Shown one piece after another: positions 1 through 41,813 of a DNA stretch of 41,813 bases. The notes beneath the pieces are model-generated. The model was not told where the DNA came from. It saw nothing but the letters and a program-made list of their open reading frames with translations, and ran no database searches. A program made the position numbers and the translations under genes. The DNA is taken from the NCBI GenBank assembly GCA_937949915.1, contig CALECP010000053.1, forward strand, positions 1-41,813, in the 5' to 3' direction. The stretch's first letter is position 1; each line of letters begins with the position of its first letter. The stretch comes from an uncultured Anaerolineae bacterium. Lineage in GTDB: Bacteria; Chloroflexota; Anaerolineae; Promineifilales; Promineifilaceae.

Positions 1-79
1 CTACGTGGCAAACATACGAAAGTGCATAACTCTTATTTATATAGATGGGATCGTACTGACAATGCGGAACTTTGCAAAA

Positions 80-460
80 TCAGAAATGATAGTGGGTTTG
101 TTGGGCGGGGCCGTCATAGGTCATTTTCAGTTTGTTGAGAACATTCCGGCCGATCACGATCTCGTTTCCTGTCTCATCCCCCACCACAAATATCCCTCTG
201 AGCGTTTGTTCCTCCATGCTCACATTGACCAAATAGCGATAAGCGATCCGCCACTCTCCCCAATGGCTACGCACCCGCACTTCCTCAAACACAGGCGCGT
301 TAATCGCTCGCAGCATCATCATCGGCACAAACGTCCCATCCGCTCCCGTATCGAGCAAAGCGGGTAGCACGGCCGAACGTTCACCTGTCGGGCTGGTTAG
401 CTGAATGTTGATCTCAGGAAATGGCGGATGATAGTCGTCATTGTAAGCAAAAATCATCAT
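80..460 (-). CDS. Retropepsin-like (clan AA) aspartyl protease, single domain
   Basis: A protein of about 126 residues carries the retroviral-type aspartyl protease signature LLDTGADGTFVP (catalytic Asp in DTGA) near residue 37 and the second conserved element, EIVIGRNVLNKLKM, near residue 100, equivalent to the I-G-R/D-x-L motif of retropepsins. Such one-domain proteins would act as homodimers; the substrate is unknown. GTG 463, ATG 460 and ATG 457 are all possible starts; 460 is chosen without a clear Shine-Dalgarno. It follows the RHH/DUF5678-like gene by about 10 bases on the same strand, so the two probably share a transcript. Family assignment rests on the motifs; a role in a toxin-antitoxin-like module is inference only. 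Confidence 0.8.
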   Translation of the reverse strand: MMIFAYNDDYHPPFPEINIQLTSPTGERSAVLPALLDTGADGTFVPMMMLRAINAPVFEEVRVRSHWGEWRIAYRYLVNVSMEEQTLRGIFVVGDETGNEIVIGRNVLNKLKMTYDGPAQQTHYHF

Positions 461-469
461 CACAACACG

Positions 470-928
470 CTACTGTACCGCTTGCTCTATACGAAATCCG
501 CGCCGTGTGATCACACTGTCTGGTTCAGCGTTGACTTGGGTTAGCATAACGGCCGCATTCCCAAACTTGGTTCGGACACGCGCAAACAATGCATCAAAAT
601 CGGGGTCGTGATCGACTAATTGACCACCATACATCGCCACAAATTGCCCTGCGTAGACGGCCGCTAATTGGGTATGTTGCGCCCGAAAAAGCGCATGTTC
701 TTGTGCGATTGCTTGCTCATGCGGCCGCGCAGCCACTTCATTGACACGGCGCACCACAGGGGCAGGCAAACTGTATTGCACCGCCGATGGTTGCCCCCAT
801 TGGGCTTGCTCGGTACGATGCAATAAACGTAACGCTTCGCGGATCACTTCGCTGGCAGATGTGTACATACCAGAGGCGATCTTTTGTTGTATCCATGCTT
901 CCATATCGGTCGTAATCGAAACATTCAT
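470..928 (-). CDS. ParD/CopG-like RHH protein with C-terminal DUF5678-like domain
   Basis: The 152-residue protein starts MNVSITTDMEAWIQQKIASG, the typical N-terminus of ParD-family ribbon-helix-helix antitoxins, followed by SASEVIREALRLL. The C-terminal half (about 95-150) contains QFVAMYGGQLVDHDPDFDAL and FGNAAVMLTQV, resembling DUF5678. A DNA-binding N-terminus and a separate effector- or partner-binding C-terminus are inferred. An upstream extension to 964 is open, but ATG 928 fits the family and has a TATAAT box 6 bases before it. No RelE/ParE toxin is next to it; the downstream partner is a retropepsin-like protease. A paralogue with the same architecture lies at 12607-13113. Confidence 0.75.
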   Translation of the reverse strand: MNVSITTDMEAWIQQKIASGMYTSASEVIREALRLLHRTEQAQWGQPSAVQYSLPAPVVRRVNEVAARPHEQAIAQEHALFRAQHTQLAAVYAGQFVAMYGGQLVDHDPDFDALFARVRTKFGNAAVMLTQVNAEPDSVITRRGFRIEQAVQ

Positions 929-934
929 GGCTAT

Positions 935-940
935 ATTATA
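935..940 (-). promoter_or_regulatory. Candidate -10 box (TATAAT) for a leaderless transcript
   Basis: On the minus strand TATAAT lies 6 bases before the ATG at 928. Transcription from it would start at or next to the start codon, giving a leaderless mRNA. No good -35 hexamer is visible at the usual spacing, so this remains a candidate. Confidence 0.45.
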
Positions 941-981
941 GCATAAATTGTTATTTATTAGCATAATTTGACAGATTTAAC

Positions 982-1015
982 AAAAAAAGACCGATATAGC
1001 TGGACTACATCGGTC
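982..1015 (-). terminator. Rho-independent terminator of the SPFH gene
   Basis: An inverted repeat from 989 to 1015 (arms GACCGATATAG and CTACATCGGTC, one mismatch, 5-base loop) is followed on the minus strand by seven T residues (A tract 982-988). It sits about 30 bases past the SPFH stop codon and insulates the downstream RHH gene. Confidence 0.85.
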
Positions 1016-1043
1016 AATGTCGGGGGAGAGAAAAAAGGTTGTG

Positions 1044-2177
1044 TTACGGTGTCGAGTCAATCGTTGGCATAATGCCCGGCCCTGGAATGACGATGCTCGG
1101 TGCTGTGCCTTCGGCCGTAAAGATCAGCTTGTCTGATTCGTTGAGCGCACTCGCGTTTGCTTTCGCCATCAGGTACTGTGCGTACTCTGGGTTGTCGGCA
1201 TAGATTTCAGCCAGCACCAGTTCGGTAGCCGTTGCGCCTTTCGCCTGAATTTCGGCCGCGGCCGTGCGCTGTTCGCTAATCGCGATCTCTGCTTCCGCTT
1301 CCAGCAATTCGTTCGCTTTCCGGCTCTCGATCAATTGCCGCTCCGTCTCCAGATTGGCTAATTCGTTGGCACGTTGCGCTTCGATGACGACCAACTGGGC
1401 GGCCAGTCGCTCTTGCTCAAGTTGGGCCAGCGTTGTCTGTTGCTTCGTTTCCTCTTGGATACGACTCTGGGCAACGCGGATTTCACCTTCTTGCTTCGCC
1501 TGTTCGGCCGCGGCTTCTGCCAACGCCCGTTGCTCATCCTGTACCGCCTTTTCTTCCTGCAACCGGCTTTGTACAATCGCATCCAAGCCAGCTTGTACTT
1601 CAGGAGACAAAATCACTTCTGGCACAACCAAGTTTTCAATGCGTAAGCCTAACTCTTCAGCAAGACCATTGATTTGCACGTCAACACAGTTGCGAAGCTC
1701 ATCACGGCCGGTACCGATAATGTTGTCGTCAAACGAACGGTCGCCGACACATACCTTCATACTTTGCCGCGCAAAATTTTTCACCGACGTTACCGCTTGC
1801 TCATCACTCAAATAAACACCGCGATACTGCGACCATTTATTTTCGATGGTGGGTTTATCAGTGGGGCGGAAAATGTCGCCCGTCACCACAAGCCCGATTC
1901 GTTGCTTGTCTTTCGTGATCATCTCTTCATCGCGTGACTCAAATGGAATCGCTTGTGTCGAGATGCGGTCGAGTTCAACGAACAGACCAAAGTCTGAATA
2001 AACGCCAGGATCAACGATCTCTTCGATGCGCCCCTGCTTAAATTGCACACCGATTTCTTGCTCTTCGACGCGCTCAAACAAGTAGAAGAAGTTACCGACG
2101 GCCGAGATGATCAAGAAGATCATCGCTATTATCACGGCCAACACGAATAAAGGAACTGCTTTTCTTAATCTGTCCAT
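1044..2177 (-). CDS. SPFH / band 7 (stomatin-prohibitin-like) membrane protein
   Basis: This 377-residue protein has an N-terminal membrane helix (about residues 5-28, rich in V/I/L), an SPFH domain (about 35-210, with EQEIGVQFKQGRIEEIVDPG and a conserved region ending LRIENLVVPEVILSPEVQAGL), and a long Ala/Glu/Gln-rich coiled coil (about 210-330). The tail is Pro/Gly-rich. Proteins of this type form oligomeric rings or membrane microdomain scaffolds. An in-frame ATG at 2189 exists, but GGAGG sits just before the second ATG (2177), which decides the start. It is a single-gene unit with its own terminator. No NfeD or protease partner is adjacent, so the exact subfamily is open. Confidence 0.88.
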   Translation of the reverse strand: MDRLRKAVPLFVLAVIIAMIFLIISAVGNFFYLFERVEEQEIGVQFKQGRIEEIVDPGVYSDFGLFVELDRISTQAIPFESRDEEMITKDKQRIGLVVTGDIFRPTDKPTIENKWSQYRGVYLSDEQAVTSVKNFARQSMKVCVGDRSFDDNIIGTGRDELRNCVDVQINGLAEELGLRIENLVVPEVILSPEVQAGLDAIVQSRLQEEKAVQDEQRALAEAAAEQAKQEGEIRVAQSRIQEETKQQTTLAQLEQERLAAQLVVIEAQRANELANLETERQLIESRKANELLEAEAEIAISEQRTAAAEIQAKGATATELVLAEIYADNPEYAQYLMAKANASALNESDKLIFTAEGTAPSIVIPGPGIMPTIDSTP

Positions 2178-2288
2178 GTAAACCTCCATAGTTTCATTGG
2201 TATTTATCAGCCTATACGCGCATTTGCAAAAAGAGTTGCAAAGACGGCTTTTCAGTTCTTTCGTCGTAACTACTCACGTAGTAGCCAG

Positions 2289-2422
2289 TCAGCTATCAGC
2301 CTGTCAGCAAATCAGCAAAGATGGATGTTCAAACTTGATGATTGACATCAAAATAGCTTGTTGACAAGGCACACCTGCTTGAGAAAGTACAAAGCTACCA
2401 GTCTGACCTGCTGACCTGCTGA
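2289..2422. repeat. Inverted 8-bp-periodic TCAG...CTGA array
   Basis: TCAG occurs at 2289, 2296, 2304 and 2312 (steps 7, 8, 8). The reverse complement CTGA occurs at 2403, 2411 and 2419 (steps 8, 8). The arms enclose a core of about 85 bp; part of that core (about 2343-2383) is roughly 70 percent identical to 27525-27565. The architecture matches the element at 30066-30216. Confidence 0.6.
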
Positions 2423-2439
2423 GTAGTTACCTTTCGCCT

Positions 2440-2547
2440 ATCACTATATTAGTCGGCCGCAAACAGCTTGTCTTGTCGATTGAAGCCACAACGATGCGTG
2501 AAAAGACGAAATGCGGATGCTAAAAGTGAAACATTGAAAAACCGTGA
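2440..2547. repeat. Dispersed intergenic repeat, copy A
   Basis: The block around 2449-2475 (AGTCGGCCGCAAACAGCTTG and following) matches 30097-30121 with few changes. The distal end (GTGAAACATTGAAAAACC, 2526-2543) matches 30206-30223. Both copies lie upstream of plus-strand genes. The middle is diverged. Confidence 0.55.
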
Positions 2548-2654
2548 CAATTTATATCAGCAACTTGCGCGATAGGCGATCAAGTGGTTCAATCCATGTT
2601 GAATACTACAACCAAACTTTAAGCGCGTTGATGACGCTGTGTGAGGACAATGTG

Positions 2655-3542
2655 ATGAACCATTTAAGCCGTTTTTTCTTACTGACTATCGTTTTGTGTT
2701 TATTTGTAATGATCGGTTGCTCAGCCCCTCCAGTTGAGACACCCGCGCCGGGTGATGACTCGGTAACGCTGACTGTGATCGATCCTACGCCTGTGGGCGA
2801 CGCGGCCGCGGCCGATGATGGCGCAAGCGCATCGGCCGAAACAGATGCAGCCGGGGACGCGACAACAGATGACGGTACGGCCGCATCGGAAACGGCCGCT
2901 GAGGGCGAAGCGGACGGAGCAAGTGCAGACGGGGACGCGGCCGAGGCAGATGCAGCCGCTGAAGGCGAAAACGCAGATGCGACGGATGCAACAGAGGGCA
3001 GCGAGACCACCGCAGCCAGCACCGATGACACGACTGGCGACACCATTACAGAGACGGCGACAACAGCCGAGGGTGAAAGCGAGGGTGCTGGCGATACCAT
3101 TACCGATACGGTAACGGCCGAAACAGCAGACGCAGATGATGCGACAACGACAACAGAAGATGGCGACGATGCGGCCGCAGGTGAGGGCGAAGCAGCAACG
3201 GAAGGCGATACGGCCGAAGCATCTGAAACCACCGTCGAAAAACAACGGCGCATCGAATTTCCCGAAGGAGCAAATGGCACTATCGTAGGTAGCACCATCG
3301 CCGCCGATGTAACAGAAACATGGCTGGTCGGTGCAGAGGAAGGACAAACCCTCTCCCTCAATCTGTTCCCGTATCCCACCAAAACATTCACCGTTGTCTC
3401 GCCATCTGGCGAAGCGATGGAGGCGGCACAGGGTAATGGCATCTTCTTGATCGACATCACCGAAACAGGTGATCATACGATTGCGATCACGGGTGAATTT
3501 GACGGCGCGTATTCATTGACTGTCGAATTGTTTGGCGGTTGA
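2655..3542 (+). CDS. Lipoprotein with acidic low-complexity stalk and C-terminal beta domain
   Basis: The 295-residue protein begins with a lipoprotein signal, a hydrophobic stretch ending VMIGC at about residue 22. Next comes a stalk of some 145 residues built almost only from Ala, Asp, Glu, Thr, Gly and Ser, strongly negative. The last 95 residues (RIEFPEGANGTIVGSTIAAD onward) look like a beta-sandwich resembling the PPC type, with alternating hydrophobic strands. It is probably anchored to the outer face of the membrane with an extended spacer; no enzymatic motif is visible. The start ATG 2655 has GAGG about 8 bases upstream; the frame is open from 2544 but the signal peptide argues for 2655. 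The reverse strand of the stalk is also open, an artefact of composition. Confidence 0.8.
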   Translation: MNHLSRFFLLTIVLCLFVMIGCSAPPVETPAPGDDSVTLTVIDPTPVGDAAAADDGASASAETDAAGDATTDDGTAASETAAEGEADGASADGDAAEADAAAEGENADATDATEGSETTAASTDDTTGDTITETATTAEGESEGAGDTITDTVTAETADADDATTTTEDGDDAAAGEGEAATEGDTAEASETTVEKQRRIEFPEGANGTIVGSTIAADVTETWLVGAEEGQTLSLNLFPYPTKTFTVVSPSGEAMEAAQGNGIFLIDITETGDHTIAITGEFDGAYSLTVELFGG

Positions 3543-3563
3543 TAGATAAATGAGAACAATCAA

Positions 3564-3603
3564 CCATTTGTAGGGACATGGCGCGCCACGTCCCTACAAA
3601 TGG
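3564..3603. repeat. 40-bp near-perfect palindrome with GTAGGGAC core (copy 1)
   Basis: Two 20-base arms with no loop differ at one position. The left arm starts CCATTTGTAGGGAC and the centre is GGCGCGCC. It lies 22 bp after the lipoprotein stop and 8 bp before the Shine-Dalgarno of the next gene. A second member is at 13736-13771. Similar palindromes are dispersed in many bacterial genomes; here it could also terminate the upstream transcript. Confidence 0.85.
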
Positions 3604-3619
3604 GGTATACGGAGGCAGC

Positions 3620-4861
3620 ATGATCGACATTGAACAAGCAAATCAAGAAACAGTCACACGAATGATGGCGGCACGGCCGATACTGAAAACAATCGCTACA
3701 GCGCGGGACGTGATTCCCGGTATGCGAGACGATTTGTTGCTTCATGCAGGGCCACCGATCTCGTGGGAAAATGCGTCAGGGCCGCTCCGGGGTGCGCTGG
3801 TGGGCGCGTTGATTTTTGAGGGAAAGGCGGCCGATTGGGAAGCGGCCGAGGCGTTGCTTACCTCTGGCGCAGTGACATTTGAGCCCTGCCACGCACACAG
3901 CACCGTGGGCCCGATGGCGGGGGTAACGAGCGCGTCGATGAAGGTGTATGTCGTTGAAAATGTAACGCATGGCAATGTGGCGTACTCCAATTTGAATGAA
4001 GGGTACGGCAAGGTGCTGCGCTACGGGGCGTACAGCGCGGAAGTAATTGAAAAGTTGCGCTGGATGAATGGCACATTTGCTGATATTTTGACGGCCGCGC
4101 TGGCACAAACAGACGGTATCGACATCCGCGCCCTGCTAGCCGAATCGCTGCACATGGGGGACGAAGGGCATAATCGAAACAAGGCGGGATCGATTCTGTA
4201 CACCGCCAAATTAGCCCCCTTGATCGCACAAACTGATTTTAGTGATGACGAAAAAGCGAAAACGCTGCAATTTTTGGGCGACAATGCGCTCAGTGTGCTG
4301 AATCCGGTGATGGCGGGGTGCAAGGCGATGTGCGACGCGGGGGCTGGCATTGCGGGTAGCACCATTATGACGACGATGGCACGCAATGGGACGGAAGTGG
4401 GCATTCGCGTCAGTGGGCTGGGCGATCAATGGTTTACCGGGCCGGTGGGGCAACCAGATGGGCTGTATTTTCCGGGCTACACGGCCGCCGATGCGAACGG
4501 CGACATCGGGGACAGCACCATTACAGAGACGGCCGGGATTGGGGCATTTGCGATGGCGGCCGCGCCAGCAATTGTCACCTTTATCAGTGGTACACCCGAA
4601 TTGGCGATCAACACGACGATGAATATGTACGAGATCACCGAGACGGAACACACGGCGTTTACGATTCCTGCGCTCGGTTTTCGCGGTACGCCGACTGGTG
4701 TAGACATTCGCAAAGTGGTCGAATTGGGCATTCTGCCGCAAATCAACACAGGCATCGCGCACAAAGAGCCGGGAGTGGGTCAGGTGGGTGCCGGATTAGT
4801 ATTGCCGCCAGCCAATATGTTTGAAGACGCATTGATAGCGTATGCGGAAAAATATCTGTAA
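3620..4861 (+). CDS. DUF1116 family protein (YlbE/AllG-like)
   Basis: The 413-residue protein matches the DUF1116 family in length and pattern: LLLHAGPPISWENASGPLRG near the N-terminus, FEPCHAHSTVGPMAGVTSAS, HMGDEGHNRNKAGS and FRGTPTGVDIRKVVELG. The best known members, E. coli YlbE/AllG, are subunits of oxamic transcarbamylase and work with FdrA/AllF and YlbF/AllH. Neither partner is encoded here, so oxamate metabolism cannot be asserted. GGAGG at 3611-3615 fixes the start at 3620; the longer frame from 3578 would run through the palindrome. A small membrane protein follows 10 bp downstream. Confidence 0.85.
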   Translation: MIDIEQANQETVTRMMAARPILKTIATARDVIPGMRDDLLLHAGPPISWENASGPLRGALVGALIFEGKAADWEAAEALLTSGAVTFEPCHAHSTVGPMAGVTSASMKVYVVENVTHGNVAYSNLNEGYGKVLRYGAYSAEVIEKLRWMNGTFADILTAALAQTDGIDIRALLAESLHMGDEGHNRNKAGSILYTAKLAPLIAQTDFSDDEKAKTLQFLGDNALSVLNPVMAGCKAMCDAGAGIAGSTIMTTMARNGTEVGIRVSGLGDQWFTGPVGQPDGLYFPGYTAADANGDIGDSTITETAGIGAFAMAAAPAIVTFISGTPELAINTTMNMYEITETEHTAFTIPALGFRGTPTGVDIRKVVELGILPQINTGIAHKEPGVGQVGAGLVLPPANMFEDALIAYAEKYL

Positions 4862-4871
4862 TATGTAGGGC

Positions 4872-5336
4872 ATGGAGAAAGAAATTTGGGTTGCTCTCAT
4901 CGGTCTTGTCGGCGCAATAGCGGCCGTATGGTTCAAATGGTATTTGGATAATCACCATCAGCCGCGTGTGGTTGATGACGCGCCAGTGCTAACCCATAGC
5001 GGCACGGTCAATATGGCGGCCGGGATAACGCTGTCACGAGACGGACAAGGGATGGCGTATGGGCATAAATTTACGTTTGCGTTCACGACGCTGGATGAGG
5101 GGCGTGTGCTGGTATTTACGGCCGAGGCACGGGCGCGGCAATTGATCGCTATCGAGCTATTTGCAGAAGCAGAAAACCAGCACACGCAGCCTGCCATCAT
5201 CACGACCGGCCGCACCTACACACCGCGCCTAGAATGGATGGTTGAACCGGGCAATTACGTGGTTGCTATTGTCGCGCACAGTGATGATGAAATGACGGCC
5301 GATTTTGATGTGTCGTATCGTTATCACGTTGAATGA
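4872..5336 (+). CDS. Hypothetical membrane-anchored protein
   Basis: I do not recognise this 154-residue protein. Residues 5-22 form one hydrophobic helix (WVALIGLVGAIAAVWF), so the rest is probably on one side of the membrane. The remainder is beta-rich, with a central segment (GQGMAYGHKFTFAFTTLDEG) and a C-terminal part of alternating hydrophobic residues (NYVVAIVAHSDDEMTADFDV). It contains no cysteine. It begins 10 bp after the DUF1116 stop, with only a weak purine-rich stretch (TAGGG) before the ATG, so translation is probably coupled. It carries several CGGCCG copies like native genes. Confidence 0.65.
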   Translation: MEKEIWVALIGLVGAIAAVWFKWYLDNHHQPRVVDDAPVLTHSGTVNMAAGITLSRDGQGMAYGHKFTFAFTTLDEGRVLVFTAEARARQLIAIELFAEAENQHTQPAIITTGRTYTPRLEWMVEPGNYVVAIVAHSDDEMTADFDVSYRYHVE

Positions 5337-5355
5337 TTGTTATCGATCAAAACGA

Positions 5356-5610
5356 TCATGCGTAGCTCAAACCAGAACGCAAATCAGTGATCCACTGTTC
5401 AATTGCTTCATCGTTGATGAGATGAGGGTAATCTTGATCTTTCCATGACCCGGCCGTTTCGGCAACTACTTCGCTTTGTTCCAGAAGCAATAGCCGCTCT
5501 AAAAGCGCATCCATCACGAACTGTTCCCGCTCCTGTATCGTCACCCATTTATCTAACAAGCTGGAGAGCGTATCGGGAACGCTGATCGTCATTTGTGTCG
5601 TTTCAATCAT
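5356..5610 (-). CDS. RHH-type antitoxin-like protein, no toxin partner seen
   Basis: About 84 residues. The N-terminus (MTISVPDTLSSLLDKWVTIQ) resembles the ribbon-helix-helix fold, and the C-terminus ends in the acidic, Trp-containing pattern SWKDQDYPHLINDEAIEQWI seen in small CopG-like antitoxins. ATG 5610 is preferred; ATG 5592 is possible. The gene is convergent with the hypothetical membrane protein. No PIN, MazF, RelE or HEPN gene lies beside it, so it is either an orphan antitoxin or a stand-alone repressor. Confidence 0.6.
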   Translation of the reverse strand: MIETTQMTISVPDTLSSLLDKWVTIQEREQFVMDALLERLLLLEQSEVVAETAGSWKDQDYPHLINDEAIEQWITDLRSGLSYA

Positions 5611-5724
5611 GCTCTCAGTATAACGCTGGGTTTTATCGGTCGTCAACCTCTACACACCGCCATCATTCTAATCTAAGGGGAGCTATTTACGAAAATCATA
5701 GCAGGGGGCAGGGTGTGCGGAACG

Positions 5725-6774
5725 CTACGGCCGCGCAAAAGAGGGCAACGCTTGCCCCGGCATAATGACGACGCGCACCGGGTCGCCATCAGCGATCTGG
5801 ATAGAGTGCAATTGCCAGCTATGAATAATGGTGCCATCATGCAACTGGATGCGATAGATGTTGGCGATACCGACAAACTGACGGTCAAGAATACGGCCGT
5901 TCCCCCGTCCATCCGGCGCAGGCTGGAGCAATACATCGTCCGGCCGCAGCACAATATCCACCTTCTCCCCATCGGCAAAATCGTGATGATTGGGCAAATC
6001 GCCAAGCGGTGTCGTCACAAAATCACCATGCACCACACCGGGCATAAAGTCGCTCTGCCCCATAAATTCAGCCACAAACCGCGTGCGCGGCCGATGATAG
6101 ATCGTTTCCGGCGAACCTGTTTGTTCCAGGCGGCCGTTGTTCATCACCGCAATTTGATCCCCCATAAACAACGCCTCTTCTTGATCATGTGTCACAAAAA
6201 TCGCCGTCATGTCGGCACGGCGCAGCAAGTCACGCACATCGTGGCGCATCACGTCGCGCAAAGACGCATCTAGGTTGGAAAATGGCTCGTCTAGCAACAA
6301 AACAACTGGCTCTGGGGCTAACGCTCTCGCAAGGGCGACGCGCTGCTGCTGCCCGCCCGAAAGCTCGTGAGGCATCCTGTCGCCCAGCCCAGCCAGCCCC
6401 ACCAGTGCCAGCATGTCAGCGACCCGTTTTTTGGCGGCCGCCCTGCCCAGCCCAAACGCCACATTCTTCCAAACTGTGAGATGCGGAAAAATGGCGTAAT
6501 CTTGGAACACCAGCCCGATATTGCGCTTTTCAGTCGGAATGTGCAGACGGCCGTCCCCCACCACACGCCCCGCGATCTCGATGCGGCCGCTGTCCAGCCG
6601 CTCTAGCCCCGCCAACATGCGGAGCGTCGTCGTTTTGCCACACCCACTCGGCCCGATCAACGCCAAAATCTCGCCATGCTCGACCGAGAGCGACACATCA
6701 TTGACAATCGGCGCATCAGGCGCATCCGTAAACGTTCGCATCAAATTATGGGCGGCCAAAATCGGTGCGCTCAT
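5725..6774 (-). CDS. ABC transporter ATP-binding protein, FbpC/PotA-like with TOBE domain
   Basis: The 349-residue ATPase has Walker A GPSGCGKTT (41-49), Q-loop Gln91, signature LSGGQQQR (138-145), Walker B VVLLLDE (157-163) and the switch His196 in FVTHDQEEA. The C-terminal third (about 240-349, including RPDDVLLQP and ANIYRIQLHDGTI) fits a TOBE_2 domain, as in iron(III), spermidine and sulfate importer ATPases. The ATG at 6774 overlaps the methyltransferase stop as ATGA, so translation is coupled. No permease or binding protein is in the window; the ATPase sits at the operon end, so its transporter partner is unknown. Confidence 0.9.
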   Translation of the reverse strand: MSAPILAAHNLMRTFTDAPDAPIVNDVSLSVEHGEILALIGPSGCGKTTTLRMLAGLERLDSGRIEIAGRVVGDGRLHIPTEKRNIGLVFQDYAIFPHLTVWKNVAFGLGRAAAKKRVADMLALVGLAGLGDRMPHELSGGQQQRVALARALAPEPVVLLLDEPFSNLDASLRDVMRHDVRDLLRRADMTAIFVTHDQEEALFMGDQIAVMNNGRLEQTGSPETIYHRPRTRFVAEFMGQSDFMPGVVHGDFVTTPLGDLPNHHDFADGEKVDIVLRPDDVLLQPAPDGRGNGRILDRQFVGIANIYRIQLHDGTIIHSWQLHSIQIADGDPVRVVIMPGQALPSFARP

Positions 6775-7475
6775 ACTATCTTCTCCAGTACCGTGTACAG
6801 ATTGAGATCGCCCTCTTTGCCGTCGCTGCGCCATTGTTCGACGACGGTCAAATCAGTGTCCGCCAACAAATCATCCAGCGCGGCCGCCGTGATCATGTTG
6901 ACGTGGCGCACCCCGATAGTACGAAACGACATCAAATAGTCAGATGGCTCGACCGCGGCCGGATCGATGCCGACGCTCTCCCATGTCACGATTTTGCGCC
7001 GTTGCCGCTCATTACTCATAAATTGAAAGGTGGTGACGATCATGCGGCCGTGTGGGGCAAGATGTTCGCTCAACTGCTGCAACACACGTACCCGATTGTC
7101 CCGGCCGGGAATGTGGTGCAGGGTCGCCATACACGCGATAGCGTCAAAACGGCCGAGTCCCGCCAAAAAGTCAGGGGCAAGCAAGTTGCGTTCGTAGAAG
7201 TCGCCGACCGTTTGCGGCCGTCCAATCGCCATCAGTTCACTGCTGTAATCGACCCCCGTGTAGTGGGCGATCCGTTGCTGCTCAAGCAAGTAACGGCCGA
7301 GACGGCCGTCCCCACAGCCGACATCGAGAAAACGGGCGCACGGATCGGGCAGACAGCCCTGCAACCGCGCATATCCTTGCCAAGCGTAACGGCGCTTATT
7401 GGAAAAAGCGGTTGCCATTTCTCGATAAAAAGTGCGGTTGATCGCTACCAGTTGCTCAACAGTCTCACGTTTCAT
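6771..7475 (-). CDS. SAM-dependent methyltransferase, Trm9/ALKBH8-like
   Basis: This class I methyltransferase has motif I LDVGCGDGRLG (about 50-60), an acidic residue after the second strand (YTGVDYSSEL) and ACMATLHHIPGRDNR. The C-terminus (EPSDYLMSF, GVRHVNMIT, QWRSDGKEGDLNLYTVLEK) closely follows the pattern of Trm9-type tRNA wobble-uridine methyltransferases. Action on a tRNA in this bacterium is inference; a small-molecule substrate is possible. ATG 7475 is chosen; GTG 7481 would overlap the upstream stop. The gene is sandwiched between a 66-aa gene and the ABC ATPase with overlaps or 2-base gaps. Confidence 0.8.
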   Translation of the reverse strand: MKRETVEQLVAINRTFYREMATAFSNKRRYAWQGYARLQGCLPDPCARFLDVGCGDGRLGRYLLEQQRIAHYTGVDYSSELMAIGRPQTVGDFYERNLLAPDFLAGLGRFDAIACMATLHHIPGRDNRVRVLQQLSEHLAPHGRMIVTTFQFMSNERQRRKIVTWESVGIDPAAVEPSDYLMSFRTIGVRHVNMITAAALDDLLADTDLTVVEQWRSDGKEGDLNLYTVLEKIV

Positions 7476-7477
7476 AT

Positions 7478-7678
7478 TCACGCTTCATAGCTATGTGTTG
7501 CCAACCGTATACGCCGCCCATTGGTGACAAAAAAGCGATTCCCGGCCGTCAATTGCACCCACACGCCGGGGGGCTGGTGGGTGACAATCGTCCCCCGCCA
7601 CCATCTTTGTTCAGTATCGGCCGCAAATTGAATCTCAACCGCACATCCTTCAGAAAATCGCTCACTCAATCGTTTCAT
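7478..7678 (-). CDS. Small hypothetical protein, SH3/Tudor-like beta pattern
   Basis: The 66-residue protein (MKRLSERFSEGCAVEIQF...) has the short alternating strands and aromatic residues of a small beta barrel: WWRGTIVTHQPPGVWVQL and NRFFVTNGRRIRLA. It may bind nucleic acid or protein, but this is only a fold guess. ATG 7678 is preferred because TACAAT lies 8 bases before it, suggesting a leaderless start. GTG 7726 is an alternative. Its stop lies 2 bases before the methyltransferase ATG, so it is probably a real first gene of the operon. Several CGGCCG sites are present. Confidence 0.55.
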   Translation of the reverse strand: MKRLSERFSEGCAVEIQFAADTEQRWWRGTIVTHQPPGVWVQLTAGNRFFVTNGRRIRLATHSYEA

Positions 7679-7686
7679 CGCGCCCC

Positions 7687-7692
7687 ATTGTA
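7687..7692 (-). promoter_or_regulatory. Candidate -10 box (TACAAT) of the 66-aa/methyltransferase/ABC operon
   Basis: TACAAT on the minus strand ends 8 bases before ATG 7678, similar to the TATAAT arrangement at 935-940. No strong -35 element is seen. It lies in the 145-bp divergent region shared with the ABC exporter gene. Confidence 0.35.
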
Positions 7693-7823
7693 CCAAGCTC
7701 GTGCCGTTTTTCAGTAGTTCGCCCACGACCAGACATCATCATTCGTGTCAGAATGCAATCATACACGCCAATCATAGGTTGCAGAGACGGTGTCGATCCA
7801 TCACAATCCAATCCGAGGTAAAT

Positions 7824-9665
7824 ATGGCAGCTATTATGCAGGGTCTCGATGCCGAGGCGTATGACCGACAATACGATGATAAAGCGTTGCTCAAGCGAAT
7901 CATCAGCTATTTCATGCAGCATCGCGGCCGTCTAGGCGTGATCGTGGTGTGCAACATCATGCTGGCCGTATTAGCCGCGTCACAACCGCTCATCATCCGA
8001 CGTGGTATCGAAGAGATCGCCGAGCGCAATGATATGTCGCTCATTCCGGTGCTGATCGTGATCATCACGGCCGTTGGTTTCAGCGTGTGGGCGGTCAATT
8101 GGGTGTATCGCATCGCCACAGTCAAAGTGTTGCAGGGCATCGTTTTGAGTATGCGTACCGATGCGTTTGATGCGGCCGCACGGCAAGATATGTCGTTTTA
8201 TGACGAATTTAGTAGCGGCCGGATCGTCAGCCGCATCACCAGCGATACAGACGAGTTCGGCCGGGTGGCGCAGCTTTCATTCGACCTGGTGCAGCAAGTA
8301 ACGACCGCGCTGATCCTCGTCATCACACTCATGGTCGAAACGCGCCTCGCCCTTATTTTGCTCGCCATGGCACCGATCACCTATCTGCTGGCAAACGGTT
8401 TTCGCGCCCTGGCACGACGCACCACACGCCAATCTTCCCGCGCCCTCGGCGAAGTCAACAAGTCAATTCAAGAAGCGGTGACAGGCATCGGGGTGGCAAA
8501 AAACTTTCGTCAGGAGCAAGCGATCTATGACGGGTTTCACGACATCAATGTACAAGCGTATCGCATCAACATCCGACGCAGTGCAGTGATCGCCGCCATT
8601 TTCCCCGCGATGGGGCTGCTACTCGGCTTCATGGTGGGCGCAATTGTGTACTTTGGCGGCCAAGCGGTGATCACAGAGGTGATCGCTATTTCCGCTTGGT
8701 ATCTGCTGGTCAGCACGCTGGATCGCTTCTGGTTTCCATTGGTCAATTTGTCCTCATTTTGGAGTCAGTTCCAGCAGGGGTTGAGCGCGGTTGAGCGGGT
8801 GTTTGCCCTGGTCGATGCAGAGCCTGTCGTAGTGCAACAAGATTCTCAAAAAGTACCGCCGCTAGACGGCCGGATCGATTTCGAGCATGTCGCCTTTCGC
8901 TACAAAACGGGTGAGCAAATCCTACCCAATTTCACGCTGACGATTGAGCCGGGGGAAACAATAGCCATCGTAGGACACACCGGCGCGGGCAAGTCGAGCA
9001 TTATCAAGCTGGTTTCCCGTTTTTATGAATTTCAGGGAGGCAAGCTGTCTATCGACGGCTTCGATATTCGTGATCTTGATTTGACGCAATATCGTTCGCA
9101 ATTGGGCATCGTGTCGCAAGTACCGTTTTTGTTTAATGGGACGGTGGCCGACAATGTACGGTTCGGCCGACCCGACATCACGGACGCACAAATTCTGAAA
9201 ATCGCACATCGCATCGGCCGGGGGGAATGGCTAGAGACGTTGCCAGACGGCATCGAGACAAATGTAGGCGAACGGGGCAGTCAGTTGTCGATGGGGCAGC
9301 GGCAATTGGTGGCGCTGACGCGGGTATTGGCGGCCGAGCCAGCGATTTTCATCTTCGATGAAGCGACGGCTAACATCGATCCGTTCACAGAAAGCCAAAT
9401 TCAGGAAGCGTTGCAATTGGTGATGGAAAATCGCACCTCTATCGTGATCGCACATCGCCTGAGTACGGTCAAATCGGCCGACCGCATCCTCGTACTCGAC
9501 CAGGGCGACATCATCGAACAAGGCAGCCACGATCAATTGATGGCACAGGGCGGCAATTACGCAGATCTGTACAATACCTATTTCCGCCATCAATCATTAG
9601 AGGCGATCAACAACCCTGAGTGGCTGGAACGGTGGCAGAAACGAGGCGAAAACGTTGACGATTAA
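7824..9665 (+). CDS. ABC exporter, fused permease and ATPase (MsbA/MDR type)
   Basis: The 613-residue half-transporter has six predicted membrane helices in the first 330 residues, with the intracellular loop pattern FYDEFSSGRIVSRITSDTDE typical of type IV exporters. The C-terminal ATPase has Walker A GHTGAGKSS (about 383-391), signature LSMGQRQ (about 487), Walker B IFIFDEAT (about 510) and the His loop IAHRLSTV. It should work as a homodimer, since no second half-transporter is adjacent. The substrate (lipid, drug or peptide) cannot be told. GAGG at 7815-7818 sets the start at ATG 7824; the open frame to 7701 lacks support. It is divergent from the methyltransferase operon. Confidence 0.9.
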   Translation: MAAIMQGLDAEAYDRQYDDKALLKRIISYFMQHRGRLGVIVVCNIMLAVLAASQPLIIRRGIEEIAERNDMSLIPVLIVIITAVGFSVWAVNWVYRIATVKVLQGIVLSMRTDAFDAAARQDMSFYDEFSSGRIVSRITSDTDEFGRVAQLSFDLVQQVTTALILVITLMVETRLALILLAMAPITYLLANGFRALARRTTRQSSRALGEVNKSIQEAVTGIGVAKNFRQEQAIYDGFHDINVQAYRINIRRSAVIAAIFPAMGLLLGFMVGAIVYFGGQAVITEVIAISAWYLLVSTLDRFWFPLVNLSSFWSQFQQGLSAVERVFALVDAEPVVVQQDSQKVPPLDGRIDFEHVAFRYKTGEQILPNFTLTIEPGETIAIVGHTGAGKSSIIKLVSRFYEFQGGKLSIDGFDIRDLDLTQYRSQLGIVSQVPFLFNGTVADNVRFGRPDITDAQILKIAHRIGRGEWLETLPDGIETNVGERGSQLSMGQRQLVALTRVLAAEPAIFIFDEATANIDPFTESQIQEALQLVMENRTSIVIAHRLSTVKSADRILVLDQGDIIEQGSHDQLMAQGGNYADLYNTYFRHQSLEAINNPEWLERWQKRGENVDD

Positions 9666-9677
9666 GCTCAATTTTTA

Positions 9678-12434
9678 TCAGAAATAGTTAAGGCGCGTCC
9701 CATACCATCTAATGTAACAAAGAGTCACACCACTCATTAACAATAGCAATAATGTGACGATGTGGGGTGAGATCGAAGTTGCTGCATTGGATACCAGTAA
9801 CAAAGCTGATGGGATTGGGGGTGGTGTATAGTTTGCCATGGATGCACAACTCACCGTTCCACCTGCCGGAACATGGTACGCTTGCACAAGGCTCATAATT
9901 GATTCAATCGTAAATTCACGATGATCAAAGACGCACCACGCATCTCTAAATTGCCAATTGTCAGGTGCATATCGTTTTAATGTTATTGGCCCGGGAGGGA
10001 GATTTTCAAATGCAACGATTCCTGCGCCATCTTGTGTTGAGACGGTTTGTGTAACTGTCCCGGTTGAATGAATTGCAACGTATGTGAACGTATCATCGAT
10101 ATCTGATGAATGTGAATTGGGTTGATGATTGACGGTTAAAGTTACCATACCTGATGTCTGTGGAACATAACGGTATGTGCAATTTACATAGTTTGCTGGT
10201 GCGATGTTGATAGGGGTATCGGGCGAAACCAATGTTTCCAGAGGGCTATCGGATGGTGTTGGCCAATGGATGCACCGCTTTGGGCCAATCAGTTGCAAGT
10301 CAGGATTTAAAATCGGGGTGATATGATATGTTCCGTATGGAATATCAAGGCTGACGCGAGCGGGGTCACTTCCACGGGATGTTTCGGTAAATGTGTATGT
10401 GCCGCTTACGGCCGTTGTGGCAGTGATTTGATAGGTAAACGTGAAAGGTTGCTCAGCATATGACACATAGGTTGTGATATTTAAAAATGCGTTTTGACTT
10501 TCTGGATAACTTGTAAATGAGCAGTTGGCGGGGTGCGTATTGCTTATCTCGAAACCGCCCGTTGGTTCGATGCGTGTCCATCGGTCATTGTTCGTATAAC
10601 ATGATGATTTGACATTGATCCAACCTGCATCCGTTTTTTCCATAACTTCATATTGTCCAAAAGGCACCGCGATTGTAACGCTTTGATCTGTACTGCCGTA
10701 CATCAATACGGTTTCAGTATGTGTAAAAACGGTGCTTTCTTCGGATGTGCCGGTGATCAAATATGTAAACGGAATGGGTTCTGTGGATATATTTGGGTAG
10801 ACATTTGTACGATTTGTGATGTGGAGTCTGCCCGGCCGATTTTGGTCAAGACTTACCATTTCGCAACTCAAATGCTGCCCTGCTTCCAACACAATTTCTT
10901 CTTGTTCAAAAAACTCGATCAAGCTATTGCCCGTTGTTAAATTGTCTCCGTCGATGTGTCTGATTGTGTCAACATAACGACTATAATTACCATAGATCGT
11001 ACACCATAGGTCATTGACCAATGTGTAATTTACTAGAGGGGTCGGTACGATTTGGTATGTACCGGATGGAACCATTGACGTGGAAATGCCATAACCATTG
11101 ACAGTTGTAACCAATTTTGTAAATGAGAGTTCTGGTGTGACATTGCCACGTGACGAGACCATCAATGGGAATACTGCATCCGCGCCTTCAACAACATGCT
11201 TAAATGAGATGAGGGCTTGATTGTCTGGCACAATCTGGGTGCTTGAATAGAAGCAAGATAATTTTGAGGCTGGAAGCGTCGTTATGATGTCGCCTGAGCT
11301 ATATTCGATCTCTATTGAAACAAAATCAAACGATTGTATACATTTGGCAGTCGTTTGCTCCCAGCTAGGTGGAAGCATATCGATTACTTCATACTTCCCT
11401 GTAGGGAGATTAGCGAACCTTACTGTACCGATCTGTCTGAAGTAACCACCACTTGCAGTGGGTTCAGGAAGTGCAATCGTCCTCGTTGTTTGGGCTGTTT
11501 CCGTCATTGTTGTCGATGAGATAACAAACGATGCTGAATCCTGAAGTCCAGATGAAGCAGGTACTCGTTTCTCAATCGTTAAATCAAATGTTCCCGGTTC
11601 AGGTTCGACAGACACATAAAAATCGCAAAATGTGGTTTCGTGTTCAGCCACAGTGAATTCGGACGGGCTTTCTCCTCCACAATCACCCTTCAGTACGATT
11701 GTGCCATCAGGAATTTGCTGCTCAATTGTTGCCGTGCCACTGATCGCCTTGAGATTGATACCAACAAATTCAGTGGTTCCAGTTACTGTGAATAAATGTT
11801 TGGTACTATCTGCCCCTGTAAGCGTATATGTGACTGGAAATGTACTGTTGATTGAGTGTTGTTGGACGACAATGCGTCCCTCATTATCGTTGAGGGCGAT
11901 ATAGCTTGAGCTAGTGCATTTGGCTTGATAACCAGTCGATAATATCATCCCTATGTTTGGTGCAATGGTGTCAATAATGTTGGAGTTGTTCGTTGTATCG
12001 ATGATATTACAGTGTGGTTTGTTGATACCATTTTCATATAAATTCCATCCATTATCAGGCAATTCGTGAATATAATATGTTCCTGGTTCAACGGTCAATG
12101 TGATTGAACCATAACGATTTGATGTGGTGATAGTTGTTTGTGTTGAAGTTTCCGTGCCATCTAATAATGTGCCTGTGATCAAATATGTGAATGTTCCATC
12201 ATATCCAATGGTTTCTTTTTCAATATGGATGGACACAGTTGTTGATTGGGAAGACTGAATCGGTTCAGCTAATTCTTGTGATATTTGAAGGGAATCAATT
12301 GTTGCATCAGATGGATGAGTTTGAGCGATAGCACTCAGTTTCATGCACCATATAAAAATAATAAATAGACTAATCAATATGGTGGTTTGGTATATATAAT
12401 TCGTATTTTTATTTTCCATGGAATATTTATGCAT
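9678..12434 (-). CDS. Giant surface protein with tandem SpaA/DUF5979-like domains
   Basis: The 918-residue protein has an N-terminal signal/membrane helix (about 15-37), at least seven repeats of about 90-110 residues, and a C-terminal membrane helix (SPHIVTLLLLLMSGVTLCYI) with a short basic tail. Each repeat follows FxYxIxGT ... V-x-P-x-G-x-Y-x-I ... W ... C, e.g. TFTYLITGTLLDG, IPFTYLITGTSEES, QPFTFTYQITAT and DTFTYVAIHSTG, with one conserved Cys near the end. This fits prealbumin-like SpaA or DUF5979 stalk domains, as in adhesins and pilins. No sortase motif is seen. ATG 12434 has GGAGA upstream. The gene is visibly AT-richer than its neighbours and holds only two CGGCCG sites, suggesting relatively recent acquisition. 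Confidence 0.75.
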   Translation of the reverse strand: MHKYSMENKNTNYIYQTTILISLFIIFIWCMKLSAIAQTHPSDATIDSLQISQELAEPIQSSQSTTVSIHIEKETIGYDGTFTYLITGTLLDGTETSTQTTITTSNRYGSITLTVEPGTYYIHELPDNGWNLYENGINKPHCNIIDTTNNSNIIDTIAPNIGMILSTGYQAKCTSSSYIALNDNEGRIVVQQHSINSTFPVTYTLTGADSTKHLFTVTGTTEFVGINLKAISGTATIEQQIPDGTIVLKGDCGGESPSEFTVAEHETTFCDFYVSVEPEPGTFDLTIEKRVPASSGLQDSASFVISSTTMTETAQTTRTIALPEPTASGGYFRQIGTVRFANLPTGKYEVIDMLPPSWEQTTAKCIQSFDFVSIEIEYSSGDIITTLPASKLSCFYSSTQIVPDNQALISFKHVVEGADAVFPLMVSSRGNVTPELSFTKLVTTVNGYGISTSMVPSGTYQIVPTPLVNYTLVNDLWCTIYGNYSRYVDTIRHIDGDNLTTGNSLIEFFEQEEIVLEAGQHLSCEMVSLDQNRPGRLHITNRTNVYPNISTEPIPFTYLITGTSEESTVFTHTETVLMYGSTDQSVTIAVPFGQYEVMEKTDAGWINVKSSCYTNNDRWTRIEPTGGFEISNTHPANCSFTSYPESQNAFLNITTYVSYAEQPFTFTYQITATTAVSGTYTFTETSRGSDPARVSLDIPYGTYHITPILNPDLQLIGPKRCIHWPTPSDSPLETLVSPDTPINIAPANYVNCTYRYVPQTSGMVTLTVNHQPNSHSSDIDDTFTYVAIHSTGTVTQTVSTQDGAGIVAFENLPPGPITLKRYAPDNWQFRDAWCVFDHREFTIESIMSLVQAYHVPAGGTVSCASMANYTPPPIPSALLLVSNAATSISPHIVTLLLLLMSGVTLCYIRWYGTRLNYF

Positions 12435-12606
12435 TTTTGGTATCTCCTGGCAAATGCTTTGTACAGTCTTGAATGATAAAAATGATAAATATGTGATTGG
12501 TCACGTTTATCACTCAGCACTCAGGCACATTATAAGTGTTTTTTTAGGTTTCGTTTGATTGAGGTCTTTTTTCTGTTGATATTTGGATTAATGGATTTTA
12601 ACGATG

Positions 12607-13113
12607 CTACAGATTTTGATATTGTACTTTATCGGAACAGAACCCAGTGTTTTTAGCCGATCCGCCCATGCTTGTTTTAGTTGCACTGCATATAGGTAGT
12701 ACGATTTTACGAGACTTCTCTCTGGAAAAAGAACGAAAATGCAGGATACGCTCAGGCTCTCTCTCAACTTTGCGGATGAGAACTTGACCATTTCCATATT
12801 TTTCTCGCACCCGCTTGGCTAATGAGCCAATATCAACATCATGGTCGATCAAGAACTCACCATAAATTGCCACATATTGTCCTAAATGGTTTTTAACCAA
12901 CGTGCTGTGCATCGCAATATACGCTTTGTTTTCAGTCGTGAATGGGTCAGGTTGTTTGATGGATGGTTGAGGCATGATGTTGTCTATGTGTCCTTCTTTT
13001 TCCCACAGATGACGAATGGCATCGCGCACGACATCGCTTTCTGATTGATAGCGGCCGGATGCGATTTTTGCCTCGATCCACTGCTCCATCTCTTCTGTAA
13101 CAATGATATTCAT
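12607..13113 (-). CDS. ParD/CopG-like RHH protein with DUF5678-like domain (paralogue)
   Basis: The start MNIIVTEEMEQWIEAKIASG and SESDVVRDAIRHLWE match the RHH region of the gene at 470-928. QYVAIYGEFLIDHDVDIGSL and KYGNGQVLIRKV match its DUF5678-like half. ATG 13113 is used instead of the frame opening at 13194, which overlaps rsmD. The protein runs about 30 residues beyond the end of the paralogue (after HFRSFSREKS), with a tail unlike the family, so a frameshift near the 3' end or a recent extension is possible. It lies 31 bp downstream of rsmD and, unlike the first copy, has no retropepsin gene after it. Confidence 0.7.
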   Translation of the reverse strand: MNIIVTEEMEQWIEAKIASGRYQSESDVVRDAIRHLWEKEGHIDNIMPQPSIKQPDPFTTENKAYIAMHSTLVKNHLGQYVAIYGEFLIDHDVDIGSLAKRVREKYGNGQVLIRKVEREPERILHFRSFSREKSRKIVLPICSATKTSMGGSAKNTGFCSDKVQYQNL

Positions 13114-13144
13114 GCTTACAGCGTACTCGTTAAAAAACAGTGCG

Positions 13145-13708
13145 TCAAGATTCGGCCGCGCCCCGTTCGTAAAAAAGCAAAACAGTACTACCATACGTCC
13201 GTTCTTTGAACAGCGTCAGGTGCTTGAGTGCGATTTCTTCGTACTCTCTGGGGTCGATCTGGACGATCACGATGCCATCTGGTTTGAGCAAATCGTCGAT
13301 TCGCAATTCAATGCCAGCTATTGCGCCCACCCACACGCCATGATATTGCGGCGGAGCGACATAGATCACGTCAAAGGGGGTAGCGGCCGATTCGAGCCAT
13401 GAAAACGCATCCGCATGACGCACCGTTGCCCGATCTGCCAATTTGGTGTGGGCAACATTGTCTTGAATCACTTTGATCGCAGGACGCACTTTGTCGATAA
13501 AGGTGACATGCGCCGCCCCTCGGCTGAGGGCTTCGATACCGACTTGGCCTGTGCCAGCAAATAGATCGAGCCAGTGTGAATCGATGATGTAATCGGCATC
13601 AACTAAGTTGAATAGATTTTCTTTGACACGATCCATGATCGGCCGGGTTGTGTCACCCGGCACTTTTTTTAGTTTCATCCCTCGTGCAGAACCACTGATA
13701 ACGCGCAT
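13145..13708 (-). CDS. rsmD: 16S rRNA (guanine(966)-N(2))-methyltransferase RsmD
   Basis: The 187-residue protein begins MRVISGSARGMKLKKVPG, the classic RsmD N-terminus, followed by TRPIMDRVKENLFN. The SAM-binding motif DLFAGTGQVGIEALSRGA is at about 48-65. The catalytic motif reads VAPPQY instead of the more usual DPPY, so the first position is Ala in place of Asp. RsmD methylates G966 of 16S rRNA in the assembled 30S subunit. ATG 13708 is chosen over the frame opening at 13738 because it matches the family start. It follows greA on the same strand, but a terminator and a palindrome separate them. Confidence 0.92.
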   Translation of the reverse strand: MRVISGSARGMKLKKVPGDTTRPIMDRVKENLFNLVDADYIIDSHWLDLFAGTGQVGIEALSRGAAHVTFIDKVRPAIKVIQDNVAHTKLADRATVRHADAFSWLESAATPFDVIYVAPPQYHGVWVGAIAGIELRIDDLLKPDGIVIVQIDPREYEEIALKHLTLFKERTYGSTVLLFYERGAAES

Positions 13709-13735
13709 GTTTTTCTCAACTCTCGAAATCATATC

Positions 13736-13771
13736 CACTGTAGGGACACGGCTCGCCGTGTCCCTACAGTG
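13736..13771. repeat. 36-bp near-perfect palindrome with GTAGGGAC core (copy 2)
   Basis: Two 18-base arms differ only at the central base. The left arm reads CACTGTAGGGACACGGCT. It shares the TGTAGGGAC...GTCCCTACA frame with 3564-3603. It lies between the greA terminator and rsmD. Confidence 0.85.
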
Positions 13772-13783
13772 AAATAGAAAAGG

Positions 13784-13811
13784 AAAAAGCCCGTTGGTAC
13801 GGGCTGTTTTT
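13784..13811 (-). terminator. Rho-independent terminator after greA
   Basis: A 6-bp GC stem (AGCCCG / CGGGCT, 13788-13793 and 13800-13805) with a 6-base loop is flanked by A and T runs. On the minus strand it lies about 25 bases past the greA stop and is followed by T residues. The structure is symmetrical and could work in either direction. Confidence 0.8.
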
Positions 13812-13836
13812 CATTCATCGGTGCGACGGCCGCACA

Positions 13837-14322
13837 TCAGCCGATTTTAACGATCTTGAAGGAGACAGAACCGGCGGGGGCAGCCACTTCGACCACCTGC
13901 CCTTTTTTCGCACCCAGCAACGCTTTACCCAATGGGCTTTCGTTGGAGATGCGCCCCTCGGCCGGGTTGGCCTCGGCCGCGCCCACCAAATGATACCGCT
14001 CTTTTTCATCAAATCCGTCTTCGACAACGGTGACATAAGAGCCGATCTGGATCGTTTTCGATTTCTTGTCAGCCATTTCGATCAGTTCATAATTTCGCAA
14101 CATATCTTCGATCTCGATGATACGCCCCTCCAAAAACGACTGATCATTGCGTGCCGATTCCAATTCTGCATTATCAACAAAATCGTCGTCTTGTCCGTCT
14201 TCCATCGCCCGTTGCAAACGCGCAGCTACTTCTTCGCGCTTGTCGGTGCGTAAAATTCCTAGTTCTTCTTGAAGTTTTGCCAATCCATCTGGCGTGAGGA
14301 GAAAAGGCTTATTAAGAGCCAT
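13837..14322 (-). CDS. greA: Transcription elongation factor GreA
   Basis: The 161-residue protein has the normal GreA length. The N-terminal coiled coil starts at FLLTPDGLAKLQEELG and carries the acidic tip region (GQDDDFVDNAELESARNDQ). The C-terminal FKBP-like domain has YHLVGAAEANPAEGRISNES and PLGKALLGAKKGQVVEV. GreA enters the RNA polymerase secondary channel and stimulates transcript cleavage in backtracked complexes. GAGG 7 bases before ATG 14322 supports the start. It is divergent from the glycosyltransferase gene, with 144 bp between, and has its own terminator. Confidence 0.95.
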   Translation of the reverse strand: MALNKPFLLTPDGLAKLQEELGILRTDKREEVAARLQRAMEDGQDDDFVDNAELESARNDQSFLEGRIIEIEDMLRNYELIEMADKKSKTIQIGSYVTVVEDGFDEKERYHLVGAAEANPAEGRISNESPLGKALLGAKKGQVVEVAAPAGSVSFKIVKIG

Positions 14323-14466
14323 ACAGTTACCTCGTTGTTATGCGTTTCATTCTGCCTACACAAACCTAATCGTGCAAAATGCCGCGACCCGAAACAATTT
14401 TCGGGCGGAGATTATACCAATTTCACTGGTAATGCAAAGCAACCCCGGCTAAACTTTGCCATTCGT

Positions 14467-16089
14467 ATGAAAATCGTGCGCCAATCGTTGTCCTTCTTGC
14501 CGTTTATTCTCATTGCGCTGGCTTTGCTTGCGTATGTGGGTTATTTCGTCATTTACAACTATTATGCGTGGTCTTTGTTTAATTTTCCGTTTGATTATGA
14601 CCAAGGGGAAGGTTTTGAGTTAGTCGATACGATATTGTTCGGCCAGGGGGAGTGGCCCTATCGCAGCAACGACAGCTATCCATTTTACTCATCCAACTAC
14701 CCGCCCGTCTTCCATTTGGTCATCATGCCGCTTGTGTGGATATTCGGCCCGCAATACTGGACAGGGCGCGTTGTCAGTTGGGTTGGCACATTGATCACGG
14801 CGGCGGCCATCAGCTACGGTGTGCAGCGCGAGATCAAGCGGTGGTGGCTATCGCTGATCGTCGGCCTGGCTTATCTTGCGTCCAATTACATTTATCACGT
14901 GGGGCCGCTCTTTCGCCAACATTTGTTCATGGTGATGTTAGAGACAGTCGCTATCGTTTATTTGACCGTGCTGACAGAACGGGAAGAAGCGCGGGGATTC
15001 TACAGTTGGCCGCGCCTCCTGGTGGTAATGGGACTGCTCTTGCTGGCAGGCTACACGAAGCAATTGGCGTATGCGACAGTGATAGCAACCTTTGGCTTTC
15101 TGCTTTTGCGCGACTGGAAACGGGCGATCAAGTGGGCAATTCCGTTTGGGCTGGTCACAGGCCTGATCTTCCTATTGATCAATGTGGCAACGGGCGGCGA
15201 ATGGTTTGTGGCAACAGTGATCGCCAATATCAATGAGTTTATGCCGGGGCAAGGGCGGGCATTATTTACCCAATGGTGGACGCTGCATCGTGTTTTGATC
15301 GTGATTTCGCTGATTTATGTGGTCAGCGATGCGGCGATTAATAGAACGCTCATGTCGGCGTATAGCATCTGGTTTGTGTTGACGGCCGTCAATGCGATTG
15401 TCACGGCCGGAAAGTGGGGTGCGGGTGAATCGTACTATGCGACGGCGATTGCGGCCAGTTGTATTCTCACCGGGCTGGCGTTTGGTCAATTGCTCAATAA
15501 CACGCGGCCGTACAAGATAATTCATACGATTTCGCTGGCAGTCGTCGCACTTTTGCTACTCAATCAGGCAGATCGCGTCTTTCACATGCCGACGCACACA
15601 CCAGAGCTACGCGCCATCGCCCGCTTCCTCAACAAGCCACAAGTCTCTTATATCGCGCCCCAGACATCTTGCTCACCAGAGCGCACTTACCAGATCATCC
15701 CCTGGGTTGATTCGGCCGGGGCGACCCTGCTCGGCCGGCCGCCAGGAAAAGAAGATCGACAATCTGGTGAAAATTTGGTTAAAATAGTTGAGCAAAGTGG
15801 CGAAGGTGCTATATTTAGCGAAGAAGCAGCCTTCAACCTGCGGCTGGGGCGTGATGTTGTCACCAACCCAACCCAGTTGCTCAATATCTACAAAAACGAG
15901 CGTGTTGATTTGACAGAGATGTTACAAATGCTGGAGAACAAGCAATTTCCGGCCGTTATTTTGCGCGGACAACTCTACCCCGAACCTGTTTTGCAGATGA
16001 TCGGTCAACACTACCACCATGAACACCTTGTTCAAATGAACGGATTCGTATACTGTGTTTTGCTACCAAACGAAACAACCCAACCGTAG
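14467..16089 (+). CDS. GT-C fold membrane glycosyltransferase-like protein
   Basis: The 540-residue protein has about ten hydrophobic segments, beginning right after the N-terminus (SLSFLPFILIALALLAYVG). The first extracytoplasmic loop carries FDYDQGEGFELVDTILFGQG, with the acidic residues expected for metal or donor binding in GT39/RgtA-like enzymes. These use polyprenyl-phosphate sugars to glycosylate lipids or proteins outside the membrane. The frame extends upstream to 14269, antisense to the greA start, but ATG 14467 immediately precedes the first membrane helix and is preferred. The acceptor is unknown. It is followed by the C25 protease gene after 149 bp. Confidence 0.75.
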   Translation: MKIVRQSLSFLPFILIALALLAYVGYFVIYNYYAWSLFNFPFDYDQGEGFELVDTILFGQGEWPYRSNDSYPFYSSNYPPVFHLVIMPLVWIFGPQYWTGRVVSWVGTLITAAAISYGVQREIKRWWLSLIVGLAYLASNYIYHVGPLFRQHLFMVMLETVAIVYLTVLTEREEARGFYSWPRLLVVMGLLLLAGYTKQLAYATVIATFGFLLLRDWKRAIKWAIPFGLVTGLIFLLINVATGGEWFVATVIANINEFMPGQGRALFTQWWTLHRVLIVISLIYVVSDAAINRTLMSAYSIWFVLTAVNAIVTAGKWGAGESYYATAIAASCILTGLAFGQLLNNTRPYKIIHTISLAVVALLLLNQADRVFHMPTHTPELRAIARFLNKPQVSYIAPQTSCSPERTYQIIPWVDSAGATLLGRPPGKEDRQSGENLVKIVEQSGEGAIFSEEAAFNLRLGRDVVTNPTQLLNIYKNERVDLTEMLQMLENKQFPAVILRGQLYPEPVLQMIGQHYHHEHLVQMNGFVYCVLLPNETTQP

Positions 16090-16238
16090 AGAACCAATAG
16101 ACCAGGAAAGCTGTACATCGTGATTGCGTTATTGCAAGATGGCACGACCCTCACTCATCAAGCAAGCAAAGCGAAGTACATAATACACTAGACTAGGACA
16201 TGGAACATAAAACCCAACTTTCTGGAGAGAGTAATTAT

Positions 16239-18872
16239 ATGAACGACCAAAAAATGAACCGTCGCACTGCGGACAATCCCTTGCTGCGACACACTTTTCG
16301 CTGGATGCTGCTATGCGCTATGCTGGCGATGATCGCTTTGGCTGGCAGCAATATCCTGGCGGCCGCCCCGACTGTCGATCTGCCAATTGGCGCAGACAGC
16401 TACAAAATCGCTGTTGATACAGACGGTGTCTACAGCCTAACATACGCTGATTTGCAAGCGGCCGGTATGGCAGTTGACACAGTTAACCCGACCACCTTCC
16501 AAATGATGCACCAGGGAAGCGATGTCGCCTATGTCCTCACAGGCGATGGCGATGACGTATTCGAGCCAGGTGAATCTGTTCTCTTTTACGGCTGGGGCTT
16601 AGACGGCAGCGATGACGAGCGCCAAGCTGCGGCCGACAATGGCTGGTCGTTTACGGCCAACAACCATGACCGCATGTATGTTGATCAAAACTTCTTCTGG
16701 ATTTGGGCTGACGGCACACCGACAGCACCTACATCAAAATTGAATCTGGCAGGCAACACAAATGTCGTCAACACATTCCGCGACATAGTTGTACATGATG
16801 AAGATGATCGTTTCTCATACACCAACTCAGATGACTGGGATGAGTATGAAATCGAATCAACCTCATGGTTCAAGACGTTAATGGCTTCCAATTACGCGCC
16901 TCTGGGTGATCCTTTCCGCACCTTCCCAATAGAGATTATCGATCCAGACCCAAGTGGTGATGACGGTACTATCAACGTGGAGCTTTATGGTGTCTGTAAA
17001 GCGAGTGAAATGGGTGAACATGCTTTCCAAGTTGATTTTGCAGGGTCTAGCATTATTAGCACATGGGAAGGTCGCTTCGGTAAGCTGGTTCAAAACAGCT
17101 TCAGTGCAGCCAGCTTGGTTGACGGCATGAACGACCTCTACCTCGAAACGATTACGCCTGTAGGCAATGCGAAACCAGGTACCAGCATTTGTGCCAGTGG
17201 TACGCTCAACAGTGATCTCGTTTTCTACAATCGCGCCATCATCGAATATGATCGCCAAATGAACGCAGTCAACAATGAATTGATTTTTGACTATGATGAT
17301 TCAGGTACATTCGACTTTGTTGTGAGTGAGTTCACAGAAGGCGATCCGGCAAAAGCGATTGTTTGGAACATCACCAATCGTCTCGTTCCAGCCAATATCC
17401 CGATGTCTGCCAATGAGATCAGCAGCAACGGCGGCACTTTCTCATGGACAATCGGCGACGAGAACGTCCCCGGTGGTCAATATATCGCTACGACGACCGA
17501 TAATCTTTTGTCGGCCGCGTCAATCGAGCAATACACCGTCAACAATGTCGAGCCAACCGGTGGCGCAGAGTGGGTGGCTATTTCACACGGCAACTTCATC
17601 ACCGAGGCATTGCGTTTAGAAACGCATCGTCAAAGTGCAGGCCGGACAACACATGTCGTTGATGTTGAAGATGTGATCAATCAATACGGCTACGGTTACC
17701 ATGTACCAAAAGCGATTGAAAACTATGTCGATAATGCGTACACCACATGGACAGACGCGCTTAAATACTTGCTTTTGTTTGGCGATGCAACGATAGACCC
17801 ACTCCAAAGAGAGTGCCTAGAATCATGTAATGGTGGCGGCTGGGGAACACACATGGAGACATATGTGGTTACAGATTTGCTGTACGAAGACCGCTTCTCT
17901 GGGCTTGTGCCAACCGACCACACCTTTGCAGACATCACGGGCGATGTTTCACCTGAAATCGCTGTCGGCCGTTTCGCTGTCAGCACATTGCAAGAAGCAA
18001 ATAACGTGGTTGATAAAACAATTCTGTATGAACAAAATATCATCGACGAAGCTGAGTATCTTCAAAACCTGGCGTTTTTGGCAGACCGTGCCGATGGTGG
18101 TGGTGATTTCTGTCAAACGACGAAAGATGTTTCTGAAAACCCATACTATGTGGGCGAATTTACAGGTGAAATATCAACGTTCTGTTTAGATCAAGATTAC
18201 ACCGATCAGGGTGTTGCATTTGATGATGCACTTGTAGACATCAATGCAGATGTATTTAATTCGATCAACAATGATGGCGCTGCCATTCTCAACTATCGCG
18301 GTCATGGCGCGGCCGAGAATTGGGGACTTTCTCATATCATCGTTGATTGGGCGAGCCACTCTGACTCATGGGACAATGCAGGGCAGCCTGTTGTCATCAT
18401 CAGCGCAGACTGTCTTGAAGGTAACTTTGCGAACACAGCAGATCGTTTGCAAGGGTTGGCTGAGAAGTTTATCGAGCTAGAGGATGTCGGCACGGCCGCG
18501 CATTGGTCGTCTACTGGCTTGGGCTTCGACCGTGAGCATACCGCTCTGCACCAGGGCTTCTACGAAGGTCTGTACACCGAGAACGGTGGCACATTGACAA
18601 CAATCGGCGACGGTATCGTTTACGCCAAGACACGCTATGTCGATGGTACATTGGGGAACGAGGCTGAAATTTGGGCATTTACACTACAAGGCGATCCCGC
18701 TTTGATGATGCCAAATACAGTTGTTGCACCAGAACCAACCTCTGTATCTGTCAGCCAACAGCAATCAGATATGCCATTCGCATGGCAATGGGCGGCCGTC
18801 CTGCCAGTGGTTGTTGTTCTCACAGTGGGTACGGTGAATGCCCGTCGTCGTCAAGAAGAAGTATTGCTGTAA
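16239..18872 (+). CDS. Gingipain-like C25 family cysteine protease, surface anchored
   Basis: The 877-residue protein has a signal peptide (about 20-43, cleaving near NILAAAPT), a beta-rich N-terminal half and a C25-type catalytic domain (about 440-830). The catalytic dyad is visible: His689 in NYRGHGAAENWG and Cys725 in SADCLEGNF. SHGNFITEAL, LLFGDATIDP and GRFAVSTLQEA are also family elements. A C-terminal membrane helix (AAVLPVVVVLTVGTV) with tail NARRRQEEVLL replaces the type IX secretion domain found in Bacteroidota gingipains. The start is fixed by GGAGAGAG at 16224-16231. A strong terminator follows. The protein probably processes extracellular proteins; its target is unknown. Confidence 0.88.
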   Translation: MNDQKMNRRTADNPLLRHTFRWMLLCAMLAMIALAGSNILAAAPTVDLPIGADSYKIAVDTDGVYSLTYADLQAAGMAVDTVNPTTFQMMHQGSDVAYVLTGDGDDVFEPGESVLFYGWGLDGSDDERQAAADNGWSFTANNHDRMYVDQNFFWIWADGTPTAPTSKLNLAGNTNVVNTFRDIVVHDEDDRFSYTNSDDWDEYEIESTSWFKTLMASNYAPLGDPFRTFPIEIIDPDPSGDDGTINVELYGVCKASEMGEHAFQVDFAGSSIISTWEGRFGKLVQNSFSAASLVDGMNDLYLETITPVGNAKPGTSICASGTLNSDLVFYNRAIIEYDRQMNAVNNELIFDYDDSGTFDFVVSEFTEGDPAKAIVWNITNRLVPANIPMSANEISSNGGTFSWTIGDENVPGGQYIATTTDNLLSAASIEQYTVNNVEPTGGAEWVAISHGNFITEALRLETHRQSAGRTTHVVDVEDVINQYGYGYHVPKAIENYVDNAYTTWTDALKYLLLFGDATIDPLQRECLESCNGGGWGTHMETYVVTDLLYEDRFSGLVPTDHTFADITGDVSPEIAVGRFAVSTLQEANNVVDKTILYEQNIIDEAEYLQNLAFLADRADGGGDFCQTTKDVSENPYYVGEFTGEISTFCLDQDYTDQGVAFDDALVDINADVFNSINNDGAAILNYRGHGAAENWGLSHIIVDWASHSDSWDNAGQPVVIISADCLEGNFANTADRLQGLAEKFIELEDVGTAAHWSSTGLGFDREHTALHQGFYEGLYTENGGTLTTIGDGIVYAKTRYVDGTLGNEAEIWAFTLQGDPALMMPNTVVAPEPTSVSVSQQQSDMPFAWQWAAVLPVVVVLTVGTVNARRRQEEVLL

Positions 18873-18961
18873 AACGCATAAACACAGTGTAAGGGCGATT
18901 ATTCTATAGGGAAGCGGTTAACAGTTTCCCTAGGTTCAAAAAGAGATAATCGTCTAACAAC

Positions 18962-18999
18962 AAAAAACCCTCCTTTGCACAAACAAAGGAGGGTTTTTT
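18962..18999. terminator. Bidirectional rho-independent terminator
   Basis: A perfect 10-bp stem (CCCTCCTTTG / CAAAGGAGGG, 18968-18977 and 18984-18993) with loop CACAAA is flanked by six A and six T residues. It lies between the convergent C25 and PAP2 genes and can end transcripts from both sides. Confidence 0.92.
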
Positions 19000-19021
19000 G
19001 TTATCTATTTACCACCGGGTA

Positions 19022-19043
19022 GAGACGTAAGATTTTACGTCTC
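19022..19043. repeat. GAGACG palindromic repeat, copy 1
   Basis: Perfect 9-bp arms GAGACGTAA and TTACGTCTC with loop GATT. It belongs to a small dispersed family with 19079-19098 and 22525-22546. Confidence 0.75.
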
Positions 19044-19078
19044 CATTGTTATTACGAAGGCACAAAAAGACAATAAGA

Positions 19079-19098
19079 AGACGCAAGATTTTGTGTCT
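19079..19098. repeat. GAGACG palindromic repeat, copy 2
   Basis: Arms AGACGCAA and TTGTGTCT (7 of 8 paired) with loop GATT, only 35 bp from copy 1. Both lie in the spacer between the C25 terminator and the PAP2 stop. Confidence 0.65.
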
Positions 19099-19111
19099 CT
19101 ACGAGCATCGG

Positions 19112-20206
19112 TCAACGGTTTTCGGAGCGGATGCGTGTGGCTTTGATCGAGTAGGGTGTTTCGGGTGCGGCCGTGCGTTTTGCCAGCCCCGTCGCCACAA
19201 AGAGTTGGGGCGCAAAATAGGCAATCCACAAGCCGAGCAACATGTAATGCACAAACCGAAGCGTGAGCGTGATCCCGCGTATATCAGGTGGGGCAATCGC
19301 TTCAAATACAACCTCTAGCCCTAACCAAATTGCGAGCGCGAAAATCAACCCGATCAGCCAACGTATAATGCGGCCGGAAATGCCGCCTTGCACATCGAAC
19401 CAAACACGGTTCATCTCAAATAAAAAGCCAACACCGACACCAAACAGCGCGGCTAAACTACGCACCACGCTATCTTGCCCCGTGTTCTCAGCGTCGGTTA
19501 AAAACGACCACACCACTGCATCGGTGTAATCCGCTTTGCCCAGCCGTTGCATAACGACGACGTAGACAAGGAATAATCCCAACGGAAAGAGCGCAGCGAT
19601 AAATAACCGTTGCCCAAAAATGCGTTCGCGCAACCGAGCGGCATAGGTCTGCTCCCATGCCCAATAGCCAGCGACAATCACGCTGCCCAAAATTGCACCT
19701 GCTAATATGTCTTGCACAAAATGGACACCGAGGTAGATGCGGCTCATACCCATGAGTAATGCGTATAAAATGGCGAAAAACCATGCTATCGGCCGTCGAG
19801 ACAGCCCCGCCAGAAAAAAGACGAGCGTGACCGCGATCTGTGTATGTCCGCTAGGCAAACCATACGATAGCTCTTCTGCCAGTCCAACCGATGAGTCGAG
19901 CCAAAACGGCCGGGGCAGGCGCAAAAATGCTTTGCCCAGCGTATTAATGGCGGCCGAAAACAACAGGAGATAGGCCAACGTACGGCCGTTCTGCTTATGA
20001 ATGCACCAATAGATCAATGTCACGATCACTATATAAAATTCAAACCCACCCAGTAAACTGATGAATGCCATCGGCTCATCTAATTGTGGGTACGTTGCTT
20101 GCAACCATCTAATGAAGTTAAGACCGCTTTCGTAGTATTGTTCCAAATCAATATCGCCTTGTGTTATTTCACTCGCTGTATCATTCGTTGCATCGCTTGA
20201 GATCAC
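19112..20206 (-). CDS. PAP2-family membrane phosphatase
   Basis: The 364-residue integral membrane protein shows all three phosphatase signature motifs: KAFLRLPRP (92-100), PSGH (118-121) and SRIYLGVHFVQD (155-166), with catalytic His121 and His162. Enzymes of this type remove phosphate from lipid phosphates such as phosphatidic acid or undecaprenyl pyrophosphate. The region after residue 180 adds further hydrophobic helices, making it longer than minimal PAP2 proteins. The start is GTG 20206; no better ATG precedes the conserved region. The gene is convergent with the C25 protease and divergent from ftsK-like 20380. Confidence 0.88.
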   Translation of the reverse strand: MISSDATNDTASEITQGDIDLEQYYESGLNFIRWLQATYPQLDEPMAFISLLGGFEFYIVIVTLIYWCIHKQNGRTLAYLLLFSAAINTLGKAFLRLPRPFWLDSSVGLAEELSYGLPSGHTQIAVTLVFFLAGLSRRPIAWFFAILYALLMGMSRIYLGVHFVQDILAGAILGSVIVAGYWAWEQTYAARLRERIFGQRLFIAALFPLGLFLVYVVVMQRLGKADYTDAVVWSFLTDAENTGQDSVVRSLAALFGVGVGFLFEMNRVWFDVQGGISGRIIRWLIGLIFALAIWLGLEVVFEAIAPPDIRGITLTLRFVHYMLLGLWIAYFAPQLFVATGLAKRTAAPETPYSIKATRIRSENR

Positions 20207-20379
20207 AACTGTACGCTGTCATTGTACCCTTGCCGATTGCATTGACAATTAAAAAGGATGTTTTCTTTTGTTAAAATTTGTCGAGGCGAGACGGAACGGG
20301 CAAAATCAGTGTCATATAATAGTGATCCTGCTCGTTGTCATTTGTAATCAAATGCGACGCGCACATTTCCAGTTTGTCT

Positions 20380-22518
20380 ATGACACAACATCAACCAACC
20401 CAACCTCTTTTTTTGAATGGCTGGTGGCGGGAGCTAATCGGCGCATTTTTGATCTTGTTTGCGCTCATGTGCTTGCTAGCGGCCGCCGGACTGACAGCCT
20501 CTGCCCCGCTCAATCGCATTGTACAAGCAACAGGCGCATGGGTCGGCCGGGGTAATTTTGCCTACTTTGCGCTTTTGGGGGCAACCGGTATCTGGCTTCT
20601 GTTACACCGTGTCACCGGCCGTCAACCTGTGCCGCGCTTTCTCGGTGCGTTCGCCATTCTCGTTTTGTTGGCATTGCCGATCCTCAATTTATTTTCGACC
20701 AACGTCACTTATTTCGATGCAACGGCCGGAAAAGCAGGCGGGTTGGTCGGATGGGTGCTGGCTGGGCTGCTCACCGTGTGGTGGGGATGGTTGCTCGTGG
20801 TGGGACTGTATTTGATCGCAGGTATGTTGATGTGGTCATTGCTGGTCGGCCGCAATGCACAACAGGTGGTGCGCTGGCTGATCAACGTCGCTGGTACTTT
20901 ACGTCGTTGGGGCGAACAGGTGATGATTGAGCAGCCCAGCGATAAACGAGAGCATACACCCCAAATCGATACATGGTCGGCTGTGGATGGCACGGCCGCA
21001 CAAGCACGAGAAGCGGCCGTGCTACGGCCGAAAACAATCTCACACAAGTTACCTCCTTTGCGGCTGCTGGACATAAACAACACGAAAGATGACAGCCATG
21101 CGGCCGATGTCGGCCGTAGCAAAGCGATCATCGAGCAAACGCTCGTCGATTTCGGCTTGGTAGGCGAAGTGACCGATGTACGGGCAGGCCCGACGATCAC
21201 ACAATTTGGCGTGACACCGGGCTACATAGAAAGAAGCGACGGGACACACAAAAAAGTGCGGATCGCGCAAATCGCCACGCTACGACCCGATTTTGCGCTG
21301 GCGTTAGCTGTCCCTCGTTTACGCATCGAAGCTCCCGTACCAGGGCGCGGCATTGTGGGCATCGAATTACCGAACAAAACAAAATCGTTGGTACGCCTAC
21401 GCGAAGTGATCGAGTCGGCCGCCTTCAAAAAAGTGGACAAACGCTTGACCGTTGCGCTGGGACAAGATGTTTCGGGCGCGGCCGTGGCAATTGACCTCGC
21501 CAAAATGCCTCACCTGCTGATCGCTGGCACAACAGGGTCGGGCAAATCGGTGTGCATGAAAGCGTTGATCACCGCACTGGTAGCCAACAACACACCGGAA
21601 CAGTTGCGCCTTGTGATGATCGATCCCAAGCGCGTCGAAATGATTCGGTTTAACGGGCTGCCTCATCTGTATGGCGCGGCCGAAGTAGAAGGCGAACGCA
21701 TCATCGGTGTGTTGCGCTGGCTGGTAGCCGAAATGGATCGACGGTACGCTATTTTTGCCCAGGTCAATGCGCGGCAATTGACCAGCTACAACACCAAAAT
21801 GCGTACTGAAGGCAGCCCGATCATTCCGCACTTGGTCGTCTTTATCGACGAGTTAGCCGATCTAATGGCGCAATTTTCGGCCGAAACGGAGCGAACGCTG
21901 TGTCGATTGGCGCAAATGGCACGAGCGACCGGTATTCATTTGGTCGTGGCTACACAACGGCCGTCCACCGACGTGATCACCGGTCTGATCAAAGCGAACT
22001 TTCCCGCCCGGATCGCCTTTTCTGTCACCTCTAGCATCGACTCGCGGGTGGTGCTAGACACGACGGGTGCAGAGCAGCTTTTGGGCAATGGCGATATGCT
22101 TTTCTTGGGGTCAGATGCCAGTATGCCGCGCCGGGTGCAGGGCTGTTTTGTCAGCGATGAGGAGATCGACCGCATTGTGTCGTGGTGGGAAGAAGATCGG
22201 CGCGACGATGAACAGTTTCCCCCACCCTGGAATGATCTGCTGGCAAAAATGAAGGTGATCGAGGAGACCGATGATGAGCTAGAACGCGCCATTGCTCTGT
22301 GCCAAAAATATGACAATATCAGCACGTCATTGATTCAACGGCGGTTGCGTGTCGGCTTCCCGCGTGCGGCGCGTATTATGGAAAACCTGTATGAAATGGG
22401 ATTGGTGGAAGACCCGAAGCGGGGTGGCAAAACGCGCAAAACACATGTGTCGGAGAGCGATGGGGATGTTTTCGGCCGCATAGCGGATGAACACGGCCGT
22501 GACGACACATCATCGTAA
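20380..22518 (+). CDS. ftsK: DNA translocase FtsK/SpoIIIE family
   Basis: The 712-residue protein has about four membrane helices in the first 170 residues, a short linker, the alpha/beta motor and a C-terminal gamma winged-helix domain. Walker A is AGTTGSGKSV (about 382-391), Walker B LVVFIDELADLM, followed by ATQRPSTDVITGLIKANFPARIAF. The gamma domain (about 635-685, SLIQRRLRVGFPRAARIMENL) would read KOPS/SRS-type orientation sequences. The protein pumps DNA at the division septum and aids dimer resolution. ATG 20380 is used; a TTG at 20335 is in frame. No clear Shine-Dalgarno precedes it. The short linker resembles SpoIIIE more than E. coli FtsK. Confidence 0.93.
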   Translation: MTQHQPTQPLFLNGWWRELIGAFLILFALMCLLAAAGLTASAPLNRIVQATGAWVGRGNFAYFALLGATGIWLLLHRVTGRQPVPRFLGAFAILVLLALPILNLFSTNVTYFDATAGKAGGLVGWVLAGLLTVWWGWLLVVGLYLIAGMLMWSLLVGRNAQQVVRWLINVAGTLRRWGEQVMIEQPSDKREHTPQIDTWSAVDGTAAQAREAAVLRPKTISHKLPPLRLLDINNTKDDSHAADVGRSKAIIEQTLVDFGLVGEVTDVRAGPTITQFGVTPGYIERSDGTHKKVRIAQIATLRPDFALALAVPRLRIEAPVPGRGIVGIELPNKTKSLVRLREVIESAAFKKVDKRLTVALGQDVSGAAVAIDLAKMPHLLIAGTTGSGKSVCMKALITALVANNTPEQLRLVMIDPKRVEMIRFNGLPHLYGAAEVEGERIIGVLRWLVAEMDRRYAIFAQVNARQLTSYNTKMRTEGSPIIPHLVVFIDELADLMAQFSAETERTLCRLAQMARATGIHLVVATQRPSTDVITGLIKANFPARIAFSVTSSIDSRVVLDTTGAEQLLGNGDMLFLGSDASMPRRVQGCFVSDEEIDRIVSWWEEDRRDDEQFPPPWNDLLAKMKVIEETDDELERAIALCQKYDNISTSLIQRRLRVGFPRAARIMENLYEMGLVEDPKRGGKTRKTHVSESDGDVFGRIADEHGRDDTSS

Positions 22519-22524
22519 AATGTA

Positions 22525-22546
22525 GAGACGCAACATTTTGCGTCCC
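22525..22546. repeat. GAGACG palindromic repeat, copy 3
   Basis: Arms GAGACGCAA and TTGCGTCCC (8 of 9 paired) with loop CATT, in the 39-bp gap between convergent ftsK and crp-like genes, where it may also act as a weak terminator. Confidence 0.7.
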
Positions 22547-22557
22547 TCTCTTGTGTC

Positions 22558-23259
22558 TCAGTACAACAAATTTCTCATCTGGGCAAGGTCGAGAATGGTG
22601 ATCGCATTGCTTTTTCGTTCGATCAAGCCAAGATCGCGGAAGGAGCGAAACGTGCGGTTGACGCTCTCGCGGGATGCGCCTACCATGCTGGCGACATGGG
22701 CATCGCGCAGCACCATATCGATCCGAATTTGATTGTCAGATTCGGCCGTGCCATGCTTGTCTGCTAGGTCTAGCAACGTCCGTGCGACGCGCTGCATCAC
22801 ATCAAGGGAGACAAGACTTTCGACATGGCGCGTTGTACTACGCACCCGGCGACTAAGCAATGTCATCGTGTTGCGAGCGATTTGCGGAAAGCGTTCCATC
22901 AACTCATGAAAGGCAGAGCGGTGCAATGTGTGGCAAACTGTTTTCGATATGGCAACCGCATTGGCAGAACGGGGGTCTTCATCGATCAGTGCTAACTCGC
23001 CAAAAATTTGACCACGACTGAGCATAACGACAGATGTTTCACTGCCATCAAGCGTATTGACATAAATCCGTACTTGTCCTTCCTCGATTAAATACATCAT
23101 CAAACCGGGATCACTTTCGTAGAAAATATGCTGTTTCGCTTTATAACGGCGTGCCTTAAATGCTTGGGCAATCTCTTCTAGTTGTTCTATATCCAGCCCC
23201 TCAAACATGGGGACATCATTCAAAAAAGTAACGAGTGCAGTCGAGGTTGTTTTTGCCAT
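22558..23259 (-). CDS. CRP/FNR-family transcription regulator (CRP-like)
   Basis: The 233-residue regulator has an N-terminal cyclic-nucleotide-binding domain with the phosphate cassette FGELALIDEDPRSANA (86-101), including the Glu and Arg-Ser expected for cAMP-type ligands. The C-terminal Crp-type winged helix has a recognition helix containing SRESVNR (196-202). Its Arg197, Glu198 and Arg202 correspond to E. coli CRP Arg180, Glu181 and Arg185, predicting TGTGA-type operators. There is no FNR-type iron-sulfur Cys cluster. The ATG shares one base with the stop of the upstream DUF3307 gene (TGATG), so the two are translationally coupled. A perfect CRP-like site lies upstream of the operon (24073-24088). 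Confidence 0.9.
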   Translation of the reverse strand: MAKTTSTALVTFLNDVPMFEGLDIEQLEEIAQAFKARRYKAKQHIFYESDPGLMMYLIEEGQVRIYVNTLDGSETSVVMLSRGQIFGELALIDEDPRSANAVAISKTVCHTLHRSAFHELMERFPQIARNTMTLLSRRVRSTTRHVESLVSLDVMQRVARTLLDLADKHGTAESDNQIRIDMVLRDAHVASMVGASRESVNRTFRSFRDLGLIERKSNAITILDLAQMRNLLY

Positions 23260-23963
23260 CAAAAAATTGTAACCCTTAGCATTGAACCGATGAGAAAAGC
23301 GAGAGACATGCTGCTGAGCGATTCAATAATCAAGCCATCTGCGCGACGGATAACAGCGTTTGATCTTGTTGTCATAGCAGTGCGTGGTAAGAAGGCGAAT
23401 GGTATGAGCATATACTGTCCAAATAAAATAAATGTTACAAGCAGCAGTCGTTCGATGATACAAGTATATTTGATCTTGCTTGCATAGCAAAAATCAGGTG
23501 CCTGCCCTAACACAAGACCACTTATAAGAAACTCGATAGCGACCCAAGCAGGCATACTGACCAATACATACCCAAGGATAACCGTCCAGAAGCCTCCTGT
23601 TTGCACTTGTTCGATAAGGCAACTGATATGAATACATTCACCAGACAAATAAATCGCTCCCATAATCACGAGCATATGAAGGGCTTGGTCAGATACGAAA
23701 ACGGTTAATGGATTGATAGAAGCCAGCAATTTTTTAGACTGTAATTTGAACTGTAACAAATCTATAATTGTGTGGAAGACACCGATGAGAAACGCCCATA
23801 TCAAATAGTCGGGATGAAAAATAACGAACCCCATTGTGACAATGGTGACAATGACACCATGTGCGAGAACACCATAAACACTACGCGCTTTCCAGTTTGC
23901 AAAAGAATTCGGCTGTAGCACGTAGTCTGCAACAAAGTGTGCCAAGAGCATGTTGATAAACAT
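23259..23963 (-). CDS. DUF3307 family membrane protein
   Basis: The 234-residue, very hydrophobic protein begins MFINMLLAHFVADYVLQPNSFANWK and has HGVIVTIVTMGFVIF and GVFHTIIDLLQFKLQ, the His/Asp pattern of DUF3307. About six membrane helices are expected. DUF3307 genes often occur with regulators; the biochemical function is not known. It is the first gene of a two-gene operon with the CRP-like regulator. It is AT-richer than its neighbours and has no CGGCCG at all, so it may be a later arrival. Confidence 0.8.
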   Translation of the reverse strand: MFINMLLAHFVADYVLQPNSFANWKARSVYGVLAHGVIVTIVTMGFVIFHPDYLIWAFLIGVFHTIIDLLQFKLQSKKLLASINPLTVFVSDQALHMLVIMGAIYLSGECIHISCLIEQVQTGGFWTVILGYVLVSMPAWVAIEFLISGLVLGQAPDFCYASKIKYTCIIERLLLVTFILFGQYMLIPFAFLPRTAMTTRSNAVIRRADGLIIESLSSMSLAFLIGSMLRVTIF

Positions 23964-24025
23964 CAGGTTGACCTTTTTAATCGGTGTTTTTTAGGGTTGA
24001 TATTGTTTTTGGTATGCTGTCACGC

Positions 24026-24058
24026 TTGTACCAAACTTGTACGTTTATTGTACGTTAC
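24026..24058. promoter_or_regulatory. Three TTGTAC boxes at exact 11-bp spacing
   Basis: TTGTAC occurs at 24026, 24037 and 24048, one helical turn apart, so the same face of the DNA would be presented three times. The array lies in the 194-bp divergent region between the DUF3307-crp operon and recD2. It looks like an operator for a cooperatively binding protein; the binding factor is unknown. Confidence 0.6.
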
Positions 24059-24072
24059 ACATACGTTGTCGC

Positions 24073-24088
24073 TGTGAGTTGTGTCACA
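24073..24088. promoter_or_regulatory. Perfect CRP-type operator TGTGA-N6-TCACA
   Basis: The sequence TGTGAGTTGTGTCACA has the exact half-sites and 6-base spacer of the E. coli CRP consensus. It lies 110 bp before the start of the DUF3307-crp operon and 70 bp before recD2. The adjacent regulator has the residues that read TGTGA, so autoregulation is likely. A further GTCACA half-site is at 24106. Confidence 0.75.
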
Positions 24089-24157
24089 AAGAAACCCATA
24101 ACTTAGTCACAGTTTTAGCCCTAATGGGGGAAGGAGATTACAATCCGGCCGTCATTT

Positions 24158-26416
24158 ATGAGTATTGAAACAAAACAATTGCGTGGTTCTGTAGAACGGA
24201 TCACATTTTATAATGCCGATAATGGGTATTCGGTGGTGCGGATCAAGCCGGATTCGCGCAGGATGCTGCCGTATGCTCATGGCAAGTTTGGCGATCAGTT
24301 GGCGACGGTGGTGGGCAATTTGCCGGAGCTACAGCCGGGGGAGTTTGTGACGCTGGATGGGCAGTGGGTCAATAACAAGCGGCATGGCTGGCAATTTACG
24401 GCCGAGCGTTGCCAGCAAGAGCGTCCTGCGACAACGGAAGGGATCAAGCGGTATTTGGGCAGCGGCATGGTGCGCGGCATCGGGCCGAAGATGGCTGAAC
24501 GGATCGTGACGATGTTTGGCGAAGCGACGCTCGATGTGATCGACGCGCAGCCGGACGAACTGAATAGTGTGATCGGGATCGGGCCGAAGCGCGTGGGGCA
24601 AATTAAGAAAGCATGGCATGAACAACGGGCTATTCGTGAGGTGATGATCTTTTTACAGTCGCATAATGTCTCGACGACGCTGGCGGTCAAAATCTATAAG
24701 CAATATGGCGATGATGCGGTGCAGGTGGTGACGGAAACGCCGTATAAATTGGTGGCAGATGTGCGCGGAATTGGGTTCAAGACGGCCGACAAGATAGCCC
24801 GCGATCTGGGGCTGGCACACGATGACCCGCAACGGATCGAGGCGGGGGTGGCATATACATTAAACAAGATGGCGCAGGAGGGGCATGTGTATGTGCCGCA
24901 GGAGGAGCTTGAGCCAGCTTCGGCCGAGATTCTCACCGTGCCAGAGCAAGCAGTGGCTGATGTGATCGATGGGCTAGAGACGAGCGATTTGATCAAGCGG
25001 GAGACGATCACGTATGGCAGCCCGGACGGCACAGAAAGCCAGCCTCGACTGACGGCCGTGCGTGAGGAACGCGCTGTTTATCTGACCCCTTTTTACTACT
25101 CTGAGATCGGTGTGACAAATCGGGTCAAGAATCTGGTCGATTATCGGACAAGTCGCGTGAAGGCAAGCATTAATAAAAGCGGGATGACGGCGCAATTTTC
25201 TGAGATCGAGCGGCGGTCGGGCATAAAGCTGGCGCAGGAGCAACGGGCGGCCGTCTTCACAGCCATCGACAACAAAGTGACGATATTGACGGGCGGCCCC
25301 GGCACTGGCAAGACGACCACCTTGCGGACGCTGCTCGATTTGCTCGATAGATTGGGCAAAAACTACGTGCTGGCAAGCCCGACCGGCCGCGCCGCGAAAC
25401 GGCTGATGGAAGCGACTGATCGGCAAGCGAAAACGGTGCATCGGCTGCTCGAATTTCAGCCCGGATCAGGCTTTCAGAAGAACGAACACAACCCGATTGA
25501 CGCAGATATGGTGATCGTGGATGAAGCGTCGATGCTCGATTTGATGCTGGCAAATAATCTGTTTAAGGCGATTGGGCCTGATAGCCATGTGCTGCTGGTG
25601 GGGGATGTCGATCAGTTGCCGTCGGTGGGCGCGGGAGATGTATTGCGCGATTTGATCGCATCGGAAGTGCCTGCACTGGTGCGGCTGGCGGTGGTGTTTC
25701 GGCAAGCGGCGACTTCGTTGATCATCCAGAATGCACATCGCATCAATGAGGGAAAAATGCCGATCACGCGGGAGGATGCGGCCGACTTTTTTATCTTTGT
25801 CAAAGATGAGCCGGCGGCCGCGTCGCAACTGTTGGTCGATGTGGTGAAGCAGCGCATCCCGCTCAAATTTGGGTTTGATGCAGTCGATGATATTCAGGTG
25901 CTGTGTCCGATGTACAACGGGCAAATGGGCGTGACGAACCTTAATTTGAAGCTACAGGCAGCCTTGAACCCACCAGGACGGGGCAAGCTGGAGAAACGGG
26001 TGGGCGGCCGCACGTACCGGGTGGGCGACAAGGTGATGCAGGTCGTCAACAATTACGATAAGCGCGTGTTTAATGGAGACATCGGCCGGATCGTTGCGCT
26101 CGATGCCGTTAACCAAAATGTGACGGTGACAGTTGACGGTATGCCAGTAGTCTATGATTTTTTGGAGCTAGATGAGTTGATTCATGCGTATGCGATAAGC
26201 GTGCATAAAAGTCAGGGGAGCGAGTACCCTGTGGTGGTCATTCCGATGACGACGCAGCATTACATGATGTTGCAGCGCAATTTGCTGTATACGGCCGTGA
26301 CTCGTGCCAAAAAGCTGGTCATCCTCGTGGGGACACGCAAAGCGATCAATATCGCCGTCCGCAACAACAAGACGAGTAATCGACATACAGCACTCGATTG
26401 GCGGCTGAATAAGTGA
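24158..26416 (+). CDS. recD2: ATP-dependent RecD2-type DNA helicase
   Basis: The 752-residue protein has the RecD2 N-terminal extension: an OB-like segment (QLRGSVERITFYNADNGYSVVRI) and helix-hairpin-helix elements (MVRGIGPKMAERIV, LNSVIGIGPKRVGQIKK, LVADVRGIGFKTADKIA). The helicase core follows, with motif I LTGGPGTGKTTTLR (about 376-389), motif II MVIVDEASMLD, SH3/motif V region YAISVHKSQGSEYPVV and motif VI LLYTAVTRAKKLVILVG. It is a 5'-3' helicase of superfamily 1B that acts without RecBC in stress and repair. AAGGAG (24131-24136) is some 20 bases from ATG 24158, with a CGGCCG in between, so the start region is unusual. Confidence 0.93.
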   Translation: MSIETKQLRGSVERITFYNADNGYSVVRIKPDSRRMLPYAHGKFGDQLATVVGNLPELQPGEFVTLDGQWVNNKRHGWQFTAERCQQERPATTEGIKRYLGSGMVRGIGPKMAERIVTMFGEATLDVIDAQPDELNSVIGIGPKRVGQIKKAWHEQRAIREVMIFLQSHNVSTTLAVKIYKQYGDDAVQVVTETPYKLVADVRGIGFKTADKIARDLGLAHDDPQRIEAGVAYTLNKMAQEGHVYVPQEELEPASAEILTVPEQAVADVIDGLETSDLIKRETITYGSPDGTESQPRLTAVREERAVYLTPFYYSEIGVTNRVKNLVDYRTSRVKASINKSGMTAQFSEIERRSGIKLAQEQRAAVFTAIDNKVTILTGGPGTGKTTTLRTLLDLLDRLGKNYVLASPTGRAAKRLMEATDRQAKTVHRLLEFQPGSGFQKNEHNPIDADMVIVDEASMLDLMLANNLFKAIGPDSHVLLVGDVDQLPSVGAGDVLRDLIASEVPALVRLAVVFRQAATSLIIQNAHRINEGKMPITREDAADFFIFVKDEPAAASQLLVDVVKQRIPLKFGFDAVDDIQVLCPMYNGQMGVTNLNLKLQAALNPPGRGKLEKRVGGRTYRVGDKVMQVVNNYDKRVFNGDIGRIVALDAVNQNVTVTVDGMPVVYDFLELDELIHAYAISVHKSQGSEYPVVVIPMTTQHYMMLQRNLLYTAVTRAKKLVILVGTRKAINIAVRNNKTSNRHTALDWRLNK

Positions 26417-26546
26417 AATAGAGAACGGTATTTCAGTTAGTTAGTATATTGTTCAATTTGTAACATGATGTTAGTTTATACATCCTTTATGCTTTCTATC
26501 TAGAACCAAACAACCTTACCCTGATAAATGCGGGAGCGATATTCTA

Positions 26547-27512
26547 ATGAACAAATATGGTCACTATCACGTCACGAATACATTGAAAAAAGAGTTAAGA
26601 AAAGGGCAGGTTCAGCTTGCCATTATCGGTACAGCTATTGCCTTGAGCATCATGGCTATTTTCCCGCCACCCACATACGCATCAGAAGGATGTGAAAAAG
26701 AAATTGTCATTCCAACGGTGCCGCAAATATGGGCACACAAAACCGTTCACTTGATCAACCTTGAGCGGCGCAAAGTTGGCGTTCCGCCTCTAAAAGTAGC
26801 AGACGAACTTGTTGCGGCCGCACGCTATCATTTGCAAGATATGCTCGATGATGATTATTACCATACTTCATCGCACGACCGGATCGATGGTGAGTTAGTA
26901 GAGGTCTGTCAACGGCATGAGCGTATCGGACTGTTTTATCCTGATTACACCTATACGGACGAGATTTTGAATGAGGGATTGTATTCGTATCCATTTGAGA
27001 AATTTGTTGTGCAATCATGGATTGACTATGATTTCACAAGAGGGCGTATGCTTGAGCCTGCGTATTGGGAGGCGGGCGTGGCTTATAATTATGGTGATCG
27101 CATTATGCAAACATGGGTTGCCAACTTTGGGCAACGGCCGAATGTTTACCCGATCATCATCAATGATGAGGCAGAAACAACCGATATAGATGATATAGCT
27201 ATTTATCTATACGGTGATTGGCAAGAGGTGCGTTTCCAAATCAATGAAGGTGCATGGAGTGAGTGGATGCCATTCGAGAATGAGATGTACCAAACATTGT
27301 CTGATGGAGCTGGGGAAATGATGGTAACGGCCGAAATGCGAACGGACACACTTTCTACCACCAGCAGCGATACAATCATGCGTGATCCCGATCCAACGGC
27401 CGTGCAGACTACAACAATTAGCATCTCTCTGAACATGCCTATGTGGCTGTTTTTTACGGCCGTTTTAACGTTACTTACAATGCGCCAGGTTACGCGCCGA
27501 CCTGTTAGCTAA
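26547..27512 (+). CDS. CAP-domain (SCP-like) surface protein 1
   Basis: The 321-residue protein has an N-terminal hydrophobic signal (about 24-45, ending PPPTYASEGC), a CAP domain (about 60-205, HLINLERRKVGVPPLKVADE, AARYHLQDMLDDDYYHTSSHD, TWVANFGQRPNVYPII), a beta domain (about 210-265, WQEVRFQINEGAWSEWMPFE), and a C-terminal membrane helix (MWLFFTAVLTLLTM) with basic tail. CAP proteins occur in many extracellular settings; the enzymatic role in bacteria is not settled. GGGAGCG precedes the ATG. It is the first of two tandem paralogues (second at 27752) and lacks the repeat stalk of the second. Confidence 0.82.
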   Translation: MNKYGHYHVTNTLKKELRKGQVQLAIIGTAIALSIMAIFPPPTYASEGCEKEIVIPTVPQIWAHKTVHLINLERRKVGVPPLKVADELVAAARYHLQDMLDDDYYHTSSHDRIDGELVEVCQRHERIGLFYPDYTYTDEILNEGLYSYPFEKFVVQSWIDYDFTRGRMLEPAYWEAGVAYNYGDRIMQTWVANFGQRPNVYPIIINDEAETTDIDDIAIYLYGDWQEVRFQINEGAWSEWMPFENEMYQTLSDGAGEMMVTAEMRTDTLSTTSSDTIMRDPDPTAVQTTTISISLNMPMWLFFTAVLTLLTMRQVTRRPVS

Positions 27513-27524
27513 TCTGTGAATGGC

Positions 27525-27565
27525 ATCAAGATAGCGTGCTGAAAAAGCACATCTGGAAGCGTTCC
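27525..27565. repeat. Diverged intergenic repeat shared with 2343-2383
   Basis: The segment starting GGCATCAAGATAGCGTGCTG aligns with GACATCAAAATAGCTTGTTG in the region upstream of the acidic lipoprotein, with about 29 of 40 bases identical by eye. It lies in the spacer between the two CAP genes. The 8-bp-phased arms are not obvious here. Confidence 0.4.
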
Positions 27566-27751
27566 CAACACAGGTTCGCCTGACCAGAGTACTAATTATG
27601 ACATAGATCACATCATCATTGATAAACAGTAGACTGCACATATTCTTGAAATCTATTACGCTACTAGTGGAATTGAGTGTTGTTACAGATGGCACAGACA
27701 GAAGATATTAGTAGAGAAGTTTTGTATTTAAGTAATTGGAGCAGTATCGTA

Positions 27752-29032
27752 ATGATTAACGATGATCGCTATTCACATATCAAAAACAACCTAAACATCT
27801 ATAAAGTACATGGGTTTCATATTATCATTATCAGCTTGGTGTTTGTATTAAGTATCATGGCTGTTTTCCCACCATCAGCACATGCGCTAGAAGGGTGCGA
27901 GAGAGAAGTTGTCATTCCAACAATAGCTCAAACATTGGCGCATAACGCTGTTTATCGCATCAACCTTGAGCGGCGCAAAGTGGGTGTCCCCCCTCTAAAA
28001 GTTGCCAATGAACTAACCCTATCGGCACGCTACCATCTACAAGATATGATGGACGATGATTACTACCATACTTCATCATACGACCGGGTCGATGGCGAAT
28101 TGGTAAAAGTGTGTGAGAGGCACGAGCGCATCGGTCTGTTTTATCCTGATTACACTTATACAGATGAGATATTGAATGAAGGTTATTACACTTATCCATT
28201 CGATGCCTTTGTTGTTCAATCGTGGTTAAATTACGCGCCTACCTCGGAGCGTATGCTCCATCCTGCCTATTGGGAGGTTGGTGTAGCATACATTTATGGT
28301 GAGAGCGTTATGCAAACATGGGTCGCCAACTTCGGACAACGGCCGGAAGTCTATCCTATCATCATCAATGATGAAGCAGAGAGAACTGATTCGCATGAAG
28401 TATCTGTATACATATACGGGGATTTTAGCGAGGTGCGCTTCCGTAACGATAGCGACGCTTGGTCTGAATGGATGCCATTTAGCAATGAGATGGACATTTT
28501 GATCAATGGGACACCAGGCGAGCATTTGTTACGGGCCGAAATGCGTGATGAAGATGGCAACATATTCGCTAGTAGCGACAAAATCGAGTACACAGGCGAA
28601 GTGGTTGCGCCAACAGCAACCCCACTGGTGACAAACACGCCTGTCCCAACAAACACGCCCGTCCCGACAAACACACCTGCCCCAACAAACACGCCTGCCC
28701 CAACAAACACACCCGTCCCAACAAACACGCCTGTCCCAACAAACACACCCGCTCCGACAAACACACCTGTCCCGACAATTCCAGCAGTTGTCTCTATAGA
28801 GATTACTTTTGATTTGCCATCTACGAACACGCCCGAACCGACACCAGAGGGCACATCTGAAGGTTTAGATGCCCCCGACAATAACATCCCTCTCAACATA
28901 TCGCTTGTGCAAGGGAAAGCGATACAGCAAACTATCTCGACGACACCACTCTTGGTGGTTATATTGATGCTGACAGTGGTATCCACAATGGTTGTCACAT
29001 CAACCAAAATGCGCTATTTGCCGATACGTTAA
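27752..29032 (+). CDS. CAP-domain surface protein 2 with Thr/Pro repeat stalk
   Basis: The 426-residue paralogue of 26547-27512 keeps the signal (VFVLSIMAVFPPSAHALEGC), CAP domain (YRINLERRKVGVPPLKVANE, YHTSSYDR, TWVANFGQRPEVYPII) and beta domain (FSEVRFRNDSDAWSEWMPF). It then adds eight tandem TNTPVP/TNTPAP units and a longer linker before the C-terminal membrane helix (LLVVILMLTVVSTMVV). The stalk resembles extended Thr/Pro cell-wall spacers, often glycosylated. ATG 27752 is chosen because the bases before it (GGAGC then TATCGTA) match the region before the first paralogue's start. The frame is open further upstream to 27677. Confidence 0.82.
   Translation: MINDDRYSHIKNNLNIYKVHGFHIIIISLVFVLSIMAVFPPSAHALEGCEREVVIPTIAQTLAHNAVYRINLERRKVGVPPLKVANELTLSARYHLQDMMDDDYYHTSSYDRVDGELVKVCERHERIGLFYPDYTYTDEILNEGYYTYPFDAFVVQSWLNYAPTSERMLHPAYWEVGVAYIYGESVMQTWVANFGQRPEVYPIIINDEAERTDSHEVSVYIYGDFSEVRFRNDSDAWSEWMPFSNEMDILINGTPGEHLLRAEMRDEDGNIFASSDKIEYTGEVVAPTATPLVTNTPVPTNTPVPTNTPAPTNTPAPTNTPVPTNTPVPTNTPAPTNTPVPTIPAVVSIEITFDLPSTNTPEPTPEGTSEGLDAPDNNIPLNISLVQGKAIQQTISTTPLLVVILMLTVVSTMVVTSTKMRYLPIR
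28631..28774 (+). repeat. Eight 18-bp tandem repeats coding the TNTP[VA]P stalk
   Basis: Units of 18 bp (ACAAACACGCCTGTCCCA and variants) run head to tail eight times. They differ mainly at third codon positions plus the Val/Ala switch, so the array is old enough to have drifted but keeps its frame. Copy number may vary between strains. Confidence 0.92.
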
Positions 29033-29111
29033 ACACGCAACATAACTCTGAGTCGCAAAAGTGGGTTTGGTCTCGGCCGAATCCACTTTTTTTGATCCCG
29101 TCACAAACCGA

Positions 29112-29993
29112 TCACAATACAGTGATAGATGGTGGCGCAACCCAATACAACAACAAGCCAACCATATAAAGTCCGGCCGCCAGCACAATCCAGATAGTCA
29201 TCCAGCGCGGCCGGGGGGTACTGTGCCGCAAGCGATGCCACATAATAGGCAAGCAAACCACACCAAATGGCACAAAGGCAAGCGGAATCACCTCTGCAAA
29301 TGTAAAAAATGTGAATGCACACACCAAGCCAATCGTCGTCAGACGCAATAGCCACACGGCCGTATTCAAACCAAACATGACCGTAAAGTTGCGCTCCTGC
29401 AAGCGATCAATCGCATAATCACCAATTTGGTTCTCTAATTGCGAAGAAAGCGAAGCAAGCGTTGTACACACAATAATCGCACCATCGACAGGCATCCATT
29501 TACCATCAAGCAAAAACAACACCATCAAGTAAGGAAACGTTTCTACAAAAGTCGCATGTGTGATCAAATCTATGATCGGCCGGTTTTTCAGGCGTAATGG
29601 CGGCGCAGAATAGGCCCAAGCGATCAACAAACACACCGCCAGCACCAAAAACCCCCTCAGACCAAACTGCAAAAACGCAGGGGTGACAAGCAACGTCAGA
29701 AAAGCACTCCACAGCGCGATCTTTTTGCCAGTCACCTGCCGTTGCACAAAAAAGCTACGCGACCCTTTCTCATTGTCTTGGGCATCAAAAGGCGCATCGT
29801 AATAATCGTTGAGCGCAAAGGCAGCCCAGTATCCGAGGGTGATCGCCGCCAGCAAGTAAAGCGTTGCAGTCGATAGCCCATCATGCACCAGCAAAGCCAA
29901 GCCAGCACTGATCATCGCCACAACCCACGCATCCACATGATTGAAGACAAGTGTCATGTTTTGAGTAAATTTGTGTCTCATAAAGTAATTCAT
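29112..29993 (-). CDS. UbiA-family prenyltransferase
   Basis: The 293-residue integral membrane protein has about eight to nine hydrophobic helices and both Asp-rich motifs of UbiA enzymes: NDYYDAPFD (62-70) and the second, GDYAIDRLQER (about 190). It transfers a prenyl chain to an acceptor; possible products include quinones, chlorophyll-type or lipid intermediates, and the acceptor cannot be deduced from the neighbours. ATG 29993 is preferred; ATG 29981 is possible and the frame is open to 30041. It is divergent from the GT39 gene with a repeat-bearing spacer in between. Confidence 0.82.
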   Translation of the reverse strand: MNYFMRHKFTQNMTLVFNHVDAWVVAMISAGLALLVHDGLSTATLYLLAAITLGYWAAFALNDYYDAPFDAQDNEKGSRSFFVQRQVTGKKIALWSAFLTLLVTPAFLQFGLRGFLVLAVCLLIAWAYSAPPLRLKNRPIIDLITHATFVETFPYLMVLFLLDGKWMPVDGAIIVCTTLASLSSQLENQIGDYAIDRLQERNFTVMFGLNTAVWLLRLTTIGLVCAFTFFTFAEVIPLAFVPFGVVCLPIMWHRLRHSTPRPRWMTIWIVLAAGLYMVGLLLYWVAPPSITVL

Positions 29994-30065
29994 TGCCGTG
30001 ATTTTACCGTGTATGCTCAATTGATTCGATTTTGCGTCCATCTGTCTACTTGCTTTACGGTTTTT

Positions 30066-30216
30066 CAGTTATGCAGTTATTCAGTTTGTCAGTATATCAG
30101 TCGGCCGCACACAGCTTATCTTGCCCGTTTAACGGCCTTATCGCCGCAAATAGACGTGACCAAACACTGTTTGGGTGTAAAAAGTCAAACTGACAGACTG
30201 ATTTACTGAAACACTG
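30066..30216. repeat. Inverted 8-bp-periodic CAGT...ACTG element
   Basis: CAGT occurs at 30066, 30074, 30082, 30090 and 30098, five copies at exactly 8-bp steps. Its reverse complement ACTG occurs at 30189, 30197, 30205 and 30213, four copies at exactly 8-bp steps. The core between the arms begins with CGGCCGCACACAGCTTATC, which is shared with 2452-2470. It fills most of the 288-bp spacer between the divergent ubiA-like and GT39 genes, where I see nothing else. Confidence 0.75.
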
Positions 30217-30281
30217 ACAAACCATGCTACTTGTTTGCCCAATACACCATCCTTTGTACACTTACATCTAGCGAGGTTATT

Positions 30282-32303
30282 TTGGACGAATTAGAAGAAT
30301 TAGAAGACGCATCAACCGATCACAATAGGGTCAAAAACCCGTATGCACTACTCAAATTGGTTGTGCTACTGTTGCTTGTCGGCGGTGGAACATATTTGCT
30401 GGCACAGGCAAACCAAGTACGGCCGACACAGATCGCGCCCTGGGGGGCGTTAGGGGTAGCGGCCATTGGCACGGCCGCCTTGTTCGTCCGTCTACGTGCA
30501 GGTGCCACGGCCGAAAATGCACCTGCATGGCTGCAAAAAGCGATTTCGATCATCGCCAACAATTGGCGCATCGTCCTCTTTATCATTGCCCAATGGAGCA
30601 TCATCTACGTGCTGTGGCGCATTCCCCAGCTAGACCCCCGCGCAGACGACTACACCCCGCTCGTTCCATTTTGGATCGGCGCATTCTTGCTTTTTTTGTG
30701 GGCGGTGTGGGGAAAAAGCAGCGTTGCAGACACGGCCGCGCCCATCACCCGCCAAACATGGTGGCTCATCGGTGGCATCGTCGCGGCCGCCTTTCTCTTG
30801 CGCGTCTGGCAGCTAGGGACGATCCCGTTCACCTTTTCCGGTGACGAAGCAGAGCAAGGGCTCGAAGCGTTGCGCGTGATCAACGGCCAAACGCGCAACC
30901 CCTTTCACACCGGCTGGCTGGGTGTCCCTTCGCTCAGTTTTTATTTTAATAGCCTCAGCGTGCGTGCGTTCGGCCGTACCGTTTTCGGCTTGCGCTTTCC
31001 CTGGGCAATCGTCGGTAGCCTCACCGTTTTGCTCACCTTTCTGTGGGTGCGCCGCCTCCAAAACAACACACTCGCGCTCATCGCGGCCGCGCTTGTCGCC
31101 GCCTATCATTACCACATCCACTTCTCGCGCCTCGGCTCAAACCAAATCGCCGACCCCTTTTTCCTCGCGCTGTCGCTATGGCTGCTTTACCGCGCCCTCC
31201 AGCGACAAAACAAGCTCGATTGGGCATTGACAGGGGGCGCGATGGGCATCGCCTTCTACTTCTACGCTGGAGCGCGACTGACCCCCGTCGTCGTCATCGC
31301 CACCATTGCCTATCTCTTCATCTGTCAGCCCCGCGCCTTCCGTCGTCAGCATGGGTTTGGCGTTCTCGTCATGATCGCGGGCTTTTTGTTCGTCGCGGCC
31401 CCCATGCTGCAATACGCTTGGCTCAATCCGGGCGAATTTAATGCGCGGCTCAATCAAGTCGGCATTTTCCAAAGTGGCTGGTATGACGGTGTGCGAGAAA
31501 GCGGCCGGACACCGCTCCAAATTTTCAGCAAACAGTTCGCCGAAGCCGCACTCGCATTCAATTACTACCCGGACAAAACGATCTGGTACGGTCTCAAAGA
31601 ACCGTTGCTCACACCGTTGTATGGCATTCTCTTTTTAATCGGGCTGCTCTATGCGACCGTGCAAGTTTTCCGGTTCAAATCATACGCGCTGGCCGCCCCC
31701 GTCGCATGGTGGTGGGGGGGCATGTTGTCGGCCGGGTTTCTCACCGTAGACCCGCCCAACAGCCAACGACTGATCACATTAGCCATCCCTGTCTGCATTT
31801 TTATCGCGCTCATGTTGCACAAGGTGATCACATTGCTACAAACGGGGTTGACCGATACGAAAATGTTGCGGCGAGGGTTCTTGGTCGCGGCCGTCGGTCT
31901 GTTTGCGTTTTCCAGTGTGCGCCTCTACTTTGTCGAATTTTCACCACAACGCATTTCGGGCGGCGGCCGCGCTCTCTTTGCGACAGAAATAGCGACCCCG
32001 CTCAATCAATTGGTGCCAACCTACAAAGCGTATTTTGTGGGCGCACCCTGGATGTATTGGGGATTTGGCACAACAAAATATCTGGTGGGAGAAGAGTATG
32101 GTATCGACATGGGCATCGACCCCGTATCGGCCGACTTATTTGATCAACTGGTCGATCCAGCACAACCGGCCGTATTTGTCGTCTTGGGCGAACGCATCAA
32201 TGAGTTGGAGACGATTATGGCAGCGTATCCGAATGGGCATAAACAAGAAATACGCGCGGCCGACGGCCGTCTGTATGGCGTGATCTACGCAGAAAACCGA
32301 TGA
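30282..32303 (+). CDS. GT39-type membrane glycosyltransferase
   Basis: The 673-residue protein has a short acidic N-terminus (LDELEELEDAST) followed by about 12-13 membrane helices. The motif FSGDEAEQGLEALRVINGQ has the Asp-Glu pair of the first extracytoplasmic loop in PMT/ArnT-type enzymes, and PFHTGWLGVPSLSFY is typical of the RgtA-like group. Such enzymes use polyprenyl-phosphate sugars on the outer face of the membrane. TTG 30282 with GAGG at 30273-30276 is the best start; another TTG at 30231 has no ribosome binding site. Its stop overlaps the queE ATG as ATGA, so the two are cotranscribed. Confidence 0.82.
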   Translation: MDELEELEDASTDHNRVKNPYALLKLVVLLLLVGGGTYLLAQANQVRPTQIAPWGALGVAAIGTAALFVRLRAGATAENAPAWLQKAISIIANNWRIVLFIIAQWSIIYVLWRIPQLDPRADDYTPLVPFWIGAFLLFLWAVWGKSSVADTAAPITRQTWWLIGGIVAAAFLLRVWQLGTIPFTFSGDEAEQGLEALRVINGQTRNPFHTGWLGVPSLSFYFNSLSVRAFGRTVFGLRFPWAIVGSLTVLLTFLWVRRLQNNTLALIAAALVAAYHYHIHFSRLGSNQIADPFFLALSLWLLYRALQRQNKLDWALTGGAMGIAFYFYAGARLTPVVVIATIAYLFICQPRAFRRQHGFGVLVMIAGFLFVAAPMLQYAWLNPGEFNARLNQVGIFQSGWYDGVRESGRTPLQIFSKQFAEAALAFNYYPDKTIWYGLKEPLLTPLYGILFLIGLLYATVQVFRFKSYALAAPVAWWWGGMLSAGFLTVDPPNSQRLITLAIPVCIFIALMLHKVITLLQTGLTDTKMLRRGFLVAAVGLFAFSSVRLYFVEFSPQRISGGGRALFATEIATPLNQLVPTYKAYFVGAPWMYWGFGTTKYLVGEEYGIDMGIDPVSADLFDQLVDPAQPAVFVVLGERINELETIMAAYPNGHKQEIRAADGRLYGVIYAENR

Positions 32304-32974
32304 CAAATAATTATCCCGTCAACAACATTTACACCTGCATTCAGGGCGAAGGCGTACAGACAGGCGTGGCGATGGTGCTGGTGCGGCTGCATGGGTGCGC
32401 TGTGGGCTGTCCCTGGTGCGACACAAAAGAAACATGGGCATTTGCGCCAGCAGATGAACGGCCGACTCTACCAGAGGTGATGGGGCAAAACGGCCGCTTC
32501 ACCTGGGCAGACAGCGCAACGATAGCCGCGTATATCGCGCAGCACCATCCCGGCCCACGCTGGGTGCTGCTCACCGGTGGCGAACCGGCCGATTACCGAT
32601 TGGATACGTTGGTCAAAACGCTCCACGAAAAAGGGTATCAGGTTGCTATCGAAACGAGTGGAACGGCACTGGGGCATGTGACGGCCGCGTGTGACTGGGT
32701 ATGCGTTTCGCCCAAAATCGGGATGCCGGGGGGTAAACAGGTATTAGCAGAAGCGGTCGCCAGCGCGGACGAGATCAAGCATGTGGTGGGCAAAGCGGCC
32801 GACATCGACCAACTCGATCACCTGATTGCGACAATGCCATTAAAACACACGGCCGTCATCTGTCTACAACCGATTAGCCAAAGCCGCAAAGCGACCGACC
32901 TGTGCATTGAAACGGTGCAGTCACGCGGGTGGCGACTGAGTATACAAATGCACAAATATATCGGCGTGGAATAA
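32300..32974 (+). CDS. queE: 7-carboxy-7-deazaguanine synthase QueE (radical SAM)
   Basis: The 224-residue protein starts NNYPVNNIYTCIQGEGVQTG, typical of QueE, and has the radical-SAM cysteine set CAVGCPWC (Cys33, Cys37, Cys40; CX3CX2C as in many QueE enzymes) followed by DTKETW. LLTGGEP binds SAM, and the C-terminus QMHKYIGVE also fits. It converts 6-carboxytetrahydropterin to 7-carboxy-7-deazaguanine in queuosine or related 7-deazapurine biosynthesis. QueC, QueD and QueF genes are not in the window. The ATG overlaps the GT39 stop by 4 bases; there is no functional link between the two that I can see. Confidence 0.93.
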   Translation: MTNNYPVNNIYTCIQGEGVQTGVAMVLVRLHGCAVGCPWCDTKETWAFAPADERPTLPEVMGQNGRFTWADSATIAAYIAQHHPGPRWVLLTGGEPADYRLDTLVKTLHEKGYQVAIETSGTALGHVTAACDWVCVSPKIGMPGGKQVLAEAVASADEIKHVVGKAADIDQLDHLIATMPLKHTAVICLQPISQSRKATDLCIETVQSRGWRLSIQMHKYIGVE

Positions 32975-32978
32975 AATC

Positions 32979-33000
32979 AGGCGGGGCATTTTCCCCGCCT
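32979..33000. terminator. Hairpin terminator between convergent queE and subtilase genes
   Basis: A perfect 8-bp GC-rich stem (AGGCGGGG / CCCCGCCT) with loop CATTTT starts 4 bases after the queE stop and ends 7 bases before the subtilase stop. The T tract is weak on the plus strand (CACTTATTTA) and absent on the minus strand. Confidence 0.7.
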
Positions 33001-33007
33001 CACTTAT

Positions 33008-34723
33008 TTATTCGTCCGGCTGTACGGTCGGTATCGGGTCAAATAGGCCTGTATCTGGCTCTTCTTCGATTATCGGAATGTCAAAGGGCGATCCACCCTC
33101 AAAATCATAAACAGGTTCATTGCCCCACACCAGTTCGCCACGATAGTAGATGCCGATGTTCTCGGACACGACAAACGAGGGCGCATACGTGTAGGAGTGA
33201 TCGTCTGTTTGATCATACGTTTCGCGCCAGTCGGTATAGCGAACGCGCACCTTGATCAGGCCAGACTCTGTTTCGCCCATCAACATCCCGGCCGCTTCGT
33301 CAAACCCGATCTCAAGATAGTCGCCATAAACAGTCATATCTAGGTTGCCGCACACGACGAGAGCATAGCCGCATTCGACGATTTGTGTGCCGCCCGGTGG
33401 CGTGTTGTACCAGTAGCGAATGGCGAGATCAGATAGGTGAACGCTCCGGCCGTAATTGTCGATCCGTAGCAATGGATAGATGGCACGAGCGGGATCATCA
33501 TCCCCGGTGCGGTAGCGTATTCTTACATCAAGCGTCTCATCATTGGCGGCCGCCATCACAGCATCAAGCGCATCGAGCAAGGGGAATGTTTGCCCATACA
33601 CCCGTCGCGGATGTGCGCTCTCTTGCAAAATCGTTTGCAGACATGCGGCCGTGCAATCAGGGTTGGCTTCGTGCATCAGGGCTGCCACGCCGGTCACAAA
33701 CGGGGCCGCCATCGAGTTGCCTGTCCAGAACGCATATTTGCTAGGGCCACCCGCATAGGCAGACAAAATCGACTCGCCCGGTGCATAAATATCGGCCGGA
33801 TGATCGTCGTATTTCGCAAACGACATCGGCATATCTTCATCACGCCTGAGAGCCCCCACACTCAAAACAGTCTCCATCCCTGCCGGAATGCCTATCGACG
33901 GGTATCCGGCCGAGGCGACGATCAGCACCCCATTTTCATACGCATACCTGACCGCATCCATCAAATTAAGCGTCGATACATCGCCACTCCCACTCAAATT
34001 GATAACGTCCGCCCCATTATCGACCGCATAGCGAATACCATCAGCGACCGTATCATACGCGCCCTGTCCATCAGGGTTAAAAATACGCACGGGCATAATC
34101 CTTGCATTGGGTGCGACTATGCGAACGATACCAGAGACATGTGAGCCATGCCCCATCGATTCGTCAACGAAGCGATCCCCGTCTGTATCGAGGTTGTCCC
34201 ATGTGTCAACGGGGTCGTTGTCTTCGTCGATAAAGTCGTAGCCGGGAAACAAGTGGTCGCCCAGCATGACGTGTCTTGTGTTGATACCGGTATCTAGCAC
34301 AGCAACCACTACGCCTTCACCTGTCGCATGGTCTTGCGCCAAATCTAAGCGAATCTGGTCACGGGCTGTTACGTTTTCAAATATCCCACTTGCATCGCTG
34401 TTGACGTTGATCCAACTTGTTTGGGCTTCGAGCAAAGCGTCGTTGTTGACATTGATCCAACTTGTTTCGAGTCCTGTTTCGATGGTGGCGGTATCGGCCG
34501 TGTCTGATGGCACAATCGGGATGTCTGGATATTCAGGCGTAACGGGAACGGATGACGTAGCAGGTGCATTAGCAATCAGGGGCAACAAAACACGCACCGT
34601 CATCTGTTGTTCTGGTTGGGTAGGTGGCGCGGCCGTTGCACGCGCCACCGATAGTGACACAAATAGAACAGTCAGCATTAAAAACCACTGCCATCGATAC
34701 GTGCTTTCTGTAAGACAATACAT
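33008..34723 (-). CDS. Secreted S8 subtilisin-like protease with C-terminal CBM3 domain
   Basis: The 571-residue protein has a signal peptide (about 1-32), a prodomain-like spacer with a 15-residue duplication (SWINVN twice, about 88-110), an S8 domain (about 120-395) and a CBM3-like carbohydrate-binding domain (about 399-537: VRIRYRTGDDDPARAIYPLL, LSDLAIRYWYNTPPGG, LEIGFDEAAG, IGIYYRGELVWGNEP). The triad is present: Asp144 (VLDTGIN), His192 (GHGSHVSG), Ser337 (TGNSMAAP). The oxyanion-hole Asn usual in AGN is Tyr274 (ASAGY), so activity may be altered. It lies 41 bp after the TPR-CHAT gene on the same strand and may be the last gene of that operon. Confidence 0.87.
   Translation of the reverse strand: MYCLTESTYRWQWFLMLTVLFVSLSVARATAAPPTQPEQQMTVRVLLPLIANAPATSSVPVTPEYPDIPIVPSDTADTATIETGLETSWINVNNDALLEAQTSWINVNSDASGIFENVTARDQIRLDLAQDHATGEGVVVAVLDTGINTRHVMLGDHLFPGYDFIDEDNDPVDTWDNLDTDGDRFVDESMGHGSHVSGIVRIVAPNARIMPVRIFNPDGQGAYDTVADGIRYAVDNGADVINLSGSGDVSTLNLMDAVRYAYENGVLIVASAGYPSIGIPAGMETVLSVGALRRDEDMPMSFAKYDDHPADIYAPGESILSAYAGGPSKYAFWTGNSMAAPFVTGVAALMHEANPDCTAACLQTILQESAHPRRVYGQTFPLLDALDAVMAAANDETLDVRIRYRTGDDDPARAIYPLLRIDNYGRSVHLSDLAIRYWYNTPPGGTQIVECGYALVVCGNLDMTVYGDYLEIGFDEAAGMLMGETESGLIKVRVRYTDWRETYDQTDDHSYTYAPSFVVSENIGIYYRGELVWGNEPVYDFEGGSPFDIPIIEEEPDTGLFDPIPTVQPDE
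34400..34467 (-). repeat. 45-bp tandem duplication inside the subtilase prodomain
   Basis: The 23-base segments at 34400-34422 and 34445-34467 differ at one position and are spaced 45 bp (15 codons). They encode the two SWINVN copies. The duplication is in frame and lies outside the catalytic domain. Confidence 0.75.
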
Positions 34724-34764
34724 ATAAATAAAAACTCCGGCCGCTCACTATCTGCTCCTGGCAC

Positions 34765-37647
34765 TCAAACAGTTAATCGAAGGTATGAATCGCCAGATAA
34801 TAAAAACGGGGCCCAATAAAATGGATGATCTCTTTTCTGCTTCATCGTTAGTTGTGCTTGACGCAAAGCGTGGCTGACTGTATGACCATTATTCAAGAAA
34901 GAATAGAACACAGTCATCAATTCGGCCGTGGAAAGGTCATCAACCATCCACAAGCTCACAACTAAACTCTTGGCACCAGAGGCAAAGAAGCCACGAGACA
35001 GGCCGACCAATTCGTCGCCTGCCGCCATCTGGTGCCGCCCCGTCTCGCAACCGCTCAGAACAATGAGCGCGGGAGAGAGGACAATGCTATAGATGTCATT
35101 AACTGTAAACCACCCGTCGGCTAATTTCAAGGCTGAAAATGCAGGATTGTCTGTTCTAAATAAGGCATGAGTGGCTAAATGAAGCAGGGTGTGGCGCGTT
35201 TGAAAATTCAGTTTGTCAAGCGTGGCATCGACACCAATATGCAGAGCAGGGTTGTCGAAAAGGGCGGCAATCGCCTCTGTTTCCGCCTCTGTATGGGGAA
35301 CTGTGTCGTCAGCAAGACCAATAATGACGGGATCGCCTTCGACTTGGTGTGATTCGGCCGCTAATGATTGATAGAGGATCGTGCCGCTAGGTGCAATCGA
35401 AACAGCAAACAGATCGATCATATATTGCGTACCATCAAACAGTGCATTCAGTGGCAAATAGTGAATGATGCCGTGCGGGATAATGAACAAATTCTCATAA
35501 TCGGCCGCATCAATCCGCTCCAAAATCGGCCGTAACAGCCCATCATACAATTGTGCCAATACATCTTGGCTAGTCGCCAGCAGCATATCGTGAAATTGCG
35601 CGAGGTACGATTTGCCATAACCAAATTTGTTGAGCTGGAGTCGCCATTGTCCCAACAACTGTTGCACTTGTTGGACGGTGGCGGTCAAGGGGATTTTTTG
35701 CAGCCCGTCTTTGGTCAGCAGAAAGGCGATGATCGTTTCGTCGATAATGTAGTATTCGATCAAAATCGCGTCGTCGGGCAACACATCGATCAATTGCACA
35801 GCCGAAGCTGTCCAGACCAAATTGTAGGAAGCGGCCGCGCTTTCTGGCGTGTTTAATTGATCGAGCAACCCATCGACGGCCGTTTCCCGTTGAGCGATCT
35901 CTGCCTTGAGTCGTGCCATGTCGTCTGGTTGGCGTTCTGGTGCGTCAGTATCTGGGGAGAGCAACCGGGAATAGTACCAGCTCAATTCACGGCGCGTTTG
36001 AGCCAGTTGCGTAACAAGAGGATCAGCATCGCTTATTTCGCGGCCGGGTGGCGTGGCGTGCGTCATCACATCGAGCAGCACCCGCGCCCGCGAGCGTTCT
36101 GCCATGTCAAACGCTTGGTGCAAAGCTGCGTCTGTGTCGATAGACAATAACAGTTGCACAATCTCTTGATAGACATCACGCTTGTCCTGCAAAAACGAGA
36201 GTTTGTGCGCTTCTGTGCCGATGTTTGATTGCAGTCGCTCAATATCGTTGATCGCTTTGGTAAACAACGCACACGCTTGGTCAACATGGCCACGCGCCTT
36301 TGCCGTATGGGCAAATCCTTCGTAACACGCATGACGCAATGCCGAAAAACCGATCTCTTCCAATTGGCTCATGGCAGCGCGGTATTGTTGGTCGGCCGTT
36401 TCATAATCGCCCTGCAAATACGCGATCTCGCCCATCAACAATTGGGCGCGAACAGCATAGCTGGGGAAATGCAGATCGCTGAATGTTTCTTGGGCGGCCG
36501 TCACCAGCTTGGCGGCCGCATCATATTGCCCTTGTCGTATGAGCAAACTCCCACGATGCAAATCGCAGATCGCCGCCCATGTGACACTATCACAAGTGAT
36601 AAAACTGTCTCTGGCTAGCCCCAAATGCGTCGAAGCTTCTTCAAATTGCAACAGACGCACCAAAATGATCGCTCGGTATAAATGCGTTTGCCCCTGATAC
36701 CAACTCATCCCCATCCGTGCAAACGTTTCCCCCGCTTCTTCCGCATACACCAGCGCCTCATCCCACAAATTGAGCGTAAGATGCACCTTGCTCAAATTAA
36801 GTGCGGCCGTCGCTGTATGAGATGTATCTATATTGTCGATAGAAACATAAGCATCACGTGCTTTTATCCCCGCTTGCAACGCCCGTTGATAATCTCCTTG
36901 TGCCATATAAAGCTCAAGCAGGCTCGTATCGATTTGTGCGATCACCAGCGTCATACCCAACTGTTCCAAAGCGTATTGCGCTGCTTCATACCGCTCAATA
37001 GCCTCATCAAAATCATCTAAATGCGCCAGCGCAATCGCATAGTTAAAGTTGAGGGCTGCCAGCAAATTGGCGGGGACATCAGCTAATTTTTGGTAAGCAA
37101 GTTGCGCGTTCTCATAACATTTTTTCGACTGCTCGAAACGGGCAAGCGCCCCGTAGATGTTGCCCAAGTTGGTCAAAATTTTGCCTTCGCTCAACGCATC
37201 CCCTAGCTGCTGGGCTTGTGCTATCGCTGTCTCCCCCAGGGCAAGCGCGTCATCTGTGCGCCCCAAATAACGCAATGCACCGATATGTCCCACCGCAACC
37301 TGAACCATTTTGTGCGGCATATTTAATGTTTGATATTGGTCAGAGGCTTGTTGATACAGTTTGTGGGCTGCTTGGGGATCACCCATTTTCTCTTGAATAT
37401 CGGCCGCTGTATGCAAATAGAGCGCGGCCGTGGCTGCATCTTGCCAACAGTCGGCCGCCAACGACAAAACCCGCACCAGCTTCTCCGCTTCATGCGGGTT
37501 TTTCCAGCTAGCAGAAATACACGCCTGCCGCATAGCAGACGCAAATTGTTCATCCGGCCGTGGATATTCTTTTGTTAGCCAATCTCGTTGCTCACTTTCA
37601 TCATCCAGCGATAACAACAGATCAAGTTGTGAATCTATAGATTGCAT
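34765..37647 (-). CDS. TPR-CHAT caspase-like protease
   Basis: The 960-residue protein has about ten TPR helix pairs (roughly 65-480, e.g. GKILTNLGNIYGALARFEQS, AICDLHRGSLLIRQGQYDAA) followed by a linker and a C-terminal CHAT domain (about 640-960). The caspase-like dyad is present: His827 in HLATHALF and Cys867 in VLSGCETG. CHAT proteases of this type are activated through their TPR part and cut a partner protein. It is third in the operon after an ECF sigma gene and a 181-aa protein, 47 bp from the latter. There is no signal peptide, so it acts in the cytoplasm. Confidence 0.9.
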   Translation of the reverse strand: MQSIDSQLDLLLSLDDESEQRDWLTKEYPRPDEQFASAMRQACISASWKNPHEAEKLVRVLSLAADCWQDAATAALYLHTAADIQEKMGDPQAAHKLYQQASDQYQTLNMPHKMVQVAVGHIGALRYLGRTDDALALGETAIAQAQQLGDALSEGKILTNLGNIYGALARFEQSKKCYENAQLAYQKLADVPANLLAALNFNYAIALAHLDDFDEAIERYEAAQYALEQLGMTLVIAQIDTSLLELYMAQGDYQRALQAGIKARDAYVSIDNIDTSHTATAALNLSKVHLTLNLWDEALVYAEEAGETFARMGMSWYQGQTHLYRAIILVRLLQFEEASTHLGLARDSFITCDSVTWAAICDLHRGSLLIRQGQYDAAAKLVTAAQETFSDLHFPSYAVRAQLLMGEIAYLQGDYETADQQYRAAMSQLEEIGFSALRHACYEGFAHTAKARGHVDQACALFTKAINDIERLQSNIGTEAHKLSFLQDKRDVYQEIVQLLLSIDTDAALHQAFDMAERSRARVLLDVMTHATPPGREISDADPLVTQLAQTRRELSWYYSRLLSPDTDAPERQPDDMARLKAEIAQRETAVDGLLDQLNTPESAAASYNLVWTASAVQLIDVLPDDAILIEYYIIDETIIAFLLTKDGLQKIPLTATVQQVQQLLGQWRLQLNKFGYGKSYLAQFHDMLLATSQDVLAQLYDGLLRPILERIDAADYENLFIIPHGIIHYLPLNALFDGTQYMIDLFAVSIAPSGTILYQSLAAESHQVEGDPVIIGLADDTVPHTEAETEAIAALFDNPALHIGVDATLDKLNFQTRHTLLHLATHALFRTDNPAFSALKLADGWFTVNDIYSIVLSPALIVLSGCETGRHQMAAGDELVGLSRGFFASGAKSLVVSLWMVDDLSTAELMTVFYSFLNNGHTVSHALRQAQLTMKQKRDHPFYWAPFLLSGDSYLRLTV

Positions 37648-37694
37648 GTCCCATCAGGCGACATGGTGGGGTATCAATAGAACAATTATCAGCC

Positions 37695-38240
37695 CTACGC
37701 TGCAACTGTAATCGGTTCAATCACCACATCGCTCTCTTCCCCAAGCAATTGCAAAGTGTAATTGCCGGGAAGGATATGGGTGAATGTAAAGCGTCCAAAG
37801 CGGTCTGTCAACCCTATGCGAGTATCTGCATCATTCTCTTGGTGTATCAGGTGCAGTTCCAGCCCTGTCAGACCATCGGCCGTATCGGCCGACATCAACA
37901 CTTGACCATGTACCGTTTTATCGGCCGTCACGATCTGCATGTCAATATGAACAGTGTCACTGCTAAACATCAACTGGCGTTCATCCAAACTACCACCACG
38001 AACACCAACAGCCCCTGCGATCAAGCTATCAAATTGCAAAGCGGCATTCTTAGTCGGCCGTACCTGCGCTCTTTTGGCACGGCGTTGGTAAACAGACAAG
38101 ACGCGATCCAACACATCGGCCGATGGCATCGTCAACTTTGCGCGACGCAATTTTGCCAACTGCTGCTCATACTGCGTTTCTCCGTTTTCTAACAAAGACG
38201 CGATAAGTGCGTCCAATCCCTGATTATTTTTGCTATACAT
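37695..38240 (-). CDS. Sigma/CHAT-associated protein with carboxypeptidase-regulatory-like beta domain
   Basis: I do not know a family name for this 181-residue protein. Residues 1-65 are helical and basic (LAKLRRAKLTMPSADVLDRV, RRAKRAQVRP). Then comes FDSLIAGAVGVRGGSLDERQ and LMFSSDTVHIDMQIV, a pattern I associate with proteins next to ECF sigma and CHAT genes. Residues 110-180 form a transthyretin/CarboxypepD_reg-like beta domain (GRFTFTHILPGNYTLQLLGE). No membrane helix or signal is present. Position between sigma and TPR-CHAT suggests an anti-sigma factor or protease substrate; this is inference. AGGGA about 8 bases before ATG 38240 supports the start. Confidence 0.65.
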   Translation of the reverse strand: MYSKNNQGLDALIASLLENGETQYEQQLAKLRRAKLTMPSADVLDRVLSVYQRRAKRAQVRPTKNAALQFDSLIAGAVGVRGGSLDERQLMFSSDTVHIDMQIVTADKTVHGQVLMSADTADGLTGLELHLIHQENDADTRIGLTDRFGRFTFTHILPGNYTLQLLGEESDVVIEPITVAA

Positions 38241-38329
38241 ACAAAAAATCCCTGAAAAATATCTGTGTAAATCTCTGTCTATACTGTATCTATATTAATA
38301 GAGGGCATAGGACAGCCTAAAAATACATA

Positions 38330-38947
38330 TCAACAGCCCACTTTTTCCAAACGGATAATCGCTGCCCGTAATTTATTCAACGAACGCCGTCTATTTGGCC
38401 CAATACTGCCTGTAGGAATCCCCAATTCGGCCGCGATCCGCTCATACGTCCACGGCGGGTCGGCCAAAAATAACGCCGTCAACAAATCTCGATCTCGCTG
38501 TGCCAACAAACCAATCGCCTCTTGAATTAAATGTTTCTGTGCGATCAAATCAAGTTGCTCATCAACCTCATCATATTCCCCCAGCTCCTCTATTGCTTCA
38601 ATATCGCTCAACTGCACCTTTTGGTGCGTCCGCCAATACTGTATCGACTTGCGTTTCGTCGTCGTTACCAGCCACGCACTGAGGCGCGTCACATCGCGCA
38701 ATTCCCCCAAATTCTCTAGCAACAACAAACAGACTTCCTGAAAAATCTCATCAGCGACCTGATTGGAAAAACCAAACCGCAACGGCACAGAATAGATCAA
38801 GCGACTGTAACGGCCGATCAGCAACACCCATGCAGATTGATCACCCGCAAGGCAAAGCGCAACCAGTTCGCTATCGTCCTGCGGCTCAACTATAGTCGTG
38901 TCAGGTGAATCTGCCTGTAACAAGGCAGATTCGTCAATACGTTGCAT
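38330..38947 (-). CDS. ECF-type sigma factor (copy 1, CHAT operon)
   Basis: The 205-residue protein has a sigma-2 region (about 38-115: DQSAWVLLIGRYSRLIYSVP, ADEIFQEVCLLLLENLGELR, AWLVTTTKRKSIQYWR) and a sigma-4 helix-turn-helix region (about 140-200: YERIAAELGIPTGSIGPNRR, RSLNKLRAAI). There is no sigma-3. ATG 38947 is used; the frame to 38953 needs TTG. It is the first gene of the operon with the 181-aa protein (89 bp), TPR-CHAT and S8 protease. The GSIGPxRxR motif is shared with the divergent sigma at 39192. Confidence 0.9.
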   Translation of the reverse strand: MQRIDESALLQADSPDTTIVEPQDDSELVALCLAGDQSAWVLLIGRYSRLIYSVPLRFGFSNQVADEIFQEVCLLLLENLGELRDVTRLSAWLVTTTKRKSIQYWRTHQKVQLSDIEAIEELGEYDEVDEQLDLIAQKHLIQEAIGLLAQRDRDLLTALFLADPPWTYERIAAELGIPTGSIGPNRRRSLNKLRAAIIRLEKVGC

Positions 38948-39191
38948 AATCAAAAGTGTAACCGGATTGTGTTATATTTCTCTCGCTTCTCTTAAATCTG
39001 TCATAATCTATCGACAACGATTATTGTATCCTATTTTACAGACAATGCTGATAGGCGGCTTAACGGAAAAGCGGAAAGATAGGCGATAGCCACGTTGTGC
39101 ATATAATTGTTGGTTATAGAGCGTGTAGAGCAAATAGGGTTGCGAAGGGTTCACGGGTAAGAAATTGCAAGTTAGAAACGTGTAGACAACT

Positions 39192-39770
39192 ATGTTCAGA
39201 CAAAATCAGGGTGTATGTACAACGGAGTCAACTGATTGGGAATTAGTACAAGCGTGCCGTGCGGATAATGAAGCCGCATGGGATATTATGCTAAACCGCT
39301 ATCAACGGTGGGTATTTTTTGTGCCGCGTCGCTATGGGCTAACGGATGCGGACGCGGCCGACATCGTACAGATCACGTATACGATTATGATGGATAACTT
39401 GCATGTGTTCCATGCAGAAAGCAACATCAAAGCATGGCTCGGTACAGTGGCAAAGCGACAAACATGGCTGCGACTGAAAAAGCATGATCGAGAAGATGTC
39501 TATTATGAGGAAGATTTGAGCGACAGCGCATTGCTGATGAGCAAAAGCGGCAAGCCACAAGACACACTCGCATTAGCCGACTGGCTGCACGATGGCCTCG
39601 GCCGCCTCGGCGAAAAATGCCGCACGCTCCTGCTTGCCCTTTATCTGGAAGACACCAAGCCCTCTTACGACGACATCAGCAATCGGTTCGGCATGAGCGT
39701 GGGCAGCATTGGCCCCACACGAGCGCGATGCTTGAAAAAATTGAAAGAGATAATGAACGAGATCGGGTGA
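39192..39770 (+). CDS. ECF-type sigma factor (copy 2, divergent)
   Basis: The 192-residue paralogue has sigma-2 (about 27-95: NEAAWDIMLNRYQRWVFFVP, ADAADIVQITYTIMMDNLHV, AWLGTVAKRQTWLRLKKH) and sigma-4 (about 130-188: YDDISNRFGMSVGSIGPTRA, RCLKKLKEI). The DIVQ element is typical of ECF sigma-2. It is read away from copy 1 across a 244-bp region in which I see no clear promoter consensus, possibly because both genes use their own sigma. No anti-sigma gene is adjacent; a lipoprotein esterase follows 55 bp downstream. Confidence 0.9.
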   Translation: MFRQNQGVCTTESTDWELVQACRADNEAAWDIMLNRYQRWVFFVPRRYGLTDADAADIVQITYTIMMDNLHVFHAESNIKAWLGTVAKRQTWLRLKKHDREDVYYEEDLSDSALLMSKSGKPQDTLALADWLHDGLGRLGEKCRTLLLALYLEDTKPSYDDISNRFGMSVGSIGPTRARCLKKLKEIMNEIG

Positions 39771-39825
39771 AATGTGATGCAGCCGACAATTGAAATGCTC
39801 GCAAACTAACATACAATCATAAGTG

Positions 39826-41067
39826 ATGCGCTACTGCTTTTGGCTGCTGCTCCCTTTTATATTCGTCGCTTGCACACAAACAACGGCCGCGCCTACGCTC
39901 ACGCCTATGCCAACCACACAATCGATTCCGTCCCCTACGCCTGATCCCATCTCTGTCGCTGGATTCGAGGCATTTTTAGAGAAAGTAAAAGTTGCCCCCA
40001 CCGAAGACCGCAATTGGATGGTGGGTCAATACTTTGTCAATGAGCCGCCGTCACCCCTGATGAGCGACACGGCCGCCATTTTTATCTATCAGGGCAGTGG
40101 GGGCAGTGTGCGGATCACGGGCGATCTCAATAATTGGGATGCGGACGGCAAGCTGTATATGCAGCGCGTTTCCGGCACCAATTTATGGTGGCATCGGGGC
40201 GATTACGAACCGGCCGCACGGCTCGACTACACCTATGTGATCGACGATGTCGAGCGACCCGATCCGCGCAACCCATTGACGATCAACACCGGATTTGGGG
40301 TACGCTCTGTGCTGCAAATGCCCGGTTACATACCGCCCAGATCGTATGAGACGGCCGTGGCGCGTGGCACACTCACCCCCCATCAAATCAGCAGCGAAAA
40401 CCTCGGCCAAGCCCGTACCTTTTTTGTCTACGAACCGCCTACCAAAATCGTCGGTCAATCGCTGCCATCCGTCTACGTGCATGATGGCGGCGACTATTTA
40501 TCGTTGGCCGGAATGCAAGCGCAGCTAGACGTATTGATCAGCGAACGCGCTATTCCGCCCCTTGTCGCCATCTTTGTGCCACCGATTGATCGCCAAGTCG
40601 AATATCACAGTCCTGCCTACCGCGCCTTTATCGCCCAGGAACTCGTCCCGTTTGTACAAGAAAAGTATGATGTGGATGTATCGGCCGCCAAAACAGGCAC
40701 GATGGGCGCATCATTAGGCGGTCTCGTCTCGCTTCGGCTCGGCATGGAATACCCGAAAGTGTTCAACCTGATCGGCAGCCATTCCGGGGCGTTCTCGCTC
40801 AGTCAAGATCGCACCCCCACCATGTTTGCCAACCTGACCAAACAACCGCTCAAGCTCCATCTGATCATCGGCACATACGAGACGGCGATCCGACTCCCCG
40901 CGCCGGAAGGCGATCTGCTCGCTTCCAACCGTCAAATCGCGGCCGTGCTGGAAGAAAAAGGGTACGCATACACCTATGTCGAATACCCAGAAGGGCATAG
41001 CTGGGGCTTATGGTCGGCGCACATTGCCGACACCCTCTCCTACCTTTATAACGATCATAACGGTTGA
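39826..41067 (+). CDS. Lipoprotein esterase (Fes/esterase D-like) with N-terminal CBM48-like domain
   Basis: The 413-residue protein has a lipoprotein signal (WLLLPFIFVAC, Cys about 16), a Thr/Pro linker, a CBM48/E-set-like domain (about 75-160: GSVRITGDLNNWDADG, LDYTYVIDD, DPRNPL) and an alpha/beta hydrolase of the esterase D family. Catalytic Ser296 is in MGASLGG and His391 in EGHSWG. At the usual Asp position the sequence reads IIGTYET, so the acid may be Glu. The layout resembles enterochelin esterases and acyl-sugar esterases, but the substrate is unknown. ATG 39826 is preferred to GTG 39823. It may be cotranscribed with the preceding sigma gene. Confidence 0.82.
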   Translation: MRYCFWLLLPFIFVACTQTTAAPTLTPMPTTQSIPSPTPDPISVAGFEAFLEKVKVAPTEDRNWMVGQYFVNEPPSPLMSDTAAIFIYQGSGGSVRITGDLNNWDADGKLYMQRVSGTNLWWHRGDYEPAARLDYTYVIDDVERPDPRNPLTINTGFGVRSVLQMPGYIPPRSYETAVARGTLTPHQISSENLGQARTFFVYEPPTKIVGQSLPSVYVHDGGDYLSLAGMQAQLDVLISERAIPPLVAIFVPPIDRQVEYHSPAYRAFIAQELVPFVQEKYDVDVSAAKTGTMGASLGGLVSLRLGMEYPKVFNLIGSHSGAFSLSQDRTPTMFANLTKQPLKLHLIIGTYETAIRLPAPEGDLLASNRQIAAVLEEKGYAYTYVEYPEGHSWGLWSAHIADTLSYLYNDHNG

Positions 41068-41074
41068 TAAACGA

Positions 41075-41545
41075 ATGATATTTCTCATCACGCTCTCTTA
41101 CTGGATTCATCTCATCGCCACCGTCATCTGGCTGGGCGGCATCGTGATGATGGCGTTCGTTGCGCTCCCCGCATGGCGCAAACAGACACTGAGCGACAAT
41201 CAATGGCTGGCTCTCCAGATGCGCCTCACACCGTTGGTCAATGGCAGTATGGCTGTGCTATGGATCAGTGGCTTTATCCAAATGACAAATGATTCGCACT
41301 ACACGGGTTTTTTTAGCATCGACAGTACGTGGGCGTGGGCGATGTTGCTCAAGCATCTAGCGATTATTGTGATGATGGGTCTCACGTTATTTGTCCAGTT
41401 TAATGTGCATCCGGCCGTCAAGCGGCAAATGTTAGGCAAACAATCGACCACCCAACTAATCGGCCGAGACATCACCCTCCTCCGCCTCAATCTGCTCCTC
41501 GCGCTCATTATTCTACTGTTTACGGCCGTCGCTACGGCCGTCTAA
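41075..41545 (+). CDS. CopD-like small membrane protein
   Basis: The 156-residue protein has four hydrophobic helices. Helix 1 (LSYWIHLIATVIWLGGIVMM) carries the His and Trp typical of CopD/HemJ-like membrane proteins; His also occurs in helix 3 (LLKHLAIIVMMGL) and near NVHPAV. Copper transport or heme binding is possible but not shown. ATG 41075 follows the esterase stop by 7 bases, so the two are probably in one operon. The frame extends upstream to 40976 inside the esterase gene, which is not preferred. Confidence 0.65.
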   Translation: MIFLITLSYWIHLIATVIWLGGIVMMAFVALPAWRKQTLSDNQWLALQMRLTPLVNGSMAVLWISGFIQMTNDSHYTGFFSIDSTWAWAMLLKHLAIIVMMGLTLFVQFNVHPAVKRQMLGKQSTTQLIGRDITLLRLNLLLALIILLFTAVATAV

Positions 41546-41813
41546 GCAAGACATAGTAAGTGTCTATATTTAACTTCCTTTTTCCACAAAGTTCGTCACA
41601 GTTAAACGGTGTTAAATAGAGAGGCTGTTTTTAGATATACATACGTGCCACAGTCCATTTCTCTAATTAGCACACGGATTTAACGGATAGGACGGATTAA
41701 TATGAAAAGAAATCAGTGAATATCCGTGTTTTCCGTTCAATCCGTGCGACCATTTTTTTACTCTCGTGCAGTTTGCCGCCAAACCTAACAGGGAACTAAT
41801 TTTTAGACGCTTA
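41546..41813. other. Non-coding end of the window
   Basis: No gene is visible in these 268 bases. The stretch is AT-rich, without CGGCCG, and contains the inverted repeat at 41673-41746. Confidence 0.6.
41673..41746. repeat. Imperfect inverted repeat with CACGGATT/AATCCGTG ends
   Basis: The left arm (41673-41701) starts CACGGATTTAACGGA. The right arm (41720-41746) ends TCCGTTCAATCCGTG. About 20 of 28 positions pair around a loop of roughly 18 bases. Within each arm the GGAT unit itself recurs. It resembles dispersed repeats seen after genes in many bacteria. Confidence 0.6.

Follow-up and report, generated by a model that had tools for sequence, protein, structure and literature searches.

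The window analysed here, i.e. the whole stretch of 41,813 nucleotides from an uncultured Anaerolineae bacterium (contig CALECP010000053.1), harbors a short non-coding element upstream of two divergent genes, one for a UbiA-type prenyltransferase and the other for a PMT_2-type glycosyltransferase. The element is 171 bp in length, contains no gene of its own and is bounded by two facing arrays of a short word, repeated at an 8-bp pitch. The features are arranged as follows.

29112–30041, minus strand: neighbour gene, UbiA-type prenyltransferase (Pfam PF01040, E 9e-17), reading away from the element
30046–30055, no strand: left target-site duplication CTACTTGCTT, matching CTACTTGTTT at 30227–30236 with 1 mismatch
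30056–30226, no strand: whole element, probably mobile, a copy of a family of ca. 165 bp, with similar DNA copies elsewhere in the genome and boundaries taken from the flanking direct repeats
30057–30065, plus strand: left terminal sequence ACGGTTTTT, from the alignment of copies (family consensus CAGGGTTTTT / CACGGTTTTT)
30065–30101, plus strand: left octad array (A end), TCAGT tat GCAGT tat TCAGT ttg TCAGT ata TCAGT
30102–30188, no strand: 87-bp core, starting CGGCCGCA, common to the family copies and without a gene of its own
30189–30217, minus strand: right octad array (B end), ACTGA cag ACTGA ttt ACTGA aac ACTGA
30218–30226, minus strand: right terminal sequence CAAACCATG, from the alignment of copies (consensus AAAAACCGTG)
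30227–30236, no strand: right target-site duplication CTACTTGTTT, pairing with the left CTACTTGCTT
30282–32303, plus strand: neighbour gene, PMT_2-type glycosyltransferase (Pfam PF13231, E 1.2e-15), reading away from the element

The original prediction described five CAGT and four ACTG at strict 8-bp steps around a core of about 87 bp, and all of these positions are confirmed: CAGT starts at 30066, 30074, 30082, 30090 and 30098, and ACTG at 30189, 30197, 30205 and 30213, with the core measuring exactly 87 bp. When the window was resampled 300 times under a first-order Markov model, the longest run of CAGT or ACTG in 8-bp phase comprised 3 units and occurred once, against the 5 + 4 of the real window. 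It was further proposed that half of the 8-mer is conserved; a fixed word does alternate with variable bases, but the word is TCAGT/ACTGA, of 5 rather than 4 bp, leaving 3 variable bases. A single unit of the left array reads GCAGT instead of TCAGT. The termini of the copy, ACGGTTTTT/AAACCATG, lie outside both arrays, and each flank carries CTACTTG[C/T]TT. The copy contains neither a sigma-70 promoter nor a terminator, and Rfam 15 returned no match to a curated structured RNA in the window. Elsewhere in the window, 26547–27512 and 27677–29032 encode two adjoining, similar secreted proteins, the latter with a Pfam CAP domain match and a TNTPxP repeat tract.

A search of the home genome (G000; 4.11 Mb, 425 contigs) for further copies, as the original prediction had suggested, yielded 56 matches to (CAGTNNNN)3CAGT, i.e. 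four phased CAGT, and ca. 45 stretches alignable with the window copy at 71–91% identity. The alignable stretches define a non-coding family of ca. 165 bp with the consensus CAGGGTTTTTCAGTtatTCAGTttcTCAGTataTCAGTCGGCCGCA...core...TCAAACTGAcatACTGAtttACTGAaacACTGAAAAACCGTG, most copies harboring terminal inverted repeats (GGTTTTTCAGT / ACTGAAAAACC) in addition to the octads. The spacers of the family are fixed and specific to each end (tat, ttg/ttc and ata at the A end; gtt, aaa and atg at the B end, read inward), despite which both ends carry the same TCAGT word in the same phase. For 11 copies retrieved by BLAST only, without use of the array pattern, identity to the consensus was 0.889 in the units, 0.763 in the spacers and 0.856 in the core. 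The good retention of the units supports a mobile element; spacers less conserved than the core are not required by simple end recognition, which counts against one. Other elements of the home genome combine the same arrays with very different or absent cores (L016, L031, L035, C92), and core-deleted forms are also present (L026, L028). A second palindromic repeat, GTAGGGACACG...CGTGTCCCTAC, occurs within element copies or truncates them (L030 about 3200; L032:1-40; L069 about 3090).

Alignment of the copies located both ends and target duplications. Exact direct repeats of 8–11 bp were found outside the ends in 6 of 34 two-ended home copies (score of 8 or more), with 0.3 expected from mispaired flanks, rising to 9 of 34 at a score of 7, with 1.3 expected. 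These repeats, exemplified by CGGTATGTGC, TCAATTTAGT, TGTGTGAGGGG and CGGATATTT, border the terminal GGTTTT...AAAACC, in most cases at the same distance of a few bases. The element is hence multi-copy and non-coding, possesses terminal inverted repeats and duplicates 8–11 bp of its target on insertion; because it is multi-copy with flanking direct repeats above expectation, the window element probably is, or was, mobile and MITE-like, even though the remaining 28 of the 34 copies have no clean duplication. The neighbourhood of the window copy is not conserved in the relatives searched, four of which possess the UbiA gene.

The perfect TCAGT-only pattern occurs in relatives, outside the home genome, only as plain repeats. 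If the last base is allowed to be Y (TCAGY), 14 of 59 relatives show phased arrays, some of which are plain tandem repeats. The same-genus genome G001 contains a distinct family of its own that shares the end code (as TCAGC), TCAGCattTCAGCctgTCAGCattTCAGC-AAAGAAAAAGCAGGGCTGCC...GCTGAactGCTGAgtaGCTGActgGCTGAgtaGCT (L241, L245), and a core-deleted form in the shape of a short hairpin (L249). Elements of other genomes whose cores are unrelated thus have ends in one octad code, and at least two genomes contain core-deleted forms that are short hairpins. Copies at home and the code in relatives exclude the outcome that the original prediction had named as speaking against it, namely no other copies in the genome and no conservation in relatives.

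A facing-array pattern (loop of 3–30 bp, with the reversed pattern as control) matched 11 of 396 class members, the reversed pattern giving zero matches in 10 of these 11. Counting matches, of which one hairpin may contribute more than one, G338 contains 41, G015 22 and G328 12, with up to 63 per genome overall. In a scan of genomes, the matches listed include Acidobacteriota (gp13, Thermoanaerobaculia, Terriglobia), Bacteroidales, Planctomycetota, Berkelbacteria and many Chloroflexota, and the reversed pattern was absent from all 16 carriers counted. The Bacteroidales carriers are rumen Bacteroidales. Octad hairpins are also situated on three IMG/VR contigs (L219:5492, 5933, 7732; L221:4784, 6607, 7041; L220:1650), some adjoining structural genes; genes for a prohead protease and an SU10-type adaptor assign one contig, with three hairpins, to a tailed phage. 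In the hairpins of other genomes, direct repeats flank 4 of 83, with 0.6 expected, two of the four being A-rich. One hairpin (L184:3607) faces a clean empty site in a relative (L117:2066), ATTA being duplicated.

In a set of 84 hairpins, arms mostly comprise 3–5 units and loops mostly 2–30 nt, while the number of units across arrays ranges from 3 to about 21. Neighbouring TCAGY are separated by 8 bp in 604 cases, by 7 bp in 30 and by 9 bp once. The outer edge of the hairpins is AGY (A 74%, G 77%, Y 87%), with nothing conserved further out. TCAGY/RCTGA is the top pentamer at 8-bp phase in the loci, even with known hairpins masked, and in home-genome loci TCAGY is the only strong one; its constancy across phyla is partly ascertained, because pattern-based retrieval favours intact TCAGY. 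Where species pairs share flanks at 77–94% identity, the spacers and the number of units differ, but TCAGT is largely retained. Spacers in Bacteroidales follow TRD, with TAG/TAA on one arm opposite TGT/TAT on the other in a dialect-like manner, and opposed spacers there match below chance (N2 0.37 vs. 0.53, N3 0.16 vs. 0.35, SD about 0.06, i.e. ca. 3 SD). Other groups show no clear departure from chance.

Two uses of the arms were offered by the original prediction, pairing in RNA or single-stranded DNA by 4-bp steps and in-register binding of a protein. The arms of the window copy can pair (RNA z = −4.65, a good fold; DNA z = −2.68), the steps being of 5 bp rather than 4. An explanation in terms of REP/BIME-like RNA hairpins, in which the transcript would fold and protect or process the 3′ end of the upstream message, with the periodic internal loops being recognised, draws on this fold and on the favoured mismatches between opposed spacers in Bacteroidales, which a helix designed with bulges would require. 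It also draws on placement. None of the 84 hairpins lies inside an ORF of 200 aa or more; they start a few bases past stop codons, usually at 25 bp or less, and often within operons, as between groES and groEL in G011 (L098 about 1501–1567, genes named by eye from translation), a proximity which random transposition does not predict. An octad hairpin directly upstream of dnaK was observed in G001 (L240 about 544–610, gene likewise named by eye from translation).

Against such a role, the genes on either side of the window copy are divergent and the copy is upstream of both; moreover, TCAGY is constant across many phyla, whereas a word conserved for its pairing would be expected to drift, although the scan itself required TCAGY. 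Furthermore, the 27 two-ended home copies contain 3 unit positions at which both arms are mutated, with about 2.9 expected under independence, so that arm pairing is not being repaired in the home family and compensatory changes are lacking. The hairpins do resemble the REP/BIME/REPIN palindromes associated with RAYT (TnpA-REP) in being extragenic, in reaching tens of copies per genome and in lying just past stop codons and in operon gaps. Most REPs are marked by a GTAG/CGTC tag (PMC3733652). The octad hairpins have no such tag at the foot of the palindrome and end in AGY...RCT, and they differ further in their multi-octad arms, in the target duplications of the long form and in having no Y1 transposase as a discriminating companion. 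An RNA-level function is accordingly considered rather improbable. With TCAGY fixed, spacers varying, opposed Bacteroidales spacers anti-matching and no compensation, the sequences favour a protein which would read phased double-stranded sites over hairpin pairing; of the two uses first proposed, the protein fits better and pairing does not look like a conserved property.

A protein reader need not be a transposase. The arrays could be portable operator or centromere-like sites, with TCAGY recognised at each 8-bp step by a regulator of the RHH or a similar type, dispersal having created a regulon or nucleoid-organising set with mobility as a secondary matter. The met-boxes of MetJ are of 8 bp. 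A precedent is provided by plasmid pSM19035, where Omega/ParB (RHH) reads parS as an array of conserved cores in 7-bp phase, of either orientation and flanked by free bases, over at least 4 contiguous heptads (PMC9499535). Octads, parS heptads and met-boxes have in common direct or inverted arrays of a short core at a 7–8 bp pitch with several contiguous units, and the octad arrays show the conserved core, the 7–8 bp pitch and the run of at least 3–4 contiguous units typical of RHH-type arrays. However, parS and met-boxes are single regulatory or partition loci, whereas the octad arrays are dispersed element ends.

The retention of units while spacers drift would suit an operator, as would the position of the long home family, of which 17 copies lie in divergent, 13 in codirectional and 2 in convergent regions (p = 0.0075 against intergenic bases), a bias that is modest, was tested once and is not significant against convergent bases alone (p = 0.12). 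The hairpins of other genomes, in contrast, avoid divergent regions (51 codirectional, 17 convergent, 8 divergent). The window copy has no promoter-like site, and no linked regulator gene was found next to hairpins among the neighbourhoods compared. An operator function is regarded as unlikely.

Two further proposals dispense with a reader of the full word. In the first, the arrays are octamer microsatellites grown by replication slippage inside palindromes. Unit number does vary, some runs are long and plain repeats are present in G044 and G149; yet slippage copies all 8 bases, whereas here 5 are constant and 3 variable, the phase is common to both arms and to copies with different spacers, target duplications are present and the reversed pattern is zero in the carriers counted. 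This proposal was already disfavoured and has very little probability. The runs in G149 (L100/L144) and G044 (L074) are long, near-perfect tandem repeats of TCAGTGGG and TCAGCAAA, some mixing 7- and 8-bp steps, and are possibly slippage-grown versions of octad arrays. In the second proposal, the element is a six-frame stop cassette insulating genes from read-through. Three RCTGA units at an 8-bp pitch (8 mod 3 = 2) place TGA in three frames per strand, most arms have 3–5 units and the hairpins lie at gene ends, but a cassette needs only TGA and not TCAGY, and the spacers and G/C preference are left unexplained. The stops are more likely a by-product, and insulation as the purpose of the element is scarcely credible.

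The protein and the parent element were sought in several ways. No autonomous copy was found in the flanks examined around hairpins or among carriers of PF13808 (the ISAs1 transposase), although the home assembly, in 425 contigs, may lack a multi-copy IS, and no gene is common to the hairpin neighbourhoods of different genomes, the large clusters being widespread gene types with no common transposase; both results count against a mobile element. Y1_Tnp is present in 21 of 22 genomes, whether or not they carry hairpins, and hence does not discriminate hairpin carriers. In Bacteroidales, a single gene (purC by eye) separates one Y1 gene (L229) from a hairpin, which is probably chance. ISAs1, suggested by CAGGG termini, was rejected, PF13808 being absent from G000, G015, G011, G338 and all six other-phyla carriers tested. 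Both transposase results count against a mobile element. Literature searches with the repeat words or for phased-octad ends returned no relevant paper, which is weak evidence since open-licence papers only were covered, and targeted searches returned MITE and REP papers, none matching the phased-octad pattern.

Among known repeats, bacterial MITEs (RUP, Correia/NEMIS, ERIC and similar) are likewise small and non-coding, with terminal inverted repeats, direct-repeat flanks and tens of intergenic copies. The octad elements differ in that their ends repeat a 5-bp word every 8 bp with free spacers in between, in that one code encloses unrelated cores in several phyla, and in that no parent IS was found in the flanks or in PF13808 carriers. 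The STRR repeats of cyanobacteria are short tandem intergenic units of period 7, in which the whole unit is repeated. They share with the octads the short tandem units in intergenic DNA, but differ in the period, the repetition of the whole unit and the absence of facing arrays. The octad elements are apparently undescribed, as a variant of the MITE/REP-like kind.

On balance, the feature is probably a non-autonomous, MITE-like mobile element, with TCAGT/TCAGC arrays at an 8-bp pitch, separated by 3 free bases and facing each other across a core. The predicted reader acts in trans and is probably a DDE-type transposase or a protein that binds DNA together with one; it would read TCAGY as double-stranded DNA, binding co-operatively every 8 bp and synapsing the two facing arrays. 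Each step along B-DNA would correspond to about three quarters of a helical turn, comparable to the way RHH proteins track the 7-bp heptads of parS. The link from the arrays to a specific transposase is an inference. Such a reader would account for the constancy and phasing of TCAGY against variable spacers, cores and unit numbers, as well as for the occurrence of one code in distant phyla. That one word is retained at a constant helical step in unrelated phyla, whereas its surroundings change, points to a widely shared protein reading phased sites, not yet linked to the elements. More tentatively, all of these may form one superfamily of mobile elements across several phyla and phages, defined by the TCAGY octad end code with unmatched spacers, rather than by any core or gene, and read by a putative class of co-operative DNA-binding protein for transposition. 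If confirmed, the octad pattern would provide a sequence test for a class of small mobile elements that probably escape similarity searches, each genome having cores and spacers of its own, and would raise the question of what carries octad elements between phyla.

In G015:C36:82920-83143 and C72:29226-29441, one arm comprises up to about 21 octads with TCAGC unbroken throughout; one arm has TAG/TGG/GGG spacers and its counterpart ATT/CAG. At L184:4758, an octad hairpin lies 3′ of a Bacteroidales gene where the relative, at L117:3100, has an ordinary-looking terminator hairpin (GTTGGGATGCGCATCGCGCATCCCAAC followed by a T run).
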